From positions 1 to 64,000 of the forward strand of contig CAKZXA010000034.1 in assembly GCA_937922045.1 (NCBI GenBank): a stretch of 64,000 nucleotides of DNA, in the 5' to 3' direction. Positions 1 to 64,000 of this stretch are shown piece after piece. Position numbers and translations under genes: made by a program. The DNA comes from an uncultured Acidimicrobiales bacterium (GTDB lineage: Bacteria; Actinomycetota; Acidimicrobiia; Acidimicrobiales; SZUA-35). Numbering within the stretch: position 1 is the stretch's first letter; every line of letters begins with the position of its first letter. The notes below the pieces were generated by a model. The model made no database searches and had not been told where the DNA came from. It saw only the letters and a program-made list of their open reading frames with translations.

Positions 1-936
1 GTTCGCTACGACAAGAGTACTGCCGATCGAGGATCCCGCTATGTCGAGGACCGGCGAGACGGCCGACGACGCAGTGGTGGCGGAGGAGGTGGCTTTGGTG
101 GCGGCAAGTCGGTCGGTCTCGGCGGCCTTCTGATCGCCCTGGTACTAGGCGTCCTAGGTTTTGGTGACGTCTTCGGTGGTTCAGGCGGGTTTCAGCTCGA
201 CAACCAAGCCTTCCCCGAGAGCAGCGCTGGCTCAGTTGGCGCAGGTACTGGTTCGCAGATCGTCGATCCTGAATCGGACAGTACGGACTACATGAAGTTC
301 CTGATGATCGATATTCAGGAGACGTGGGACGAGTACTTCGAACGAGCAGGCATCAACTACCAGCCGACATCCCTGGTCATCTTTGACGACGTTGTGGCTA
401 CGGGTTGTGGCCAGGCCACCTCGGCCGTTGGCCCCTTCTACTGTCCGGCGCCAGGCGACAACAAGGTCTATGTGGATTTCGCCTTCTTCGATGAGTTGGC
501 CTCGCCTCGTTTTGGCGCCAGTGGCGACTTTGCTCAGGCCTACGTCATAGCGCATGAGGTCGGCCATCATCTGCAGTCCATACTCGGTATCAGTGACGCT
601 GTTCGCCAAGCGCAAAACAACGACCCCGGCAACAAGAACGAGTACTCGATCAGGCAAGAGCTTCAGGCTGATTGCTTCGCTGGCGTTTGGGCCTATTCGG
701 CCAACAGGCGACTCACAGAGGAGACCGGCCAACCTATCATCGAGCCGGGCGACATCGAAGAAGGGCTTACTGCCGCGGCCGCGGTTGGCGATGATCGAAT
801 CCAGGCCCAGGCCGGAATGACGGTGAACCCACATACCTGGACTCATGGATCGGCTGCCCAGCGGATGACGTGGTTCCGTGTCGGCTTCGACAATGGTGAT
901 CCCGAGCTTTGTGACACGTTCGCTGGCGACGCCTAG
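1..936 (+). CDS. Neutral zinc metallopeptidase, YpfJ/KPN_02809 family (5' truncated)
   Basis: The reading frame is open from base 1, so the start codon lies just outside the window. Only a codon or two is probably missing, because the visible N-terminus (VRYDKS, then VEDRR and a glycine-rich stretch) is how this family begins. A hydrophobic segment at about residues 41-53 should anchor the protein, leaving the peptidase domain outside the cytoplasm. The zinc-binding HEVGH motif is at bases 553-567 (residues 185-189 of the visible frame). A likely third ligand, Glu220, sits in RQELQADCF. Substrates of this family are not well defined. The start at 292 is only an internal methionine and would remove the anchor. 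Family assignment is confident; the function is generic. Confidence 0.88.
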   Translation, partial: VRYDKSTADRGSRYVEDRRDGRRRSGGGGGGFGGGKSVGLGGLLIALVLGVLGFGDVFGGSGGFQLDNQAFPESSAGSVGAGTGSQIVDPESDSTDYMKFLMIDIQETWDEYFERAGINYQPTSLVIFDDVVATGCGQATSAVGPFYCPAPGDNKVYVDFAFFDELASPRFGASGDFAQAYVIAHEVGHHLQSILGISDAVRQAQNNDPGNKNEYSIRQELQADCFAGVWAYSANRRLTEETGQPIIEPGDIEEGLTAAAAVGDDRIQAQAGMTVNPHTWTHGSAAQRMTWFRVGFDNGDPELCDTFAGDA

Positions 937-969
937 ACCGCCTCGATCGATCTGCTTCAGCACCGCCCT

Positions 970-1605
970 GTGAGACTTCCAAGCTGGCTAGCCGACGCTG
1001 TCGTCGCCGGGTGGGAGCGTCTTGGCACAGCGGCGGCCATTACAAGAGACTCGAATCGCAGTGATCGGTTCGCCGATTTCGGCGCCGGTTCAATGATCTG
1101 TTTCCCGGCCGCCGCCTTGTTTGGCGAGTCGGGAATCAGGATCGGTGACGACACGCTGATCGGGCCGTACATCTCGATCAGCGCCGGAATGGCGCCCAGC
1201 CAGTCGCTGCTATCAGACCGGATCGTCGATATCGGGAACCGCTGTCTCATCGGACGTGGCAGCAGCATTGTGGGGCATCTGTCCATCCGGATCGAGGATG
1301 ACGTCTACTTCGGTCCGAACGTCTATGTGACCGATCAGAACCACGGTCACACCGACCTAGCGGTACCGATCGGCCATCAGTCGGCGCCTGAGAAGCCTGT
1401 CAGTATCGGCGCCGGATCATGGATCGGAACAAACGCCGTGATCCTGCCCGGTGTTAGCATCGGCCGCCACGTGGTTGTCGGCGCTGGCTCTATCGTGACC
1501 GGTGATCTGCCTGATTTCTCGATCGCAGCTGGGGTGCCGGCTCGTGTGGTCGGCTCACAGCTTGACGACCCCGATCTTGGCCCGGCACCGCTCGCTGCGC
1601 CATAG
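970..1605 (+). CDS. Hexapeptide-repeat acyltransferase (left-handed beta-helix)
   Basis: This 211-residue protein has repeated I/V-G-x-x imperfect hexapeptides (IRIGDDTLIG, VDIGNRCLIG, VSIGAGSWIG, SIGRHVVVGAG), typical of trimeric left-handed beta-helix acyltransferases that use acetyl-CoA or another acyl-CoA. A mid-protein loop NHGHTD supplies the histidines expected near the active site of the Maa/WbbJ-like group. It ends with IAAGVPARVVG, the usual C-terminal signature of sugar O-acetyltransferases. The start is GTG at 970, 33 bases after the peptidase stop and with no clear Shine-Dalgarno sequence. The acceptor is probably a sugar or surface polysaccharide, but the neighbours do not say which. 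Confidence 0.85.
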   Translation: MRLPSWLADAVVAGWERLGTAAAITRDSNRSDRFADFGAGSMICFPAAALFGESGIRIGDDTLIGPYISISAGMAPSQSLLSDRIVDIGNRCLIGRGSSIVGHLSIRIEDDVYFGPNVYVTDQNHGHTDLAVPIGHQSAPEKPVSIGAGSWIGTNAVILPGVSIGRHVVVGAGSIVTGDLPDFSIAAGVPARVVGSQLDDPDLGPAPLAAP

Positions 1606-1679
1606 CCGGTTACGTCGAGTGCAGATGCGACGAGCTCCTGCAGGTGCATCCCGTGGCAGATTGAACAGTCAGCGTGGAG

Positions 1680-2627
1680 CTAGATGCCGACGAGGGCCGT
1701 TGCGATGTCGGCTGCTACGACGGCATTGTTCTCGGCTAAGGCCAGATTCGCGATCACGGTGCGGCCGTCGCTGGCGGCAGCGAGCTCACCGAGAATTGCC
1801 GGTGTTACGCCGGGCCCGACTGGAGCGTCGGCTCCGGAGGACCCGGTCAGTCCATCACCAACGCCGGCCTGAGCCAACGCCACGTCTACAAGTTCGAGAA
1901 GTTCTTCATAGGCGAATCCCGCGGCCGCCGGAATCGGATTGGCCACAACGAGGCCGCCGCCGCCACTGGCCCAATGGGCATTGGCAATTGCGGCCACCTC
2001 TTGGGGGCTGTCGGCGGTTACGTGGAGCTTTATGCCGCTTCGCGGCGCGTGGAAGGCCGGGAACTCATCGGTTTGATAGCCGATCACGGGAACGGACATC
2101 GTTTCGAGGTACTCAACAGTGCGGTTCAAGTCGAGGAAGACTTTCGCCCCTGCGGTTACGGTGATAACCGGGTGGCGGGCCAGAGCGGGTAGGTCAGCGC
2201 TGATGTCGCCGGTCACCTCGGCATTGCGGTGGACTCCGCCGATGCCACCAGTGGCGAAAACCCGCACACCGCAGTGGGCGGCGAGAGCCACCGTGGCCGA
2301 AACTGTTGTTGCCCCGTAAGGGATGCCACGGGCAATGGCCACGCCGAGGTCGCGTGATGCAATCTTGGCCGCTGGTCCGCAGATGCGTTCATCATGCTCG
2401 CGCCCAACGCCTACCCGAGCTACCCCGTCGAGTACAGCGGTTAACGCCGGCGTGACGCTGCGAGACGTGAGGGCATCATTGACCCGTTGCAACGCCTCCC
2501 GATTAGATGGGCTCGGAAGCCCGAGTTCGGAAAAGATCGTGCTTTCCAAGGCCACAACCGGCGTGTTGTTCGCCAATGCCTCGGCCACATTGGGCGCAAC
2601 CTTGATGCTGGCCCCCAAGGCGGTCAT
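1680..2627 (-). CDS. psuG: Pseudouridine-5'-phosphate glycosidase
   Basis: PsuG reversibly cleaves pseudouridine 5'-phosphate to uracil and ribose 5-phosphate, allowing salvage of this RNA-derived C-nucleoside. The 315 residues match the usual family length. The expected active-site positions are visible: Glu28 in ALEST, Lys88 in AAKIASRD, Asp141 in GDISADL and Lys162 in AGAKVFLDL. FATGGIGGVHR and GYQTDEFPAF are family signatures. The usual partner, a PfkB-type pseudouridine kinase (PsuK), is not adjacent: the next minus-strand gene upstream is a small lipoprotein. Either the kinase is elsewhere or the phosphorylated substrate arises by another route. It converges on the acyltransferase. Confidence 0.92.
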   Translation of the reverse strand: MTALGASIKVAPNVAEALANNTPVVALESTIFSELGLPSPSNREALQRVNDALTSRSVTPALTAVLDGVARVGVGREHDERICGPAAKIASRDLGVAIARGIPYGATTVSATVALAAHCGVRVFATGGIGGVHRNAEVTGDISADLPALARHPVITVTAGAKVFLDLNRTVEYLETMSVPVIGYQTDEFPAFHAPRSGIKLHVTADSPQEVAAIANAHWASGGGGLVVANPIPAAAGFAYEELLELVDVALAQAGVGDGLTGSSGADAPVGPGVTPAILGELAAASDGRTVIANLALAENNAVVAADIATALVGI

Positions 2628-2636
2628 TTCTCTCGC

Positions 2637-2939
2637 CTATCCAGCACAGATGATCGCCGCTTCGGTCACGAGCGGCTCTATACGATCCTGCTCAGCAGCG
2701 AGCACTTTGGGTTGGTCGAAGTTCTCAGCCAATCCTTCGAGCGTCGTATCGGAAAGCTCAGCATCGAGGAGGCGTTCAGAGATGCACGTCGCTTCCTCAT
2801 TGGTCAGATTGATTGACGGGTCGGCATCGGCCGCCCGAATTATCGAGTTGGTGAGATCTTCGCCCGTCGGCCTGCTCGCGCACCCTCCGGCCACGAGGAC
2901 TGAAACCACCGCAACTACTGTGATGAACGTCCGCGACAT
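2637..2939 (-). CDS. Small putative lipoprotein
   Basis: This 100-residue protein starts with MSRTFITVV, a hydrophobic run and a lipobox-like VAGGC at about residues 16-20, so it is probably lipid-anchored on the outside of the membrane. The mature part is acidic and contains two further cysteines (EATCISE and AAIICAG), which could form a disulfide. I chose ATG at 2937-2939 because GGAGAAG precedes it at good spacing. An upstream in-frame start at 3044 would put about 35 unlikely residues before the signal peptide. It lies 9 bases upstream of psuG, so the two may be co-transcribed. I do not recognise a family. Confidence 0.7.
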   Translation of the reverse strand: MSRTFITVVAVVSVLVAGGCASRPTGEDLTNSIIRAADADPSINLTNEEATCISERLLDAELSDTTLEGLAENFDQPKVLAAEQDRIEPLVTEAAIICAG

Positions 2940-3102
2940 GTCTTCTCCATCGTAGTCAATCCACCCAGCCCCATACCCGGCGTAGATCTGCCCCTGAACA
3001 ATAGCGCGAATGCGACGCCTTTCAGCCGGACCGGACGATTGCAAACGAACTGCTGCACCGTCACGGGTTCCTCAGCAGATGGACTTGAGATAGGTTGCTG
3101 GA

Positions 3103-4554
3103 ATGAGCCCCGATGAAATCTGCTACCTATCGGCACGATCCATGGCCGAGCTCGTTCGCCAAGGTGAGCTCTCGGCTAGCGAGCTGCTAACCATTCATCT
3201 CGACCGTGTGGCCACCCGGGATGGCGAGCTCAACGCAATCGTTGCCCTAGAGGCCGATCGAGCGCGGCGTGAAGCTGAAGCCGTCGATGCGAACTCTGGA
3301 GAGATCGCTCCCCTGCGCGGGGTTCCCATCACGGTGAAAGACTCCTTCATGATCGAGGGTGGAACGACGACATCAGGAGCCCCCGAGTACGCCGACTTTA
3401 CGGCCGACCACGATGCGGCAGCAGTAGCCGCCCTCCGCTCAGCTGGCGCTATTCCTTACGGCAAATCGAACCTTCCGATCTACGCCGGCGATGTGCAAAG
3501 CTTTAACGACGTCTTTGGCACGACCAATAATCCGTGGGACCTCGGACGTTCTCCCGGCGGGAGCTCAGGTGGCTCGGCGGCCTCGCTCGCTGCCGGTTTC
3601 ACACCGCTGGAGATCGGTAGCGACATCGCTGGCTCGATCCGTAACCCCGCGGCCGCTTGCGGGGTAGTCGGACACAAGCCCAGCTACGGGATTGTCTCCG
3701 GTCGTGGCCAGATACCCGGGCCGCCTGGGACTTTGACGCAGGCCGACATTGCCGTGGTCGGCCCCATGGCTCGCACCGTCGATGATTGCAGCCTGGCCTT
3801 GGAGCTGATGGTCGCTCCCGATCCCTGGATGGAGAAGGCTTGGACGGTCTCGCTACCGCCACCACGAACCCAGGAGCCGAGCTCCCTTCGGGTCGCGGTA
3901 TGGGCCACCGACGACTACTGTGCGGTCGATCCTGAAATCGAGCAGGCGATTCGACGGGTTGCGGGCGACCTCGAGTCGGCGGGTGCTCGCGTCGACCACG
4001 AAGCCAGACCGGACGGATTCGATTTTGCCAAGGCTGACCGAACGTTCGATCAGCTTCTCGGGGCCGCCCTATCAGGGGGCTGGCCCGCAGCCGAGCTTGA
4101 AGAGATGGCAGCTCGAGAGGCTCAGGGAGAAGTGGTCGGCGGGGAGTTGGGCATCGCAGGTGCGACGCTGCGACATCGTGGCTGGTTATCGGCCAACGAA
4201 CGTCGTCTCCAGATGAGAGCTCGTTGGGCGGATTTCTTCCGAAACTGGGATGTTCTCTTGGCACCGATCTCGCCCACTGTCGCCATTCCCCATGATCACA
4301 GTCACCCGATGAGCGACCGGACCATCATGGTCGCTGGAGAGCAACGACCCTACACGTCCCAAATGCAGTGGATGGGCCTGTTTGGCGTGGTCTGGCTGCC
4401 TGCGACCGCAGTGCCGATCGGGCTTCACTCCGACGGGCTACCGATGGCGCTTCAGGTGGTTGGGCCCTACCTGGAAGACAACACGTGTCTTGCGGCGGCC
4501 AGTCTGATCGAGGGTCTAGACGGCTGCGGGTTCCAGCGCCCTCCTGGCTGGTAG
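3103..4554 (+). CDS. Amidase, amidase-signature family (GatA-like)
   Basis: This 483-residue enzyme hydrolyses an amide bond with a Ser-cisSer-Lys triad. Lys79 lies in ITVKDSF, the cis-Ser (154 or 155) in PGGSSGG, and the nucleophile Ser178 in GSDIAGSIRNPAA, which fits the family consensus closely. The length suits a stand-alone amidase. No gatB or gatC is nearby, so a role in Asn/Gln-tRNA amidation is unlikely. The substrate cannot be read from the sequence. It is divergent from the lipoprotein gene across 163 bases that should hold both promoters. Confidence 0.9.
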   Translation: MSPDEICYLSARSMAELVRQGELSASELLTIHLDRVATRDGELNAIVALEADRARREAEAVDANSGEIAPLRGVPITVKDSFMIEGGTTTSGAPEYADFTADHDAAAVAALRSAGAIPYGKSNLPIYAGDVQSFNDVFGTTNNPWDLGRSPGGSSGGSAASLAAGFTPLEIGSDIAGSIRNPAAACGVVGHKPSYGIVSGRGQIPGPPGTLTQADIAVVGPMARTVDDCSLALELMVAPDPWMEKAWTVSLPPPRTQEPSSLRVAVWATDDYCAVDPEIEQAIRRVAGDLESAGARVDHEARPDGFDFAKADRTFDQLLGAALSGGWPAAELEEMAAREAQGEVVGGELGIAGATLRHRGWLSANERRLQMRARWADFFRNWDVLLAPISPTVAIPHDHSHPMSDRTIMVAGEQRPYTSQMQWMGLFGVVWLPATAVPIGLHSDGLPMALQVVGPYLEDNTCLAAASLIEGLDGCGFQRPPGW

Positions 4555-4587
4555 CAGACAGCCCCGACATCGCTGCCCGAGGTGGCC

Positions 4588-5019
4588 TTAGGCATCCGTC
4601 GTGTCGAGCGCTCCTAGAAGCCGATCGACGAACTCGGTCGCATCACCTTTGAGGTCTTTGCGATGGATGGCGTAGCCGCCGATCACCTCGCCGCCTCGGC
4701 GAGAGACGATGGTGCTCAGCTTGTCGAGGGTCTTGCCCATGTTGATGGCATAGGTGCAGTAGACGGCGGCCTTCTTGCCATCGATTCTCGGCATTTTCTG
4801 CAACCGCCCAGCCCGTCCTGGCCGTTGACCGGCGAAGACGAGGCCGTCGGTCCAGCTGCCAACGATGACGAGCTCAGCCTCGGAGAGGGCTTGCATGTCG
4901 ATCTCGGTGATCGGGCAGGCAACAGCCGCTATACCAGCCGAGCTCAGCTCCTGGGCGATCAGTTGACCGGCGAGCTTGGTGTTGCCGGTGAGACTTTCGT
5001 AGACGACGACAGCTTTCAT
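4588..5019 (-). CDS. Flavodoxin-like FMN protein
   Basis: This 143-residue single-domain protein has the flavodoxin phosphate loop at its N-terminus (ESLTGNTK, about residues 8-15) after a beta strand MKAVVVY, and a second strand ELVIVGSWTDGL where the isoalloxazine ring would sit. It should bind FMN and carry electrons or act as a small quinone or disulfide reductase. It is divergent, across 90 bases, from the SelW-like selenoprotein gene, so the pair may form a small redox locus with a shared promoter region. That link is inferred from position only. Confidence 0.85.
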   Translation of the reverse strand: MKAVVVYESLTGNTKLAGQLIAQELSSAGIAAVACPITEIDMQALSEAELVIVGSWTDGLVFAGQRPGRAGRLQKMPRIDGKKAAVYCTYAINMGKTLDKLSTIVSRRGGEVIGGYAIHRKDLKGDATEFVDRLLGALDTTDA

Positions 5020-5109
5020 GTCACCAGACTAACCGATGCCTCGGTCTTCGAAGCGACTTGGGGCCGCCCTCGGACCCCATCCCAACACGAACCCGCTAGT
5101 CTCGGAGCT

Positions 5110-5379
5110 ATGAACTACATCGTGGATATCACCTACTGCGTTCCTTGAGACTATTCCGAGTACGCCGTGAGCGTAACGAAGGATCTGCTCCAGAACTACC
5201 AGAACGTGATCGAAGATCTTCGTCTTCATACCGGCGATAAGGGCGTCTTTGATGTGGCCGTGAATGGTCACGTCTTGTACAGCAAGGCTGAAACCGGTCG
5301 CCATGTTGAGGACGGCGAAGTGTTGCGCCTCTTCACCGAACATGTCGGGGCTGACGTGCCGCGCTTTCCTCGCGGCTAG
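5110..5379 (+). CDS. SelW/Rdx-family selenoprotein with Cys-Val-Pro-Sec motif (in-frame TGA = Sec13)
   Basis: Read from ATG 5110 the frame runs MNYIVDITYCVP, meets TGA at 5146-5148, and continues open to TAG at 5377-5379. With TGA read as selenocysteine it gives 89 residues with the SelW/SelT/Rdx fold pattern: a first beta strand, then CxxU at Cys10-Sec13 where most homologues have CxxC or CxxU, then helix DLLQNYQNVIE, then GVFDVAVNGHVLYSK, then a C-terminal helix. The continued homology after TGA and the exact position of TGA in the redox motif argue against a pseudogene. A SECIS-like hairpin follows. The Shine-Dalgarno sequence (GGAG at 5104-5107) is unusually close to ATG. Such proteins are thioredoxin-like thiol oxidoreductases. 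The genome must encode SelA, SelB, SelD and tRNA-Sec for this to work. Confidence 0.85.
5146..5175 (+). promoter_or_regulatory. Candidate bacterial SECIS element with its UGA codon
   Basis: Directly after the in-frame TGA there is a perfect 5-bp stem, TACGC (5161-5165) with GCGTA (5171-5175), closing the 5-base loop CGTGA. The loop begins 17 bases after the TGA and has G as its second base. This fits the general bacterial SECIS rules as I know them: a loop about 16-37 nt after UGA and a G in the first two loop positions. TCC (5155-5157) and GGA (5181-5183) could add an outer helix. SelB would bind here to recode UGA. The structure was found by eye, not by folding. Confidence 0.65.
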
Positions 5380-5388
5380 GAGCCTAGT

Positions 5389-6204
5389 TTGCGGATCGAG
5401 GTCGACGAGCCGGACGATCCCCAGATAGCAGTTTTCCAAGGTCTACGTGATCACGTCTTGCGTCGACAGCGCGAGCAGCCTAACGGTGACATGGCTGGGG
5501 TCTTCGTAGCGGAAGGAGATCTCGTCGTCGAGCGTGCCTTGGCTGCTGGCTACGAGTTGCTTTCGGTGCTGATCGATGGGAAGCGCACAAAGGCTTTGCC
5601 GGATGCGATCCATCCAGATGTACCCATCTACGCCTGCACCCCCGGCGTACTCCAGCGCATAACCGGCTACCACCTCCACCGAGGCATGTTGGCCTGCTTC
5701 AAGCGCAGCGAGTTGCTCGGCTTGGACGAGGCGTTGGGATCGAGTCGTTCGATCCTTGTGCTGGAGGCGATCAACAACCCAACGAATCTCGGCGTCATTC
5801 TTCGATGCGCGGCGGCGCTTGGCATCGAGGCCTTCGTCCTCGATCGCACCTGCTGCGATCCCCTCTACCGACGATGCTGCCGCGTGTCGATGGGTGAGGC
5901 TTTTGCACTCCCCTATACCCGGCTCGGCAACTTTCCGGAGAGTTTGGATGCGCTCCGCGATGCCGGTTTCAGACTCCTTGCCCTCACTCCGGGAGAAGGC
6001 GCCTACCCAATTGATGAGCTGAAGGTAGCCGCTGATGAACGCGTCGCTCTTGTGCTCGGTTCAGAGGGGCCCGGACTAACCCCAGCAACGATGGAAGCCT
6101 GTGATGATCTGGTGCGGATACCGATGTCGGGCACGGTGGACTCGATCAATGTTGGATCGGCGGCGGCGGTCGCCTTCTACGCGCTGGGAAGCGCTCGCCG
6201 CTAG
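5389..6204 (+). CDS. SpoU/TrmH-family RNA 2'-O-methyltransferase
   Basis: This 271-residue protein is a SPOUT-fold rRNA or tRNA ribose methyltransferase using S-adenosylmethionine. The three family motifs are visible: NPTNLGVILRCAAALG (motif 1), VLGSEGPGL (motif 2) and IPMSGTVDSINVGSAAAVAFY (motif 3, the SAM-binding knot). About 120 residues precede the catalytic domain and probably form the substrate-binding domain. The start is TTG at 5389. AGGAG at 5378-5382 overlaps the stop codon of the selenoprotein gene, so translation of the two is probably coupled. The target nucleotide is not evident. Confidence 0.9.
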   Translation: MRIEVDEPDDPQIAVFQGLRDHVLRRQREQPNGDMAGVFVAEGDLVVERALAAGYELLSVLIDGKRTKALPDAIHPDVPIYACTPGVLQRITGYHLHRGMLACFKRSELLGLDEALGSSRSILVLEAINNPTNLGVILRCAAALGIEAFVLDRTCCDPLYRRCCRVSMGEAFALPYTRLGNFPESLDALRDAGFRLLALTPGEGAYPIDELKVAADERVALVLGSEGPGLTPATMEACDDLVRIPMSGTVDSINVGSAAAVAFYALGSARR

Positions 6205-6211
6205 GGCCACG

Positions 6212-6622
6212 TCAAAGGCCGGCCACAACCGGCCTAAACCGGCTGACGGAGCGGCTGCGATACTGGGCCTTCGACCAGCGACTGGCTGGAGCTCCGGCTA
6301 AGCACTCGAAGTCGATCGATCCTCCGCCGGGAAAATCCACATGAACCTGGCTAGGTCCGAGTCTTGGCGCCGACGACGTGAATCGCAGCTCCCGATTCGG
6401 CCACTCCACATCAACCGATGGACGTGAGAAGGGCCAGCGGCGTCTGACGACCAGCAGGCGACGGTCGGTCAAGATGAGCATCGCACGCGAACCAAGAGCG
6501 ATTGGCAGGGCGGCCAACGAAGGCTGTGTAGCCTCGACGGGCCGGACCTGTGTAGCAATATGAACAGTCTCGGTCGAACCGAGAAATCGGCGACGGACTG
6601 TTTCGAGCTGCTTGTCGAACAA
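6212..6622 (-). CDS. Small PH-like domain protein, function unknown
   Basis: This is a 136-residue soluble protein. The stretch SRAMLILTDRRLLVVRRR followed by alternating strands (VDVEWPNRELRF, VHVDFPGGGSIDF) resembles bacterial PH-like domains that begin with a 'vvTdrRll' strand pair. No catalytic residues are recognisable. The start is TTG at 6620-6622, supported by CAGGAG 8 bases upstream. The next in-frame methionine is too far inside. It follows the membrane redox operon in the same direction after a gap of about 100 bases and ends 7 bases before the convergent methyltransferase stop. The fold assignment is tentative. Confidence 0.65.
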   Translation of the reverse strand: MFDKQLETVRRRFLGSTETVHIATQVRPVEATQPSLAALPIALGSRAMLILTDRRLLVVRRRWPFSRPSVDVEWPNRELRFTSSAPRLGPSQVHVDFPGGGSIDFECLAGAPASRWSKAQYRSRSVSRFRPVVAGL

Positions 6623-6724
6623 GGGGTGACTCCTGGCGCCTCACACCACATGGTGGAGATCGGTCATGCCCGAGCCGTTCTGCTCCAAACCTTGTTTTAG
6701 TCGACGGTCAGGGCGTTGTCGACA

Positions 6725-7486
6725 TTATCGCTGCGGTTCTGAACGGGGAGCCTGCCGTTCAAGGCGCGATGCCGGTGGGGAGGGTCGCGAAACCAGGCGC
6801 TCAGGGTGCGAAAGGCCATGAGGTCGAGGCGGCGGACGCTGCGCCTGGTTCGGGCTGGGTTGGTAGCGGTCGGGAGGCTCCCGGTCGACGGCCTCCGCCT
6901 CATGGCGCCAGTCGAAGTCGTCGCTCAGGCCGGCGTCGTAGTCGGCGACATGTTCTCGGTGTCGAAACAGGCGGGCGCCTACCACCAGGCACAAGGCGGC
7001 GAGAATAGAGACTCCTACGGCCAGCAACGCTCGGTTGGAAGCATCCGAACCGGCCCAAACGCCATGGACCGTCGCCAACACGAATGCCACGAGGGAGCTC
7101 AGGTGGATGCGATGCCAGAGCTTCGGAGGTAATCGCTTCTTCAGGAGCGATGAGACCTGGACGACAGCGAGCAACCAGGCGGCTAGCACACCAAGAGCTA
7201 GCGACGTGGCGTCGAGGCCGGGTACCTCGGCCTGCCACGGAACAATGAGGTCAGCGAACCGAAACCGGACGAACTCATCGAGCCAAAGACTCGCCATATG
7301 CAACAGGAGAAAGGCGAGCGTCATCGAGCTAAGAAAGCGATGAAGATCGGTAAGCCAGGGCACGGTTGGCTTGACGCCAAGGAGCCGCGACGACGTCAGG
7401 GAACCAGCGAATATCGATGCTGCTGCGGCCAGCCAAGAGACGATCGCCGATGACCGGGTCATGTACCAGAAGAACTGATCAGACAT
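6725..7486 (-). CDS. Ferric-reductase-like haem membrane protein
   Basis: This 253-residue protein has about five hydrophobic helices in its first 185 residues and a charged, proline-rich cytoplasmic tail. Conserved histidines sit in pairs on two helices (LHRFLSS and LLHMASLW; WHRIHLSS and TVHGVW), as expected for two b-type haems in the ferric-reductase transmembrane domain family. No FAD or NADPH domain follows, so electrons must come from or go to a partner. The start at 7486 overlaps the stop of the apbE gene by 8 bases, so the two are translationally coupled. A role in trans-membrane electron transfer, perhaps to an ApbE-flavinylated protein, is inferred. Confidence 0.82.
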   Translation of the reverse strand: MSDQFFWYMTRSSAIVSWLAAAASIFAGSLTSSRLLGVKPTVPWLTDLHRFLSSMTLAFLLLHMASLWLDEFVRFRFADLIVPWQAEVPGLDATSLALGVLAAWLLAVVQVSSLLKKRLPPKLWHRIHLSSLVAFVLATVHGVWAGSDASNRALLAVGVSILAALCLVVGARLFRHREHVADYDAGLSDDFDWRHEAEAVDREPPDRYQPSPNQAQRPPPRPHGLSHPERLVSRPSPPASRLERQAPRSEPQR

Positions 7487-8498
7487 CGCAAAGCCCTTGG
7501 CTGTCTAAACGCTCAACGGCGCTCCCGGCAGCCAGAAAAGGCTCCAAACCTGGCAGGTGTACGATGCGGTCATCGGCGGTCACAACCAGGCCGGTGACGG
7601 CATTATCGGCCATCGTGCGTTGCGCACCGTCGAGTCCCTGGGCCAGCGTGTACTTCGTCAAGATTTCCGCCTGAACCGCGGTGGCAGCGACGATTGTGAC
7701 CGAGGCTAGATCGCTGTCCATCGGAGCGCCGGTGCGAGGGTTGCGGAGATGATGTTCGGCCCCTTGCGGGCCGTGCCAGCGCCGTTTGTGAACGGTCGAG
7801 CTACAAACAGCACCTTCACAGAGGCCGACGATCAGGGAGCCGCTATCGGCGCCATGGCTATGGCGCTGCCTGGTTTCGATCTGGATCGGCCAGCCGTTGG
7901 GCGTCGGGGGATGACCGCCAACTCGGATATCGCCGCCAACGGAGACCACGACACCGCTGGCTCCGGCTGCTAGTAGCTGTTCGACGGCTAGGTCGGCGGT
8001 GAAACCTTTAGCGATTCCGCCGAGATCAAGCTGTATGCCGTCGGCGAGCTCTATCGCTCCTAAAGCCGACCAAAGGCGAATACCGGCAGCCCCCGGGCAA
8101 GGAAGGTGCCTTGCCTCGGCGACCTCGGGAATCGTGGCACCACCCAAAGAGTCGAAGGGGCGGTCGTACCCAGCTGCCGTCATGCTCGATCCGACGGTGG
8201 GATCGAACCAGCCATCGGTTTGGTGCCACCCCTCAACGGCGATCTGTACGAGCCTGAAGGTCTCAGGTGAAACGATGCAGGGTCGATCGGCGACCCGGTT
8301 TAGTTGAGACAGCTCTGAGTCGGGCCGGAAGCGACTCCAACGTTGCTCGCACTCCTGCACGAGACGCTCGCCTTGATCACACAAGCTTACGAGGCGGGCG
8401 GGGTCAGCGTGAACCCAGATCTCAACCTCGGTACCCATCGCCTGGAACTCTCTAAGGTGCTCTACGACGCCGGACCGCTGGATCGCGGTTAGCGACAT
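7479..8498 (-). CDS. apbE: FAD:protein FMN transferase (ApbE)
   Basis: ApbE transfers FMN from FAD to a Thr or Ser of an acceptor protein, usually outside the cytoplasm. The 339 residues show the family pattern: FQAMGTEVEI near the N-terminus, an RFRPDSELSQLN segment, GWFDPTVG, the metal and FAD site around LDLGGIAKGFTAD, and VSVGGDIRV, followed by HHLRNPRTGAP and the C-terminal SVTIVAATAVQAEILTKY. No clear lipobox or long signal peptide is present, so its location is uncertain. It overlaps the downstream haem membrane protein and lies 1 base after the Ser/Thr-rich gene. I see no canonical acceptor motif (D-x-x-S/T-G-A-T) in either neighbour. Confidence 0.9.
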   Translation of the reverse strand: MSLTAIQRSGVVEHLREFQAMGTEVEIWVHADPARLVSLCDQGERLVQECEQRWSRFRPDSELSQLNRVADRPCIVSPETFRLVQIAVEGWHQTDGWFDPTVGSSMTAAGYDRPFDSLGGATIPEVAEARHLPCPGAAGIRLWSALGAIELADGIQLDLGGIAKGFTADLAVEQLLAAGASGVVVSVGGDIRVGGHPPTPNGWPIQIETRQRHSHGADSGSLIVGLCEGAVCSSTVHKRRWHGPQGAEHHLRNPRTGAPMDSDLASVTIVAATAVQAEILTKYTLAQGLDGAQRTMADNAVTGLVVTADDRIVHLPGLEPFLAAGSAVERLDSQGLCDV

Positions 8499-8499
8499 C

Positions 8500-9120
8500 T
8501 TAGCTGCCCCTGCTTTTCGGCTTCTTTTTCGAGGTGGTGGTGGTTACCGCGGCCGTCGTGGTCGTCGTAGGAGCGCTCGTGGTAGTCGTCGAGCTCGGCG
8601 CCGTCGTTTGGGTTGAACCGAGCGTTGTTTGCGTAGCTGCGGTGGTCGTGCTCGATGAGGCCGTTGTAGAAGCCGTCGTGGAAGAGGTCACGAAGACACT
8701 CGTCGAGCTTGAAGATCCAGTGTCGGTCGAGAGCGACGTCGTGCTGTTTTGAGATCCGGTCGAAGCCGAGGTGGAGCTGCCTGCCGGATCACTTGATGAT
8801 GACGTGACCCCGGCATCGGTCGACGACGAACGTGGCGCGGTCGGCGAGGTTGTCTGTTCGACCACGACAGTCGATGACGGGGCAGTGGATAGCACCTCGG
8901 GGCTGTCGTCGGTGCCAGCGACAGCTCCTTGGGACAGATCGAGTACAGCAGGGGCCGAAGCAACCTCCTCTGTACCTTCGGCCAGGGTGGCTAGATCGGT
9001 GTCGATGACGACCGTCGACCCTTCCGAGATCGTGAACATCATGAATGCGAAGCCACCGGCTCCCGCTATGCCGCTCACCCGGCGCGTCGTCGCCGCCGGA
9101 TGTGGCCTCCTTCTCGTCAT
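8500..9120 (-). CDS. Membrane-anchored Ser/Thr-rich protein
   Basis: This 206-residue protein has a basic N-terminus (MTRRRPHPAATTRR) and one hydrophobic segment at about residues 15-31. After that almost the whole chain is Ser, Thr and Ala low-complexity sequence, ending in a short basic tail (KKKPKSRG). It looks like an extracytoplasmic stalk or linker that could be O-glycosylated, or that offers many Ser/Thr side chains. There is no recognisable domain. It lies 1 base before apbE and 40 bases after a 48-residue membrane peptide, all in one operon. The opposite strand encodes a long Val-rich frame that is only its shadow. Confidence 0.72.
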   Translation of the reverse strand: MTRRRPHPAATTRRVSGIAGAGGFAFMMFTISEGSTVVIDTDLATLAEGTEEVASAPAVLDLSQGAVAGTDDSPEVLSTAPSSTVVVEQTTSPTAPRSSSTDAGVTSSSSDPAGSSTSASTGSQNSTTSLSTDTGSSSSTSVFVTSSTTASTTASSSTTTAATQTTLGSTQTTAPSSTTTTSAPTTTTTAAVTTTTSKKKPKSRGS

Positions 9121-9160
9121 TTCGCCTCGTCCTTACCGGCCCCGCCAGGCGCCAAGAAAC

Positions 9161-9307
9161 CTACACGTGGGTTGATCCATCGAAAAACACAAAAAAGGCC
9201 AAGACCAGGATCGTGAGCAGTAGAAAGACCGCTGTCCATTGCAAGGTTGCGTTCCGATTTTGCCGGGCACGCTGCCTTGTCCCGTTGTGTTTGCTTCGTG
9301 TTGCCAT
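9161..9307 (-). CDS. 48-residue single-span membrane peptide (below usual ORF cut-off)
   Basis: ATG at 9305-9307 opens a frame to TAG at 9161-9163: MATRSKHNG, a strongly basic stretch to about residue 19, then one hydrophobic helix at about residues 26-41 (a run of V, F, L, I and A) and a short FFDGSTHV tail. The basic side should remain in the cytoplasm. A G-rich sequence (GGGGGTGA) lies about 10 bases upstream. It is the first gene of the minus-strand operon leading to the Ser/Thr-rich protein, apbE and the haem membrane protein. A longer overlapping frame (9117-9320) lacks protein-like features. I do not recognise a family; the helix and the position support the call. Confidence 0.6.
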   Translation of the reverse strand: MATRSKHNGTRQRARQNRNATLQWTAVFLLLTILVLAFFVFFDGSTHV

Positions 9308-9377
9308 GCGGAAACGTCACCCCCGATGATGAACCTCTACCTCGTAGCGACCAGTGTAGCGGTCTACACAGGCGGCC

Positions 9378-10718
9378 CTAACCTAGGAGGTCGGTGGCGA
9401 CATCGACCCAAAGGTCGGTGGAAAGTCGGAGTGATTCCGTGTCGATCCGCTCATTGTGACCATGGAATCGGCTGGAGAAGTCGGCGGCGTCAAGGTCGGG
9501 GCTAAACAGGCCAGCTCCGTAAGCGATTGAGCCCATCGAGCGAAAGATGCGGGCGTCGGTGAAGCCGACGATCATCTGCGGGCTCAACGCAGCCGCTGGG
9601 AACGGCTTTGCGATCGATCGCGCCAGTGCATCCCAGAGCGCTGTGTCGGCGCGGGAGATCGAGGACGGGTCGTTCATGATGACCTCGACGTCGATATCCT
9701 CGATCAGGTCACCGAGCGCTGCTTGAAGATGAGCGCCGACATCATCGGCAGTCTCTCCGGGCAAGGTTCTGATGTCGACCTGAAGCTCGACGTCATCGGG
9801 GATCACATTCGCCTTCATATCCTCGCCGCGGAGCAGGTTGGTGGAGAAGGTGGTGTGGGTACATGCGTGAAGGTAGGGGGCAGCCGATGAGCGGGGCATG
9901 GCGTCGAGGATCTCATCGATCGAGTCCGGATTGAGCATGGCCGCCTTCAGTTCCGGGTCGAGCCCGAGGCGCTCGACTCGCTCCGGCCACAGCTCGCTGA
10001 AACGAGCCGGAGGCCGATAATCCGTCAACCGTTGCACGACGGCCGCCGCCTTGATCAACGCATTGTCGGCTTTGAACGGCATCGATCCGTGACCCGGCGT
10101 TCCCTTGATGCGGAGCCGCCGCCAGGCAACGCCTTTCTCTGCGATGTTCACCGAGATGGCCGGCCGCACCGAATCCCCCGAATGCAACCCACCGTTTTCG
10201 GTGAGAACGAAATCAGCGGCGATGGCTTCGGGATGATGATCCGCTATCCATTGAGCCCCATAGGCCGATCCGGCCTCCTCATCGGCGACAGCGAAATAGA
10301 GCAGATCTCCCTTTGGTCTGAACCCTGAGTTGGCTAGATGCCGGAAGGCAACCGCCATCGATGCGGTCTGGTTCAGCATGTCGACCGCTCCCCTGCCCCA
10401 GACCTCATCACCGATGAGCTCACCACCAAAGGGGTCGTGGAGCCATCCATCGGCGTTCACAGGAACGACGTCGGTGTGGCCCATGAGACAGAGGCTCTTG
10501 GCGTCAGGGTCCGTACCTTCGAGACGGGCGACGATTGAGACACGGCCAGGAGCTGCCTCGAACCGCTGAATCGAACCAGCAGACATTCCAAGGAAGTCGA
10601 CCAAGGTGTCTGCGTTGCGGACCTCCTGACCCGAGTCCTCGGTGCCGTGGTTTACACAGGCATTTCGAATCATCGCTTGCAGGAGTTCAACCGTCTCGCC
10701 GGTCAGTCCGTCAACCAT
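9378..10718 (-). CDS. M20-family metallopeptidase / amidohydrolase
   Basis: This 446-residue enzyme of the M20 family (ArgE, DapE, carboxypeptidase type) has a two-zinc active site. Visible ligands and catalytic residues are His81 and Asp83 in MGHTDVV, Asp113 in GRGAVDML, and the Glu147-Glu148 pair in ADEEAG. A dimerisation domain is inserted in the middle with GTPGHGSMP. The usual end is present (GHNERIDTESL). It hydrolyses a peptide or N-acyl amino acid; the exact substrate is unknown. It lies 36 bases downstream of the carboxylase gene, so the two may be co-transcribed. Confidence 0.9.
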   Translation of the reverse strand: MVDGLTGETVELLQAMIRNACVNHGTEDSGQEVRNADTLVDFLGMSAGSIQRFEAAPGRVSIVARLEGTDPDAKSLCLMGHTDVVPVNADGWLHDPFGGELIGDEVWGRGAVDMLNQTASMAVAFRHLANSGFRPKGDLLYFAVADEEAGSAYGAQWIADHHPEAIAADFVLTENGGLHSGDSVRPAISVNIAEKGVAWRRLRIKGTPGHGSMPFKADNALIKAAAVVQRLTDYRPPARFSELWPERVERLGLDPELKAAMLNPDSIDEILDAMPRSSAAPYLHACTHTTFSTNLLRGEDMKANVIPDDVELQVDIRTLPGETADDVGAHLQAALGDLIEDIDVEVIMNDPSSISRADTALWDALARSIAKPFPAAALSPQMIVGFTDARIFRSMGSIAYGAGLFSPDLDAADFSSRFHGHNERIDTESLRLSTDLWVDVATDLLG

Positions 10719-10754
10719 TGCTGCTCACTTTCGGTTTGCTTCGTGGAATGGGCT

Positions 10755-13700
10755 CTACCAGGTGTCGACCATGCTCCGGCGTTCCGATTCGTTGGTACCG
10801 GAGACGGGGGCAACCGTGAGCATCGAGCGAATCCAGCGTCGTGTGGCTGCAGGATCGATTACGTCGTCGATCTCGAAGTGTGACGCCATGTTTACGCCCT
10901 TGCCAACCTCGTACATCCGATCGACCATCTCGTCGAATGCCTCCTGGCGTTCGACCGGGTCATCGATGGCCGCCAATTCATTGCGGTAGCCAAGCTTCAC
11001 CGCCCCCTCAAGGCCCATGCCTCCGAACTCTCCCGTCGGCCACGCCACGGTGAAGCTGGGGGCATGAAAGCTTCCCCCGGCCATGGCTTGGGCCCCTAGC
11101 CCGTAGCCCTTCCTCAGCACGACGGTGCAGAAAGGTACCGTGAGACTGGCAGATGTCACGAAAAGCCGGGCAGCGTGACGCACGAGAGCCGTCTTCTCGA
11201 CCTCGGGACCGACCATGATGCCGGGGGTGTCACAGAGGAAGACCAGGGGCAGACCAAAGGCGTCGCAGAGCTGCATGAAACGAGCGGCCTTGTCGGCGTT
11301 GTCACTGTCGATCGCTCCGCCGAGATGGAGAGGGTTGTTGGCCACGATCCCGACCGGCCGGCCTTCGACCCGGGCCAAGGCCGTGACCATGCCAATGCCA
11401 AACTCCGGGCGAAGTTCGAGCACCGTGTCGGTGTCGGCAATGAGGCTGATGACCTCTCGTACGTCATAGACCCGCAGGCGGTTCTCGGGGATCACATGAC
11501 GCAGACGGCGTTGATCTTCGCACGCCCATTCATCAAGTGGTCCTTGGAAGTAGGACAAATACTGTTTAGCTGCAGCGACAGCAGCTTCTTCGTCTTCGAC
11601 AGCCAAATCCACCACACCATTGGGGACCTGGTCGCTCATCGGGCCGACTTCTTCGGGCGTGAAGATCCCGAGCCCGCCGCCTTCGATCATCGCAGGCCCA
11701 CCCATACCGATATTCGAGTTGGCTGTAGCGATGATGACATCACAGCAGCCGAGAAGGGCTGCATTTCCAGCGAAACAGCGACCCGAGTTGATGCCGATCA
11801 GTGGAACCTTGCCGCTGAGCTCGGCAAAAAACTTGAAGGCGAGACAATCCAATCCGGCCACGCCAAGACCATCGGTGTCTCCGGGGCGCCCGCCGCCTCC
11901 CTCGGTGAAAATGACCACCGGCATGGAGGCCTCCGCCGCGATCTCGAACATTCGGTCCTTTTTGCGATGGTTCTGGAGCCCTTGGGTTCCAGCCAGCACC
12001 GTGTAGTCATAGGACATGACGACGCATTGGGCTCGATCAGCAGCGAAGAGGTCGCCGTTGATGGCACCGATACCTGTAACCATGCCGTCCGCTGGAGTCT
12101 TCTGGCGCAGCTCCTCGTTGGACCGCCGGCGTCGCTGGGCGGCCACAACCAGAGCACCGTACTCGACGAAACTATCGTCATCGCATACATCCTCGATGTT
12201 CTCCCTGGCCGTGCGTTGCTCGGTCTTTCGCCTGCGGGCAACCGAATCGGGGCGAGACGTATCAAGCCCGATCTCATGACGCTCGACGGTTTCCGCCAGA
12301 TCAGGTCGAATCCATTCGAGATCGACGTCAAGCTCCTCCGCGCTTTGAGACGAAAGCTCATCGTCGGGGTCGAGGAGGATGAGCGGATGCCCCTCAATGA
12401 TCGTGTCGCCAACCGCGACCAACACCCTCTCGATCGAGCCAGAGGACGGAGCGACGACGACATGCTCCATCTTCATCGCCTCCATGATCATCAGTTCCTG
12501 CCCTTCGGCGACATGGCCGGCTGGCTCCACGGAGATCGAGATGACTGTTCCTTGCAACGGCGCCGTCACAGCTCGCTCATCGTTTTGTGGGCGAGAAGAG
12601 CTCGCCGCCTGGTTCGGTGTTTTGCCATGAGCTAGCACCGCCAAAGGGTCGGAGGTATCGATCCTCGCCCCAGCAATGCCCGCTCCCGCTCCGCTTTCCT
12701 GGTGTTGCATTCCTGATTCGCTGTCGTTCTCGAACTCGGCGATCTTAGCGGCTACGTGGACCAATCCTGCTGCCTCGACGGTCACAAACTCGGTCGAGAA
12801 GGCGGCATCGGCAACCTCCGGCCGTCGAAGCAGCGCCTGTAAGAAGTGCTGGTTCGTTGTCAGTCCCTCGAGGCGACATGAATCCAAAGCGATCTGGAGA
12901 TGGCGAAGGGCTTGCCGGTAGGCACCGAGACCAGCGTCGCTGTCAACGCTTGCCGTGGAGCGTCCGGTGGCCACAATCTTCGCTATTAGCGGATCGAAAG
13001 CGGATGCCACCGTTTGTCCCTGTTGAAGCGCTGTATCGACGCGTAGGCCAAAGCCGGTCGGCCAGCGGCATTCGCCGACGGTGCCGCCGCCCGGTGTCGG
13101 TTCTCCCTCGGCTGTCATGGTTTCAGCATTGAGGCGCGCCTGAATCGCACAGGCCGAGCTGACCGGTAGCGAACTGCCGGGTAGGAGGCCTACCTGCTCG
13201 AGGCTGGCGCCTCCAGCGATGTCGAGTTGGATACCGACGAGGTCGAGTCCGGAGGTCTCTTCGGTGACGGTGTGTTCGACTTGTAGGCGCGGATTCGCCT
13301 CGCAGAAAACGAACTCTTGGCCGCTGACGAGAAATTCGAGGGTGGCTAAGCTGCGTAGATTCACCGACTCTGCCAGCAGATGTGAAGCCTCGTTGAGACG
13401 CCTCCGCAGCGCTGGACCAAGCTGTGGGGCCGGTGCGATCTCGACGATCTTCTGTCGGCGACGTTGCAGACTGCAATCCCGATCGCCGATCACGGCGACA
13501 CCGCCTTGCCCGTCGCCGACGACCTGAACTTCGATGTGGCGAGCTCCCTCCATGTACTGTTCGGCGTAGATCGCGCCATCGCCGAATGCCTGCTCAGCTT
13601 CGGAGCGACAGCGTTCGAACGCAGCCACAAGTTCATCGACCGAGCGCACAACCCGCATCCCTCGGCCACCGCCGCCAGCGACGGCCTTCAGCATCACGGC

Positions 13701-14159
13701 GTCGATTCCATCGGTGTGCAGCAGTGCGGCGACGGCGTCGATATCGCCCGCCGCGCTGATTCCCCGGGCAATGGGAATATCGAGTTCGGTCGCTAGCTGG
13801 CGGGCCTCCACCTTTGAACCGAGCCGGGCCAGGGTCGTAGGGGTAGGGCCGACGAACACCAGTCCGGCGGCTTCGACCGCCGTAGCGAAAGACGCCGACT
13901 CGGAGAGAAACCCGTACCCAGGATGAATGCTGTCGCAGCCGTGTGACAACGCGAGCTCCACCAGCGCATCCCCATCGAGGAAGCCCTTGGGACCGGTGAC
14001 ATCTACTTCGATGAGTTCGTCCGCCAGGTCCGCGTGGGCCTCGTCGCGGGTATCGGGGGTGGAAACGGCAACGGTTGAAAGGCCTCGACCGCGTGCTGTC
14101 AGCAAGATGCGAACCGCAATCTCCCCGCGGTTGGCGACCAATAGCTTATTCAGCGACAC
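10755..14159 (-). CDS. Single-chain acyl-CoA carboxylase (biotin carboxylase + biotin carrier + carboxyltransferase)
   Basis: One 1134-residue chain carries all steps of biotin-dependent acyl-CoA carboxylation. Residues 1 to about 440 are the biotin carboxylase (LLVANRGEIAVRI, the glycine-rich ATP loop AGGGGRGMRVV, EANPRLQVEHTVTEE). The carrier domain has the biotinylated Lys563 in EAMKMEH. From about residue 625 comes the carboxyltransferase pair (TARENIEDVCDDDSFVEYG, then GGFGxMGLEGAVKLG near the end). Most actinobacterial acetyl- and propionyl-CoA carboxylases split these parts among subunits. The fused layout recalls the mycobacterial single-chain long-chain acyl-CoA carboxylase. The start is GTG at 14157-14159. 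The acyl substrate is not proven. Confidence 0.9.
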   Translation of the reverse strand: MSLNKLLVANRGEIAVRILLTARGRGLSTVAVSTPDTRDEAHADLADELIEVDVTGPKGFLDGDALVELALSHGCDSIHPGYGFLSESASFATAVEAAGLVFVGPTPTTLARLGSKVEARQLATELDIPIARGISAAGDIDAVAALLHTDGIDAVMLKAVAGGGGRGMRVVRSVDELVAAFERCRSEAEQAFGDGAIYAEQYMEGARHIEVQVVGDGQGGVAVIGDRDCSLQRRRQKIVEIAPAPQLGPALRRRLNEASHLLAESVNLRSLATLEFLVSGQEFVFCEANPRLQVEHTVTEETSGLDLVGIQLDIAGGASLEQVGLLPGSSLPVSSACAIQARLNAETMTAEGEPTPGGGTVGECRWPTGFGLRVDTALQQGQTVASAFDPLIAKIVATGRSTASVDSDAGLGAYRQALRHLQIALDSCRLEGLTTNQHFLQALLRRPEVADAAFSTEFVTVEAAGLVHVAAKIAEFENDSESGMQHQESGAGAGIAGARIDTSDPLAVLAHGKTPNQAASSSRPQNDERAVTAPLQGTVISISVEPAGHVAEGQELMIMEAMKMEHVVVAPSSGSIERVLVAVGDTIIEGHPLILLDPDDELSSQSAEELDVDLEWIRPDLAETVERHEIGLDTSRPDSVARRRKTEQRTARENIEDVCDDDSFVEYGALVVAAQRRRRSNEELRQKTPADGMVTGIGAINGDLFAADRAQCVVMSYDYTVLAGTQGLQNHRKKDRMFEIAAEASMPVVIFTEGGGGRPGDTDGLGVAGLDCLAFKFFAELSGKVPLIGINSGRCFAGNAALLGCCDVIIATANSNIGMGGPAMIEGGGLGIFTPEEVGPMSDQVPNGVVDLAVEDEEAAVAAAKQYLSYFQGPLDEWACEDQRRLRHVIPENRLRVYDVREVISLIADTDTVLELRPEFGIGMVTALARVEGRPVGIVANNPLHLGGAIDSDNADKAARFMQLCDAFGLPLVFLCDTPGIMVGPEVEKTALVRHAARLFVTSASLTVPFCTVVLRKGYGLGAQAMAGGSFHAPSFTVAWPTGEFGGMGLEGAVKLGYRNELAAIDDPVERQEAFDEMVDRMYEVGKGVNMASHFEIDDVIDPAATRRWIRSMLTVAPVSGTNESERRSMVDTW

Positions 14160-14231
14160 ACCTGCTCCTGACGTCGAGGCTTCCTACGACTCGACCATCT
14201 TTGACCAATCCTGGCCACCGCGCCAGCTTGC

Positions 14232-14251
14232 CTTTGGCCTAGACGCCAAAG
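14232..14251. promoter_or_regulatory. Inverted repeat in divergent promoter region
   Basis: CTTTGGC (14232-14238) and GCCAAAG (14245-14251) form a perfect 7-bp inverted repeat with spacer CTAGAC. It lies 73 bases upstream of the carboxylase start and 163 bases before the regulator start. It could be an operator for the divergent pair or a small RNA hairpin. No direct evidence separates these. Confidence 0.35.
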
Positions 14252-14326
14252 AAGTTCTGACAATCGCGCCCAGATGCAGCCAGAATGCCCCATCCGGTAC
14301 TACATTTGGCAATGGGAGGAGACATC

Positions 14327-14345
14327 CAGTCTCCTGGGTAAACCA
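14327..14345. promoter_or_regulatory. Second inverted repeat, upstream of the BTAD regulator
   Basis: AGGAGAC (14327-14333) and GTCTCCT (14339-14345) are a perfect 7-bp inverted repeat around ATCCA. It sits about 70 bases before the ATG of the BTAD/AAA regulator, where an autoregulatory site could lie. The sequence differs from the repeat at 14232, so the two probably do not bind the same protein. Confidence 0.33.
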
Positions 14346-14413
14346 TCGTGGTGCTGTTACCGCCGCCTTCGCGTCTCGTCAGAGCGCCCGTCTTGTCTTG
14401 ATGGTCCCCCCTT

Positions 14414-17400
14414 ATGGTTTCCTCCGCCGCGAATCCTTCAACATCTACGAACTTCTGCCTACTCGGACCCGTTGTCGCCACGGTAGATGGCGCCGACGTA
14501 GTCTTGGGCGGTCGTCGCCAAGTCGCCGTTCTGGCCCGGCTGCTGCTTTCGCCAAGCCAGGTTGTCTCTATGGACCAACTGGTAGACGCTCTTTGGGATG
14601 GCGACGAACCCACCCGTCCGGATGCCGCAATCCGCAGCTATGTATCCAACCTCCGCCGCGCTATCGAACCTCACCGTGAAGCCCGCGCTGGAAACAGCTG
14701 CCTTGTGAGCGTTCCGCCCGGCTACCGGCTGGTCGTCGACCGTCAACGCATCGATTGGGTCCGCTTCGAAGATCTGGTCAAACGAGGCCAAACCTTCGTC
14801 TCGGAGCACCGTTACCAGGAAGCGCTCGACTTCCTGCGCGACGCCCTCGCCCTCTGGCAAGGCGAGCCGTGTGGTGGGGTGCCGGAAACAGACGTCTTCA
14901 CCGCTCACCGAACCCGGCTCCACGAAATTCAAACGGTTGCCGTTGAGCTCACCTTTGAAGCCCAACTCGGTCTCGGGCAGTATCGGTCGGTGTCGGCCAC
15001 CATCGAGGCCGCCATCGCCGAGAATCCCTACCGTGAGCGCCTGACTGAGTTGGCCATGGTCGCCCTCTATCGGGCCGGTCGCCAGCCCGATGCATTAGCT
15101 CTCGGTCACGCCTTGCGAAGCCGGCTCCTCGACCAGCTTGGTATCAGCCCGGGGCCGGGCATAGAGGCTATCGAACACAAGATTCTGAACCACGACCCGA
15201 GCTTGGCCGGCAACACAGGCCAAGCGACCGACTCTGCTCAAACCGTTGGCACCATTGACGAAGACGCACGACCCAACCCGAGGACGCAGACACGTTCGGG
15301 AACAGCGACTGCCGCTGGCACCAGTCGGCAGCTCGAGTTGGTCGGCCGGTACAGCGAGCGCAGCGCCCTGGACGAAGTCGTTGACCGCCAAGATCAAGAT
15401 CTTGGCACGTTGGTACTGATCACGGGTGAATATGGCACCGGGAAATCGGAGCTGTCCCGCTATCTCGTACACCGCCTGGAACAAGGTGGAGCGGCGAGCG
15501 GTTGGTCACGGGCGCTCGGTGGAAACATTTTCGCTGAATCCGGCGACGTTGAACGACCGCTATGGGCGTGGGCCTATGCGCTTGCAGATCTGTTTCTTCG
15601 GCTCGACCCTGATCTCCTGGCGCGCCATATCGGTCGCAGTGATCTCCAACCTCTCGCCAGCCTGGGTCCAGCCATCGCCAGCCCTCTCGAGCTTGAACCG
15701 TCACTCCCGAACCCTGGCGATCCGAGCGACACCATGTTGGCCATCGTGCGACTTCTCCGCGATCTCTCGCAGCAGCAACCGCTCGTAATCGTACTCGACG
15801 ACCTTCATCAGGCCGATCGATCCTCGGTGGCACTCGCCGAGCTCACCGCCGAAAGTCTGGCCCGCCTTCCGGTCACCGTGGTCGCCGCTTGGAGACCTGG
15901 TTCAACGGCGACAGCAGAGTCGACATTGTCGCTCGGAGCCCTCGGCAGGAGCGCTACCTCTGTCCGTATCGACCTCGGTGGATTTGATGTTCACGAAGTA
16001 CAGGAGATGGCGGAGAAGCTCGGCGCCGTCGCCAGCAGCCGCGATCTCGGCGATATCCACGAGCGGAGCGGGGGCAACCCGCTCTTCGTTACGGAGTTGC
16101 TTAAGCTCTACCGCTCAGCGTCGAACCAAGGAACCGGGTTGGCAGCGGGACCTGCATCAACCTCCCTGAACGATGCGGTCGCAAACTACGTTGGACACCT
16201 CGGCGCTGAGACCGTAGCCCTCCTAACCGTCGGCGCCCTCTACCGCCTACCGTTCACCGCCAACGATCTTGCATTTGTCTATCCGATCGAACCGACGGAG
16301 ATCGATGCAAAACTCGACGCGGCCCGTAGGTTCGGAATCCTGACCACATCGACCGATGACCCATCGGAGCAACGGGGCTATGTGTTCCGCCAACCCGTCG
16401 TGGCCGAAATCCTGGCTGGCCAGCTCCCCATCGGTGACAGAGCGCTACGTCATCAGTCGATAGGCCAGCTTCTCGGTGATCGGGACGCCGACTCGGTCGA
16501 GATCGCCTACCACCTAAGCCTTAGCCCAGAACCAGCCGACCACCTGCTGGCAATGACCTTGGCAATTCACCGGTTTCGACTCGATCCGACGCGGGCCTCG
16601 ATCAAGGACCTCGACAAGATCATCCATCGAGGGCTGGAAACCGCAACCGGTAACGATGACGTCGATGATCTCCTGTGCGAGGCCCACCTCTACCTGAGCT
16701 GGCGGTCTCGCCTGGCCGGCGACGCAACGGCCTGGAGACAATGGGCCAACAGCGCCCTTGAGATTGGGCTTCGATTAGCGACCCGATCAGCGGGTTCGCT
16801 CGACGAAACAAGCCGTCGGCTGTTGGCCGATACGGCGCTCAACGCCGTTGGCCGGAGCCCCTTCCCCGTCGGACCGGGAGCGGTACGAATCGACACGGTG
16901 ACAGCCGAAGACCTGGTCCCGTCGCTCGAACAAGCAATGGAGCTCCTAGGCGACTCGCCGTCAGCCCGACGCTGCGGCCTTGAACTCTACGCACTTCGGG
17001 CCTTGTCATTATCGTCGCCGACATCGTCGTCCTCGGCCACCTCTCAGCAATGGCTGAAGGCGGCTCGTGAAGCCCGCAAACTCGTCTTGGCCACCCATCG
17101 CCGTTCGCCAGCCCAGGCCGCTTCACTAAGCCTTGCTTGTCTCGACTGGTTCACCGGAGAGCTACCGGACAAGGAACGGAGCGATGTCTTAGAGCGCACC
17201 ACCTCCGGCGAGGTCCGGCTGGGTGAAGCCATCGAGATCGAGCGTCATTGGCATCATGAACTCGTCGAACGCGGCTCCATCGACAAGGCGTTCGCTCGCC
17301 TGCACCCGATGGTTCGTATCGCCGATCACAGCTCAAACTATTTTCACCAGATAACGGCCCGTGCTCTGCTCGTCCGCCATCTGCTCTGGGTCGGAAACAC

Positions 17401-18136
17401 GGTTGACGCCCGCCGATTCCTGGCCCAGATGGTGCAGCTCAGTGATACCCATGCCCTGTCCCTCGACGACGCTATTGTCGAGCAGCTCTTTGAGTTGCGT
17501 CGCCTCGAAGGGAGGGCGCGGATGTTTGTCATCAGTCAAGATTGGCTCGATCAATCCTGGAGTTCTCCTACAGCACGGGCCGCTCGCGCCGCCATACTCT
17601 ATGCAACCGTTGGACGGTCAACGGCTGCTGGGCGCTGGCTGCGGCAGGCCGTCGAAGAATTCGAATGGGATCGAGCCCCGCTCTCATTGAACGCTGGCTC
17701 CCTGGCCTGGGTGGCCGAGGCAGCCTCGATGGTAGGCGGCGAAGCGGGATCGGTCGCGGCCGAGGCGACGCTGCCTGGGTTGTTGAGCCTCGGCGATGTG
17801 GCGCTGCGGTCACCTGGTCGCTACGTGCTCCTCGGGCCGGCCAGCTACTATGCCGCTCTGGCTTCGAGAGCGAGCAACGAGACCGACCAGGCCATTGCAC
17901 TGCTCAAGCAGGCCCGTAGCGCCAGCGCCTCGATGAAGGCTGGTCCTGCAGAGTATCGATGCCTTCGCAGCCTTACCGGCGCCTTGCGCTCGGCTGGCCA
18001 TGCCGATGAGTCCGCCACGGCTGCCGACGAGGCTGCCCAGCTCCTGGTCAGGATCGAATCAGGGTTGAACCGGTCGGGGGAACTCGATGGCCACGTTCCA
18101 ACCGTCACAACCGATCTTTGGTTGGCGTCCAACTAG
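14414..18136 (+). CDS. AfsR/SARP-type transcriptional regulator with BTAD and AAA ATPase domains
   Basis: This 1240-residue regulator starts with an OmpR-like winged helix (about residues 15-100; VVSMDQLVDALWDGDEP and IRSYVSNLRR are typical of SARPs) and a bacterial transcriptional activation domain (about 110-260). The ATPase part follows: Walker A GEYGTGKS at residues 338-345 and Walker B LVIVLDDLHQAD at about 456-467. The remaining 700 or so residues are helical and repeat-rich, like the TPR-type sensor part of AfsR and LuxR-LAL proteins. No C-terminal LuxR helix-turn-helix is present. It should couple a ligand or protein signal, and ATP, to DNA binding. It is divergent from the acyl-CoA carboxylase, its most likely nearby target. 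Confidence 0.88.
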   Translation: MVSSAANPSTSTNFCLLGPVVATVDGADVVLGGRRQVAVLARLLLSPSQVVSMDQLVDALWDGDEPTRPDAAIRSYVSNLRRAIEPHREARAGNSCLVSVPPGYRLVVDRQRIDWVRFEDLVKRGQTFVSEHRYQEALDFLRDALALWQGEPCGGVPETDVFTAHRTRLHEIQTVAVELTFEAQLGLGQYRSVSATIEAAIAENPYRERLTELAMVALYRAGRQPDALALGHALRSRLLDQLGISPGPGIEAIEHKILNHDPSLAGNTGQATDSAQTVGTIDEDARPNPRTQTRSGTATAAGTSRQLELVGRYSERSALDEVVDRQDQDLGTLVLITGEYGTGKSELSRYLVHRLEQGGAASGWSRALGGNIFAESGDVERPLWAWAYALADLFLRLDPDLLARHIGRSDLQPLASLGPAIASPLELEPSLPNPGDPSDTMLAIVRLLRDLSQQQPLVIVLDDLHQADRSSVALAELTAESLARLPVTVVAAWRPGSTATAESTLSLGALGRSATSVRIDLGGFDVHEVQEMAEKLGAVASSRDLGDIHERSGGNPLFVTELLKLYRSASNQGTGLAAGPASTSLNDAVANYVGHLGAETVALLTVGALYRLPFTANDLAFVYPIEPTEIDAKLDAARRFGILTTSTDDPSEQRGYVFRQPVVAEILAGQLPIGDRALRHQSIGQLLGDRDADSVEIAYHLSLSPEPADHLLAMTLAIHRFRLDPTRASIKDLDKIIHRGLETATGNDDVDDLLCEAHLYLSWRSRLAGDATAWRQWANSALEIGLRLATRSAGSLDETSRRLLADTALNAVGRSPFPVGPGAVRIDTVTAEDLVPSLEQAMELLGDSPSARRCGLELYALRALSLSSPTSSSSATSQQWLKAAREARKLVLATHRRSPAQAASLSLACLDWFTGELPDKERSDVLERTTSGEVRLGEAIEIERHWHHELVERGSIDKAFARLHPMVRIADHSSNYFHQITARALLVRHLLWVGNTVDARRFLAQMVQLSDTHALSLDDAIVEQLFELRRLEGRARMFVISQDWLDQSWSSPTARAARAAILYATVGRSTAAGRWLRQAVEEFEWDRAPLSLNAGSLAWVAEAASMVGGEAGSVAAEATLPGLLSLGDVALRSPGRYVLLGPASYYAALASRASNETDQAIALLKQARSASASMKAGPAEYRCLRSLTGALRSAGHADESATAADEAAQLLVRIESGLNRSGELDGHVPTVTTDLWLASN

Positions 18137-18217
18137 TCTCCAACTCAGCCCCAATCGCCGCGGTGAATACTGTTAACACATCACTCCGAAGGTCTCAGAT
18201 AGGCCTGACGAGGGTGA

Positions 18218-18427
18218 GGGAAGGTCGCCGTGCCGCCAAGTGCGACTCTCCCGACTGATCTGAGAAGAAGGTGGCCGTCTTCCGACGGCGGTGACGATCA
18301 ACTTCCAGTTCAGATCCCCCTCAGAGTCGAGGTCCAGCTACCGCCGCATTGCTGGATCTCGACTTTGAGCGTTTTCGAGCGACGACGTCTCCGTTGTCGA
18401 GATGAACCAGCCGACAAGATCCCGGCT
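18218..18427 (+). ncRNA. Candidate structured RNA or 5' leader with consecutive hairpins
   Basis: This is the densest part of the only gene-free stretch over 300 bases (18137-18479). Helices seen by eye, in order: 18218-18223/18247-18252 with 18224-18228/18242-18246 (10 of 11 positions paired, one A-C mismatch); 18257-18263/18310-18316 enclosing 18274-18279/18284-18289 with a TTCC tetraloop; 18320-18338/18351-18369, a 19-bp stem with two G-U pairs and a 12-base loop; 18380-18387/18392-18399; and 18409-18413/18423-18427. The loops of the first and fourth stems share CCGCC. It could be a trans-acting RNA or the leader of the EAL-domain gene. It matches no riboswitch or housekeeping RNA I know. 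The strand is assumed from the flanking genes. Confidence 0.42.
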
Positions 18428-18479
18428 CAAATCGTTAAGGCTCGAGGTCAATCGGCCGAGTGGAAGAGATAGATAAGCA

Positions 18480-19982
18480 ATGGCTCCACAACGTGGGCCC
18501 CCACCCTTCCGGCCGACCTCGTCTTACCATCTTCGCCTGAAACGTCTGCGCATGTCTTCACCCGATCCCAACAAGCCCCGTCGTCCTAGGATGCGCAACC
18601 TGCGAGCCGGCGCGCTCAAGCCGCCTCGACCCGACGGGGGGCAGAGCGAGTCGCACCTCGTTTCAAGCGGTGAAGCCAAGTCGATCGAGCTGTTTCTCAC
18701 CTCGCTAGGTCGAGCTGTCGAGGTGGCAAGCCAGGGCGTTACTGCCGTTGCTGCCTTTCAGCTGAAGGTGCACGCTACGTCGATTCTGAGCTGGTCGATC
18801 GAGAATGTCGCCGACTCCTATCATCGCGTTGAGGGATTCGCTCACAATGTTTTGGTTGAGACCGATGAACGCATTGTTTTTCACAAGATCGACTCGATGA
18901 GCTACGTCGGTTTCGTCGCAGGCATTGCCAGCTCAGGTGAGGCCGAACGTATCCTCGGCCGCCTCGTCGCCGGGCTCAACGACCACAGCGATGCAGGATT
19001 TGGCTCGCTGGCGCTCAACGCCCACCTCGGTGCTGCCTTCGCCACCGACACAGATTTTGACGTCGAGCGACTGATGGCAGCGGCTGCATTGGGCCTCGAA
19101 CAAACAACGAATTCAGCACCACTGCTCGTGGTCTCCCAGTTCGCCATGCAGCGGCAAGAGTCCGACAAGAAAACCGCAGAATTTCTGCGAGCAGCAGTCG
19201 ATGGCGATCAGATTGAACCCGTCTACCAGGCCAGGGGATCAGCAAACGACGGCAAGCTCGTCGCAATCGAGGTTTTTGCCCGATGGCAGCATGAGGAGCG
19301 TGGCGCCATACCGCCTCGCGAGTTCCTTCGCGTGGCAGAACTAGAGGGCATTCTTTTTGACCTCGGTGCCGGGTTGCGCGAAAAGGCAGCAACCCAGGCG
19401 GCCCAATGGCTCGAACGGTCGTGGCTCGATGACATCACCTTGGTCTTCAACCTGTCGCCGGTGGAATGGTGTGACAGTCGGTTCGAAGCATCGATGGCCG
19501 GACTCCGCGACCGTTTTCCAGCCCTCCAGTTCGCAGTGGAGGTCGCCGATGGACGAACACTCGACATCGATCAAATCAGCGAACGGTTGAAGGTGTTGAA
19601 GACACTCGACGTGGGTTTAACGCTAGACAACGTGACCCAGCAGAGCCTTTCGCTCCCCCGCCTTCGGAGACTGCCACTCACGGGCATCAACGTGGGAGGA
19701 TCGGTCGTGCACTCGATGGTCAGTGACGTTGCTTGCCAGGGTCTCTCGCGTATGCTCGTCGAGTTAGCTCAGTCGAAGAACATTCCAGCGACCGCCTGCC
19801 AGGTCGAGTCACGAGAACAGCTCCAGGCTGCCGAACAGCTCGGCTTCCATCATCTCCAAGGCCATGTGCTGTCGAAGCCAGTGAACGCCGAAGAAATCGC
19901 AGGCCTGCTCCGAGCCGGGTCGGCCAAGGCCGATAAGCGAGACCGACGCAGCCGTGCGACGAAATCCCGAACGCGAAGTTGA
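18480..19982 (+). CDS. Degenerate EAL-domain protein (probably catalytically dead)
   Basis: Up to 500 residues. The C-terminal half aligns by pattern with EAL c-di-GMP phosphodiesterases: AIEVFARWQHEE for the EAL helix, VFNLSP, FAVEVADG, LDNVTQQSLSLPRLRRLP and HLQGHVLSKPV. The catalytic residues are replaced: EAL reads EVF, the paired acidic DDFG reads DNVT, and the LKID lysine reads INVG. It should therefore not hydrolyse c-di-GMP, though it may bind it or a partner protein. The N-terminal half resembles a worn GGDEF or sensor domain without GGDEF. The start may be ATG 18480 or ATG 18552; the second gives a more ordinary N-terminus (MSSPDPNKPRR). It lies behind the hairpin-rich stretch. Confidence 0.75.
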   Translation: MAPQRGPPPFRPTSSYHLRLKRLRMSSPDPNKPRRPRMRNLRAGALKPPRPDGGQSESHLVSSGEAKSIELFLTSLGRAVEVASQGVTAVAAFQLKVHATSILSWSIENVADSYHRVEGFAHNVLVETDERIVFHKIDSMSYVGFVAGIASSGEAERILGRLVAGLNDHSDAGFGSLALNAHLGAAFATDTDFDVERLMAAAALGLEQTTNSAPLLVVSQFAMQRQESDKKTAEFLRAAVDGDQIEPVYQARGSANDGKLVAIEVFARWQHEERGAIPPREFLRVAELEGILFDLGAGLREKAATQAAQWLERSWLDDITLVFNLSPVEWCDSRFEASMAGLRDRFPALQFAVEVADGRTLDIDQISERLKVLKTLDVGLTLDNVTQQSLSLPRLRRLPLTGINVGGSVVHSMVSDVACQGLSRMLVELAQSKNIPATACQVESREQLQAAEQLGFHHLQGHVLSKPVNAEEIAGLLRAGSAKADKRDRRSRATKSRTRS

Positions 19983-20007
19983 TCGCTGCCGAGCGGGCTC
20001 AGCGATC
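19981..20007. terminator. Hairpin shared by two convergent genes
   Basis: GATCGCTG (19981-19988) and CAGCGATC (20000-20007) form a perfect 8-bp stem with an 11-base loop. It overlaps the TGA stop of the EAL-domain gene on the plus strand and the stop of the small basic protein gene on the minus strand. No T-run follows on either side, so it may act as a Rho-assisted or pausing terminator. Confidence 0.45.
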
Positions 20008-20304
20008 TGACGGAAGCTCGTCGGTCTCGATCAGATTGCCGGCCGCGGCCAATGCTGCTCCGAGGCCAACGGCTCGCTCGTAGATGGCGCCGAAGTAGTA
20101 CTCGGAGGCGTTTTGCTGCCCAGAGAGTGGCGCTCGGCCAAGCGATTTGACGACGGCCGCCGGATTGCTGGTGATGGTGATCTTGGGATCGGCACCTGGC
20201 AGCTTTTCGGGGTCGCCCCAGAACGCCGATGGATCGACTTTCGGGGTACGGCGTTGTCCCTTGTTTCGCCGCGACAGGTTCGACTTCTTTTTTGATCGTG
20301 CCAT
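19999..20304 (-). CDS. Small basic hypothetical protein
   Basis: A 101-residue protein beginning MARSKKKSNLSRRNKGQRRTPKV, a very basic tail that could bind RNA or DNA, followed by DPSAFWGDPEKLP and a helical C-terminal half (NASEYYFGAIYERAVGLGAALAAAG). ATG 20302-20304 lies one base after the TAA stop of the SNF2-family gene, so the two are probably translated together. An in-frame start at 20322 would overlap the helicase gene. I recognise no family. The tight coupling suggests it works with, or is regulated with, the SNF2 ATPase. Confidence 0.7.
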   Translation of the reverse strand: MARSKKKSNLSRRNKGQRRTPKVDPSAFWGDPEKLPGADPKITITSNPAAVVKSLGRAPLSGQQNASEYYFGAIYERAVGLGAALAAAGNLIETDELPSDR

Positions 20305-20305
20305 C

Positions 20306-23300
20306 TTAGGTTTGTGCTCCAACTATCGAGCCCTCACTAGGGGTCTCGATCTCAGGATCGATGACCTCACCAGTCGGCTTCGCTCCTCGTGCGCCGTCGC
20401 CATCCGGCGCCTCGTCGCCGACAGGCGACACTGGTTCGGTGGTCTCGATCTCGGTGGTCTCGATCTCGGTAATCAGCAGATCGGGATTGATTCCCAGGGC
20501 GAGCTGAAGCTGTTCGGCGTCGAGGTCGCCAACCGAACTAGATTTTGGAAGCACCATTTCAGCGATTCGACGCTTACCGGCCACGACTTCTTCGACCCGC
20601 TCGTCGACGGTGCCGGGGCAAACGAGTCGGTGGCAAATGACAGTGTTCTTTTGTCCGATTCGCCAAACGCGGTCGCGGGCCTGGTCTTCGACCGCTGGGT
20701 TCCACCAGCGGTCATAGAGCACGACATGGCTCGCCGCCGTGAGGTTGAGGCCGGTGCCTCCGGCTTTCAACGAAAGCACCATGGCTCCAGCATCCGTGCT
20801 TGCCTGGAAATCAGCGACCAGCTTGTCTCGCGCCGTCCGGCTAAGGCCACCGTGATAACAGTGGATCGGTTTCCCGGTGCGCTGCGTCATGTACTCGGCC
20901 AGCCGTTCTCCCCACTTCGCGAAGTGAGTAAAGATGAGAACACGCTCGCCAGCAACGAAGACATTGTCGATGATCTCGTTGAGGCGGGCCAGCTTGCCAG
21001 ATCGATCATCGAGGGGCTTGTCATCATCCTGGTAAGCCACGGGGTGATTGCAGATCTGTTTAAGCGCCGTGATGGCGGCTAGGACAGCACCCTTGCGCTG
21101 TGTCGTGTCTCCGTCGGCCGCCGATTGAGCGACGAGGTTGTCGAGTACGGCCTGGTAGAGCCCGATCTGCTCGGGTGTCATAGCGCAATGGTCGAGTTCA
21201 TCGATTCGATCAGGAAGCTCAGCCGCAATCGATGGTTCCGCCTTGGTGCGGCGGAAAACCAGGATGCCATTGAGCGCTCGGAGCGCGTGTTCGGAACTAT
21301 CACCAACGGCGGCGCCATCGGCGGGACGTGAGAGCTGGGACACAAAGGATGAGCGGGTGCCAACAAGCCCAGGATTGGTGAAGTCGATGATGGCCCAGAG
21401 ATCACCGAGCCCGTTCTCGATCGGGGTTCCGGTGAGCGCAACCCTGGTTCGCGCCTGCAGCTTCCGTAGCTGTTGAGCAGTCTCCGACGTTGGGTTCTTG
21501 ATGGCCTGCGCCTCATCGAGCACCACCTTGTCCCAATCGACCTTGGCTAGCGCGTCCACATCACGAACGGCCGTGCCGTAGGTGGTGATGATGACGTCGG
21601 CTCTTCTCGCCATGCCGGGGATCTCACCCGGATTGGAGCGGTTCGGCCCATGGTGGACGATGACGTCTAATTCGGGTGTGAACTTCTTAGCCTCAGCTGC
21701 CCAGTTACCGACGACGGCCGGTGGGGCGATGACGAGGGCCGGTCCGTTGCCCTGGCTGAGGCGAAGATGGGCCAGCATCGTCGGTGTCTTGCCGAGACCC
21801 ATATCGAGCGCCAAACAACCACCGAGTCCAGCACTATCCAGGAACTGGAGCCACATGCGGGCGTCAGCCTGGTAACTGCGAAGCTCGCCTTCAAAGCCCT
21901 CAAGCGTCGTTGGAGGGTCAGACGGCAAGCTAGCTGCGCTGCGAAGCAGATCAGCAGCCCAGCCTTCACCGGCTAGCGATATGCCGCCGGAGAACGGTGA
22001 GCCTTCGAGCCCAAGGGCGTGGCGCAGCATGTCGGCGCCACTGAGCCGTGTTTGGTCGACCCGTTCGGCCAACGCTGCTGCTGCTTCGGCCAAGTCGGCC
22101 TGGTCGAGCTCTATCCAACGACCACGGGACTTGACCAGCGGTCGCGCCTGTGACGCCAGTTCATTGATTTCTTCCGCAGTGAGCTCGATGTCGTCAAAAA
22201 CAACGCTCCAGCGCACGTTGGCCAGTTGCTGAGCGCCGACGACGGAGTCTTCTGTCTCTTCGGAGGTCAACCTCAGAGCGGGCGATGGTCGCTTGCGGCT
22301 GAGTGCAGGAGCCCGCACCTCATAGCCAGCGGCGATGAGCACATGACCTGCGTCGGTCATGAGCTGCCATGCCTCGTCCTGACTGAGAACCACCTCGCCA
22401 CGACGGCGGGCACCCGGCCGGAGAAGTTCGGGATAGAGGCGCTCGAGGCGAACGAGTTCCATCTCGACTTCTTTGCGCCGCGTCGTCGAAGAGTTGACCA
22501 TGACCTGTTCGACCGGCATGAGCCGATCGTCGGTGCTCGGTGCTAGTACGGCGAGGTACCAGGCGTTGGAGTCGTCCGGCGGATCGAGTTGGAGGACCAA
22601 CTTGAACTTGGTTAGGCCAGAAACCGGCCTCGACCACTGGTCGATTCGACGGCTTAGCTCAGATCCGAGGCGACTTGGGCCTTCGAACGATGTTCCATCC
22701 AGCCTGGCCAGGAACGCCTCGGCCATGTCGGCCTTGGAGGTTGGGTTCGGTGGTGCGGCCGGCACTTCCAGGCGGGCCGCCGCCTGTCGAAAGATCGCCG
22801 TCACGATATCGGTGAGGATGGCGGTCGTCATCGACTTTGCGTCGGGACGGCTTTCGAGCGCCGAAACGGTCATCGGAAGGCTGGTAGCCATCTCGGCATG
22901 GCGCTCCGCGTCGACGAGTGCGGGCAGCCATCGGACCTCAAAGGTGCCGCGGTCGTCACTTGAGTCGTCGCCCGATTTACGAGACTTCCTGTTCTTCTTA
23001 AGATGCGGAACCGCTCGGCCTTGGGCTACGAGGCTTACGCCGAGTGCGGTGACAAGACCGATCCAGGCAACGCTCGGCCCCGTCGAGTCGTCGTCGCTGG
23101 TCGTGCCGAGTGCGGCGAGCCAGCCCAGACAGGCTTCGATCGGCGCCGAAAGGGCGGGTGCTCGACCCTGACCAGGCACCTTGATTGCGTTGTGCTTTTC
23201 CCATTCGATGGATCCGGCGCCGGCTTCGGCCAACCGTTCGAGCAGATCCTCCTCACTCAGGGCTTCTGCCTTGTGGCCAGAGGCCCAGGCCACAACCTTT

Positions 23301-23788
23301 CCAGGAGACCAGGTGAGCTGTAGCTGCGTAACACCCTGGCCGGGGACGTCGGGGCCCGCTACTCGTGATTCCTTGCCGGAGGGTTTGGCTGAGTCGGCAG
23401 GTCCGATCAGTTCGGTGAGTACCTGGTCGATACGTTTACGTTCGTTCTCGAAGTCGGAAACAACAAGGGAACGTTCGGCGCCCTTCAGCTCGCGGCCGAG
23501 ACGCTCGATTGACAGGTCAGCCGAATCGAGGAATCGTAGAAGGGCAGCGACCCACGCGCTGCGGTGGTCGTCGAGGACGGCAATGTCAGCTTCATCGGCG
23601 TAGCCATCCAGATGCGCCTGGACTAGATCCAGGAAATCGTCTTGCGAAACCGGCAAGGGCTTCGCGCTCGTCGTGGTGATTGCTTCTCCAGTTCGCCGGC
23701 CGTGCCAGCACCTCGGTACGTACCGCAGCTGTGTCGACCGGACTTGTGCCGCACGTACATATCTACGATGACCCGTCAAGTTGGCCAT
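20306..23788 (-). CDS. SNF2-family DEAD/DEAH-box ATPase
   Basis: About 1160 residues. The C-terminal half is a full SNF2 motor: Walker A LDMGLGKT (Lys667 from ATG 23788), DEAQ box VVLDEAQAIKNP, LTGTPIENGLGDLW, FVAGERVLIFTHF, SLKAGGTGLNLTAA and motif VI QARDRVWRIGQ. Upstream is the helical bacterial SNF2-associated domain. It should translocate on double-stranded DNA and remodel protein-DNA complexes, for example RNA polymerase. The N-terminus is uncertain: TTG 23854 is also in frame, and neither start has a good Shine-Dalgarno sequence. The C-terminus carries repeated acidic pentads (EIETT). Confidence 0.88.
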   Translation of the reverse strand: MANLTGHRRYVRAAQVRSTQLRYVPRCWHGRRTGEAITTTSAKPLPVSQDDFLDLVQAHLDGYADEADIAVLDDHRSAWVAALLRFLDSADLSIERLGRELKGAERSLVVSDFENERKRIDQVLTELIGPADSAKPSGKESRVAGPDVPGQGVTQLQLTWSPGKVVAWASGHKAEALSEEDLLERLAEAGAGSIEWEKHNAIKVPGQGRAPALSAPIEACLGWLAALGTTSDDDSTGPSVAWIGLVTALGVSLVAQGRAVPHLKKNRKSRKSGDDSSDDRGTFEVRWLPALVDAERHAEMATSLPMTVSALESRPDAKSMTTAILTDIVTAIFRQAAARLEVPAAPPNPTSKADMAEAFLARLDGTSFEGPSRLGSELSRRIDQWSRPVSGLTKFKLVLQLDPPDDSNAWYLAVLAPSTDDRLMPVEQVMVNSSTTRRKEVEMELVRLERLYPELLRPGARRRGEVVLSQDEAWQLMTDAGHVLIAAGYEVRAPALSRKRPSPALRLTSEETEDSVVGAQQLANVRWSVVFDDIELTAEEINELASQARPLVKSRGRWIELDQADLAEAAAALAERVDQTRLSGADMLRHALGLEGSPFSGGISLAGEGWAADLLRSAASLPSDPPTTLEGFEGELRSYQADARMWLQFLDSAGLGGCLALDMGLGKTPTMLAHLRLSQGNGPALVIAPPAVVGNWAAEAKKFTPELDVIVHHGPNRSNPGEIPGMARRADVIITTYGTAVRDVDALAKVDWDKVVLDEAQAIKNPTSETAQQLRKLQARTRVALTGTPIENGLGDLWAIIDFTNPGLVGTRSSFVSQLSRPADGAAVGDSSEHALRALNGILVFRRTKAEPSIAAELPDRIDELDHCAMTPEQIGLYQAVLDNLVAQSAADGDTTQRKGAVLAAITALKQICNHPVAYQDDDKPLDDRSGKLARLNEIIDNVFVAGERVLIFTHFAKWGERLAEYMTQRTGKPIHCYHGGLSRTARDKLVADFQASTDAGAMVLSLKAGGTGLNLTAASHVVLYDRWWNPAVEDQARDRVWRIGQKNTVICHRLVCPGTVDERVEEVVAGKRRIAEMVLPKSSSVGDLDAEQLQLALGINPDLLITEIETTEIETTEPVSPVGDEAPDGDGARGAKPTGEVIDPEIETPSEGSIVGAQT
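20441..20470 (-). repeat. Two 15-bp direct repeats inside the SNF2 gene
   Basis: GGTCTCGATCTCGGT occurs twice head to tail on the plus strand (20441-20455 and 20456-20470). On the coding strand it adds repeated E-I-E-T-T units near the C-terminus of the SNF2-family protein, in a disordered acidic tail. Being in frame, a change in copy number would only lengthen or shorten the tail. Confidence 0.6.
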
Positions 23789-23916
23789 GAGGGCCAACAA
23801 ACGCCACCTGCGCCACTTCTGACCGATCGGTTCCTTGCCGATGGGCCAGTGCAAGCGCTAGCGCCTAGGTTAGCCGAACTCGCCTCAGATAGCCACATCG
23901 TGACCGGGGGCCGCAG

Positions 23917-24537
23917 CTAGGCATTCCTTAGCAAGGCAAAGCGAGCCTCGATACGCTCCTGGGCTCGCCGCAGATCGGTGATGTCCATGTCGAGTGCTTC
24001 TGCGGTTTCTGGCCCGCTGAGACCGAAGAACACGCGGAGGCTGATCACCTCGCGTTGCAGTTCGCTGAGGTATTCCATCGCCACCGAAATCGCCCGGTGT
24101 CGTGCGCCGAGCGGCTCGGGTGGCCGGCCGCTATTTGGCACCGGGTCGATCCCTGCTGCGCCGAGAATACCGGCCCCTAGCTGCTGACTACTCACCACGC
24201 TGACGGCCCCTTCGACCAGATCTACGTCCTCAACCGGCTCGACAGCTCGTCGTCGAACCCGCTCTTCGTCGACCAAGCGAAACCGGGTAAGGAGCAGAAT
24301 GTAGGCACAGAACTCATTGTGGCCGCCGACAAAGTGCCCGAGGCCGTCGAAAGCCTGCACAAAAACCATGTTGACGGTCGCAACCGGGTTCGGGGCTGCG
24401 CCGGCCGCGACAACGGCTTGCACCGGCCGAACAAAAGTGTCGTACAGCCACGTGAAGCCTTCCGGGTCGCCTTGCTGGGCTGCTGCGAGGGCAGATCCGA
24501 ACCGCTCCCGAGGATCGTCGTTGACCGGTGCCTCCAT
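23917..24537 (-). CDS. Sigma-70-family (ECF-like) RNA polymerase sigma factor
   Basis: A 206-residue protein with a sigma region 2-like first half (GDPEGFTWLYDTFV, then VNMVFVQAFDGLGHF) and a region 4-like helix-turn-helix at the end (LSELQREVISLRVFFGLSGPETAEALDMDITDLRRAQERI). The linker of about 60 residues is rich in Pro and Gly. No anti-sigma gene is adjacent. Upstream in the same direction is a coiled protein, and downstream is the SNF2-family ATPase. The region 2 sequence is divergent, so promoter recognition may be unusual. Confidence 0.78.
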   Translation of the reverse strand: MEAPVNDDPRERFGSALAAAQQGDPEGFTWLYDTFVRPVQAVVAAGAAPNPVATVNMVFVQAFDGLGHFVGGHNEFCAYILLLTRFRLVDEERVRRRAVEPVEDVDLVEGAVSVVSSQQLGAGILGAAGIDPVPNSGRPPEPLGARHRAISVAMEYLSELQREVISLRVFFGLSGPETAEALDMDITDLRRAQERIEARFALLRNA

Positions 24538-24591
24538 CAGGTAAGTTTACCGGTTCTGCCAGCAGGCGCCGTTTGAACGACCGGGTGTGGT

Positions 24592-25071
24592 CTAGGCCGA
24601 CTGGCCGATGTCGACCTGAAAGGCCTCGTAGATCAGGTCAGCACCTCGTTGGCGATGGCGTGTCATCTCCCCCAGCAGCTCGACGGCCTGGTTGCGCAAG
24701 GCGGGAGCACCTTCAGCGACTTCATCATCTTCAATGTCGGCCGTAGCAACGGCCAAGGCGTCAACACTCTTCTCGAGACGTTCATGGTCGACGCGCAGCT
24801 GCGCTACACGTCGAGCCAATCGAGGATGTTCGATAACAACACGATCGAGAAAACCATTCTTGCATTCTGTTTGGGTTACATGATCGTCGATCCGAGCTCG
24901 AGCGTGGTCGACGGCCATAGCGACGCGAAGCCGCCACCGCTCGCCGTCACCTACAGCGGTGGCCAAGGCATCCTCAAGGCCGATGATTGCTTGGTAGAGC
25001 GCTTCGCGACGTGCTCGAACGGCAGCGAGAGCGGCCTCGGCGGTGAGATCCCGGTGCGCGGGCTGGCTCAT
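24592..25071 (-). CDS. Hypothetical helical protein
   Basis: A 159-residue protein, almost entirely helical and rich in Arg, Ala, Glu and Asp (AAVRARREALYQAIIGLEDALA; RRVAQLRVDHERLEKSVDALA), consistent with a coiled coil or helical bundle. It is cytoplasmic, with no membrane segment. I chose ATG 25069-25071 because GGGGGACC lies just upstream; a start at 25110 would add 13 residues. It is the first gene of the minus-strand group that includes the sigma factor and SNF2 ATPase. I do not recognise the family. A role as a partner of the sigma factor is possible but unsupported. Confidence 0.62.
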   Translation of the reverse strand: MSQPAHRDLTAEAALAAVRARREALYQAIIGLEDALATAVGDGERWRLRVAMAVDHARARIDDHVTQTECKNGFLDRVVIEHPRLARRVAQLRVDHERLEKSVDALAVATADIEDDEVAEGAPALRNQAVELLGEMTRHRQRGADLIYEAFQVDIGQSA

Positions 25072-25169
25072 GGAGGTCCCCCTTTTGGGTCTTATGTGCT
25101 CATAATCCACCCGCGACGTACTCGTGAAAACTAGCTCACCGTTAATCGATTGGCCAGCGCAACGACACC

Positions 25170-26144
25170 TCAGCCCCGCTTGACTACGACCTCGGCCCCC
25201 GGCTCCTCCGGTTCATCATCAACCATCTCGGCGGGGAATCCGGGAGCTCGGACCTCGAGCCCGGTCGCATCCTCCAGACGCCGGATCACGTTCGGCGACC
25301 ATTCGCGCATGCCATACCGCTCGGCCGCGTCCTCGAAGATCTTGATAAACATCGGTGAGAGCTCAAGTGGCACCTCGGCCCGATCGGCGATTGTTTGAAA
25401 GAGCCCAATGTCTTTCAGGACCAGATCCATCGTGAAGTTGATGTCACGACTGCCGTTGAGGATGACCTGGCTCTCGGTTTCGTGAACGAAGGAATTGCCT
25501 GACGAGATCCGAATCGCCTCATAGGTTGTGGCCAGGTCCATTCCCGCTGCCTTGGATGTCACCAACGCCTCACTGAGAGAGAGCAGATTGGCGGTGGCCA
25601 AGTAGTTGGTTACCACCTTCAGGACCGATGCCGAACCCAGGGGGCCCGTGTGCAAGATGCGACGCCCCATGGTGGCGAGCAGAGGGAGCATACGTTCAAA
25701 CACGTCCCGCTCGCATCCTGCGAAAATGGCGATGTTCCCGGTGGCGGCACGATGGCAACCGCCCGAGACCGGACAATCGACCGGTGAAGCTCCAGTCTCT
25801 GCCACCAGAGCGCCAAGGCGAGTTACTTCCGCCTCATCGGTCGTGCTCATCTCGGCCCACACCTTGCCGGGCCCAAGGGCTCCGAGTAGACCATCCGGTC
25901 CTTCCATCACCGCCGCACTGGCGGCTGGACTCGGGAGACAGGTGATCACTACGTCGACGGCGGCCGCCATCTCCCTTGGCGAATCAGCCCAGCTTGCACC
26001 GGCCTCAAGAAAGGGCGAAGCCGTCGATGGATCGAGATCTCTCACCATCAGCGGGAAGCCGTTTCGCAACACGCTCCCAGCCAGCTTGCCGCCAACATTG
26101 CCGAGGCCGACAAACCCGACCTTGAGGCCATTCGATTCCGACAT
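25170..26144 (-). CDS. NAD(P)-dependent dehydrogenase, 3-hydroxyisobutyrate dehydrogenase family
   Basis: This 324-residue beta-hydroxyacid dehydrogenase has an N-terminal Rossmann fold (KVGFVGLGNVGGKLAGSVLRNG), the substrate loop DCPVSGGCHRAATG and the catalytic lysine in SVLKVVTNYLATANLLSLSEALV. The C-terminal helical domain completes the site. Likely substrates are 3-hydroxyisobutyrate, tartronate semialdehyde or a related acid. I chose ATG 26142-26144 because AAGGAG lies at normal spacing. The longer frame to 26180 is made by an 11-bp tandem repeat in the promoter region. It is divergent from an SDR gene. Confidence 0.88.
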   Translation of the reverse strand: MSESNGLKVGFVGLGNVGGKLAGSVLRNGFPLMVRDLDPSTASPFLEAGASWADSPREMAAAVDVVITCLPSPAASAAVMEGPDGLLGALGPGKVWAEMSTTDEAEVTRLGALVAETGASPVDCPVSGGCHRAATGNIAIFAGCERDVFERMLPLLATMGRRILHTGPLGSASVLKVVTNYLATANLLSLSEALVTSKAAGMDLATTYEAIRISSGNSFVHETESQVILNGSRDINFTMDLVLKDIGLFQTIADRAEVPLELSPMFIKIFEDAAERYGMREWSPNVIRRLEDATGLEVRAPGFPAEMVDDEPEEPGAEVVVKRG

Positions 26145-26155
26145 CATGTCTCCTT

Positions 26156-26188
26156 CATTCATTAGCCATTCATTAGCCATTCATCAGC
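26156..26188. repeat. Three 11-bp tandem repeats upstream of the dehydrogenase
   Basis: CATTCATTAGC (26156-26166), CATTCATTAGC (26167-26177) and CATTCATCAGC (26178-26188) stand head to tail directly upstream of the dehydrogenase start. The 11-bp period is close to one DNA helical turn, so a protein could bind successive units on one face. They are AT-rich against the local GC-rich background. Confidence 0.7.
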
Positions 26189-26232
26189 ATCTAACCGGCC
26201 GGAGCGTGGGCCTCACAGCTCACACCCGTTCG

Positions 26233-26292
26233 TTGAGACATTGTGTTGAGGCATTGAGTTGAGGCATTGGGTTGAGGCATTGTGTTGAGGCA
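26233..26292. repeat. Four and a half 13-bp tandem repeats in the same divergent promoter
   Basis: Units TTGAGACATTGTG, TTGAGGCATTGAG, TTGAGGCATTGGG and TTGAGGCATTGTG run from 26233 to 26284, followed by a partial TTGAGGCA. The last unit and its flank also form an inverted repeat, ATTGTG (26279-26284) with CACAAT (26291-26296). The array lies between the divergent dehydrogenase and SDR genes, 44 bases from the 11-bp array, and could hold multiple operator sites. Confidence 0.72.
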
Positions 26293-26422
26293 CAATACCG
26301 CGGGCCCCACCAACACCGACGCGATTGCGATGGCCTTGGCTACAAAGCGCCTATCTTGCATGAATGATGCTGGTCGACCACGATCGGAGGGTCCGAGCAG
26401 GTGCCGGAGGAAGGAACCCCCT

Positions 26423-27229
26423 ATGGATCCCGTCGAACAACCTAACGATGGTCAAGGACTGACAGCTCTGAGTCGCTCGATCGCGGGTCTCAGCGCCCTG
26501 GTCACCGGTGCAGGATCAGGTATGGGACGCGCCACCGCTCACCTGTTCGCCTCCGAGGGCGCCAAGGTCGCCGTAACCGATGTCGATCGTGATGCGGTGG
26601 CCACGGTTGTCGGTGAGATCACCACGGCAGGCGGCTTGGCCGAAGGCTGGACGCTGGATGTGACCTCCGAGTCGGAGGTTGACAAGGTCGTCGGAGAGGT
26701 CGCTGAACGCTTCGGCGGTCTTGATCTACTGATCAACAATGCTGGAATCTCTACGTTCGTGGCGATCGATAGTCCGGAGTATCTGACAACCTGGGGTCGG
26801 ACAATCGACGTATTGCTCACCGCTCAGACGCTCACAATCCGCGCTGCGCTCCCCCATCTGAGGGCTTCGGAGTCTCCCCGCATCGTGAATATCGCCTCGA
26901 CCGAAGGTTGGGGGGCGACCCGGTTCGCCAGCCCCTACACCGCAGCCAAACACGGCGTCATCGGGCTCACTAAGTCGATGGCGGTCGAGCTTGGGCGCGA
27001 TGGGATCACGGTGAACTGCATCTGCCCCGGGCCGATCCACACGGCCATGACGGCATCAATCGATGAGTCCGACAAGACAACCTTCGCCCGCCGCCGCACC
27101 GCTCTGGGCCGCTACGGGCTGCCTGAAGAAGTCGCCCATGGCACGCTGAATTTCTGCTTGCCAGCGTCGAGCTATATGACGGGCGCCGTGTTGCCCGTCG
27201 ATGGTGGCCTGCTGATCAGAAACGCGTGA
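26423..27229 (+). CDS. SDR-family oxidoreductase
   Basis: A 268-residue classical short-chain dehydrogenase. The cofactor loop TGAGSGMGRA is at about residues 27-36, NNAG in LLINNAGIS, the catalytic Ser in NIASTEGWG, and YTAAK supplies the Tyr and Lys. The end VLPVDGGLLIRNA is the usual C-terminal strand. ATG 26423 is chosen because GGAGGAAGG at 26406-26414 is an excellent Shine-Dalgarno sequence; the frame is open upstream but not protein-like. It probably oxidises or reduces a hydroxyl or keto group with NAD(P). A second SDR follows in the same direction after 91 bases. Confidence 0.88.
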   Translation: MDPVEQPNDGQGLTALSRSIAGLSALVTGAGSGMGRATAHLFASEGAKVAVTDVDRDAVATVVGEITTAGGLAEGWTLDVTSESEVDKVVGEVAERFGGLDLLINNAGISTFVAIDSPEYLTTWGRTIDVLLTAQTLTIRAALPHLRASESPRIVNIASTEGWGATRFASPYTAAKHGVIGLTKSMAVELGRDGITVNCICPGPIHTAMTASIDESDKTTFARRRTALGRYGLPEEVAHGTLNFCLPASSYMTGAVLPVDGGLLIRNA

Positions 27230-27320
27230 GCAGACCCGGGCTGGCCTGACGCGATCAGACGAGACGCCGACCGACGACAGAGCTTTGGTCGACCACCAGC
27301 GTCGGCGCTAGTGTTCGCCC

Positions 27321-28187
27321 ATGAAAGACTTTGCCGACAAAATTGCCGTGATCACAGGCGCCGGTTCCGGCATGGGCCGGGACCTTGCGGTTCGCCTCTC
27401 TGAGCAGGGCGCTCATCTCGCGCTCTGCGATCTGAATGAACAAGAGCTGCAAAGGACGGTTGAGCTCTGCGACAACCGTGTGCGTACCTCGATGTTCGTT
27501 TGCGATGTGAGTGACGAACAGGCATTGGAGAAGTTTCGCGACGCCACCATCGAAGCTCACCAGCAGGACACGATCAACCTCCTGTTCAACAATGCCGGCA
27601 TCGGAACGACCGAGAGCTTCCTGACCGGGTCGCGGAGCTCATGGGAGAAGACGTTTGATGTCTGCTGGAACGGCGTCTATCTCACCAGTCGTGTTTTTAT
27701 ACCCCTGGTGGTGGCCGCCGACGAAGGCCATGTGATCAACACCTCGAGCATCAACGGCTTCTGGGCTTCGCTCGGTCCGTCACGCACCCATACCGCCTAC
27801 TCGGCGGCCAAGTTCGCGGTCAAGGGCTTCACCGAGGCTCTCATCAACGAATTTCGACTTCACGCGCCCCATGTGGGGGTTTCGCTCGTGATGCCCGGCC
27901 ACATCGGAACCGGTATTGCTGCCAACTCACGGGTCATCGTCGAAGGCGAGCTCAGCCCAGAAGCTTCGGAACTGGCGGCCGCCTTTCGAAACGGGGCACC
28001 GACGACATCTCTCCAAGCCGCCGACGTGATCCTTGAGGGTGTGCGCGAGGGTAGGTGGCGAATCCTGATCGGTGAGGACGCTCACATCCTCGATGCTATG
28101 GTCCGGGCCGACCCTGAGCAGGCCTATGAGGAGAGCTTCGTGACCCAACTTCACGAGGCCGGTGTGCTCGACGTCCTCGTGCGTTAG
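27321..28187 (+). CDS. SDR-family oxidoreductase
   Basis: A 288-residue classical SDR: TGAGSGMGRD cofactor loop near residue 12, LFNNAGIG, NTSSINGFWASLGPS with the catalytic Ser, and AYSAAKFAVKG with Tyr and Lys. The C-terminus is longer than in the first SDR and contains a helical region after VMPGHIGTGIA, as in SDRs annotated as acyl-substrate reductases. It follows the first SDR gene and may share its transcript. Its last 4 bases overlap the convergent luciferase-like gene. Confidence 0.87.
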   Translation: MKDFADKIAVITGAGSGMGRDLAVRLSEQGAHLALCDLNEQELQRTVELCDNRVRTSMFVCDVSDEQALEKFRDATIEAHQQDTINLLFNNAGIGTTESFLTGSRSSWEKTFDVCWNGVYLTSRVFIPLVVAADEGHVINTSSINGFWASLGPSRTHTAYSAAKFAVKGFTEALINEFRLHAPHVGVSLVMPGHIGTGIAANSRVIVEGELSPEASELAAAFRNGAPTTSLQAADVILEGVREGRWRILIGEDAHILDAMVRADPEQAYEESFVTQLHEAGVLDVLVR

Positions 28188-29260
28188 GCGTTCACATCTT
28201 GCAGAGGCGGAGACGCTGGTAGGCCCCAGCTTTGAGCCAGCATGCGGAAACTCGTGAGCCGGTCTTCCAGCGCGTAGGTCGAGGTAAAGAGCATGAGTTC
28301 TGAGGCACCCGTGTCTTGGGCCAGTTGACGCATACCTTCGGCGACATCGTCGGCGGTTCCGACGAGCATGTTTGAATCCATGGCACACGCAGCGTCGTAG
28401 TTCGGGTGCTCCCTGGCATCCTCGGGCGACATCAACGGCATGAGCCGACCGGTCCGGAGCCCAAGACGTCGAAGTCGGTTCGGGCCGGCGAGGAACTCGG
28501 CCCGCTCAGCGGTTTCAGCAGCCAGGGCCGAGGCGGTAACCAACACAAGAGGCTGATCGAGCACGGGTGAAGGAGTGAAACGTTCTCTGTAGGTTGCGAC
28601 TGCCTCATAGGTTCCGCCCATGTCGAAGTGATGGGCGAAAGCGAACGGAAGACCGAGGATCCCCGCCAGCTGTGCGCTGAAGTCACTGGACCCGAGGAGG
28701 AAGATCTGAGGCGAGCCCTCAAGATCAGGGGCGGGTTGGAATCTATCCCATAGGCCCGAATCTCGTCGGCGGTCGCCGAGAAGCCCCATGAGGTCGATCA
28801 GATGATGCGGAAACTCTTCGGCCGCGCGATTGTCGGAGCTACCTCGAAGAGCAGCTGCCGTGGCGTGATCGGTACCTGGCGCTCGACCAAGGCCGAGATC
28901 GATACGCCCTGGATGCAACGATTCGAGTAGAGCAAACCGCTCAGCCACCGCCAACGGGGCGTGGTTCGGCAGCATCACGCCGCCTGAGCCAAGCCGAAGT
29001 GTGCTCGTTACCGCACCCAGGTGGGCGATCAGGACCGCCGGACTCGTGCTAGCAACCGTCGCCATGTTGTGATGTTCAGCCACCCAGAGCCGGTGGTATC
29101 CAAGACGCTCGACCTCCTGAGCGGTGCTGGTTGTGTCCGCCAGCGCTTGGGAGGTCGTACCGCCCGAACTCACGAGCGCGAGATCGAGGACCGATAGTGG
29201 AATGGTGGACGAGGTCACATCGCCGGTTTGAGTGCTCACTACGGGCAACGCTAAAGGCAT
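28184..29260 (-). CDS. Luciferase-like flavin-dependent monooxygenase (LLM class, YhbW/MsnO8-like)
   Basis: This has the bacterial luciferase TIM-barrel pattern of the alkanal-monooxygenase-like group: IPLSVLDLALVSSGGTTSQAL, then LGYHRLWVAEHHNM, GSGGVMLPNHAPLAVAERFALLE, and RIDLGLGRAPG. It should use reduced FMN and O2, or F420 in some actinobacterial relatives. Several starts are possible. ATG 29258-29260 gives 358 residues; the frame opens at 29335. Neither has a strong Shine-Dalgarno sequence, and homology begins only at IPLSVLDL. It overlaps the preceding SDR gene end by 4 bases and is divergent from the MFS exporter gene. Confidence 0.87.
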   Translation of the reverse strand: MPLALPVVSTQTGDVTSSTIPLSVLDLALVSSGGTTSQALADTTSTAQEVERLGYHRLWVAEHHNMATVASTSPAVLIAHLGAVTSTLRLGSGGVMLPNHAPLAVAERFALLESLHPGRIDLGLGRAPGTDHATAAALRGSSDNRAAEEFPHHLIDLMGLLGDRRRDSGLWDRFQPAPDLEGSPQIFLLGSSDFSAQLAGILGLPFAFAHHFDMGGTYEAVATYRERFTPSPVLDQPLVLVTASALAAETAERAEFLAGPNRLRRLGLRTGRLMPLMSPEDAREHPNYDAACAMDSNMLVGTADDVAEGMRQLAQDTGASELMLFTSTYALEDRLTSFRMLAQSWGLPASPPLQDVNA

Positions 29261-29375
29261 CCCGGCAGCTTCGCAAAGCGTCCCGATGCTTATCGCGACG
29301 GTCAGCGGCCTAGAAGCTTCTGCAACACACGACACACCAGGTTGAAGTTGGTGACCAACGCGCCGATACTTCGCT

Positions 29376-30665
29376 GTGGTGACTCAAGGCTCCGCCTCGC
29401 CCGGGACGGCCCGGCAAACTCTGGCAATTCCAAGCTTTCGACGAGTGTTTCTGGCATCGTTCGCATCCTCGATCGGTCGCTGGATGCAGAATGTCGTGCT
29501 CGGCGCCTACGTGTATACCTCAACCTCGAGCCCCGGTTTCACGACCTTCATCGTCTTTGCTCAAACCTTTCCACTGCTGGCCTTGAGCTTGCTCGGTGGT
29601 TCTTTGGCCGACACGGTTGACCGGAGAAAACTGCTCGTCGCCACCCAGCTGTGGCAGGCTGTTTGTGGTCTCGTCCTCGCTGGCCTTCTCGCCGACGGTC
29701 ACGTTGAACGAACAACGCTGACCGCCGTGGTTCTGCTCATCGGCGTCGGTCAGGCGATGTACAGTCCGGCATTCAACGCGGTTGTCCCGAGTCTGGTTGG
29801 TCCGAACAATCTCTCTGCCGCCATCTCTCTCAATTCCATGATGATCAACGGCAGTCGAGTGATTGGTCCCGTTCTCGGCGCCATGGCCTTCGGTCTTTGG
29901 GGCGCCTCCACCGTCTTTGTCCTGAACTCGGTTACCTATCTGGGCATCATCGCTGTGCTCCTCGCCACCAAGCTGCCACCCAAGCGGACGACACGGATCA
30001 AGGTCGCTGACCGCATCTTTGGCGGCCTGAAGTTGGCAACACGCTCTCCTCAGGTCGGTACACCACTGCTGATCATGACAGCGTTCTCCCTGCTGTGCCT
30101 GCCCTTCATCGGTCTCATGCCGGTCATCGCCGAGCAGAGCTGGAAGGTTGATCCTCAGGGCGGTCGGTACGGCCTGCTGTACGCATGTTTCGGACTAGGT
30201 GCGCTGGTTGGCGCCGCGAGCGTCGGAACCGCGCTCCTGAGAGTCCCAAAGGCTCTCGTCGTACGTTCGTCACTCGGCGGCTTCGCCGTCTCGTTGGCGG
30301 TGCTTGCCATCGTCGACTCGGCCGGTCCGGCCTATCCGATGCTCTTTCTTGTCGGCTTGTTCTATTTCACCATGCCGACAGCTCTCACAACGTTTCTCCA
30401 GGAGCATCTCTCCGACGAGATTAGAGGTCGGGTGATGGCCCTATGGACGATCTCCTTCGGCGGCGTCATTTCGATCGCGAACCTGGTATCGGGAACGATC
30501 GTGGAACAAACATCGCTTCGGCTCGTGTTGCTAACGGGCGCCCTAGCTGCTGCCCTGCTCGGCTTGAGCCTGCGGTTGGAGCCGGGAGCCATCGTCGACG
30601 AATCGCTCTTGGCGGTCGAACGCATCCCCCGACGTCGTACGGCCCGACTCTTCTCGCGCCAGTAG
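29376..30665 (+). CDS. MFS transporter, DHA/enterobactin-exporter-like
   Basis: A 429-residue major facilitator protein with about 12 hydrophobic helices. The loop between helices 2 and 3 carries GGSLADTVDRRKLL, the MFS motif A, and a similar LSDEIRGRVMALW motif lies in the second half. It resembles the MFS_3 group (EntS-like), whose members export siderophores, drugs or other small molecules, usually with proton antiport. The start is GTG 29376. A cupin-domain gene follows after 9 bases, so the two probably form an operon and the cupin protein may act on the transported compound. Confidence 0.88.
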   Translation: MVTQGSASPGTARQTLAIPSFRRVFLASFASSIGRWMQNVVLGAYVYTSTSSPGFTTFIVFAQTFPLLALSLLGGSLADTVDRRKLLVATQLWQAVCGLVLAGLLADGHVERTTLTAVVLLIGVGQAMYSPAFNAVVPSLVGPNNLSAAISLNSMMINGSRVIGPVLGAMAFGLWGASTVFVLNSVTYLGIIAVLLATKLPPKRTTRIKVADRIFGGLKLATRSPQVGTPLLIMTAFSLLCLPFIGLMPVIAEQSWKVDPQGGRYGLLYACFGLGALVGAASVGTALLRVPKALVVRSSLGGFAVSLAVLAIVDSAGPAYPMLFLVGLFYFTMPTALTTFLQEHLSDEIRGRVMALWTISFGGVISIANLVSGTIVEQTSLRLVLLTGALAAALLGLSLRLEPGAIVDESLLAVERIPRRRTARLFSRQ

Positions 30666-30674
30666 AATCACGTC

Positions 30675-31754
30675 ATGAGTCCTACCAGCCGGCCCGAAGG
30701 CGAGTCCTCCGAACCATTGGCGGCCGAATTCGTCGTTCCGGTGACCGATCTTGGTCAGGCGATTGACGGCTTCGGTGAGCAGGGTTTTCGACTCGACGAG
30801 ACCGGTCCCGCTGACGCGCCGAACTACGCTCGCATGTCGTCGATTGGGCTCGGAACCCGCCTGTGTCTCGAAACCGTCGAGCGCGCTGGCGGCAACACGC
30901 CTTTTCTACGACTTCCCCATGCCGTACCTGTGCCGGGCTTGGCGGCGGCCGACAGTATTCGAGAGGCCACCAACGATCCGGACTGGACTTCTTCAACGGT
31001 CGAACTCGTCGTGTGCCGGCCAGAGCCAGACGGCGCAAACCTGGGGCGGGCAGGAATGCGCTACCGCGACCTGATTCCCAGTCGATTTGGTGGTGCTGTG
31101 ATCGCCTCCCACATCCACATTCCCGAAGGTGGGCCAGTCCCCGACTACGTGCACTACCATCACATTGGTTTTCAACTGATCTACTGCCACCGCGGCTGGG
31201 TAGATGTCGCCTACGAAGACCAGGGCGAGCCGATTCGGTTGGAGCCGGGAGATTGCTTTCTTCAGCCCCCCGGCATCAGACATCGTGTCCTGCTCAGCAG
31301 TGACGATCTCTTCGTGATCGAAGTGAGCAGCCCGGCCGAGCACCCAACCTTTCTCGACCATGACCTGACACTTCCGAATGGACAAGACCCGGGGAAATCC
31401 TACGGCGGGCAGGCTTTCGTCTTTCACGACAGTTCCGAACAGCCATGGGAGTCGCCGCCGGACGTTGTCGGACTTCAGACCCAAGATCTCGGCCTCGACG
31501 AGGCTACGGATGGACAAGTGCGGGCAACCACCATCCGGGCCAAAGGCAGTGCGGCCGAGTTCAGTCCTTCAACTGGCGATGGACGCGACTTCGGTTTCTT
31601 GTTCGTTCTCGACGGCACAGCAACGGTGACAACCAACGGTGAGACCCACGAACTGAACGCCGACGCCAGCATCGCTGTACCTGCAGAACAGAGCTTCTCG
31701 GCCCGTCTTCGTGAGGGTTCAGCCGCCTTCTGGCTGGAAGCGGCCTTCTCCTAG
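30675..31754 (+). CDS. Cupin-domain protein
   Basis: A 359-residue bicupin. The first cupin, around residues 140-220, has HIHIPEGGPVPDYVHYHH with clustered histidines for a metal, a GEPIRLEPGDCFLQPPGIRHR motif 2, and a strand pattern typical of the fold. The second, around 290-355, is weaker (FLFVLDGTATVTTNGETHEL; SIAVPAEQSF) and lacks most metal ligands. It could be a dioxygenase, isomerase or binding protein. The N-terminal 130 residues are unassigned. It is 9 bases downstream of the MFS exporter gene. Confidence 0.8.
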   Translation: MSPTSRPEGESSEPLAAEFVVPVTDLGQAIDGFGEQGFRLDETGPADAPNYARMSSIGLGTRLCLETVERAGGNTPFLRLPHAVPVPGLAAADSIREATNDPDWTSSTVELVVCRPEPDGANLGRAGMRYRDLIPSRFGGAVIASHIHIPEGGPVPDYVHYHHIGFQLIYCHRGWVDVAYEDQGEPIRLEPGDCFLQPPGIRHRVLLSSDDLFVIEVSSPAEHPTFLDHDLTLPNGQDPGKSYGGQAFVFHDSSEQPWESPPDVVGLQTQDLGLDEATDGQVRATTIRAKGSAAEFSPSTGDGRDFGFLFVLDGTATVTTNGETHELNADASIAVPAEQSFSARLREGSAAFWLEAAFS

Positions 31755-31762
31755 ACGCGGAA

Positions 31763-31789
31763 CGGCGGGCCGCTACAAGCGACCCGCCG
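31763..31789. terminator. Strong GC-rich hairpin between convergent genes
   Basis: GGCGGG (31764-31769) pairs with CCCGCC (31783-31788), extended by C31763-G31789. After one C/A mismatch, CGCT (31771-31774) pairs with AGCG (31778-31781) around a 3-base loop. It lies between the stops of the cupin gene (plus) and aqpZ (minus), as expected for a bidirectional terminator. There is no clear T-run. Confidence 0.6.
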
Positions 31790-31821
31790 ATCATTGTCTG
31801 CTTCCGACTGACGTGTACTGC

Positions 31822-32574
31822 TTAAACGATGTCGTCGGTGTCGAGCAGTGCTTTGTGGATAGCTCCACCGATCACAGCACCGATGATGGGCGCAACCCAG
31901 AACAGCCAAAGCTGGCTGACCGGAGTCGTCGCACCGTCGCCGAAGATTGCAGCAACCAGAGCCTGCGAGGTTGAGCGGGCTGGGTTGACGCTGGTATTCG
32001 AGATCGGAATTGAAATCAAGTGGATCAGGGTCAGCGAAAGACCAATGGCGAGACCGCCCATGCCGGCAGCCGCGTGCTTGGCTGTTGCCCCAAGGATCAC
32101 GATCAAGAAGATGGCCGTGAGGACCACCTCAGCGAGGAACACTGCACCCATTGAATAACCGCCGGGCGAGAAGTCGCCGAAGCCGTTAGTAGCGAAGGTT
32201 CCTGTCGTGTCACCGATTGCGAAGTCAGCATTGCCGGAGGCGATGAAGTAGATGATCAAGCCACCTACGAACGCTCCGATAACCTGAGCAACGATGTAGG
32301 GCACTACCTTGGCTGGGCTGAACTTGCCGCCCGCCACAAGGCCCAAGGTAACCGCTGGATTGAAGTGGCCGCCTGAGATGTGACCGAGTGCGTATGCACC
32401 GGTTACGACGGTCAAACCGAAGGCAAGGCTAACTCCGAGAAAGCCGATGCCGAGGTCGTAGACCCCATCGGTACCACCCAGGAAGTGGGCGGCGAAAACC
32501 GCCGAACCACAACCACCAAGCACAAGCCACAGCGTCCCGATGAACTCTGCCGCTAATTCCTTAGCTGAACTCAT
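31822..32574 (-). CDS. aqpZ: Aquaporin Z, water channel
   Basis: A 250-residue MIP-family channel with six membrane helices and two half-helices carrying the NPA motifs: [10 protein letters not shown] and [11 protein letters not shown]. The selectivity filter fits a water channel rather than a glycerol channel: Phe in SLAFGLTV, His in LIHLISIP, Thr in SNTSVNP and Arg after the second NPA. It should let water cross the membrane during osmotic change. ATG 32572-32574 is chosen because GGGAGAT is well placed upstream; an in-frame start at 32688 is not protein-like. A 222-base promoter region lies upstream. Confidence 0.93.
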
Positions 32575-32758
32575 AGATATCTCCCTTTTTATTGTTGTCC
32601 CCTCAGAATCACTAGATCCTAGTTCGCTGACGAAGCAGATCCAGGGATGTTGGCCCCTATCGAAGGCTCGACCATGATCGCGTGGCATTCACGAAACGCA
32701 CCCTGAGGTCTTTAGCGAGCGCCACGATCTCGCAGCCGAATCTGCTACTGGGTTGTCT

Positions 32759-32777
32759 GACGGGCCGGTGAGCCGTC
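32759..32777 (-). terminator. Candidate hairpin after the hydroxypyruvate isomerase gene
   Basis: GACGG (32759-32763) and CCGTC (32773-32777) form a 5-bp stem with a 9-base loop, about 20 bases past the stop of the minus-strand isomerase-like gene. It is short and has no T-run, so support is weak. The rest of 32575-32758 should contain the aqpZ promoter; I see nothing else there. Confidence 0.3.
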
Positions 32778-32796
32778 TTGTCGCGAGAATTCTTGG

Positions 32797-33570
32797 CTAG
32801 GAGACCGAATCGGCCAGCATTCTCATCCACGCTAACCCACGATCAGTCGTGGACCTAGGGCGATATTCGGCTCCGATGAAGCCGGTGTAGCCAATGCGGT
32901 CAAGGGCCGAAAAGACCTGCGCGTAGTCGACCGAACCAGTGTCAGGCTCGTTGCGGTCTGGGACCGACGCGATCTGCACATGGCCGATCAGATCACCGTA
33001 GGCGGCGATAGAGGGTTCGACGTCACCATGGATACGGGCGATGTGGTAGCAGTCGAAGAGAAGACGAACTTGTGGCGAGCCGACCTCTCGGATCGTACGC
33101 ACAGCCGTTTCGATATCATCGAGGTAGTAACCCGGCGCATCGACCGGGTTCATTGGCTCGATGAGGATGCCGATGCCGTAGGTTGCCGAGCGCTCGGCCG
33201 CGTAGCCGAGAGTGTCGAGGTAGGCTCGCTCAGCTGCTGCGCCGCTGGCCTTGCCAGCCAAGACGTGCACATGTTGTGCGGCGACGTCGGCCGCATAGGC
33301 CAGCGCCTTGTCGACCGATGCCCGAGCTTCGTCGGAACGTCCTGGCAACGCCGCCAGCCCGAAGTCGCCTCGGGCCAGATCACCACCGACGGTATTGAGC
33401 GAAACGATCGCGAGTCCTGTCGCCTCGGCAGCGAGGGCGACATCTAGGGCGTGGGTCACGTAGGGCCAATGGAATTCGACGCCCTCAAAGCCTGCCTCTT
33501 TGGCAGCTTGGATCGCCTCGAGTACCTCGAGGTCAGGCCAAAGATAGCCAAGGTTTGCGGAGAGCTTCAT
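32797..33570 (-). CDS. Hydroxypyruvate isomerase-like TIM-barrel sugar isomerase
   Basis: A 257-residue member of the xylose-isomerase-like TIM-barrel family, closest in pattern to Hyi and OtnI. LSANLGYLWPDL at the start, GFEGVEFHWPY, ILIEPMNPVDAPGYYL (catalytic Glu), LLFDCYHIARIHGD (metal-binding Asp and His), GHVQIASVPDRNEP and FIGAEYRP (second Glu) are all visible. It should interconvert a hydroxypyruvate or tetrulose-type acid using a divalent metal, and could link to the 3-hydroxyisobutyrate or tartronate-semialdehyde-type dehydrogenase at 25170. ATG 33568-33570 has AGAGGGA upstream; an earlier start at 33609 is less likely. Confidence 0.86.
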   Translation of the reverse strand: MKLSANLGYLWPDLEVLEAIQAAKEAGFEGVEFHWPYVTHALDVALAAEATGLAIVSLNTVGGDLARGDFGLAALPGRSDEARASVDKALAYAADVAAQHVHVLAGKASGAAAERAYLDTLGYAAERSATYGIGILIEPMNPVDAPGYYLDDIETAVRTIREVGSPQVRLLFDCYHIARIHGDVEPSIAAYGDLIGHVQIASVPDRNEPDTGSVDYAQVFSALDRIGYTGFIGAEYRPRSTTDRGLAWMRMLADSVS

Positions 33571-33736
33571 GCGGCGTTCCCTCTGCTTGTTAATCCGGCG
33601 AGAGCCCAACGGTTCGGGGCTGGCGATGGCATGCCACGATCCTACTGGTCTGGCAAGATCTTACCGCAAACCTGGGCCTCCCTCGAGCTGTCGTCTCCAT
33701 TTCGACCTGTCTTGTCGCGCCGGGTAACGTTTGCTG

Positions 33737-34624
33737 ATGCTCTCCTGGAATGTTGGCTCAGCCGTTGTTACCTCCATCGTCGAGTCCGAGACTCCGACCT
33801 CTCCCCGCTTCCTGTACGAAGGTTTGACCAAACAGGTGGTGCTTGATCGGGCGGTGGAGTCGACCTGGCTTCGCCCCCACTTTGTTGACGACGATGGTTT
33901 CCTGCTTCAAAAAATCCAGTGCCTGGTGATCGAAGTCGACGGGCTGGTAATCGCGGTTGACACCTGCGTCGGCAATGACAAACCACGAGAAAACGAGCAT
34001 TGGAATCACCTTGACGGACCCTTTCTCGCCGAGCTGGCAGAGGCTGGCTATCCAGCGGAGTCTGTAACCCACGTGGTCTGCACCCATCTTCATGTCGACC
34101 ATGTCGGCTGGAACACCCGTATGGTCGATGGGGCCTGGGTTCCGACGTTTCCCAATGCTCGCTACCTGTTCGTCGACGCTGAGTACCGCCATTGGGAAGA
34201 CGAGCAGAGTCTGTTCCCAACCGACGACGTGTTCGGTGATTCTGTCGCCCCCATAGCGGCCGCCGGACTCGCCGACCACATCGAACCGGACCATCGGCTT
34301 TCGCCGTCTGTCGGCCTAGCGTCGACACCAGGCCACACACCAGGCCATGTCTCGGTTGTTATCGAATCAGACGGGCAACGAGCCATCATCACCGGCGACA
34401 TGACTCACCACCCACTCCAGCTCGCCGACCCCTCGGTCTCCTCGAAGTTCGACACCGACCCCGATCAGGCTCGAGCAACACGGGAGGCGGTGTTCCCCGA
34501 CTGGGCTGACGGACAGACGTTGGTTATCGGAACTCACTTCGGCACGCCCACCGCTGGGTTCCTTCTGCCGGATGGGGACGGGTACCGACTCGACTGGGAT
34601 GCCGCAGCTGACCTGAGGCGCTGA
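33737..34624 (+). CDS. Metallo-beta-lactamase-fold hydrolase
   Basis: A 295-residue MBL-fold protein. The dizinc site motif HLHVDH is at residues 117-122, followed by the later ligands in STPGHTPGHVS, ITGDMTHHPLQ and GTHFGTP. The arrangement resembles the lactonase-type and SdsA-like soluble hydrolases. A lactone (possibly acyl-homoserine lactone) or other ester is a likely substrate, but nothing nearby proves quorum quenching. ATG 33737 is preferred; TTG 33731, two codons earlier, is also in frame. It is divergent from the isomerase-like gene. Confidence 0.88.
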   Translation: MLSWNVGSAVVTSIVESETPTSPRFLYEGLTKQVVLDRAVESTWLRPHFVDDDGFLLQKIQCLVIEVDGLVIAVDTCVGNDKPRENEHWNHLDGPFLAELAEAGYPAESVTHVVCTHLHVDHVGWNTRMVDGAWVPTFPNARYLFVDAEYRHWEDEQSLFPTDDVFGDSVAPIAAAGLADHIEPDHRLSPSVGLASTPGHTPGHVSVVIESDGQRAIITGDMTHHPLQLADPSVSSKFDTDPDQARATREAVFPDWADGQTLVIGTHFGTPTAGFLLPDGDGYRLDWDAAADLRR

Positions 34625-34631
34625 GAGCCGC

Positions 34632-34657
34632 AGCCTGAATGGGTAGATACTCAGGCT
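34632..34657. terminator. Hairpin between convergent hydrolase genes
   Basis: AGCCTGA (34632-34638) and TCAGGCT (34651-34657) form a perfect 7-bp stem with a 12-base loop between the MBL-fold gene and the alpha/beta hydrolase gene. The right arm overlaps the hydrolase stop codon. No T-run is visible. Confidence 0.45.
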
Positions 34658-35337
34658 TCGGTCAGAGAACCCACGAACTCGGCGATCAGAGCAGCCACCT
34701 CTGAGGCGTGGGTTTGCTCGTGCATGGCGTGCTCGCCGCCTGCCACGCTAACAAAGCGGCCACGCGGCATTTTCCGCTCAAGATACTGACCGGAGCCTGA
34801 GTATTCGGGCCGATCTTCACCGCCAGCCAACACCAATGTTGGTACGTTCATCTCGGCGATGCGTTCCATAACCACGCCATCGTGTTGGAGATTCAGCTCA
34901 GCCGCCTGGACCGGCACCCCAAAGCGGTGGGCATTCCGGCGCGAACGCTCATTCCAAGCTTCGCGTTTCTCAGGATCGCGAAAACCTGGGCCCGTGTTGA
35001 GCACGATCAAGCCCTTGGCCACATCGGGGCGGGTCGCCCCATGGGCCAGAGCGAGATAGCCGCCGAGCGAATGGCCGACGAGCACAGCGGGGTTGTCCAA
35101 CTCCGCCAGCAGATCGTCGATGTCGTCCAGCGCCTTGTCGCGGGTGTACTCGGCCGGGTCTTCTGGAACAGGCGACTCCCCGTGACCGAGCAGGTCGAAC
35201 GTTGCGACCTGAAAGCGGTCTTCGAGCGAGTCCATCACGGTGGTCCATGTCGCTGACGACGAGCCAACCCCGTGAAGGAAGACGAGCGAATACCGTCCAC
35301 TATCGTTGCTGCCTCGTATCTCGTGATGAACGCGCAT
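34651..35337 (-). CDS. Alpha/beta hydrolase
   Basis: A 228-residue alpha/beta-hydrolase-fold enzyme with oxyanion-hole strand LVFLHGVGSS, the nucleophile elbow VGHSLGGYLA, an acidic residue in LVLAGGEDRPE, and the catalytic His in GGEHAMHEQ. It resembles carboxylesterases and the MenH or carboxymuconolactone-hydrolase-like group of actinobacteria. The substrate is unknown. ATG 35335-35337 is used; GTG two codons upstream (35343) is equally possible. It is convergent with the MBL-fold gene across a short hairpin. Confidence 0.88.
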   Translation of the reverse strand: MRVHHEIRGSNDSGRYSLVFLHGVGSSSATWTTVMDSLEDRFQVATFDLLGHGESPVPEDPAEYTRDKALDDIDDLLAELDNPAVLVGHSLGGYLALAHGATRPDVAKGLIVLNTGPGFRDPEKREAWNERSRRNAHRFGVPVQAAELNLQHDGVVMERIAEMNVPTLVLAGGEDRPEYSGSGQYLERKMPRGRFVSVAGGEHAMHEQTHASEVAALIAEFVGSLTEA

Positions 35338-35394
35338 CGCCACAGCGTAGGCCTGCTCCGTCTCAAATCACCGGGCGGTCTTACGCCCGTACGT

Positions 35395-36183
35395 CTAGCG
35401 GGTAAAGCGCAGACTTCTGGCCGCTCGTTCACCCCAGGCAGCATCGCCGGTCCAGCTGATCTTGCCTTGTTCGATCGAGTCGCTCGGATCGATCCGGCCG
35501 CACGCCAGCTGTATGAAGGTAAGGCTGTCAGCCCGGATGACGGCGTCGGGATCGGTCAAACTATCGACCTTGGCCGCTCTCCCATCGACCTTCACGTTGA
35601 TCTCGCGCTCGACCGGACCGTGCACCTCAAAGCGGATACCCATGCCCTCTTCAAGTCCAATGCATTTGCCAGCGATGTAGCCGATCGAGGCTTCAACTTC
35701 GTCCAACGCGACCTCAGCCGCTGGACCGGAATCGTCGGTCTCCAGACCAAGGGGTGTCGTTATGTCTCGCTCGTGGACCCACAGATCAAATGTCCGCACC
35801 CTCATGAAGCGCTCGTAGGTACCGGGGCCGACGGGCGTCATCATCGCCATGGCGAACTCGTCGTCGGTCATGGCCGCGAGGTCTGCCCGTCGTGACGCGA
35901 GGACATCGACGACACGTTCGGTGAAAGCACCGGCCGACGCCCCTGCCATTTCTGTCTCGAACTCGGCCAGCCGTTCGAAGGGCGGCGGGCCTGCTTCGGC
36001 ATCAGGCTTCCAGCCCTGGAGGGCGTATTCGATGCCCACAACGTGGGTCGCAGCACCTCGCACGTCCCATGCGGGACAGAGCGATGGTGTGGCCCACTGC
36101 TGGTCGCTCAAGGTAGGCAAGAGGCGTTCGTAGGCGTCAAAGCAGGACGCAAGGATGGAAGACGTCTCGTCACGGTTTTGCAT
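35395..36183 (-). CDS. Maleylpyruvate isomerase-fold (mycothiol-dependent type / DinB-like) protein
   Basis: A 262-residue protein with an N-terminal four-helix domain (LPTLSDQQWATPSLCPAWDVRGAATHVVGIEYALQGW) carrying histidines typical of the metal site, MRVRTFDLWVHERDI, and a C-terminal sterol-carrier-like domain (IRFEVHGPVEREINVKVDG; ADSLTFIQLACGR). This is the TIGR03083 or mycothiol-dependent maleylpyruvate isomerase layout common in actinobacteria. Most members have unknown reactions involving mycothiol. It points to a mycothiol-producing host. It starts 10 bases after the end of the upstream SDR gene and probably shares its transcript. Confidence 0.85.
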   Translation of the reverse strand: MQNRDETSSILASCFDAYERLLPTLSDQQWATPSLCPAWDVRGAATHVVGIEYALQGWKPDAEAGPPPFERLAEFETEMAGASAGAFTERVVDVLASRRADLAAMTDDEFAMAMMTPVGPGTYERFMRVRTFDLWVHERDITTPLGLETDDSGPAAEVALDEVEASIGYIAGKCIGLEEGMGIRFEVHGPVEREINVKVDGRAAKVDSLTDPDAVIRADSLTFIQLACGRIDPSDSIEQGKISWTGDAAWGERAARSLRFTR

Positions 36184-36193
36184 GGGGCGGATC

Positions 36194-36955
36194 TTAGCGA
36201 TGTGTCGCGCCGCCGTCGATTAGGATCGACGTTCCCGTTATATGCCGCGCCCGTTCAGACACGAGAAACACGACAAGGTCGGCGACATCTTCGGGGTGAG
36301 CGGGTGGTGGTTCGACCGGAAGGAGATCTTCCCACCTCTCCTCGTTTGCCCATCGCTCGGCGGCATCCGACCGGAGCAGGGTTTCCAGGCGATCGGTCAA
36401 GGTGAGGCCGGGATGCACGCCAACCACGCGGACACCGGGGGCGGCAGAGGAGCCGACGGCCCTGGTAAACGCATCGAGCGCAGCGTTGGCGGTCGCTCCC
36501 GCCACATAGGCACCGGTCGGGTGGATAGCAGCCGAGCCGATCACGTTGACGATGACGCCGCTTCCGCGACGTTCCATCGCGGGAAGAATGAGGCGGCACA
36601 GGTTGATATAGCCGAACAGCTTCAGATCCCAGGCCGATCGCCACTCCTCGTCTTGCAGAGACTCGAGCGAACCGCGCGGAATAGCACCAGCGTTGTTAAT
36701 GACGATGTCGACATCGCCGATCACGTCGGCAAGAGCCTTCTGGTGGTCGGGGCGGCTCAGATCGCAGGAATGGCTCGTAACCTCCACCCGAAACTTCGAG
36801 CGCAGTTCCTTGGTCGCCGCCTTCAGTGCCTGAACGTCGCGTCCGGCGATGGCTAGATCCACACCTTCATCAGCGAGTGCTTGGGCACAGGCCAGCCCGA
36901 TTCCTCGAGTGCCGCCGGTAACCAGGGCTCGTCGTCCCACAAGGTCGAGTTCCAT
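36194..36955 (-). CDS. Atypical SDR-family protein lacking the catalytic lysine
   Basis: A 253-residue SDR with an intact cofactor loop (TGGTRGIG), NNAG and C-terminal GTSILIDGGATHR. The active site is unusual. The expected YxxxK reads YVAGA (in TGAYVAGATANAALDAF), so the lysine that lowers the tyrosine pKa is missing, and the Ser-Tyr spacing is about three residues short. It may be a non-catalytic binding protein, use another proton path, or have a different activity. The start is ATG 36953-36955. Downstream, 10 bases away, is the maleylpyruvate isomerase-fold gene. Confidence 0.82.
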   Translation of the reverse strand: MELDLVGRRALVTGGTRGIGLACAQALADEGVDLAIAGRDVQALKAATKELRSKFRVEVTSHSCDLSRPDHQKALADVIGDVDIVINNAGAIPRGSLESLQDEEWRSAWDLKLFGYINLCRLILPAMERRGSGVIVNVIGSAAIHPTGAYVAGATANAALDAFTRAVGSSAAPGVRVVGVHPGLTLTDRLETLLRSDAAERWANEERWEDLLPVEPPPAHPEDVADLVVFLVSERARHITGTSILIDGGATHR

Positions 36956-37026
36956 CCGACGCCCAAACTAGCCCACCAAAGAACAAACAGCTCCCCCGCT
37001 GAGCGGCCAGGCACCAGGTGACCGGT

Positions 37027-37509
37027 CTACATCAGTACGGGTGCTTTGCCCCCGGCTCGACGGGCGGCGTCCAACGCTTTGTCGGCGCGTCGCATGAGAG
37101 AATTGACGTCCTCAGCCGGCCAGCGCACGGCTGCTCCCATGGAAACCGGTACAACAACACGGCACGAGGCGATGTCATAGGACTCCGACAACTTCTCGTA
37201 GAGCACGTACAGCCTGCTGTCCAAGACCTGCGCATCGGCCAACGTTTTGAACACCACCATGAAGCCTTCAGCACCAAGGCGGCCCATCAAGTCATAGCGT
37301 CGCAGAAGACCGCTTAGGCGCTCCTGTACCGCCTGCAGCATGGCCTGGTCATCGGAGAGCCCATCCTCAGGCACAGCAGCCCAGTCGGCGGTGGTGGCGC
37401 GATCGGTGTCGACATGGATCAAGGCTAGGCACATCGGCTCGGGCGATCCCAGAGCTTCCTCGAGCTGCTCAAGCACACTGTTACTAGGCATAGTCTCACG
37501 ATCGGCCAT
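37027..37509 (-). CDS. Degenerate GGDEF-domain protein
   Basis: About 160 residues with the outline of a diguanylate cyclase domain: CLALIHVDTDR for the first strand and metal region, LLRRYDLMGRLGAEGFMVV where GGDEF should be, VPVSMGAAVRW, and MRRADKALDAARRAGG at the C-terminus (compare LLxxADxALYxAKxxG). The GGDEF loop reads GAEGF, so cyclase activity is unlikely, though nucleotide binding may remain. There is no membrane or sensor domain. The start may be ATG 37507-37509 or TTG 37546-37548. It follows mobB in the same direction. Confidence 0.75.
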   Translation of the reverse strand: MADRETMPSNSVLEQLEEALGSPEPMCLALIHVDTDRATTADWAAVPEDGLSDDQAMLQAVQERLSGLLRRYDLMGRLGAEGFMVVFKTLADAQVLDSRLYVLYEKLSESYDIASCRVVVPVSMGAAVRWPAEDVNSLMRRADKALDAARRAGGKAPVLM

Positions 37510-37568
37510 AGAGATAACGTCGACCGGGAAACGGGCCGGTTGAGACAATTCAACGCTGTTTTCTGGCG

Positions 37569-38087
37569 CTAGGCCGATTCCTCCACGCCACCGTCGAGGA
37601 CAGCCAACAGCAAATCGACCGTCCGATCGATCTCATCGGGATGGACGACACCGAGCACACAGGTCTCGGGCGGTGGCTGCCAGCTGGGATCAGCGGCCTC
37701 GCTTCGGTGAACAAGAACGGTTGGAAGTTCCGCCGAGCGGTAGCCCTCGACGAGGACGAGGTCGGCATCGCGGTGGAAGAGGCTAAGGATCTCCTCGAGC
37801 GGTGGTGGCTGTTCGCCATCACTCATCCAAGCCACCTGGTTTCGGCCTACCAGGGTGGCACTGGTCGCCCCAGCGCGGCGCAGCTTCCAGGTGTCCTTGC
37901 CTTCCGTGTCCACCTCGAGGTCGTGGCCATGATGTTTAACCGTGGCAACGCGGAGACCCGCCCTGGTTAGACGTTGCACCACCTCGACCAGCAATGTTGT
38001 CTTTCCTGTGCCGGAGGGTGCTGCGAACGACACGGCCAGAGGCAACCGCTGGCCCTGGCCGATGTCATCGTTAGCCTCATTGGTCAT
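37569..38087 (-). CDS. mobB: Molybdopterin-guanine dinucleotide biosynthesis adapter MobB
   Basis: A 172-residue GTP-binding protein with P-loop APSGTGKTTL (about residues 23-32), VATVKHHGHD, the LVEGYRSAELP switch and the family C-terminus. MobB helps MobA attach GMP to molybdopterin to form MGD, the cofactor of DMSO-reductase-type enzymes such as formate dehydrogenase or nitrate reductase. No molybdoenzyme gene lies in the window. Its ATG overlaps the stop of the nitroreductase gene (ATGA). If the host makes selenoproteins, a Sec-containing formate dehydrogenase would be a natural user, but that is inference. Confidence 0.9.
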   Translation of the reverse strand: MTNEANDDIGQGQRLPLAVSFAAPSGTGKTTLLVEVVQRLTRAGLRVATVKHHGHDLEVDTEGKDTWKLRRAGATSATLVGRNQVAWMSDGEQPPPLEEILSLFHRDADLVLVEGYRSAELPTVLVHRSEAADPSWQPPPETCVLGVVHPDEIDRTVDLLLAVLDGGVEESA

Positions 38088-38761
38088 GTCATTGTGTCTA
38101 GCTCAAACCCGGGCCCGTCGAACCGGTCGACCGTGGTGAAATCTTCGACCGGGTTGCGACTCAGTTTCGTGAGTTGCTTGACGGGGTGGCCGAGCGGAAC
38201 CAGGGCAGCGATCGCGTGATGGGAGGGAATATTGAGGAGTCGCTGGGCCGCTGGCTCAGAACCGGCGAGGTAGGTGGTCAAAACGCCACCCAGACCTTCG
38301 TTTCGAGCGGCCAAAAGCACGTTCCACACGAAGGGATAGATCGAGGCGCCGCTTATCACACCGATACGATTCTGCTCGCTGTCGAAGCTGGCGGTAACGC
38401 TGAGATCCAGCGTGACCGCTAGAACCACAGGCGCATCCACCATCTCACGCAGACCGGGGAAGGGCTCCTCGGCCTTGCGAGCCGACTCGATATCGACGGT
38501 TGTAGGCACGATCGTGTTCCACGGGGCTTCCCCAGCCGCCACTTGGGCCATGTAGATCGATGTCGTCGGCATGATCAACGGCACGAGTTTGGCCCGAAGC
38601 TCCTTGTCCTTGAGGACGATCACATGCCAGCCCTGCCGGTTTCCACCGTTGGGAGCAAAGCGCGCCACATCGAGAATCCGGTGCAGGGTTTCATCGCTGA
38701 CCGGCTCGTCTGTCCAGCTACGGCACGAAAAGGTTGTCCGCATAACTTCGGCTAGTTCCAT
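38084..38761 (-). CDS. Nitroreductase-family flavoprotein
   Basis: A 225-residue FMN-dependent oxidoreductase. The N-terminus MRTTFSCRSWTDEPVSDETLHRILDVARFAPNGGNRQGWHVIVL is the standard FMN-binding start (R-x-S-R-x-(Y/F/W)), with a later ASIYPFVWNVLLAARNEGLGG helix and IAALVPLGHP near the end. It should reduce nitroaromatics, quinones or enoyl-type substrates with NAD(P)H. It begins 3 bases after the enoyl-CoA hydratase stop and overlaps mobB, so it sits inside one transcription unit. Confidence 0.9.
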   Translation of the reverse strand: MELAEVMRTTFSCRSWTDEPVSDETLHRILDVARFAPNGGNRQGWHVIVLKDKELRAKLVPLIMPTTSIYMAQVAAGEAPWNTIVPTTVDIESARKAEEPFPGLREMVDAPVVLAVTLDLSVTASFDSEQNRIGVISGASIYPFVWNVLLAARNEGLGGVLTTYLAGSEPAAQRLLNIPSHHAIAALVPLGHPVKQLTKLSRNPVEDFTTVDRFDGPGFELDTMT

Positions 38762-38764
38762 CTC

Positions 38765-39580
38765 TTACCGTTTCCAGTTCGGTGAACGCTTCTCAGCAAA
38801 AGCCGAGATACCTTCTCGGCCATCGTGGGTAGCCATGGCCGCCGTGATCCAGGCCGCCTCGGCTTCCCCGGCTTGCTCAAGCGGAGACTCGAAGCCTTCG
38901 TAGATCACCCGCTTGGCCGTCCCGACCGCCGCAGGTCCGGCAGCCAGACTTTGGGTCAAATCGGCCGTGGCCTGGTCGACGTCGTCGTCGCCTACAACCC
39001 GGTTGACCAAGCCCCATCGCTCCGCTGTCTCGGCATCGAGCAGCCGATTGGTGAGGGTGAGGCCGAGCATTCGGCGAAGGCCGATGTGGCGGGCGAGGAA
39101 GTAGCTCGACGTTCCGTCCGGTGTAACACCGGCTCGGGTGTAGGCCATCGTGAACTTGGCTGATTCACCACACACGACAAGGTCAAACGCGCTGACCAGC
39201 GAAAGGCCAGCGCCGCCGGCCGCTCCTCGAACACCGGCCACCCAGGGTTTGGGCATCCGGTTCATGTGGTAGATGGCGCCGTGAAAGTCAACCAGCATCG
39301 AGGCTGCTACCGAGGGGAGAGCGTCACCCGCTTCGGCGAACTCCTTCAGATCGCCGCCAGCGCAGAACACCTTGCCTTCTGCGGTAACAGAAACGGCGCG
39401 CACGGTCTCGTCGAATTCGGCAGCGAGGGCCACCTCGCGAAACTCGCGGGCGAACATCGGGTTGACGGCGTTGGCTCCTTTGGGCCGAGTGAAACGAACG
39501 TGGGCGACACCGTCGCTTACGCTATAGCTCATCGTTTCGAGATCGAGCGGTGACGCGGCCGCTGGTGACGTTTCTGACAT
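38765..39580 (-). CDS. Enoyl-CoA hydratase/isomerase family protein
   Basis: A 271-residue crotonase-fold enzyme with the oxyanion-hole strands FCAGGDLKEF and RGAAGGAGLSLVSAFDLVV, and the later GVTPDGTSSYFL where the second catalytic glutamate would be; here it is Asp-Gly-Thr. It should hydrate, isomerise or otherwise act on an acyl-CoA. The upstream GGGAGGG is a strong Shine-Dalgarno sequence for the ATG at 39578-39580. It leads the nitroreductase-mobB-GGDEF run with nearly no spacing. The altered second glutamate makes plain hydratase activity uncertain. Confidence 0.88.
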   Translation of the reverse strand: MSETSPAAASPLDLETMSYSVSDGVAHVRFTRPKGANAVNPMFAREFREVALAAEFDETVRAVSVTAEGKVFCAGGDLKEFAEAGDALPSVAASMLVDFHGAIYHMNRMPKPWVAGVRGAAGGAGLSLVSAFDLVVCGESAKFTMAYTRAGVTPDGTSSYFLARHIGLRRMLGLTLTNRLLDAETAERWGLVNRVVGDDDVDQATADLTQSLAAGPAAVGTAKRVIYEGFESPLEQAGEAEAAWITAAMATHDGREGISAFAEKRSPNWKR

Positions 39581-39629
39581 GAACTGCCCTCCCTGATTCT
39601 GATCGGTCCAGCCGATCTTAGGTCTCGGT

Positions 39630-40040
39630 TCAAGCGTTGACCATATGGGTCGAGGCCATAACGAAGTAGTCGCTGATTGCCTTGGTTAGCTCCGGGTGAA
39701 GGCTATGGCGGGATGAGGCCAGTTGGACAGCGTTCATCATGTGGCCCATCCACGCATCTTTCGCCTTCTCATCGATCTGGAAGGGGGCGTGACGCATGCG
39801 AAGGCGCGGATGGCCTCGTTGATCGCTGTAGTCGGTTGGGCCGCCCCAGTACTGGCTGAGGAAGCCAACCATGTGGGTTCGGGAGTCGGTCAAGTCTTCT
39901 GGGTACATATGGCGAATCGTTGGGTCCGTATCGACGCCGTCGTAGAAGTAATCGATCAGCTCCACAAAGAAGGCTTGACCGCCGACGAGATCATAGATAG
40001 TCGGAAGTTTCTCGCCGCTTTCGGTTGGATCACTGGCCAT
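39630..40040 (-). CDS. glbO: Group II truncated haemoglobin (GlbO-like)
   Basis: A 136-residue truncated globin. TIYDLVGGQAFFVELIDYFYDGV forms helices A-B, YWGGP marks the CD/E region of the group II family, RGHPRLRMRHAPFQI carries the proximal His84, and DAWMGHMMNAV includes the conserved Trp (G8). Group II globins bind O2 tightly and are linked to redox or peroxide chemistry in actinobacteria. ATG 40038-40040 is 11 bases after the alanine racemase stop; TTG 40047-40049 is also in frame. Confidence 0.92.
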   Translation of the reverse strand: MASDPTESGEKLPTIYDLVGGQAFFVELIDYFYDGVDTDPTIRHMYPEDLTDSRTHMVGFLSQYWGGPTDYSDQRGHPRLRMRHAPFQIDEKAKDAWMGHMMNAVQLASSRHSLHPELTKAISDYFVMASTHMVNA

Positions 40041-40051
40041 AGCGATCAACG

Positions 40052-41206
40052 CTATCCGATCAGCTCCCCGACATACTGAAATCGAAGCCGGGTGCTGAGC
40101 CCGGTCAGAAACTCGTGAGGAATGGAACCGGCTCGCCCTGAAACGTCATCCACCGGGCACCTTGGTCCGAGGAGTTCGACCGCGGCGCCCGGATAGAGGA
40201 ATCGGTGGTCGACGTTGGAAACATCGACCGTGATCAGATCCATCGAGATCCGTCCAACGATCGGTGCTTTCGTGTCTCCGATCGCGACCTCGCCTCGACC
40301 CGAGGCCGAGCGTAGGAAGCCGTCGGCATAGCCGACGGGAATGGTGGCGATCGTCGATTCTTCCGCCACGACATGTGCGGCGCCGTAGCCCACGGTGTCA
40401 CCCGGTGCGACCTGGCGGATCTGCACGATCGGGGCTTCCAGTGACAAGACCTGGCGCATGGGGTTTGGGCGCCCACTGTCGGGGTAGGGCGATCCACCGT
40501 AGAGGCAGATCCCGGGTCGAGCCAGGTTGAAGTGATAGTCGGCCCCAAGGAAAACGCCGGCCGAGTTCGCCAGCGAGAAGCCCGCCGGCCTGAGCCCGCT
40601 GCTGGAAAGTGAGGTCACCTGGGTGCGGAAGCGTTCGAGTTGCTCGGCTGACTGTGAGGAGCCGCTGACGTCGGCTGAGGCCAGGTGGCTCATGACGTAG
40701 CGGGCATCGAGCCGGCCGAGGTAGTGGTCGACGTCGCTAAGCAGGATGCGCTGTTCCTCGGCGTCAAGTCCGAGTCGGGCCATACCGGAGTCGAGATGAA
40801 GGCTGAACGGCAGCCGCCGATCCAACCGGATCGCCGCCTCTCGCCACCGCTCGACCTGATCGAGGCTGTTGAGCACCGGAACGAGGTCCGCCTCGATCAA
40901 GGCATCTTCAGTGCCAGGTAGCACACCGTCGAAGACATGAATCTCGTTGTCCACCAGCGAGTGGCGAAGCTGAATGCCCTCATCGAGGCGGGCGACGAAG
41001 AACACCTCGCAGCCTTCGTGAGCCAATGCCGCCGCCACCATCGCGGCGCCAAGCCCATAGCCGTTGGCCTTCACAACCCCTGCCGCCGGAATACCGTTGA
41101 GTTCTTCGACGACGCGACGGTAGTTGAACGCGAGATTATCTAGATCGACAATGGCCCGCGGCTCGTTGAGAGGGGCGCTGGCTGGAGGAGGCGGCGAGCT
41201 TTTCAC
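40052..41206 (-). CDS. alr: Alanine racemase
   Basis: A 384-residue fold-type III PLP enzyme that interconverts L- and D-alanine for peptidoglycan. The PLP lysine Lys46 is in AAGVVKANGYGLG, the substrate tyrosine is in DTVGYGAAHV, and VGRISMDLITVDVS with ELLGPRCPVDD gives the C-terminal domain signature. The length is normal. It sits between the class III aminotransferase (53 bases upstream) and the truncated haemoglobin, all in the same direction. Confidence 0.94.
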   Translation of the reverse strand: MKSSPPPPASAPLNEPRAIVDLDNLAFNYRRVVEELNGIPAAGVVKANGYGLGAAMVAAALAHEGCEVFFVARLDEGIQLRHSLVDNEIHVFDGVLPGTEDALIEADLVPVLNSLDQVERWREAAIRLDRRLPFSLHLDSGMARLGLDAEEQRILLSDVDHYLGRLDARYVMSHLASADVSGSSQSAEQLERFRTQVTSLSSSGLRPAGFSLANSAGVFLGADYHFNLARPGICLYGGSPYPDSGRPNPMRQVLSLEAPIVQIRQVAPGDTVGYGAAHVVAEESTIATIPVGYADGFLRSASGRGEVAIGDTKAPIVGRISMDLITVDVSNVDHRFLYPGAAVELLGPRCPVDDVSGRAGSIPHEFLTGLSTRLRFQYVGELIG

Positions 41207-41259
41207 CCCAGTGACCGTAGTCGGTCACCGGGGCTCTCGGTCGCAAACGAAGCTGCCGC

Positions 41260-42480
41260 CTAGCTGAGCACAGCGTGGAGCACCTCGATGAAGGTACCGA
41301 TCTCTTCGTCGGTCATGATCAGCGGCGGGCACCAAACGATCGACTCGCCGACACCTCGACAGAAGACACCCTTCTCAAGCATCGCCATCTTGACCTCGGC
41401 GGAGTCTCGGCCAACGTCGGCAGCCCAGATGGCACCAACACCGCGGTAACTCTTGATCACGCCGTCGGCTACAAGAGCATCGAAGCCTTCAACCGTCTTC
41501 TTGCCTATGTGATTGGCCCGGTCGACGAGCCCATCGCTCTCGATGAGGTTGATGTTGGCAACCGCCGCCGCAGCCGCACATGGGTGTCCGGAATAGGTGT
41601 AACCGGTGCGGAGCAAGAAGCCTGGCTCGGTGAGAGCGTCGGCCACCTCGCTGGAAACGATAACGCCACTCAGCGGCTGGTAACCCGAGGTCACGCCCTT
41701 GGCAAAGGTGATCAGGTCTGGTGTAACACCGAATGTCTGGCTGGCGAACCACGAACCGGTGCGCCCAAAGCCGCAGATCACTTCATCGAAGATCAACAAC
41801 GAGCCGTGCTGGTCACAGAGTTTCCGTAGACCCTGGAGGTAACCGTCTTCGGGTGGCCATACCCCACCGGCGCCTTGAACCGGCTCAGAGATGACGGCCG
41901 CAATTCGGTCGCCATGCTCAGCAAAGATCTTGGAAGCCTCTTCGATGTTGTCGTTCGGCACCTCGATGAAGTGAGGAACCAGATCGCCCCAGCCCTCGCG
42001 GTTGGGCGCCAGACCTTGAGCGGTCGTACCACCAAAGTTCGTGCCGTGGTAGCCATGGGTGCGGCGAAGGATAATCTGCTTCTCACCGTGGCCTCGACGC
42101 TGCTGGACCATACGAGCCAGTTTCAGTGCCGTATCAACCGCTTCGGAACCTGAACATCCGAGAAAGACTCGACCATCGCTGAGCGGGGACTTGGCTGCAA
42201 TCAGATCGGCGGCTTCGCGTGCCCTGTCATTGGTGAACGGGTCGAAGATGTTGTAGGTGGCCAGCTGGTTCAACTGATCGGTAATAGCCTCGATGAGCTC
42301 TTGACGACCATGGCCGACCTGGCAGTACCAAAGACTCGCCATCCCGTCGAGATAGGTTTTGCCGTTGGCATCGACAAGGGTCGAGTCCTTCGCGCTGACG
42401 ATATTGATGTAGTCGGCTTCGCTCTTGCCGACCTCTGAAAAGGGGTGCATCAGTGCATGCGACATTTGATTCTCACTCAT
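41260..42480 (-). CDS. Class III aminotransferase (omega-amino acid/pyruvate type)
   Basis: A 406-residue fold-type I PLP enzyme. GCSGSEAVDTALKLAR binds the PLP phosphate, Asp232 in LLIFDEVICGFGRTG contacts the ring nitrogen, and Lys261 in TFAKGVTSGYQPLSG forms the Schiff base. The sequence is of the omega-amino acid:pyruvate, taurine or putrescine aminotransferase group rather than BioA or HemL. It is preceded by a BadH-like SDR gene and an HD-domain gene and followed by alr, which suggests amine catabolism with alanine as a product. The substrate is not evident. Confidence 0.9.
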   Translation of the reverse strand: MSENQMSHALMHPFSEVGKSEADYINIVSAKDSTLVDANGKTYLDGMASLWYCQVGHGRQELIEAITDQLNQLATYNIFDPFTNDRAREAADLIAAKSPLSDGRVFLGCSGSEAVDTALKLARMVQQRRGHGEKQIILRRTHGYHGTNFGGTTAQGLAPNREGWGDLVPHFIEVPNDNIEEASKIFAEHGDRIAAVISEPVQGAGGVWPPEDGYLQGLRKLCDQHGSLLIFDEVICGFGRTGSWFASQTFGVTPDLITFAKGVTSGYQPLSGVIVSSEVADALTEPGFLLRTGYTYSGHPCAAAAAVANINLIESDGLVDRANHIGKKTVEGFDALVADGVIKSYRGVGAIWAADVGRDSAEVKMAMLEKGVFCRGVGESIVWCPPLIMTDEEIGTFIEVLHAVLS

Positions 42481-42615
42481 GGGTTAGGGAAGACGGCAGA
42501 CAGCTGCTACCGGCCGACCGGATTGATACGAACCTTCTCTTCGGGGCTCAGACCTAAGTCTGGCAGAATTGCGATCTGTAAGCGATGTCTGCTGCCTGCA
42601 AACACTTCTCGGCGA

Positions 42616-43385
42616 CTACGACATCGTCAACCCGCCGGAGACCGAAAGCGTCTGCCCCGATACGAAACCTGCGGCTTCGGAGGCGAAGTAGACCACGGCG
42701 GAAGCGACCTCGTCGGGCTGTCCCAACCGTTTCATCGGCACGGCTCGGGCCATTGCGCCAATGATCTTGTCGCCATCGCCCTCGCCCTGGCTGACGATCT
42801 CCTCGATCAGGGGGGTCGCCGTGGGACCAGGGCAAACCGTGTTGGCCGTGATCCCGTTGCGTGCAACCTCACGGGCAATCGTCTTGGTGAAAGCAATGAC
42901 GGCGCCCTTCGCTCCCGAATAGACGGCCTCAAGCGACGAGCCGACTCGGCCTGCATCGGAGCCGATGTTGACGATGCGGCCCCAGCCATTGTCGATCATG
43001 GAGGGCAGACAGCCATGCACGGTGCGAAGGGTGCCTTTGTAGTTTAGTTCGATGATGCGATCCCAGAACTCCTCGTCGGTTTCAACAAAGGGTTTGAACT
43101 CATCCCAACCGGCGCAGTTGACGAGGATCTCGACCGGGCCAAGCTCATCGACCACCTGGTGAAGACCCTGGACCACAGCGTCTGAATCGGTTACATCCAT
43201 CGTCAGTGAGATAGCGGTACCGCCACCGGCTTCGATAGCAGCTACTGTTTCCGCCGCCAGATCGGTACGTAGATCGGCGACAGCGACGCGGCGTCCCTCT
43301 GCCGCCAGCCCCAGGCAGATTTCACGTCCGATCCCGCGGGCACCGCCGGTGACGAGCGCAACTCGATCCGTACTTCGATCCTCGG

Positions 43386-43389
<4 letters not shown>
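42616..43389 (-). CDS. SDR dehydrogenase, BadH-like
   Basis: A 257-residue classical SDR closely patterned on 2-hydroxycyclohexanecarboxyl-CoA dehydrogenase (BadH): CAGWDEFKPFVETD, GRIVNIGSDAGRVGSS, VYSGAKGAVIAFTKTIARE with the YxxxK motif, NTVCPGPTATPL and the C-terminal SGQTLSVSGGLTM. It should oxidise a hydroxyacyl-CoA or another secondary alcohol with NAD. ATG 43387-43389 overlaps the stop of the HD-domain gene (ATGA), so the two are coupled; the longer frame to 43662 lies inside that gene. A 135-base gap follows before the aminotransferase start. Confidence 0.88.
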
Positions 43390-46377
<2,988 letters not shown>

Positions 46378-46445
46378 TCGGGGGCCGACCGAGACTCGAT
46401 CCGTACAGACGCCCGATGGTGGCAAGTTCTGTCATGATGGAACCC

Positions 46446-46823
46446 ATGAGCCCACGACTGACCCATTTCGCCATCAACACAGATGACGTCGAGGCCACCC
46501 AAGCGTTCTACGGTTCGGTATTCGGCTGGCAATTCCGAGACTACGGCCCTCCCGGCTTCATACAGATCCTCGACGAAGCCGGGGAAGCGCCAATGGGGGC
46601 GATTCAACAGCGCCGCCAGCTCCTCGACGATGCACCAACCCGCGGCCTTGAGTGCACCTTTGGCGTCGAGAACGTAGAGGCCGTTCGCGAACGGATTCTC
46701 GAAGCCGGAGGCAGAATCCTTATGGAAAAGTTCACCATCTCGAAGGTCGGTCACCTCCTTGCCTTCGAAGATCCTGGCGGCAACCCGGCCCTTGCGATGG
46801 AATATGATGATTCAGCCGAGTAG
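46446..46823 (+). CDS. VOC (glyoxalase/bleomycin-resistance fold) protein
   Basis: A 125-residue single-domain VOC protein: LTHFAINTDDVEATQAFYGSVFGWQF at the start, GFIQILDE, LECTFGVENVEAVRERILEAGG, and GHLLAFEDPGGNPALAMEY with the C-terminal metal Glu. Such proteins usually act as homodimers on small substrates with a divalent metal, or bind toxins. Starts at 46434, 46437 and 46446 are all in frame; the last gives the most family-like N-terminus. It is convergent with the acyl-CoA ligase gene. Confidence 0.85.
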   Translation: MSPRLTHFAINTDDVEATQAFYGSVFGWQFRDYGPPGFIQILDEAGEAPMGAIQQRRQLLDDAPTRGLECTFGVENVEAVRERILEAGGRILMEKFTISKVGHLLAFEDPGGNPALAMEYDDSAE

Positions 46824-46840
46824 CAAATTTTGTCCGTGAA

Positions 46841-48424
46841 CTAGTTGACCGAGCGTTCTCTGCCTTCCCAGTAGGGCTTGCGTAGTTCGGTCTTCAAGAT
46901 CTTGCCTGACGGGTTACGCGGGATCGACTCAAGACGCTCGACCGAGGTCGGGCATTTGTAGTGGGCAATCCGTTCTCGACTGTACGAAATGATCTCCTGC
47001 TCGCCAGGATCGCTGCCAGGACGAGGGGTGATAATGGCAAGAACTGTTTCGCCCCACTTCTCTGACGGAACCCCGATCACGGCCGCATCAGCGATGTCGG
47101 GGTGTGACATCAAAGCGTTCTCAACCTCGGCGGGATAGATGTTCTCGCCGCCGGAAACGATCATGTCCTTGACGCGATCGTGGATGAACAGGTAACCATC
47201 CTTGAGATAGCCGGCATCACCGGTGCGAAACCAGCCTTTGCCGTCGAGTCCCCTACCTTCGGGAAAGGCCTCGTTCGTCGCTGCATCGTTTGCCCAGTAC
47301 CCCTTCATGTTCTGGATGGTGCGGCACCAGATTTCGCCAACGTCACCATCGGGCCGGTGCTCACCGGTGGCCGGGTCGACAATTCGCAGCTCAACGTCAC
47401 CCCACGGCTCGCCAGCCGATCGCAGCAAATCAGCTCGCGGCCCGCCGGGGTCGTGATCGTGGGCCCGGAGAATAGTGATCCCACCGGTTGTTTCGGTCAG
47501 ACCATAGGCCTGCACGAAATCGCATCCCATCGCCTCCATCGACCCGACGAGCACCTCCTCGGTAATAGGTGACGCCCCGTAGACCATGCAGCGCATAGAA
47601 GAAAAGTCTGTGTCTTCGATACCTGGTGTGGCCAACAGAAACTGCAGAACGGCAGGCACGAGCAGAGCATTCGTCACGCCATGCTTTGGGATCAGTTCAA
47701 GAATCTCGCTCGGTACAACATCGCGCATCAGAACAGTGGTGGCACCACGGAAAAGTCCGACGACTCCCCAACCACTTCCAGCGATATGGAACAGCGGCAT
47801 GGCCACGAGGTTGACGGCTGTCTCATCGAATTGCCATTCATCGCAGGCCGGAGGCAGCATGCTGAAAAAGTTCTTGTTGGTGAGCTCGACGCCCTTGGGA
47901 AGACCGGTAGTTCCCGAGGTATAGAGCTGATAGCACGTGTCGTCCCAGCCTGCATCGATGTGAGGGTCCACAGCCTCTTGGGTGCCGATCCAGTCCGCGT
48001 AGCCGAGCCGCTCCGGGTCGGCCTCACCGCCAATCACCACGATCTCGCAGCCCTCGGGCAAGGTCATCTTGTCAACGTGTTCGAGGAACTCCTGACCGAC
48101 GGCCAGGACCTTAGCACCGGCATTGGCCAGTATGTATTCCATCTCTGGTGGCGCAAGACGCCAGTTCACTGCGACGGTTACGGCGTTGATCTTGCCCGCA
48201 CCGAAGAGGAACGGAAAGTACTCCGGTGAGTTCTTGTCGAGATAGGCGACTCGCTGCTGGGCCGATACACCGCTGGCCAGCATCGCCTGGGCGACCTGGT
48301 TCGATTCGCGCTCGAGGTCTGCGTAACTCCACCGTTGATCGCCGTAGATCAGAGCCACGTTGCTTCCGCGGGTCGACGCGTAATGACGCGTGATATCGCC
48401 GAGTGAACGGATCGTCTCGCTCAT
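46841..48424 (-). CDS. Acyl-CoA synthetase (AMP-forming, FadD-like)
   Basis: A 527-residue ANL-superfamily ligase that activates a carboxylic acid as acyl-AMP and then forms the CoA thioester. The phosphate loop YTSGTTGLPKG, QAYGLTETTGG, GWFRTGDAGYLKDGYL and the hinge RVKDMIVSGGENIYPAEVE are present, and the catalytic Lys is in NPSGKILKTELR. The length suits medium- or long-chain or aryl acids. ATG 48422-48424 has GGGGAACC upstream; the longer frame to 48505 is less likely. Together with the acyl-CoA dehydrogenase, hydratase and carboxylase genes it points to acyl-CoA catabolism. Confidence 0.92.
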   Translation of the reverse strand: MSETIRSLGDITRHYASTRGSNVALIYGDQRWSYADLERESNQVAQAMLASGVSAQQRVAYLDKNSPEYFPFLFGAGKINAVTVAVNWRLAPPEMEYILANAGAKVLAVGQEFLEHVDKMTLPEGCEIVVIGGEADPERLGYADWIGTQEAVDPHIDAGWDDTCYQLYTSGTTGLPKGVELTNKNFFSMLPPACDEWQFDETAVNLVAMPLFHIAGSGWGVVGLFRGATTVLMRDVVPSEILELIPKHGVTNALLVPAVLQFLLATPGIEDTDFSSMRCMVYGASPITEEVLVGSMEAMGCDFVQAYGLTETTGGITILRAHDHDPGGPRADLLRSAGEPWGDVELRIVDPATGEHRPDGDVGEIWCRTIQNMKGYWANDAATNEAFPEGRGLDGKGWFRTGDAGYLKDGYLFIHDRVKDMIVSGGENIYPAEVENALMSHPDIADAAVIGVPSEKWGETVLAIITPRPGSDPGEQEIISYSRERIAHYKCPTSVERLESIPRNPSGKILKTELRKPYWEGRERSVN

Positions 48425-48532
48425 GGTTCCCCATCTCTCGTTGTGCCCGTTCGGGCCCAGTAACTCGTTCTGTGAACTATGACAGACCGAGAGACATTGC
48501 TGCAATGAGACGAGCGCTAGAAGGGACCAGGG

Positions 48533-48928
48533 CTAGAAGCCGGACCACTCGTCGTCCGGACCACCCTGGAAGTCGGGCAGTGGTTCTGACGGGTCAGGCT
48601 GGGGAGCTCCTGCCAAGGATGCGGGCGAGGGCTGTGAAGGCGGTGCTTGCGCGGGCGGCGTCGAGCGCTTCGACTGGCCAGAACCTCCCGAAGACGATGA
48701 ACCTTCGCCTTCCCCATCAGGCCCGTAGCCGTAACACATCATCGTGCCGTCTACGTCGAATGGCTTACCCAGGGAAAACACCTTGAAGGTCGACCAGTCT
48801 CCGCTGCGCTTCTGCACCTCGATAGACCCGCCGTCGGCCAGAGCTTTCTCAAGATCATCGACAGGGGCCATGACGGCCCACTTCTCGCTCTTCGTCTTTC
48901 GAAACCGGGGAGGGATCTTCTCGCTCAT
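48533..48928 (-). CDS. Hypothetical protein with conserved N-terminal half and disordered tail
   Basis: A 131-residue protein. The first 70 residues look folded (KSEKWAVMAPVDDLEKALADG; IEVQKRSGDWSTFKVFSLGKPF) and end in MMCYGYGPDGE; the rest is Ser, Gly, Pro and Gln-rich and probably disordered. No signal or membrane segment is present, and I recognise no family. The Cys-Tyr-Gly-Tyr-Gly stretch recalls glycine-rich tails of small actinobacterial proteins. It lies between the acyl-CoA ligase gene and the divergent TPP enzyme gene. Confidence 0.68.
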   Translation of the reverse strand: MSEKIPPRFRKTKSEKWAVMAPVDDLEKALADGGSIEVQKRSGDWSTFKVFSLGKPFDVDGTMMCYGYGPDGEGEGSSSSGGSGQSKRSTPPAQAPPSQPSPASLAGAPQPDPSEPLPDFQGGPDDEWSGF

Positions 48929-49022
48929 CGACGATCAGTATAGAGCTCACGCGGCGACGTCCCGAACAACCATCCGTCTCTCATCTTCGCTCAGGATGGA
49001 GCGCAGCGGCTAGCGTGTCGCC

Positions 49023-50648
49023 ATGACATCGCCCTCAGTCGCTCAGCTCACCATCGACGCCCTTCGTCGATCGGGGATCGAGACCTTGTACTGCCTTCCT
49101 GGCGTCCAGAACGACGATTTCTTCAACACCCTCGTCGATGCCCGAGACATCCGCACCGTGGTTGCCCGTCACGAGCAGGGAGCGGCCTACATGGCAATGG
49201 GAGCGGCCCAGGCCACCGGGAGGCCTGCAGCTTGCTGCGTCGTACCCGGTCCCGGCCTGCTGAATGCATCAGCCGCTCTGACCAGTGCCTACTGGGGTTA
49301 TGCCCGCGTCTTCGCAATCGTTGGCCAGATCATGACCCATCAGCTCGGGAAAGGCTTTGGGGCGCTCCACGAACTCGCAGACCAGAGCGCTGTACTAGCC
49401 CAAGTCACGAAATCCTCCGAACTGGTGCTCGATCCAGCCAAGGCGGCTGAACAGATTCAGGCCATGATGAATGCGCTGCACAGCGGCGTGCCCCGGCCGG
49501 TTGCCCTCGAGGTGCCTGCCAACGTCTGGGCCAAGCCCACCGATGGGCTCCTGGAAGCCCCGATGGCCAGCTTTGCCCACCCCAAACCGTCTGCCATCGA
49601 GGCTGCCGCAGCCATCATCAGAGATGCCGGCCAGGCTCTCATCGTGGTCGGCTCGGGCGCCTACGACGCATCCGAACACGTTGAGGCCTTGGCCACACGG
49701 CTACAGGCACCGGTTACGGGGCGGCGCATGGGGTTGGGTGTGCTCCCCACCAACCATCCTCACTGGCTCCCCCTCCCCGCCGCCCATCCTCTCTGGCCTG
49801 AGGTAGATGTGGTGATCAGCATCGGTTCTCGAGTCGAATGGCCACTGAACAACTGGGGTACCGATGAGACGCTCACCCACATCTGTATCAACGTCGATCC
49901 TGAGGAGCTCGTTCGTCACCCGGAGGTGCGAACCGTCGAACTTGGCGGCCTCGCCACCGCCGTCTGTGACGATCTTTTGTCCGCCATTGGTGATCTCGAT
50001 CGGCCGTCCGCCGCTTCGCAGATCAGCGAACTTCGACACGCCTTCGATCTGGCTACCGCCTACCTCGAACCACAGAGGTCCTACACAGCAGCCATTCGCG
50101 ATGCCTTGCCCGACGATGCCATCATCGTTGAAGACGTAACCCAGATCGGGTTCGCCAGCCATCTCTTCTACGAACACCTCGCCCCGCGGACCTTCCTCAG
50201 CTCGGGGGCGGCAGGAACGCTCGGCGCTGGTACGTCCGTGGCCATCGGCGCCGCTGATGCCGTCGATCGGCCGGTGGTCGGACTCGTCGGCGATGGAGGT
50301 TTCCTCTTCACCGCCACCGAGCTTGCTACCGCCGTCCAACACGACATTCCGGTCACCATCCTGCTCTTCAACGACGGGGCCTACGGAAACGTCAAGCGAA
50401 TCCAGAAGACGCGATTCGGCCCGGATCGAACGATCGCCTCAACGCTACTGAATCCAGATTTCCAACAGCTCTCCGCCTCCTTTGGCGTGCCGAGCTGGCA
50501 GGTGGATTCACCCGAGCAGCTCAGGTCCGCCCTTGGCGCTGCCGTGAATCACGCTGGTCCGGCGCTGGTTGAGGTGACGGTTGAAGAGATGCCCGATCCG
50601 TGGCCGATCTTTATGCCTCCAGCCAACCGGGGTCTTCGAGCCACCTAG
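49023..50648 (+). CDS. Thiamine pyrophosphate-dependent enzyme, acetolactate synthase large-subunit-like
   Basis: A 541-residue TPP enzyme with the usual three domains. The catalytic Glu51 is in VVARHEQGAAYMA, and the TPP motif GDGGFLFTATELATAV continues to NDGAYGN about 28 residues later. It resembles stand-alone acetolactate synthase-like or benzoylformate decarboxylase-like proteins (CLPGVQNDDFF) rather than IlvB of an ilvBN operon: no small subunit follows. The reaction is probably decarboxylation or carboligation of a 2-oxo acid; the substrate is unknown. It is convergent with metZ. Confidence 0.87.
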   Translation: MTSPSVAQLTIDALRRSGIETLYCLPGVQNDDFFNTLVDARDIRTVVARHEQGAAYMAMGAAQATGRPAACCVVPGPGLLNASAALTSAYWGYARVFAIVGQIMTHQLGKGFGALHELADQSAVLAQVTKSSELVLDPAKAAEQIQAMMNALHSGVPRPVALEVPANVWAKPTDGLLEAPMASFAHPKPSAIEAAAAIIRDAGQALIVVGSGAYDASEHVEALATRLQAPVTGRRMGLGVLPTNHPHWLPLPAAHPLWPEVDVVISIGSRVEWPLNNWGTDETLTHICINVDPEELVRHPEVRTVELGGLATAVCDDLLSAIGDLDRPSAASQISELRHAFDLATAYLEPQRSYTAAIRDALPDDAIIVEDVTQIGFASHLFYEHLAPRTFLSSGAAGTLGAGTSVAIGAADAVDRPVVGLVGDGGFLFTATELATAVQHDIPVTILLFNDGAYGNVKRIQKTRFGPDRTIASTLLNPDFQQLSASFGVPSWQVDSPEQLRSALGAAVNHAGPALVEVTVEEMPDPWPIFMPPANRGLRAT

Positions 50649-50687
50649 CGAACCTCAGGCCCCGGCCGTTCTACCTCTCGACGTGTG

Positions 50688-51881
50688 TCAGGCCGCCCTT
50701 GCGGCCCGCAAGGCCTGGACCGTATCGGCGTAGAGATCTTCGATATCCTCCAGGCCGACCGATACTCGGACGAGACCATCACCGATTCCAACCTTCGCCC
50801 GCCCTTCTGGGCCTAGGCGTCGGTGGGTCGTTGTCGCTGGGTGGGTAACGAGCGTCTTTGTATCACCAATGTTGTTTGAGATATCCATGAGTTCAAGTGA
50901 ATCGAGAAAAGCAAAAGCGCTGGCCTTGTTTCCAAGATCGACGGTCAGCACCGTTCCACCGGCCGACATCTGCTTGGAGACCAGATCTGCTTGAGGATGA
51001 GAGGCCAACATCGGGTACCGGACGGCAACGTTATCATCGGCCTCTAGCCGACTGGCTAAGGCCAAAGCGGCCGCAGATTGAGCGTCGACTCGTAGTCGGA
51101 GCGTTTCCATACCCTTCAGCAACACCCAGGCGTTGAAGGGGCTCAGGCTCGGCCCGGTGTGCCTCAGAAACGGTACGAGATGCTCGGCCACGAACTCTGC
51201 TGAGCCAAGCACGGCACCGCCGAGCGTCCGGCCCTGGCCGTCGATATGTTTTGTTGCCGAATAGACGACCACGTCGACACCCAATGCCAGTGGCTTCTGC
51301 AGTACCGGTGTGGCGAAAACATTGTCGACGACCACAAGGGCGCCGACCGCTCGGGCCAGTGAGCTCACTGCGGCGATGTCGATGATCTCGAGGCTTGGGT
51401 TCGACGGAGACTCAAAGAAAACAGCCCGAGTCCCGGGTGTAAGAGCGCGTTCCCAGTCGACAAGAGACGTCCCATCAACCAGCTCGGTTTCGACGCCGAG
51501 ACGGGGCAAGATCTCGGTGAGGATCACCGAGCAAGATCCAAACAGGGCCCGCGATCCGACTACCCGGTCTCCAGCGCGTACGTAGCAGGCGAGAGCAGCA
51601 AAGACGGCAGCCATGCCGCTGGCGGTTGCTCGACAGGCCTCTGCGCCTTCCAGAAGACGCAACCGTTCTTCGAACATCGTCACCGTGGGATTGCCGTATC
51701 GAGAATAGATGTACCGGTCGTGTTCGCCCGCAAACGCGGCCTCGGCCTCGGCTGCCGAACCATACACATACCCCGAGGTTAGATACAGGGCCTCGGCGGT
51801 CTCGTCGAAGGATGACCGTTCGCTGCCACCTCTTACCAGTTGTGTGGCCTCATGCCATCCATCGTTCACTGATGCAGCCAT
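50688..51881 (-). CDS. metZ: O-succinylhomoserine sulfhydrylase (homocysteine synthase)
   Basis: A 397-residue fold-type I PLP enzyme of the Cys/Met group, making homocysteine from O-succinyl- or O-acetylhomoserine and sulfide. The sequence follows MetZ closely: TQLVRGGSERSSFDETAEALYLTSG, YIYSRYGNPTV, EACRATASGMAAVFAAL and the PLP Lys211 in YSATKHIDGQGR. The end (THRRLGPEGRAKVGIGDGLVRVSVGLED) is typical. It starts 9 bases after the rhodanese stop, so sulfur transfer and methionine synthesis are probably co-expressed. Confidence 0.92.
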   Translation of the reverse strand: MAASVNDGWHEATQLVRGGSERSSFDETAEALYLTSGYVYGSAAEAEAAFAGEHDRYIYSRYGNPTVTMFEERLRLLEGAEACRATASGMAAVFAALACYVRAGDRVVGSRALFGSCSVILTEILPRLGVETELVDGTSLVDWERALTPGTRAVFFESPSNPSLEIIDIAAVSSLARAVGALVVVDNVFATPVLQKPLALGVDVVVYSATKHIDGQGRTLGGAVLGSAEFVAEHLVPFLRHTGPSLSPFNAWVLLKGMETLRLRVDAQSAAALALASRLEADDNVAVRYPMLASHPQADLVSKQMSAGGTVLTVDLGNKASAFAFLDSLELMDISNNIGDTKTLVTHPATTTHRRLGPEGRAKVGIGDGLVRVSVGLEDIEDLYADTVQALRAARAA

Positions 51882-51890
51882 CGTCGACGA

Positions 51891-52304
51891 CTACCCCTGC
51901 CGCCACGGCAGGTGATCTTTCCATCCGTCGTGTCGATGCTCATCGCCGCCCAGCTCCCCCTCGAAGCCAGCCGCAACATTGTAGGTGCGCTTGAACCCTG
52001 CCGCTCTGAGCGAGCGGGCTGCGGACAGCGAACGAACACCAGACCGGCAAACGAGCAGAATTGCCTGATCGGTTTGGAGACCCTGCCCGGCCTGCTCCAC
52101 AAAGTCTGGATTCACGTCACCGCTTGGGAACCTGGACCATTCGACGGATCGAAGCCCCTTGCCCAGCTCATCGAGCTTGGGAACGCCAACGAAACTCCAC
52201 TCCGCCATCGTTCGAACGTCGATGAGCACGCTGTCGGGATCTGAGGCCAAGAGTTGCCAGGCTTCATCGAGCGAGAGTTCCGGAATGGCATCACTGTCGT
52301 TCAT
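51891..52304 (-). CDS. Rhodanese-domain sulfurtransferase
   Basis: A 137-residue single-domain rhodanese. The persulfide-forming Cys86 is in the loop LVCRSGVRS, preceded by VLIDVRTMAEW and followed by AARSLRAAGFKRTYNVAAGFEG. It should carry sulfane sulfur. It is the first gene of a pair with metZ, a neighbourhood seen in other bacteria, so it may supply reduced sulfur or work on thiols in homocysteine formation. No signal peptide is visible, so it is cytoplasmic. Confidence 0.9.
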   Translation of the reverse strand: MNDSDAIPELSLDEAWQLLASDPDSVLIDVRTMAEWSFVGVPKLDELGKGLRSVEWSRFPSGDVNPDFVEQAGQGLQTDQAILLVCRSGVRSLSAARSLRAAGFKRTYNVAAGFEGELGGDEHRHDGWKDHLPWRQG

Positions 52305-52373
52305 AGCGCCGAGGCTAGTCGACTGCGAACGATGCGCGAGGCTTCTTTCTTGTTGACGGGTCTGCCAGCGGCA

Positions 52374-52952
52374 TCAACCAACCACGATGCCGAACTCATC
52401 ACCGGCGTCGACGAGAGCGTCGAACAGGTATTGACCGAAGGATCGGTCGGCGGTGAGGAGATAGCTTCGGGTTCCGTTCGCAGCATCATCGCGGATGACA
52501 TCACAGGTCACCTTTGCCACAGAGCCTGAAGTGACCGCGCCGTTTGGCATCATGGCATCGCTCCAGTCGAGCGAGCACACCTTCTCCAAGGTCGACGAAG
52601 CTTGCGCTCCAGTCACCCGGAGCACAACGCGACCGTGCGTGAGTTCAACGACGGCGTCGCCTGCAAGCTGCTTCGATGCTGCAAGGCCAACGACACCGGA
52701 GCGATCGCCCATGATGATGCACTCACCCGGGCGTTGGCCGGCCATGAGGGTATTGCCCGAGCGCGTTGCTCTACCAAACCTGGTGGCGAATCGTTCAATG
52801 AGCGAACCCTCATCACGGTTGCGGACCGAAACGATTCCTACACCGGTCTCGTCGGCAAGGGACAGCGCAGACGTCGCCCCCATCGTGGCGGGTGCTGTGC
52901 TGCTGCCCGCAGCAACGGGGCTTCTAAAAACGGGGGTTTGTGTATTAGCCAC
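52374..52952 (-). CDS. soxG: Sarcosine oxidase gamma subunit
   Basis: A 192-residue protein of the SoxG family, structurally related to the GcvT N-terminal domain. It shows GDRSGVVGLAASKQLAGDAVVELTHGRVVLRVTGAQASSTLEKVCSLD and the closing FGQYLFDALVDAGDEFG. The gamma subunit is part of the heterotetrameric sarcosine oxidase. Its start overlaps the soxA stop by 8 bases, and it ends the soxBDAG operon. Sequence conservation in SoxG is low, but the position makes the call safe. Confidence 0.88.
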   Translation of the reverse strand: MANTQTPVFRSPVAAGSSTAPATMGATSALSLADETGVGIVSVRNRDEGSLIERFATRFGRATRSGNTLMAGQRPGECIIMGDRSGVVGLAASKQLAGDAVVELTHGRVVLRVTGAQASSTLEKVCSLDWSDAMMPNGAVTSGSVAKVTCDVIRDDAANGTRSYLLTADRSFGQYLFDALVDAGDEFGIVVG

Positions 52953-55800
52953 GGAGTCGCTCTCCTTCCGGGTCGAAATGTGCGTGGTGTTCTTGAACGA
53001 CAGCTTCCTGCAGGCTCCCGTCGATCATCTTGATAGTAAGACGGCTACCGGCCGTTGCGAATTGCGGTTCGACCTGGGCCAGGCAAACCGAGCGCTCAAG
53101 CGTTGGCGAATAACGGGCAGATGTGATCCGCCCCAGGATTCTCTTGTCGATCGGGTCGATAATCTGGCTGGCCTCACCGGGCACCACGTTGGGATCGACG
53201 GGCTGGACCGCCACCACGAGTGGGCCTTCATAGTTTTCCAGGGCCCAACTGAGTTCGGGCTTGCCAGCGAAGTCGGGCTTGTCGAGCTTGATCAAAGCGT
53301 CGAGGCCCGTCGCCGGCGCCAACGACAAGCCGTCGGTGTCCTGCCCCACGATGAAGTGGCCTTTTTCAAGCCGCATGATGCGCTGACCTTCAAGGCCGAA
53401 GGGCGTGATGCCGAACTCGGCGCCGGCCTCCATGACCGAACGCCAAACCGCCTCGCCGTAGCCGGCTGGCACATGAAGCTCGAAGGAGAGCTCTCCGGTG
53501 AATCCGATGCGCCACATAATGCAGTTGTCAACACCGGCGATCCGACCGGTGCGCAACTGCATGTATCGGAAGTCCTCGGGGTCGAGGTCGATATCATCGA
53601 CGAGAGAAGACAACACCTCTCGGCTCTTCGGTCCAGCCAGGTTCATCGAGGCGTAGGCCGTCGTTACCGGCGTGACGGAGACATCCCAATCGGGATGTTC
53701 TGTCTGAAGCCAGTTCTCCGCCCACTCCCAGACGGTGGCCGCTCCGGAGGATGTGGTGGTCATCAGGTAATGGTTTTCACCGAGGCGACCCGTCACTCCG
53801 TCGTCGAGAACGATGCCGTCTTCGGCGCACATGATGCCGTAGCGGACACCACCGATCGGCAGCTTGTTCCAGGTGTTGGTGTAGAGATGATTGAGCAACT
53901 TCGGAACATCGGCACCTTGAAGGTCGAGCTTGCCCAACGGGCTCACATCGATCAGGCCGACACCCGACCTTGTCTTTCGCACCTCAGCGGCCGGATCGCC
54001 GTAGTGTTCGGGGCGAATCCATTGCCCAGCGATGATGGGCGTTGCTCCGTTGGCCTCATGCCAGCGATGCATGGCCGAAACCCGGATTGGCTCGAACTTG
54101 CGACCACCAAGAGCACCGAGGGAGATGGGGGCGAAAGGTGGGCGCCAAACCGTGGTTCCAACCTCAGCGATCGTTTCACCTCGCGCTTCACCCAGGATGG
54201 CTACGGTGTTGACCGTCGAGAGCTTGCCCTGCGATGGCCCCATGGTGGCCGTTGTGTACCGCTTGAGAAGTTCAACCGAGTCGTAGCCCTCTTTCGCGGC
54301 GGCCACAAGATCCTTCGAAGACACGTCCTCTGAGTAGTCAACGATGCCATGGGTCGAGGCACGGTACAGGCCGGGGTGACTCCATCGGCCGAGGGCGATT
54401 CGGGAGTCGGCGGCCCAGACTGGTTCGATCTCATCGACCGACTGGGCTCGGGTTGTCGCCGCCTGCAACCGATGAGCGACCGTGGAAGCTCGGCGAGCGG
54501 CCAGATCACCTGTTGCTCGGCCGTGCTCAACGATCTCCTCGGTTGTACCGTCGCCGGCCATACCGCCGGTGACCAGAACCGTCTCCGGCGGATCGGTCGG
54601 GAAGAACCGGCCACAGCTGTCATCGAAGCTCGGGCGATCGCCTGCCATGTTGATCAGCGAGGTTGGTGAGGTCCAGCCCGCCGCGATGACGAGCAGGTCG
54701 GCCTCCACTGAGCGTCCGTCGGCCAGCTCTACCGATTCGACGCGCCGTGAGCCTTTGGCTCGTACCAGGTCTTGACCATTGCGAGGGTCGACGACAGCGG
54801 CCACTTCCACACCGGCGGCTGTGAGCGCTTCGACTGCTGCGTCGCCTTCGGCGTTGGCACTTAGAACCACTGCTCGTGAACCGGGTCGAACCGCGTACAT
54901 TGCCATCGACCGGCGCACCGCGCTCGACATCATCACGCCAGGTAGATCGTTGCCCTCAAAGACATAGGGTCGTTCGATCAGGCCCCCGGCCACGACCAAC
55001 ATTTTGGCTCTGGCCTTGATCAGCCTTTCCTCGACACCAGGATGGCTGCGCTGGCTGATCCCGATCCAGTTGTCCTCGTACCGACCCGTGACCGTGGAAT
55101 CGACGAGAACCTCAACGTCGGCCTCGGCTAGCTCCGTCAGCAGCTGGGCGAGCACGGCACGATCGCCATCGCTCCCCCACAGAAGGTGTCCTCCGAGATG
55201 GTGGGTGTGTTCAACCAGCATGACCTTGGCCCCGGCTCGAGCGGCGTCGATAGCTGCGGCCAGGCCGGATGGGCCACCGCCGGCCACAACAACATCTGGA
55301 TGGGCATAGCGCTTGTCGAAATAGCCGCTCGGCGCATCCAGGTCTACCTTGCCACCGGGAGCGAATGTGGCGAGCACCTTTTCGTAGGTTGGCCAGAGAC
55401 TCCGCGGATGCATGAATGTCTTGTAGTAGAAGCCAGCGGTCAGGAAGCGGCCGAGAACCCCGTTCACCGCTCTAACGTCGCGGTCAAGCGAGGGCCACAC
55501 GTTCTGCGCTGAGACCTTCATGCCCTCTTGAAGCTGACGATGCCCGGACCGAACGTTGGGCTCGCTGGCCAGTTGCACCGAGCCGTTCGGGTCCCAATAG
55601 TCAGCCGTCATGTAGCCCCGCGGCCGGTGGTATTTCATCGAGCGTGAGACGACCTGCACATTGTTGGCCATCAGGGCCGACGCGATGGTGTCACCGGCGA
55701 ACCCGGTGACGCCTTTCCCGTTCCAGGTGAAGCGCAGTTTCGACGAGCGATCGATGATTTCGCCCGGTTGGGCTGACAGGCGATCTGAGAGAGTGCTCAT
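52945..55800 (-). CDS. soxA: Sarcosine oxidase alpha subunit
   Basis: A 951-residue subunit. The N-terminus (residues 20-100) resembles a 2Fe-2S-like ubiquitin fold (LRFTWNGKGVTGFAGDTIASALMANNVQVVSRSMKYHRPRG), then a FAD/NAD-binding domain follows (VVAGGGPSGLAAAIDAARAGAKVMLVE), and the last 370 or so residues are a GcvT-like folate domain with LGKLDLQGADVP, SFELHVPAGYGEAVW and RLEKGHFIVGQDTDG. It transfers the methyl-derived carbon to tetrahydrofolate. Its ATG overlaps the soxD stop (ATGA). Confidence 0.94.
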   Translation of the reverse strand: MSTLSDRLSAQPGEIIDRSSKLRFTWNGKGVTGFAGDTIASALMANNVQVVSRSMKYHRPRGYMTADYWDPNGSVQLASEPNVRSGHRQLQEGMKVSAQNVWPSLDRDVRAVNGVLGRFLTAGFYYKTFMHPRSLWPTYEKVLATFAPGGKVDLDAPSGYFDKRYAHPDVVVAGGGPSGLAAAIDAARAGAKVMLVEHTHHLGGHLLWGSDGDRAVLAQLLTELAEADVEVLVDSTVTGRYEDNWIGISQRSHPGVEERLIKARAKMLVVAGGLIERPYVFEGNDLPGVMMSSAVRRSMAMYAVRPGSRAVVLSANAEGDAAVEALTAAGVEVAAVVDPRNGQDLVRAKGSRRVESVELADGRSVEADLLVIAAGWTSPTSLINMAGDRPSFDDSCGRFFPTDPPETVLVTGGMAGDGTTEEIVEHGRATGDLAARRASTVAHRLQAATTRAQSVDEIEPVWAADSRIALGRWSHPGLYRASTHGIVDYSEDVSSKDLVAAAKEGYDSVELLKRYTTATMGPSQGKLSTVNTVAILGEARGETIAEVGTTVWRPPFAPISLGALGGRKFEPIRVSAMHRWHEANGATPIIAGQWIRPEHYGDPAAEVRKTRSGVGLIDVSPLGKLDLQGADVPKLLNHLYTNTWNKLPIGGVRYGIMCAEDGIVLDDGVTGRLGENHYLMTTTSSGAATVWEWAENWLQTEHPDWDVSVTPVTTAYASMNLAGPKSREVLSSLVDDIDLDPEDFRYMQLRTGRIAGVDNCIMWRIGFTGELSFELHVPAGYGEAVWRSVMEAGAEFGITPFGLEGQRIMRLEKGHFIVGQDTDGLSLAPATGLDALIKLDKPDFAGKPELSWALENYEGPLVVAVQPVDPNVVPGEASQIIDPIDKRILGRITSARYSPTLERSVCLAQVEPQFATAGSRLTIKMIDGSLQEAVVQEHHAHFDPEGERLRG

Positions 55801-56069
55801 GCCCGACCTCCTCGTTTGCCGCCCGGCAAGGGCGGGTTGCGGAATTCACTGGTTGCGGTGTGACGCTCGATGGTGAAGAACCGTCGGCAGCCGCTGCTGC
55901 AGTACCAGGTCTCCATCATCCAATCTGCCGGATTCTTGTGCATGTAGAGATAGGTACGCCATTCTTCGGGCGTCGTGGTCGCCGGATCGGGGCGCTTGTG
56001 GCTTTCACCGACATAACGCAGATCGCTGGAATTGCGGGGCCCACAGTTCGGGCACGGAACTAGCAACAT
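55797..56069 (-). CDS. soxD: Sarcosine oxidase delta subunit
   Basis: A 90-residue zinc-binding subunit with CPNCGPRN near the N-terminus and WYCSSGCRRFF later, which provide the Cys ligands. MHKNPADWMMETW is a SoxD signature. It stabilises the sarcosine oxidase complex. It lies between soxB (51 bases upstream) and soxA (4-base overlap). Confidence 0.93.
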   Translation of the reverse strand: MLLVPCPNCGPRNSSDLRYVGESHKRPDPATTTPEEWRTYLYMHKNPADWMMETWYCSSGCRRFFTIERHTATSEFRNPPLPGGKRGGRA

Positions 56070-56120
56070 TTCGATGTCCTCAACGGGAAGATGAACGCTA
56101 CGAACGGGCGGAAGTCATAG

Positions 56121-57443
56121 TTAGTGGCCAACGGCTGCAGCTCCCTTTTCGCCGACGAGATCGCCCTTGGCGAACCGTTCCAGCCCAAAGGCAGCGATGA
56201 TCGCCGGCATCTTTTCGGTGGCTATGCACTCGGCCATTGCCTCGCCTGAGACGGGGCCAGCCTTGAAGCCATACGTGCCCCAGCCAACGTCGCAGAGGAA
56301 GCCCTCGACGGGGGTCGCACCCATGATTGGTGAGTAGTCGGGAGTCATGTCACACAAGCCCGCCCACTGACGCAGCAGCTTCATGCGCGAGATGCCGGGC
56401 ATAAGCTCCATCACGTGGCCGGCCAGGCCCTCGGTAAATTCGAGCGAGCCACGGATCGAATAGTTGTTGTACGGGTCGACGGCGGCGCCGAAGACCAGCT
56501 CACCGCGATCGGTCTGGCTCACGTACGTGTGAAGTGAACCCGATACCACCACTGCGGGCAGGAACACCTTGACTGGCTCGGTGACGGCCGCTTGAAGCGG
56601 TCGGGTCGAGATTGGAAGATCGACGCCAGCCATGTCGGAGATCAACGAGGCCCAACCCGCTGTGCAGTTGACGACGATGGGCGCCGAGATCTTGCCTCGG
56701 TTCGTCATCACCCCGGTCACCTGACCACCGGCACCTTTGCCGTCGCGGCCTTCGCCACCTTCCACCAGTATGTCGAGCACCTCGGTCTTCTGGTGCATTT
56801 CAACGCCATAGGCATCCGCCGCTCGGGCGTAGCCCCACACGACGGCGTCGTGGCGAATGATGCCGCCGGGTGGATGGTACAGAGCGCCAAGGATCGGGTA
56901 CCGCGCCTCGGAGGTCACATCCAAGCTGGGCACGATCTTCTTGATCTCGGCTGGGTCGATCACCGACGAATCGATATCTTGCAGCTTGTTTACCTCAGCC
57001 CGCCAGTGCATCGTGCGCAGCGACGAGTCGTTGTGGGCGAGCGTGAGGTGGCCGCGTTCAGAGAACATCACATTGATGTTCAGATCGTCGGCCATCGAGT
57101 TGTACAGCGTCAACGAACGGTCGTAGAAGGCCACACCCTCAGGGGTGAGATAGTTCGACCTGACAATGGCAGTGTTGCGTCCCGACCCACCGCTGCCTAG
57201 GTAGGCCTTGTCGACGACGGCGACGTTCGTGATGCCATGGTTGACGGCGAGGTAATAGGCAGTGGCCAGACCATGCACGCCTCCACCGATGATCACAACG
57301 TCGTAGGAGTCTTTCAGCGGAACCTCACGCCAGACCCGTGGCCAAGGCTGGTTGGACAGACCTTTTCGCAAAAGCCCGAATGCCGAGTAGCGACGTTGGC
57401 CGTGCTGATTCTTGTCTCGAAGCATATTTGTGACGCTTGGCAT
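56121..57443 (-). CDS. soxB: Sarcosine oxidase beta subunit
   Basis: A 440-residue flavoprotein subunit. SYDVVIIGGGVHGLATAYYLA binds FAD, GSGGSGRNTAIVRSNY follows, and the covalent FMN site fits IIRHDAVVWGYARAA (His about 198 in this numbering). PVEGFLCDVGWGTYGFKAGPVSGEAMAE is the C-terminal signature. The enzyme oxidises sarcosine to glycine with H2O2 and 5,10-methylene-tetrahydrofolate. I use ATG 57441-57443; GTG 57483-57485 is also open. It is divergent from a LysR regulator gene. Confidence 0.93.
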   Translation of the reverse strand: MPSVTNMLRDKNQHGQRRYSAFGLLRKGLSNQPWPRVWREVPLKDSYDVVIIGGGVHGLATAYYLAVNHGITNVAVVDKAYLGSGGSGRNTAIVRSNYLTPEGVAFYDRSLTLYNSMADDLNINVMFSERGHLTLAHNDSSLRTMHWRAEVNKLQDIDSSVIDPAEIKKIVPSLDVTSEARYPILGALYHPPGGIIRHDAVVWGYARAADAYGVEMHQKTEVLDILVEGGEGRDGKGAGGQVTGVMTNRGKISAPIVVNCTAGWASLISDMAGVDLPISTRPLQAAVTEPVKVFLPAVVVSGSLHTYVSQTDRGELVFGAAVDPYNNYSIRGSLEFTEGLAGHVMELMPGISRMKLLRQWAGLCDMTPDYSPIMGATPVEGFLCDVGWGTYGFKAGPVSGEAMAECIATEKMPAIIAAFGLERFAKGDLVGEKGAAAVGH

Positions 57444-57494
57444 GCTCACGAATGTAGGCCGTGGTTTAGCGCGTGAGAAATACACAGTAGGGCA

Positions 57495-57517
57495 TGATTA
57501 TGACCGTTTGTATATCA
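57495..57517. promoter_or_regulatory. Candidate LysR operator between soxB and the regulator
   Basis: An imperfect AT-rich inverted repeat, TGATTA (57495-57500) and TATATCA (57511-57517), lies in the 105-base divergent region, 32 bases from the LysR gene start. LysR proteins bind interrupted palindromes of about this size (T-N11-A type). It is AT-rich compared with its flanks. The match is approximate. Confidence 0.4.
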
Positions 57518-57548
57518 ATCGACAGGAAGGTGGGCTACTCTCAACCGG

Positions 57549-58430
57549 ATGGATCTGCGCAGGATTCGCTATTTCGTCGAGGTAGCCAACGAGCTGCATT
57601 TCGGTCGAGCTGCAGCCAAGCTTCACATGGCCCAACCCCCACTGAGTCTTCAGATCCGGCGGCTCGAGGCTGAATTGGGCTTTGAACTGTTCGACCGTAC
57701 GACGCGACGGGTAGCCCTATCACCTGAAGGCAGCGCCCTTCTCGCCGATGCGCGCGAGGTGCTCAGCCGTCTAGAGCGTTTCGAACGCCACGCCGCTTCC
57801 CTGCGTTCAGGGGAAGAAGGAGTGCTACACCTCGGCTTCGTCGACTCAGCCTGCTACAAGGTCATGCCTCAGTTCCTCCAGGCATTCCGAACCCGCTGGC
57901 CCGATGTGGAACACCAGCTAAAGAGCCTTTCATCCGATGAGCAATTGAAGGCCCTCGAAGCGGGCACCATCGATGTCGGATTGGCTCGAACGGCCGGAAC
58001 TAGCACTGAAGTCGAAGCCGACGTCGTCCTCCACGAACGACTCGTGGTCGCCGTCGACGGCGCCCATCGGCTGGTCGGCCATCCCGACATAGCCATTTCG
58101 GACCTGGTCGGCGAATTCTTTATCGGCTTCGATCGGCAGGTGTCCCCCAGCCTCCACCGAGAAATCGTGGGGATGCTGGCGGCCCAAGGCGTCGCCTACG
58201 ACCCCTTTATCGAGGCAACCGAGTATGCCACGATCCTTAGCCTCGTCGCCTCCGGCCAGGGCGTCGCCATCGTTCCGGCCAGCGTGAGATCGTTTCGCCC
58301 GCCCACCCTGCGTTATCTCGATCTCAGCGATCCTGCCGCTATCAGCACACTCTTGCTCCTTCGCCGAAAGGCCGAACCCGGACCCATCGTCGCCAAAGCG
58401 GTGCAGCTAGCCAGCGAACTCTTCGGTTAA
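57549..58430 (+). CDS. LysR-family transcriptional regulator
   Basis: A 293-residue LTTR with the N-terminal winged helix (MDLRRIRYFVEVANELHFGRAAAKLHMAQPPLSLQIRRLEAELG) and a two-lobed effector domain (HLGFVDSACYKVMPQFLQAFR; GVAIVPASVRSFRPPTLRYLDL). The effector is unknown. Because it is divergent from soxBDAG, it probably controls that operon, perhaps in response to sarcosine, glycine betaine breakdown products or a C1 metabolite. It overlaps the convergent acyl-CoA dehydrogenase gene by 4 bases. Confidence 0.9.
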   Translation: MDLRRIRYFVEVANELHFGRAAAKLHMAQPPLSLQIRRLEAELGFELFDRTTRRVALSPEGSALLADAREVLSRLERFERHAASLRSGEEGVLHLGFVDSACYKVMPQFLQAFRTRWPDVEHQLKSLSSDEQLKALEAGTIDVGLARTAGTSTEVEADVVLHERLVVAVDGAHRLVGHPDIAISDLVGEFFIGFDRQVSPSLHREIVGMLAAQGVAYDPFIEATEYATILSLVASGQGVAIVPASVRSFRPPTLRYLDLSDPAAISTLLLLRRKAEPGPIVAKAVQLASELFG

Positions 58431-59539
58431 GGCCTGGGTTCGCGCGGCAATCCGAGCACGCGTTCACCAAGGATGTTCCGCATAATGTTCGACGTGCCGC
58501 CCATGATTGTGTACCCCGGAGCGTACAGAATGCCGTGGGTGTACTCGTCGAACAGCTGACCATAGGGACCGAGAACTCGTGCCGCGAAGTCAGCCACCCG
58601 TATCTCATGTTCGGTACAGAAGCACTTCGTCGCGGCGCTAAAGCCCGCAGGAGCTTGGCGCAGGACCTCTCGATAGACGAGCAGCCGGCCGATGCGATAA
58701 CCCGTTTCCAACGCTGCTATCTCCTGGCGTACCAGGGGATCGGTCGTATCCGCCCGCTCAACGGCCATCTCGAAGAGGGACCGGTTCGAGACGAGACGGT
58801 CGATGCCTCCCCGTTCGTGTTCAAGCTGGCGCATCGTCTGCTTGAAAGCATCACCTTCAACACCGACGAGATTCTCGATCGGCACCTTGACGTCGGTGAA
58901 GTAGATCTCGCAAAAGTGGCTGTTGGTTGTCATGTCGGTGATAGGACGAACCTCGATGCCCGGTAGGTCCATGGGCACAACAATTTCCGAGATGCCCCGG
59001 TGAGGTGGCCCTTCGGTGGTCGTGCGGCAGATCAGGTACACGTAGTCGGCCACATCGCCAAAGCTCGTCCAAATCTTCTGCCCGTTGACAACCCAATGGT
59101 CGCCTGTGCGGACCGCTGAGGTCTTCAGGGATGCAAGGTCGGACCCAGCGTCGGGTTCGCTCATACCGATGCACCAGGTCGTCTCCCCCGACAGCATCTC
59201 GGGAAGATAGGCAGCCTTCTGATCTTCGGTGCCGTAGGCGATGATCGTTGGCCCCATCTGGCGGTCGGCGAACCACATCGAAGCGATCGGAGCGCCGGCG
59301 CCGATCATTTCCTCAGCCACGATCACCCGCTCGATTGGAGGGCGTTCCTGCCCCCCGTACTGCTTCGGCCAACCCATACCGATCCAGCCTTCGGACGCCA
59401 TCACCTGAGCGAAACCCTTGGAGTAGCCGTTGATCCAGCTGTCATTGTGGCGGCCGAAGTCGCGAATGCCGTCGGCGGCCACCTGACGGGCTCGTTGACG
59501 AAGCTGTTCTAACTCTTCACTCAGCTGGAAATTCAACAT
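58427..59539 (-). CDS. Acyl-CoA dehydrogenase (FadE-like)
   Basis: A 370-residue FAD flavoenzyme with the three ACAD regions: GIGMGWPKQYGGQERPPIERVIVAEEM, then CIGMSEPDAGSDLASLKTSAVR with WVVNGQKIWTSFGD, and C-terminal IMGGTSNIMRNILGERVLGLPREP. The MCAD-type catalytic Glu (YEGT) is replaced by Gly (MGGT), as in many actinobacterial FadE proteins. The base may instead be the Glu of LEHERGGIDR, as in isovaleryl-type enzymes. It should dehydrogenate an acyl-CoA, possibly branched or cyclic. It is convergent with the LysR regulator gene. Confidence 0.92.
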   Translation of the reverse strand: MLNFQLSEELEQLRQRARQVAADGIRDFGRHNDSWINGYSKGFAQVMASEGWIGMGWPKQYGGQERPPIERVIVAEEMIGAGAPIASMWFADRQMGPTIIAYGTEDQKAAYLPEMLSGETTWCIGMSEPDAGSDLASLKTSAVRTGDHWVVNGQKIWTSFGDVADYVYLICRTTTEGPPHRGISEIVVPMDLPGIEVRPITDMTTNSHFCEIYFTDVKVPIENLVGVEGDAFKQTMRQLEHERGGIDRLVSNRSLFEMAVERADTTDPLVRQEIAALETGYRIGRLLVYREVLRQAPAGFSAATKCFCTEHEIRVADFAARVLGPYGQLFDEYTHGILYAPGYTIMGGTSNIMRNILGERVLGLPREPRP

Positions 59540-59624
59540 CGTAGGTCATCCTCAGAGCGCTCGGATCGGGGATGGTGGCGAGTGACGGCGGGGCATGGCT
59601 TCGACCCCTCTAGCCTGGTTCACT

Positions 59625-60002
59625 ATGGACACCTTCCAGCGACCGACCGTATCCGTCCCCGCGATCGAAAAGCCAACCGAGCTGACGATCAACGACGAGG
59701 TCGTCGGTGATGGCCCAGAAGCCGTTTCCGGTGCACAGGTAGCCGTCGACTATGTCGGCGTTAGCTGGAGCAACGGTCAAGAGTTCGACGCCTCGTGGAA
59801 TCGCGGCGAAACCTTTGGTTTCAAGCTTGGTGCGGGCCAGGTCATTCCTGGCTGGGATGAAGGTGTGACCGGCATGCGGGTCGGCGGCCGTCGAACACTC
59901 TACATTCCGCCGCAGATGGCCTACGGAGCCGCAGGGGCTGGGGGCGTCATCGCGCCAAACGAGACCCTTATCTTCACCGTCGACCTTCGGTCGATCGGCT
60001 AG
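59625..60002 (+). CDS. FKBP-type peptidyl-prolyl isomerase
   Basis: A 125-residue FKBP domain: VDYVGVSWSNGQEFDASWNRGETFGFKLGAGQVIPGWDEGVTGMRVGGRRTLYIPPQMAYGAAG covers the active site and flap, and APNETLIFTVDLRSIG closes the barrel. It speeds cis-trans isomerisation of Xaa-Pro bonds and acts as a folding helper. ATG 59625 gives a family-like start (MDTFQRPTVSVPAIEKP); ATG 59595 adds 10 residues. It has no signal peptide. It overlaps the convergent PhyH gene by 4 bases. Confidence 0.93.
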   Translation: MDTFQRPTVSVPAIEKPTELTINDEVVGDGPEAVSGAQVAVDYVGVSWSNGQEFDASWNRGETFGFKLGAGQVIPGWDEGVTGMRVGGRRTLYIPPQMAYGAAGAGGVIAPNETLIFTVDLRSIG

Positions 60003-61114
60003 TCAAGCCGCTTCTCGAAATCCTCGGGCGAGGCCAGCTCGCTGAGCGCTTCGGCCATGATGTCGGCTTGGGAGGGTGGCGCCAAGCCAGCGATAGGCGG
60101 CTTGCTATCGAGGTCAGCGGGGAAGGCATAGCCTTCTGCGCACGCCTCGATCGCGCTCTGTAAGCGGGCGGGCGGCACGCCGTCCTTCACCATCTCCAGC
60201 ATCGAGGGATACACGGCGATACACATCGCTCGACGATCGAGTTGTTCCATGGCCCGCCCCATGGCTGAGGAAACCTGAAGCAGGTTGGCCATGCGGGAGA
60301 TGTCACCGGTTACGTTCGTGCCGGCCCCGTGGAAGAGCGCAGGGTTGAAAAAGACCATGTCGCCTTTGGCCAACGGCAGCTGAACGTGGTGTTCATCGAA
60401 GTACTCGATGAAATCCGGCTGGCGCCAGGCCAGATAGCCGGCCTCGTAGCGCTGGGAGTAAGGCAAAAGCATCGTCGGACCAGATTCCAGCGGCATATCG
60501 CAATGTGCGATCGCTCCTTGAAGCGTTAGCAGCGGCGACAGCCGGTGAATGTGCGCCGGGAAGGCAGCGGCCTGCTCGTCGGTCATGAAGCCAAGGTGAA
60601 AGTCGCGATGAGGTTTTTGGGCCTTGCCTCCAGGGTTGACAACATTGACCTGTGACGTCACCTGGTAGCTCGGCCCCAGCCAGGCTCGCGATGAGCCCGC
60701 GATGACCTCGTTGGCGAAATAACGGACGAAGACATCGGGCCGATGGCAGGCCAGTTTCTCCTGGGCGTTCCACAAACGTTGGTTGGTGCCAGGCTCGGCG
60801 AAATGGTCACCCGCTGATCGGCCCTCGTCTTGCTCAATACGGATCAACTCGGCGAAGGCGAGTGTGGCCTCGTCCACGACATCGGTCGACAAGGCCCCAG
60901 CGACGTGAAAGACACCGGGCCCATCGAGCAGTATCGATGCGAGTTCGGCGAACAGTGAACGGGAGATCGCAGGCTCGTTGAAGGCCTCTGCTTCGTAGGT
61001 GGGAATGTCTCGCTGCAGTTCGACCGCATGGGTGAGCTGGTCGAGGCACAGACGCTCGGACCGCGATGTGATGAAGTCATCGAGAGAACAATCGCCGCTT
61101 ACGAACCAGGACAT
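59999..61114 (-). CDS. Phytanoyl-CoA dioxygenase (PhyH) family protein
   Basis: A 371-residue Fe(II)/2-oxoglutarate oxygenase. The metal ligands are the HxD in KPHRDFHLG and a distal His in FFNPALFHGAGTNV; an Arg a few residues later (SRMANLLQ) should bind 2-oxoglutarate. The N-terminal 130 residues are helical. PhyH relatives hydroxylate lipids, phosphonates, ectoine or secondary metabolites. It is convergent with the FKBP gene. No close functional partner is evident. Confidence 0.87.
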   Translation of the reverse strand: MSWFVSGDCSLDDFITSRSERLCLDQLTHAVELQRDIPTYEAEAFNEPAISRSLFAELASILLDGPGVFHVAGALSTDVVDEATLAFAELIRIEQDEGRSAGDHFAEPGTNQRLWNAQEKLACHRPDVFVRYFANEVIAGSSRAWLGPSYQVTSQVNVVNPGGKAQKPHRDFHLGFMTDEQAAAFPAHIHRLSPLLTLQGAIAHCDMPLESGPTMLLPYSQRYEAGYLAWRQPDFIEYFDEHHVQLPLAKGDMVFFNPALFHGAGTNVTGDISRMANLLQVSSAMGRAMEQLDRRAMCIAVYPSMLEMVKDGVPPARLQSAIEACAEGYAFPADLDSKPPIAGLAPPSQADIMAEALSELASPEDFEKRLD

Positions 61115-61180
61115 GAGAACACCTCGATTGCGTCGGACTACTCGTTCAATTCTAGAAGATCGGATCTGAGCGACAAGAAT

Positions 61181-62158
61181 CTAGGTCTTGCGGAGTGAAC
61201 GAACCTTCATCTCGGCGAAACCACCAGCGGTGGCGGCCAAGCCGCCGACGATTGCGGTCGCTCGACCTAGGGCGTCGCCGCGTTCTGATGGAAGACGCCC
61301 CAACGACCGAACGAAAGCACCGGGCAGGATCTTGCGCACATAGTCTCGCTCTGAGTCGAGACCATCATCGGCGCCCACCAGGCCGACCACGTACGCCTTC
61401 GAGTTCCCTTCGGCTCGGCAGCGATCAAAGAAGTAACGCCACGTACCCCGAGCTGCCGGTACGCGATGGTGGATGCGAGCCGCCGGTTCGAGTACGACAC
61501 GAGCCGACGGATCGGCTTGGCGAATCCGGATGCACAGCTCGGTCTCTTCGCAGCCGAGCGGCCGGCTAGCGGTACGACCAAGGCCAACTTCGAAGCCTCC
61601 GCTGTCGACCACGGCTGAGCGGCGAAAGGCCATGTTGCATCCAATGACGTTGCGAACGTCGGCCCGTTCGGTCGGGAGACCCCGGTGTGAGCAACCGATG
61701 ACCCAGTTGAACTCGGCGGGGAACCATTCCGGTGCCTCACTATCCCAGTTGGGGATGGCCCAGCCACCTACAGCGGCAACGGATGGATCGACGAACGGAT
61801 CCAGCAGGTGCTTCAACCAGTCGGTCTCGGCTGTGGCATCATCATCGAGGTAGGCGACAACGGTCGACGTTGCGAGTTCTGTGCCACAGTTGCGGGCACC
61901 GCTCAGGCCCTTCGGACCATCGTTCATCACCACGGTTTCACCCGGCCGACCAGCACAGATCTCGCTTGCAGCGGCCAGTAGATCTTCATTATGATCGATC
62001 ACGACCAGAAGCTCATCGGCTGGACGGGATTGAACCCGAACCGAATCGACGGCGGCTCGAAGATCGTCGAGACGATCCATGGTGTGGGCGCAAATAAGCA
62101 CGCTCACACTGGCATCGTCCATCTGATCATCCCTGGGATTAGGGGCGTAATCATTCAT
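61181..62158 (-). CDS. Glycosyltransferase family 2
   Basis: A 325-residue GT-A glycosyltransferase: VSVLICAHTMDRLDDLRAAVDSV, the DxD-type VVAYLDDDATAETDWL, NVIGCNMAFRRSAV, and the acidic ETELCIRIRQ in the catalytic region. The C-terminal part has hydrophobic stretches (AIVGGLAATAGGFAEMKV) that may associate with the membrane. It should add a sugar from a nucleotide donor to a glycan or lipid. An alternative ATG lies at 62122. No other glycan gene is near. Confidence 0.87.
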   Translation of the reverse strand: MNDYAPNPRDDQMDDASVSVLICAHTMDRLDDLRAAVDSVRVQSRPADELLVVIDHNEDLLAAASEICAGRPGETVVMNDGPKGLSGARNCGTELATSTVVAYLDDDATAETDWLKHLLDPFVDPSVAAVGGWAIPNWDSEAPEWFPAEFNWVIGCSHRGLPTERADVRNVIGCNMAFRRSAVVDSGGFEVGLGRTASRPLGCEETELCIRIRQADPSARVVLEPAARIHHRVPAARGTWRYFFDRCRAEGNSKAYVVGLVGADDGLDSERDYVRKILPGAFVRSLGRLPSERGDALGRATAIVGGLAATAGGFAEMKVRSLRKT

Positions 62159-62284
62159 CGCCTGGTCCTTCGCCGTCGCCTTGAATTGCCGACTATCAAG
62201 CCTACAAGCGATGGGGTCAGCCCGAAGCCGTCGAGCTCGGTCCTGGCCTCTTCTGGGCAGGTTTCCCTGTCTAGTCGCCCTTGC

Positions 62285-63274
62285 CTACTGACGTCCGACG
62301 GTTACCGGGATCCAGCGAAGGATCTCACTCTTCTCGCCATCGCGATTCGCGTAGCCGGTCGTTTCATAGGCCCGCAGCACCATCCCATTGCCGACGTCGT
62401 GCTGGGCCAACAGCGTGTGATCGAAGGACAGGAGATCGCCTTCGAACGCTGGCCCAATGTGGCTACAGGCGTGCCAGGCGAGGAAGGTCGCGTGCCTCGG
62501 CTCCAACCGGGTGAGCGAGGCCTGGGCCAACGCTTGCACATGGCCGCCGTAGACCAGACGGGTGTCGTAGGCGGTTGCTTCGACATCCCGGTGGACGATG
62601 GCTCGGTTGTGGGTCAGACGAACCAGCCCAGTGGCTCCATCGATGATGTCGCGCGTGATGTCGGTGCGTGTCTCCCCTGCAGGCCAGCTACCGAGCGGTG
62701 CCAGGTCTTCAACCCGCCAACCGCGAGGAACAAGGTCGGTGTAGTCGGCCAAAACTGGCTCGCCGGGTGCGGTTCCGGTGTCACCGCTATGGCCAGGCAT
62801 CGCGTCGCCGCGAACAGGCAGCAGGGCGCATCGTTGACAATCGATGACCAACTCGTCATCGGCGGTCGTTTGGATGCCGAGCAGGACCTTGCCCCGGTTC
62901 GGCCGATCGGGCCGAGACTTCGCATCGGCCATGTCGACCACGGTCACCCGGGTGTGCAGGGTCTCACCGACATGAACCGGTCGCGAAACGCGCAGGTTTC
63001 GGTAGAACAAGTTCGCTATGGCTCGTCGGGTCGCAACCGTCGACTGGCCGACAGCCAGATTCACGACAAGCCCTGGCGAAGCGAGCGGAGGTGCGATACC
63101 CGTCACTGCCGTCGAGAGGCGATGGTCGAGACACAGAGGTAGGACTTCGCCAACGATCGACTGGTACCAGGCCGCGAGGCCCGAATCGATCGTTACGGCC
63201 GGTTGAGCCTCAAGCTCCATGCCCGGTGCCAGATCATCGTAGAACGGGCCATCGGAAGGTACGGGGGTACTCAT
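62285..63274 (-). CDS. MaoC-like acyl dehydratase (double hot-dog)
   Basis: A 329-residue protein with two MaoC-like hot-dog units. The first (residues 15-150) starts DLAPGMELEAQ and has VNLAVGQSTVATRRAIANLFYRNLRVSRPVHVGETLHTRVTV; the second (165-320) has NRAIVHRDVEATAYDTRLVYGGHVQALAQASLTR, where the D-H catalytic pair would be, and FEGDLLSFDHTLLAQHDVG. It should hydrate an enoyl-CoA, or act on a mesaconyl-CoA-type substrate. It fits the other acyl-CoA enzymes in the window. Confidence 0.85.
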   Translation of the reverse strand: MSTPVPSDGPFYDDLAPGMELEAQPAVTIDSGLAAWYQSIVGEVLPLCLDHRLSTAVTGIAPPLASPGLVVNLAVGQSTVATRRAIANLFYRNLRVSRPVHVGETLHTRVTVVDMADAKSRPDRPNRGKVLLGIQTTADDELVIDCQRCALLPVRGDAMPGHSGDTGTAPGEPVLADYTDLVPRGWRVEDLAPLGSWPAGETRTDITRDIIDGATGLVRLTHNRAIVHRDVEATAYDTRLVYGGHVQALAQASLTRLEPRHATFLAWHACSHIGPAFEGDLLSFDHTLLAQHDVGNGMVLRAYETTGYANRDGEKSEILRWIPVTVGRQ

Positions 63275-63362
63275 GGGCCACAGAATAGCTGGCTGTGGGC
63301 ACCGTAATGAGATCGAGCTAACGGATTGGTAGGCCGACGGAACTGCGGCCTAAAGAAACTCG

Positions 63363-63560
63363 CTAGTCCTCGGTGATCTCGATCGCGAACTCGGGGCAAT
63401 TGTCGAAGGCGAGGCGTGCCTTGTCCTCGAGCTCCTTAGGAACCTCGCCCTCATTCAGTTCAAAGGCGGTGCCGAGATCGTCCACATCAAAGAGCTCGGG
63501 CGCCAACGTGTAGCAGCGGTTGTGTCCCTGGCATTTCTCTTTTACGACGTGAACCTTCAT
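63363..63560 (-). CDS. Small ferredoxin with a CxxHxxC cluster motif
   Basis: A 65-residue ferredoxin. Cys10 and Cys16 are in KCQGHNRC and Cys55 is in DNCPEFAI. His13 replaces the middle Cys of the usual CxxCxxC, the pattern of [3Fe-4S] ferredoxins that serve cytochrome P450 and related oxygenases in actinobacteria. It ends in a strongly acidic tail. No P450 or ferredoxin reductase is in the window, so its partner is elsewhere. It lies between the MaoC-like gene and the helicase fragment. Confidence 0.9.
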   Translation of the reverse strand: MKVHVVKEKCQGHNRCYTLAPELFDVDDLGTAFELNEGEVPKELEDKARLAFDNCPEFAIEITED

Positions 63561-63629
63561 GCGCTCCCCTATCGGTCTAGGTGCTCGTCCGGATGGTCAC
63601 GAGCAGTGGTAAGGCTACTGTGTTTAGAA

Positions 63630-64000
63630 TCATACGCTCAACCCGCTGTCGAGTGCGTCGGCCATCACCGGCGGAAGCGGTGCGGTATGGGCAATCACGA
63701 GGCGCGACGTCGCCCTCGTCACGGCGACATACAGCAGGCTTAGACCACGTGGTCTCGCCGCGATTCGACTCGGCTCACACAAGATCACCGCGTCGAACTC
63801 AAGCCCTTTGGCGGTGTTGGCGGTGAGCACTTCGACCTCGGAAGGGGCGCGAACCGCGTCGATGTCGGCTTCGTCCGGGACGATGACAGCTAGTCGCTGA
63901 CCGGAGGTGAGGCGTTCTCGTTCGGCCGCTATCAGTTCGGTAAGAGCCGACATGTCGCCAGCAACAACCTCGGGTGGTATCCCCGAGCTTCGTAGCGATG
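63630..64000 (-). CDS. UvrD/HelD-type helicase, C-terminal part (cut by the window end)
   Basis: The frame is open through base 64000, so the start and most of the gene are outside. The visible C-terminus has motif V (VLTANTAKGLEFDAVIL) and motif VI (LYVAVTRATSRLVIAHT) of superfamily 1 helicases. The form KGLEFDAVI...LYVAVTRA...LP is closest to HelD, which recycles RNA polymerase, and related ATPases without a long UvrD C-terminal extension. ATG 63951-63953 is internal and should not be used as the start. Confidence 0.85.
   Translation of the reverse strand, partial: SLRSSGIPPEVVAGDMSALTELIAAERERLTSGQRLAVIVPDEADIDAVRAPSEVEVLTANTAKGLEFDAVILCEPSRIAARPRGLSLLYVAVTRATSRLVIAHTAPLPPVMADALDSGLSV

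Follow-up and report, generated by a model that had tools for sequence, protein, structure and literature searches.

A SelW-like gene with an internal TGA codon, almost certainly read as selenocysteine, in an uncultured Acidimicrobiales bacterium

Main finding

In the window, by which we mean the whole stretch of 64,000 nucleotides that was analysed, a short gene of the Rdx family carries a TGA codon within its reading frame. We are highly confident that this locus is a gene for a SelW-like selenoprotein with UGA codon 13 decoded as selenocysteine (Sec), and the internal TGA is almost certainly read in this way. The conclusion is drawn from the place of the TGA within the redox motif, the Sec machinery of the host, the retention of TGA in every related locus that was read, purifying selection downstream of it, and a covarying hairpin that follows it. 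Ordinary rules for finding open reading frames (ORFs) would miss or truncate such a gene, yet it is kept across many genomes (153 of 395 in a class-wide search) of a little-studied actinobacterial class, the Acidimicrobiia.

Gene structure, family, and predicted fold

The features of the locus are listed in Table 1. ATG 5110, TGC 5137, the TGA at 5146-5148, and TAG 5377-5379 share one frame, and the TGA at codon 13, the single in-frame TGA of the ORF, stands at the U of the CxxU motif of Rdx/SelW proteins. The original prediction, made from the letters alone, had proposed a frame from ATG 5110 with CVP-TGA at the Rdx motif and a stop at 5379, and both the coordinates and the profile matches agree with it. 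The read-through product matches the Pfam family Rdx (PF10262) over residues 5-74 with an E-value of 2.3e-16, far above chance, so that the family-like sequence said to continue beyond the TGA is indeed present. Comparison with SelW/Rdx proteins had been recommended as a check, and the curated cut-offs of two profiles are exceeded, with 60.2 bits against 22.6 for Pfam Rdx and 48.9 bits against 34.2 for TIGR02174 (CXXU_selWTH). Membership of the NCBIfam equivalog NF041051 (SelTWH_Campy) was ruled out, at 64.2 bits against a cut-off of 88.

Table 1. Coordinates of the SelW-like gene, its elements, and its neighbours within the window.
Feature	Start	End	Strand	Details and evidence
SelW/Rdx-family selenoprotein gene	5110	5379	+	89 residues with TGA as Sec, stop TAG; translation, Pfam Rdx, TIGR02174, AlphaFold, Foldseek
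Redox motif C-V-P-U (TGC GTT CCT TGA)	5137	5148	+	C10, U13; sequence and translation
TGA, almost certainly selenocysteine, codon 13	5146	5148	+	TGA in 73 of 73 related loci at codon level
GGAG, probable ribosome-binding site	5104	5107	+	Two bases upstream of ATG; sequence
Bacterial SECIS-like hairpin	5160	5176	+	Stem 5161-5165/5171-5175, loop CGUGA 5166-5170; covariation, synonymous-codon test, single-sequence fold
SpoU-family rRNA methyltransferase	5389	6204	+	TTG start; Pfam 8.1e-36, tblastn of loci
Flavodoxin-like protein, divergent to SelW	4588	5019	-	Pfam Flavodoxin_3 3.5e-7; tblastn of loci

As had been anticipated for standard ORF calling, the SelW gene is absent from the mechanical ORF list of the window, for which the minimum length was 80 amino acids. 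The sequence TAGGAG lies over the SelW stop, ahead of the TTG start at 5389, and so places the AGGAG of the next gene where it had been reported, overlapping the true stop.

A model predicted by AlphaFold from a 40-sequence alignment (A2) has a mean pLDDT of 96.1 and consists, in its first part, of a strand at residues 3-9, then the CxxU motif, and then a helix at residues 16-30. When this predicted model was searched with Foldseek, ranks 1-21 were all chains of SelW-related structures (3dex, with a TM-score of 0.80, and 2fa8, 2p0g, 2oka, 2ojl, and 2obk), and mouse SelW (2npb) was found at rank 23 with a TM-score of 0.70. A sequence search of solved structures also placed 3dex first (E 3.4e-5). 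The protein is thus predicted to adopt the thioredoxin-like SelW fold of the Rdx / SelT-SelW-SelH family. Both positions of the redox motif are invariant in alignment A2, where U is shown as C; two of its rows (L048 and L054) have TGA at the first motif position too.

The locus could also be read as two short proteins, one a 12-residue peptide ending at the TGA and the other a separate protein from GTG 5167, where the presence of a GTG offers a possible start to an ORF caller. We consider this extremely improbable. The product from GTG 5167 would have neither the redox motif nor the first strand of the model, which precedes the helix at 16-30, the GTG falls within the loop of the hairpin downstream of the TGA, and the frames before and after the TGA make up one conserved domain. 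The same observations uphold the earlier dismissal of GTG 5167 as a false start, and we retain the reading of a single SelW gene that runs through the TGA.

Conservation of the TGA and selection on the gene

In the class-wide search, at least one in-frame TGA was present in every row among the matches listed. Within the host family, 30 of 39 genomes gave a SelW match, and every one of these matches contains a single in-frame TGA. A codon-level reading of 73 SelW loci, two of them from one genome and three from named contigs, found TGA as the Sec codon in all 73. A phylum-wide draw of 396 genomes gave matches in 49 of them (50 rows); counted per match, with the codon position unspecified, 39 rows had TGA alone, nine had no stop, one had TAG, and one had TGA together with TAA. 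In a phylogenetic tree, the window gene groups with loci L051 and L052.

Sequence downstream of the TGA was compared in 15 pairs of loci, two of which gave no dS value owing to saturation, and dN was well below dS. For example, dN and dS were 0.25 and 1.81 between the window gene and L051, 0.039 and 0.379 between L051 and L052, and 0.017 and 0.104 between L055 and L056. Selection downstream of the TGA is purifying.

These results bear on the possibility of a pseudogene or a sequencing error, by which the second Cys codon (TGC or TGT) of a CxxC SelW would have turned into TGA. Either codon is one base from TGA, and stop-free relatives, presumably Cys forms, do occur in the phylum (nine of the 50 rows above). 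There is nevertheless very little chance that this explains the locus, given TGA at the same codon in all loci read, purifying selection after it, and a conserved hairpin. Relatives with a stop or frameshift and with conservation lost past the TGA had been named as an outcome that would count against Sec; among the 73 loci the TGA is kept and the sequence after it is conserved, and the reading as a selenoprotein gene stands.

SelW and selA also tend to occur together across the class, in counts that take each genome singly, related ones included. Strong matches to selA were found in 141 of 153 genomes with SelW, compared with 118 of 242 genomes without it; these counts add up to 259 when the table is read by E-value, and the tally over the profile cut-off is 256. 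Of the 12 SelW genomes without a strong selA, 11 are at most 90% complete, and the twelfth (G004), more than 90% complete, has a weak selA match (E 2.2e-4).

Some matches contain a second in-frame TGA, in rows of family f34 and in genomes G254, G255, and G294. A second Sec was rejected for these, where the codon is an ordinary stop inside the match; this reading covers L074-L085 (f34), L057, L086, and L087, with other two-TGA rows of f34 (such as G132, G116, and G151) lying outside it. As separate observations, genome G297 has two different SelW genes (L024 and L063), both CxxU with TGA, and the f34 loci L074-L085, from genomes of about 1 Mb, retain SelW, its TGA, and a hairpin of six pairs even though their codons are AT-rich.

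A hairpin downstream of the TGA

In the window hairpin the stem begins 12 bases past the TGA, and 17 bases separate that codon from the loop. The five-base-pair stem with a G-containing loop at this distance had been described in the original prediction, and was found again at the same place. The G occupies the second position of the loop, 18 bases separating it from the TGA, and the outermost positions, 5160 and 5176, are paired in many relatives and unpaired in the window. Bacterial SECIS elements are subject to numeric rules of spacing. The loop G rule is printed in passages of an earlier paper (PMC1088965).

Folded alone, the window hairpin is not significant against shuffled sequences (z -1.36), and 12% of the synonymous recodings of this stretch match it in folding. 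Alignments were used because the single-sequence fold of the window was not decisive. Alignment A1 is gapless, with 73 sequences from the TGA onward (70 distinct rows), and its stem columns 15-20 pair with columns 26-31. In this stem 88.8% of cells are paired and five of the six pairs vary on both sides; 45 cells have a double change, compared with 15.1 in shuffles. None of 500 shuffles was as high on paired cells, double-change cells, or covariation score, and pairing falls to 17-59% when the partner is slid by 1-3 columns. On two other measures A1 was unremarkable: 55 of the 500 shuffles had at least as many pairs showing a double change, and 498 at least as many further pair types. RNAalifold, run without a given structure, paired columns 16-20 with columns 26-30.

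As the hairpin region is coding sequence, comparison was also made with synonymous recodings. A contiguous stem of at least five pairs is present in 54 of the 73 real sequences and in 3.9% of the recodings, and for 44 of the 73 at most 5% of a sequence's own recodings fold as well. The other 19 relatives have fewer than five contiguous pairs at this register, four of them (L064, L065, L071, and L072) only two. Serine in the loop or 3' arm is encoded by AGY in all 51 sequences that have it there, whereas AGY accounts for 68 of the 310 serines at other positions downstream of the TGA. An Rfam search of window positions 5000-5500 found no SECIS family, its lone match being a chance sRNA (E 2.7).

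Taken across the family, the sequences show the hairpin close behind the UGA, its small apical loop containing a G, that is expected of a bacterial SECIS element. The earlier claim of a SECIS fit, with its proposed folding check, is thus upheld by covariation and the synonymous-codon test in the family, and is not carried by the window hairpin folded alone.

Selenocysteine machinery of the host

Recoding of this kind implies Sec machinery, as the original prediction pointed out, and the host assembly (4.88 Mb in 128 contigs) was searched for it. The genes selA, selB, and selD and a tRNA-Sec are all present. On contig C103, selB scores 253.5 against a cut-off of 242.25, with a frame that reaches the C-terminal part of SelB, and is adjoined by selA (400.3 against 267.9). 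The tRNA-Sec is at the end of contig C89, with 67.1 bits against 47, and is called as tRNA-SeC with anticodon tca by ARAGORN. Absence of selB or selC from the genome, which would have spoken against Sec, was looked for directly, and selB and tRNA-Sec are both in the assembly.

On contig C14, selD (L019) scores 359.9 bits against 125 and has one in-frame TGA, in HGAGUAAK. A formate dehydrogenase gene (FdhA, L117) on contig C36 scores 665.6 bits, just below the cut-off of 666.25, and it too has one in-frame TGA, in NRTUHAPS. We take these motifs to be the usual Sec sites of SelD and FdhA. Because both carry in-frame TGA codons in Sec-type motifs, the host probably makes at least three selenoproteins, predicted to be SelW, SelD, and FdhA.

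An in-frame TGA does not by itself reveal the inserted residue, and the codon might be read as another amino acid, through a general change of the code or near-cognate suppression, with no involvement of Sec. Several observations make this highly improbable. Many relatives use TGA as the stop of their SelW gene, and TGA ends six of the 29 mechanical ORFs of at least 300 codons in the window, these ORFs being program-made and unconfirmed as genes. Furthermore, the host has tRNA-Sec, selA, selB, and selD, and the covarying hairpin is needed by a SelB mechanism and not by general reassignment.

We infer that codon 13 is decoded by the Sec pathway and that the product takes part in redox chemistry. 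SelB carrying Sec-tRNA(Sec) would bind the loop of the hairpin after the UGA, Sec would be put in at codon 13, and translation would continue to TAG 5377. The product would be a small protein of the thioredoxin fold, its first strand followed by a Cys-x-x-Sec pair that may cycle reversibly between thiol/selenol and selenenylsulfide as part of a redox protein.

Neighbouring genes

A homologue of the flavodoxin-like gene flanks SelW in all six of the related loci L022, L047, L060, L061, L051, and L052, the first four coming from further members of the host family, and a SpoU homologue flanks it in five of the six, being missing in L060. Among the other loci of L022-L113, no flavodoxin or SpoU match was found at E 1e-5 within flanks of about 1.5 kb, shorter at contig ends. 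The conserved proximity in six loci offers only a lead towards the flavodoxin-like neighbour as a reductant of SelW.

A putative second selenocysteine in genus g36

Genus g36, which belongs to the same order as the host (family f15), has SelW in 20 of 22 genomes (loci L048, L054-L056, and L094-L109). In 16 of these 20 the first motif codon is also TGA, giving U-V-P-U, and in the remaining four it is TGT or TGC. The 16 UxxU sequences form one clade with support of 98/83, nested among CxxU relatives in a tree of 90 columns with many weak forks. Its sister pair, L058 and L059, has TGT at this codon, one base from TGA. Selection within the clade is purifying (dN 0.098 and dS 0.476 for L048 and L054; 0.068 and 0.355 for L054 and L055), and selA is present in all four UxxU genomes of the selA draw (G322, G252, G320, and G383). 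An assembly error is unlikely, because genomes G322 and G410 are single contigs.

The hairpin of the UxxU genes has only three pairs in a row before a bulge, a form that is shared by the CxxU sisters L058 and L059. In the four sequences tested, it showed no folding advantage over synonymous recodings (z -0.3 to -0.5). The first G of the loop is 27 bases from the first UGA and 18 from the second. Judged from these sequences, SelW of g36 has quite likely gained a second Sec (U-V-P-U, with one hairpin downstream). It would then be a diselenide form of SelW in bacteria, evolved independently of the UxxU proteins of amphioxus and Ostreococcus that it parallels, and would go back to a single change in a CxxU ancestor with TGT at the first motif codon. 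In this clade a single hairpin may serve two Sec insertions that are nine bases apart, for which the CxxU sister genes provide natural controls.

Comparison with known SelW selenoproteins

The window gene belongs to a known kind, the bacterial SelW selenoproteins, and the newer part of this work is the UxxU clade outside the window. SelW-like selenoproteins are described for bacteria in passages of several papers (PMC1088965, PMC1794560, PMC2398784, PMC9402790), two of which place them among the commonest selenoproteins in marine metagenomes (PMC9402790, PMC2398784). Tables from 2006 include one in Symbiobacterium, then placed in the Actinobacteria (PMC1794560). In the open-licence PubMed Central literature, no paper joining Acidimicrobi- with selenoproteins was found.

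In contrast to this clade, the table of a 2026 review gives prokaryotic SELENOW-like proteins as CxxU with one Sec (PMC13188914); the relevant passage of a 2022 review also has SELENOW-like as CxxU (PMC9312934). No bacterial UxxU SelW was found in the accessible passages of open-licence PubMed Central literature on UxxU or two-Sec SelW. A UxxU form of SELENOW is described in amphioxus and Ostreococcus lucimarinus in passages of PMC7539508, PMC3473315, and PMC2375036, with two Sec in the motif, as suggested here for the 16 g36 relatives. Those proteins are eukaryotic, whereas the window gene itself is CxxU.

The predicted fold of the window protein is like that of SAV_2001 of Streptomyces avermitilis (3dex) and of 2fa8, 2p0g, 2oka, 2ojl, and 2obk (TM-scores of 0.73-0.84, by query), at 18-32% sequence identity to these bacterial SelW-related structures. 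Mouse SelW matches in fold, yet is only 20% identical in sequence, and in contrast to the hairpin here eukaryotic SECIS elements sit elsewhere in the mRNA. The window gene is also close to the prokaryotic SELENOW-like proteins (PF10262), which, in the passages that describe them, combine an Rdx domain, a CxxU motif, an in-frame UGA, and a SECIS element just downstream, as it does (PMC1794560, PMC2398784).
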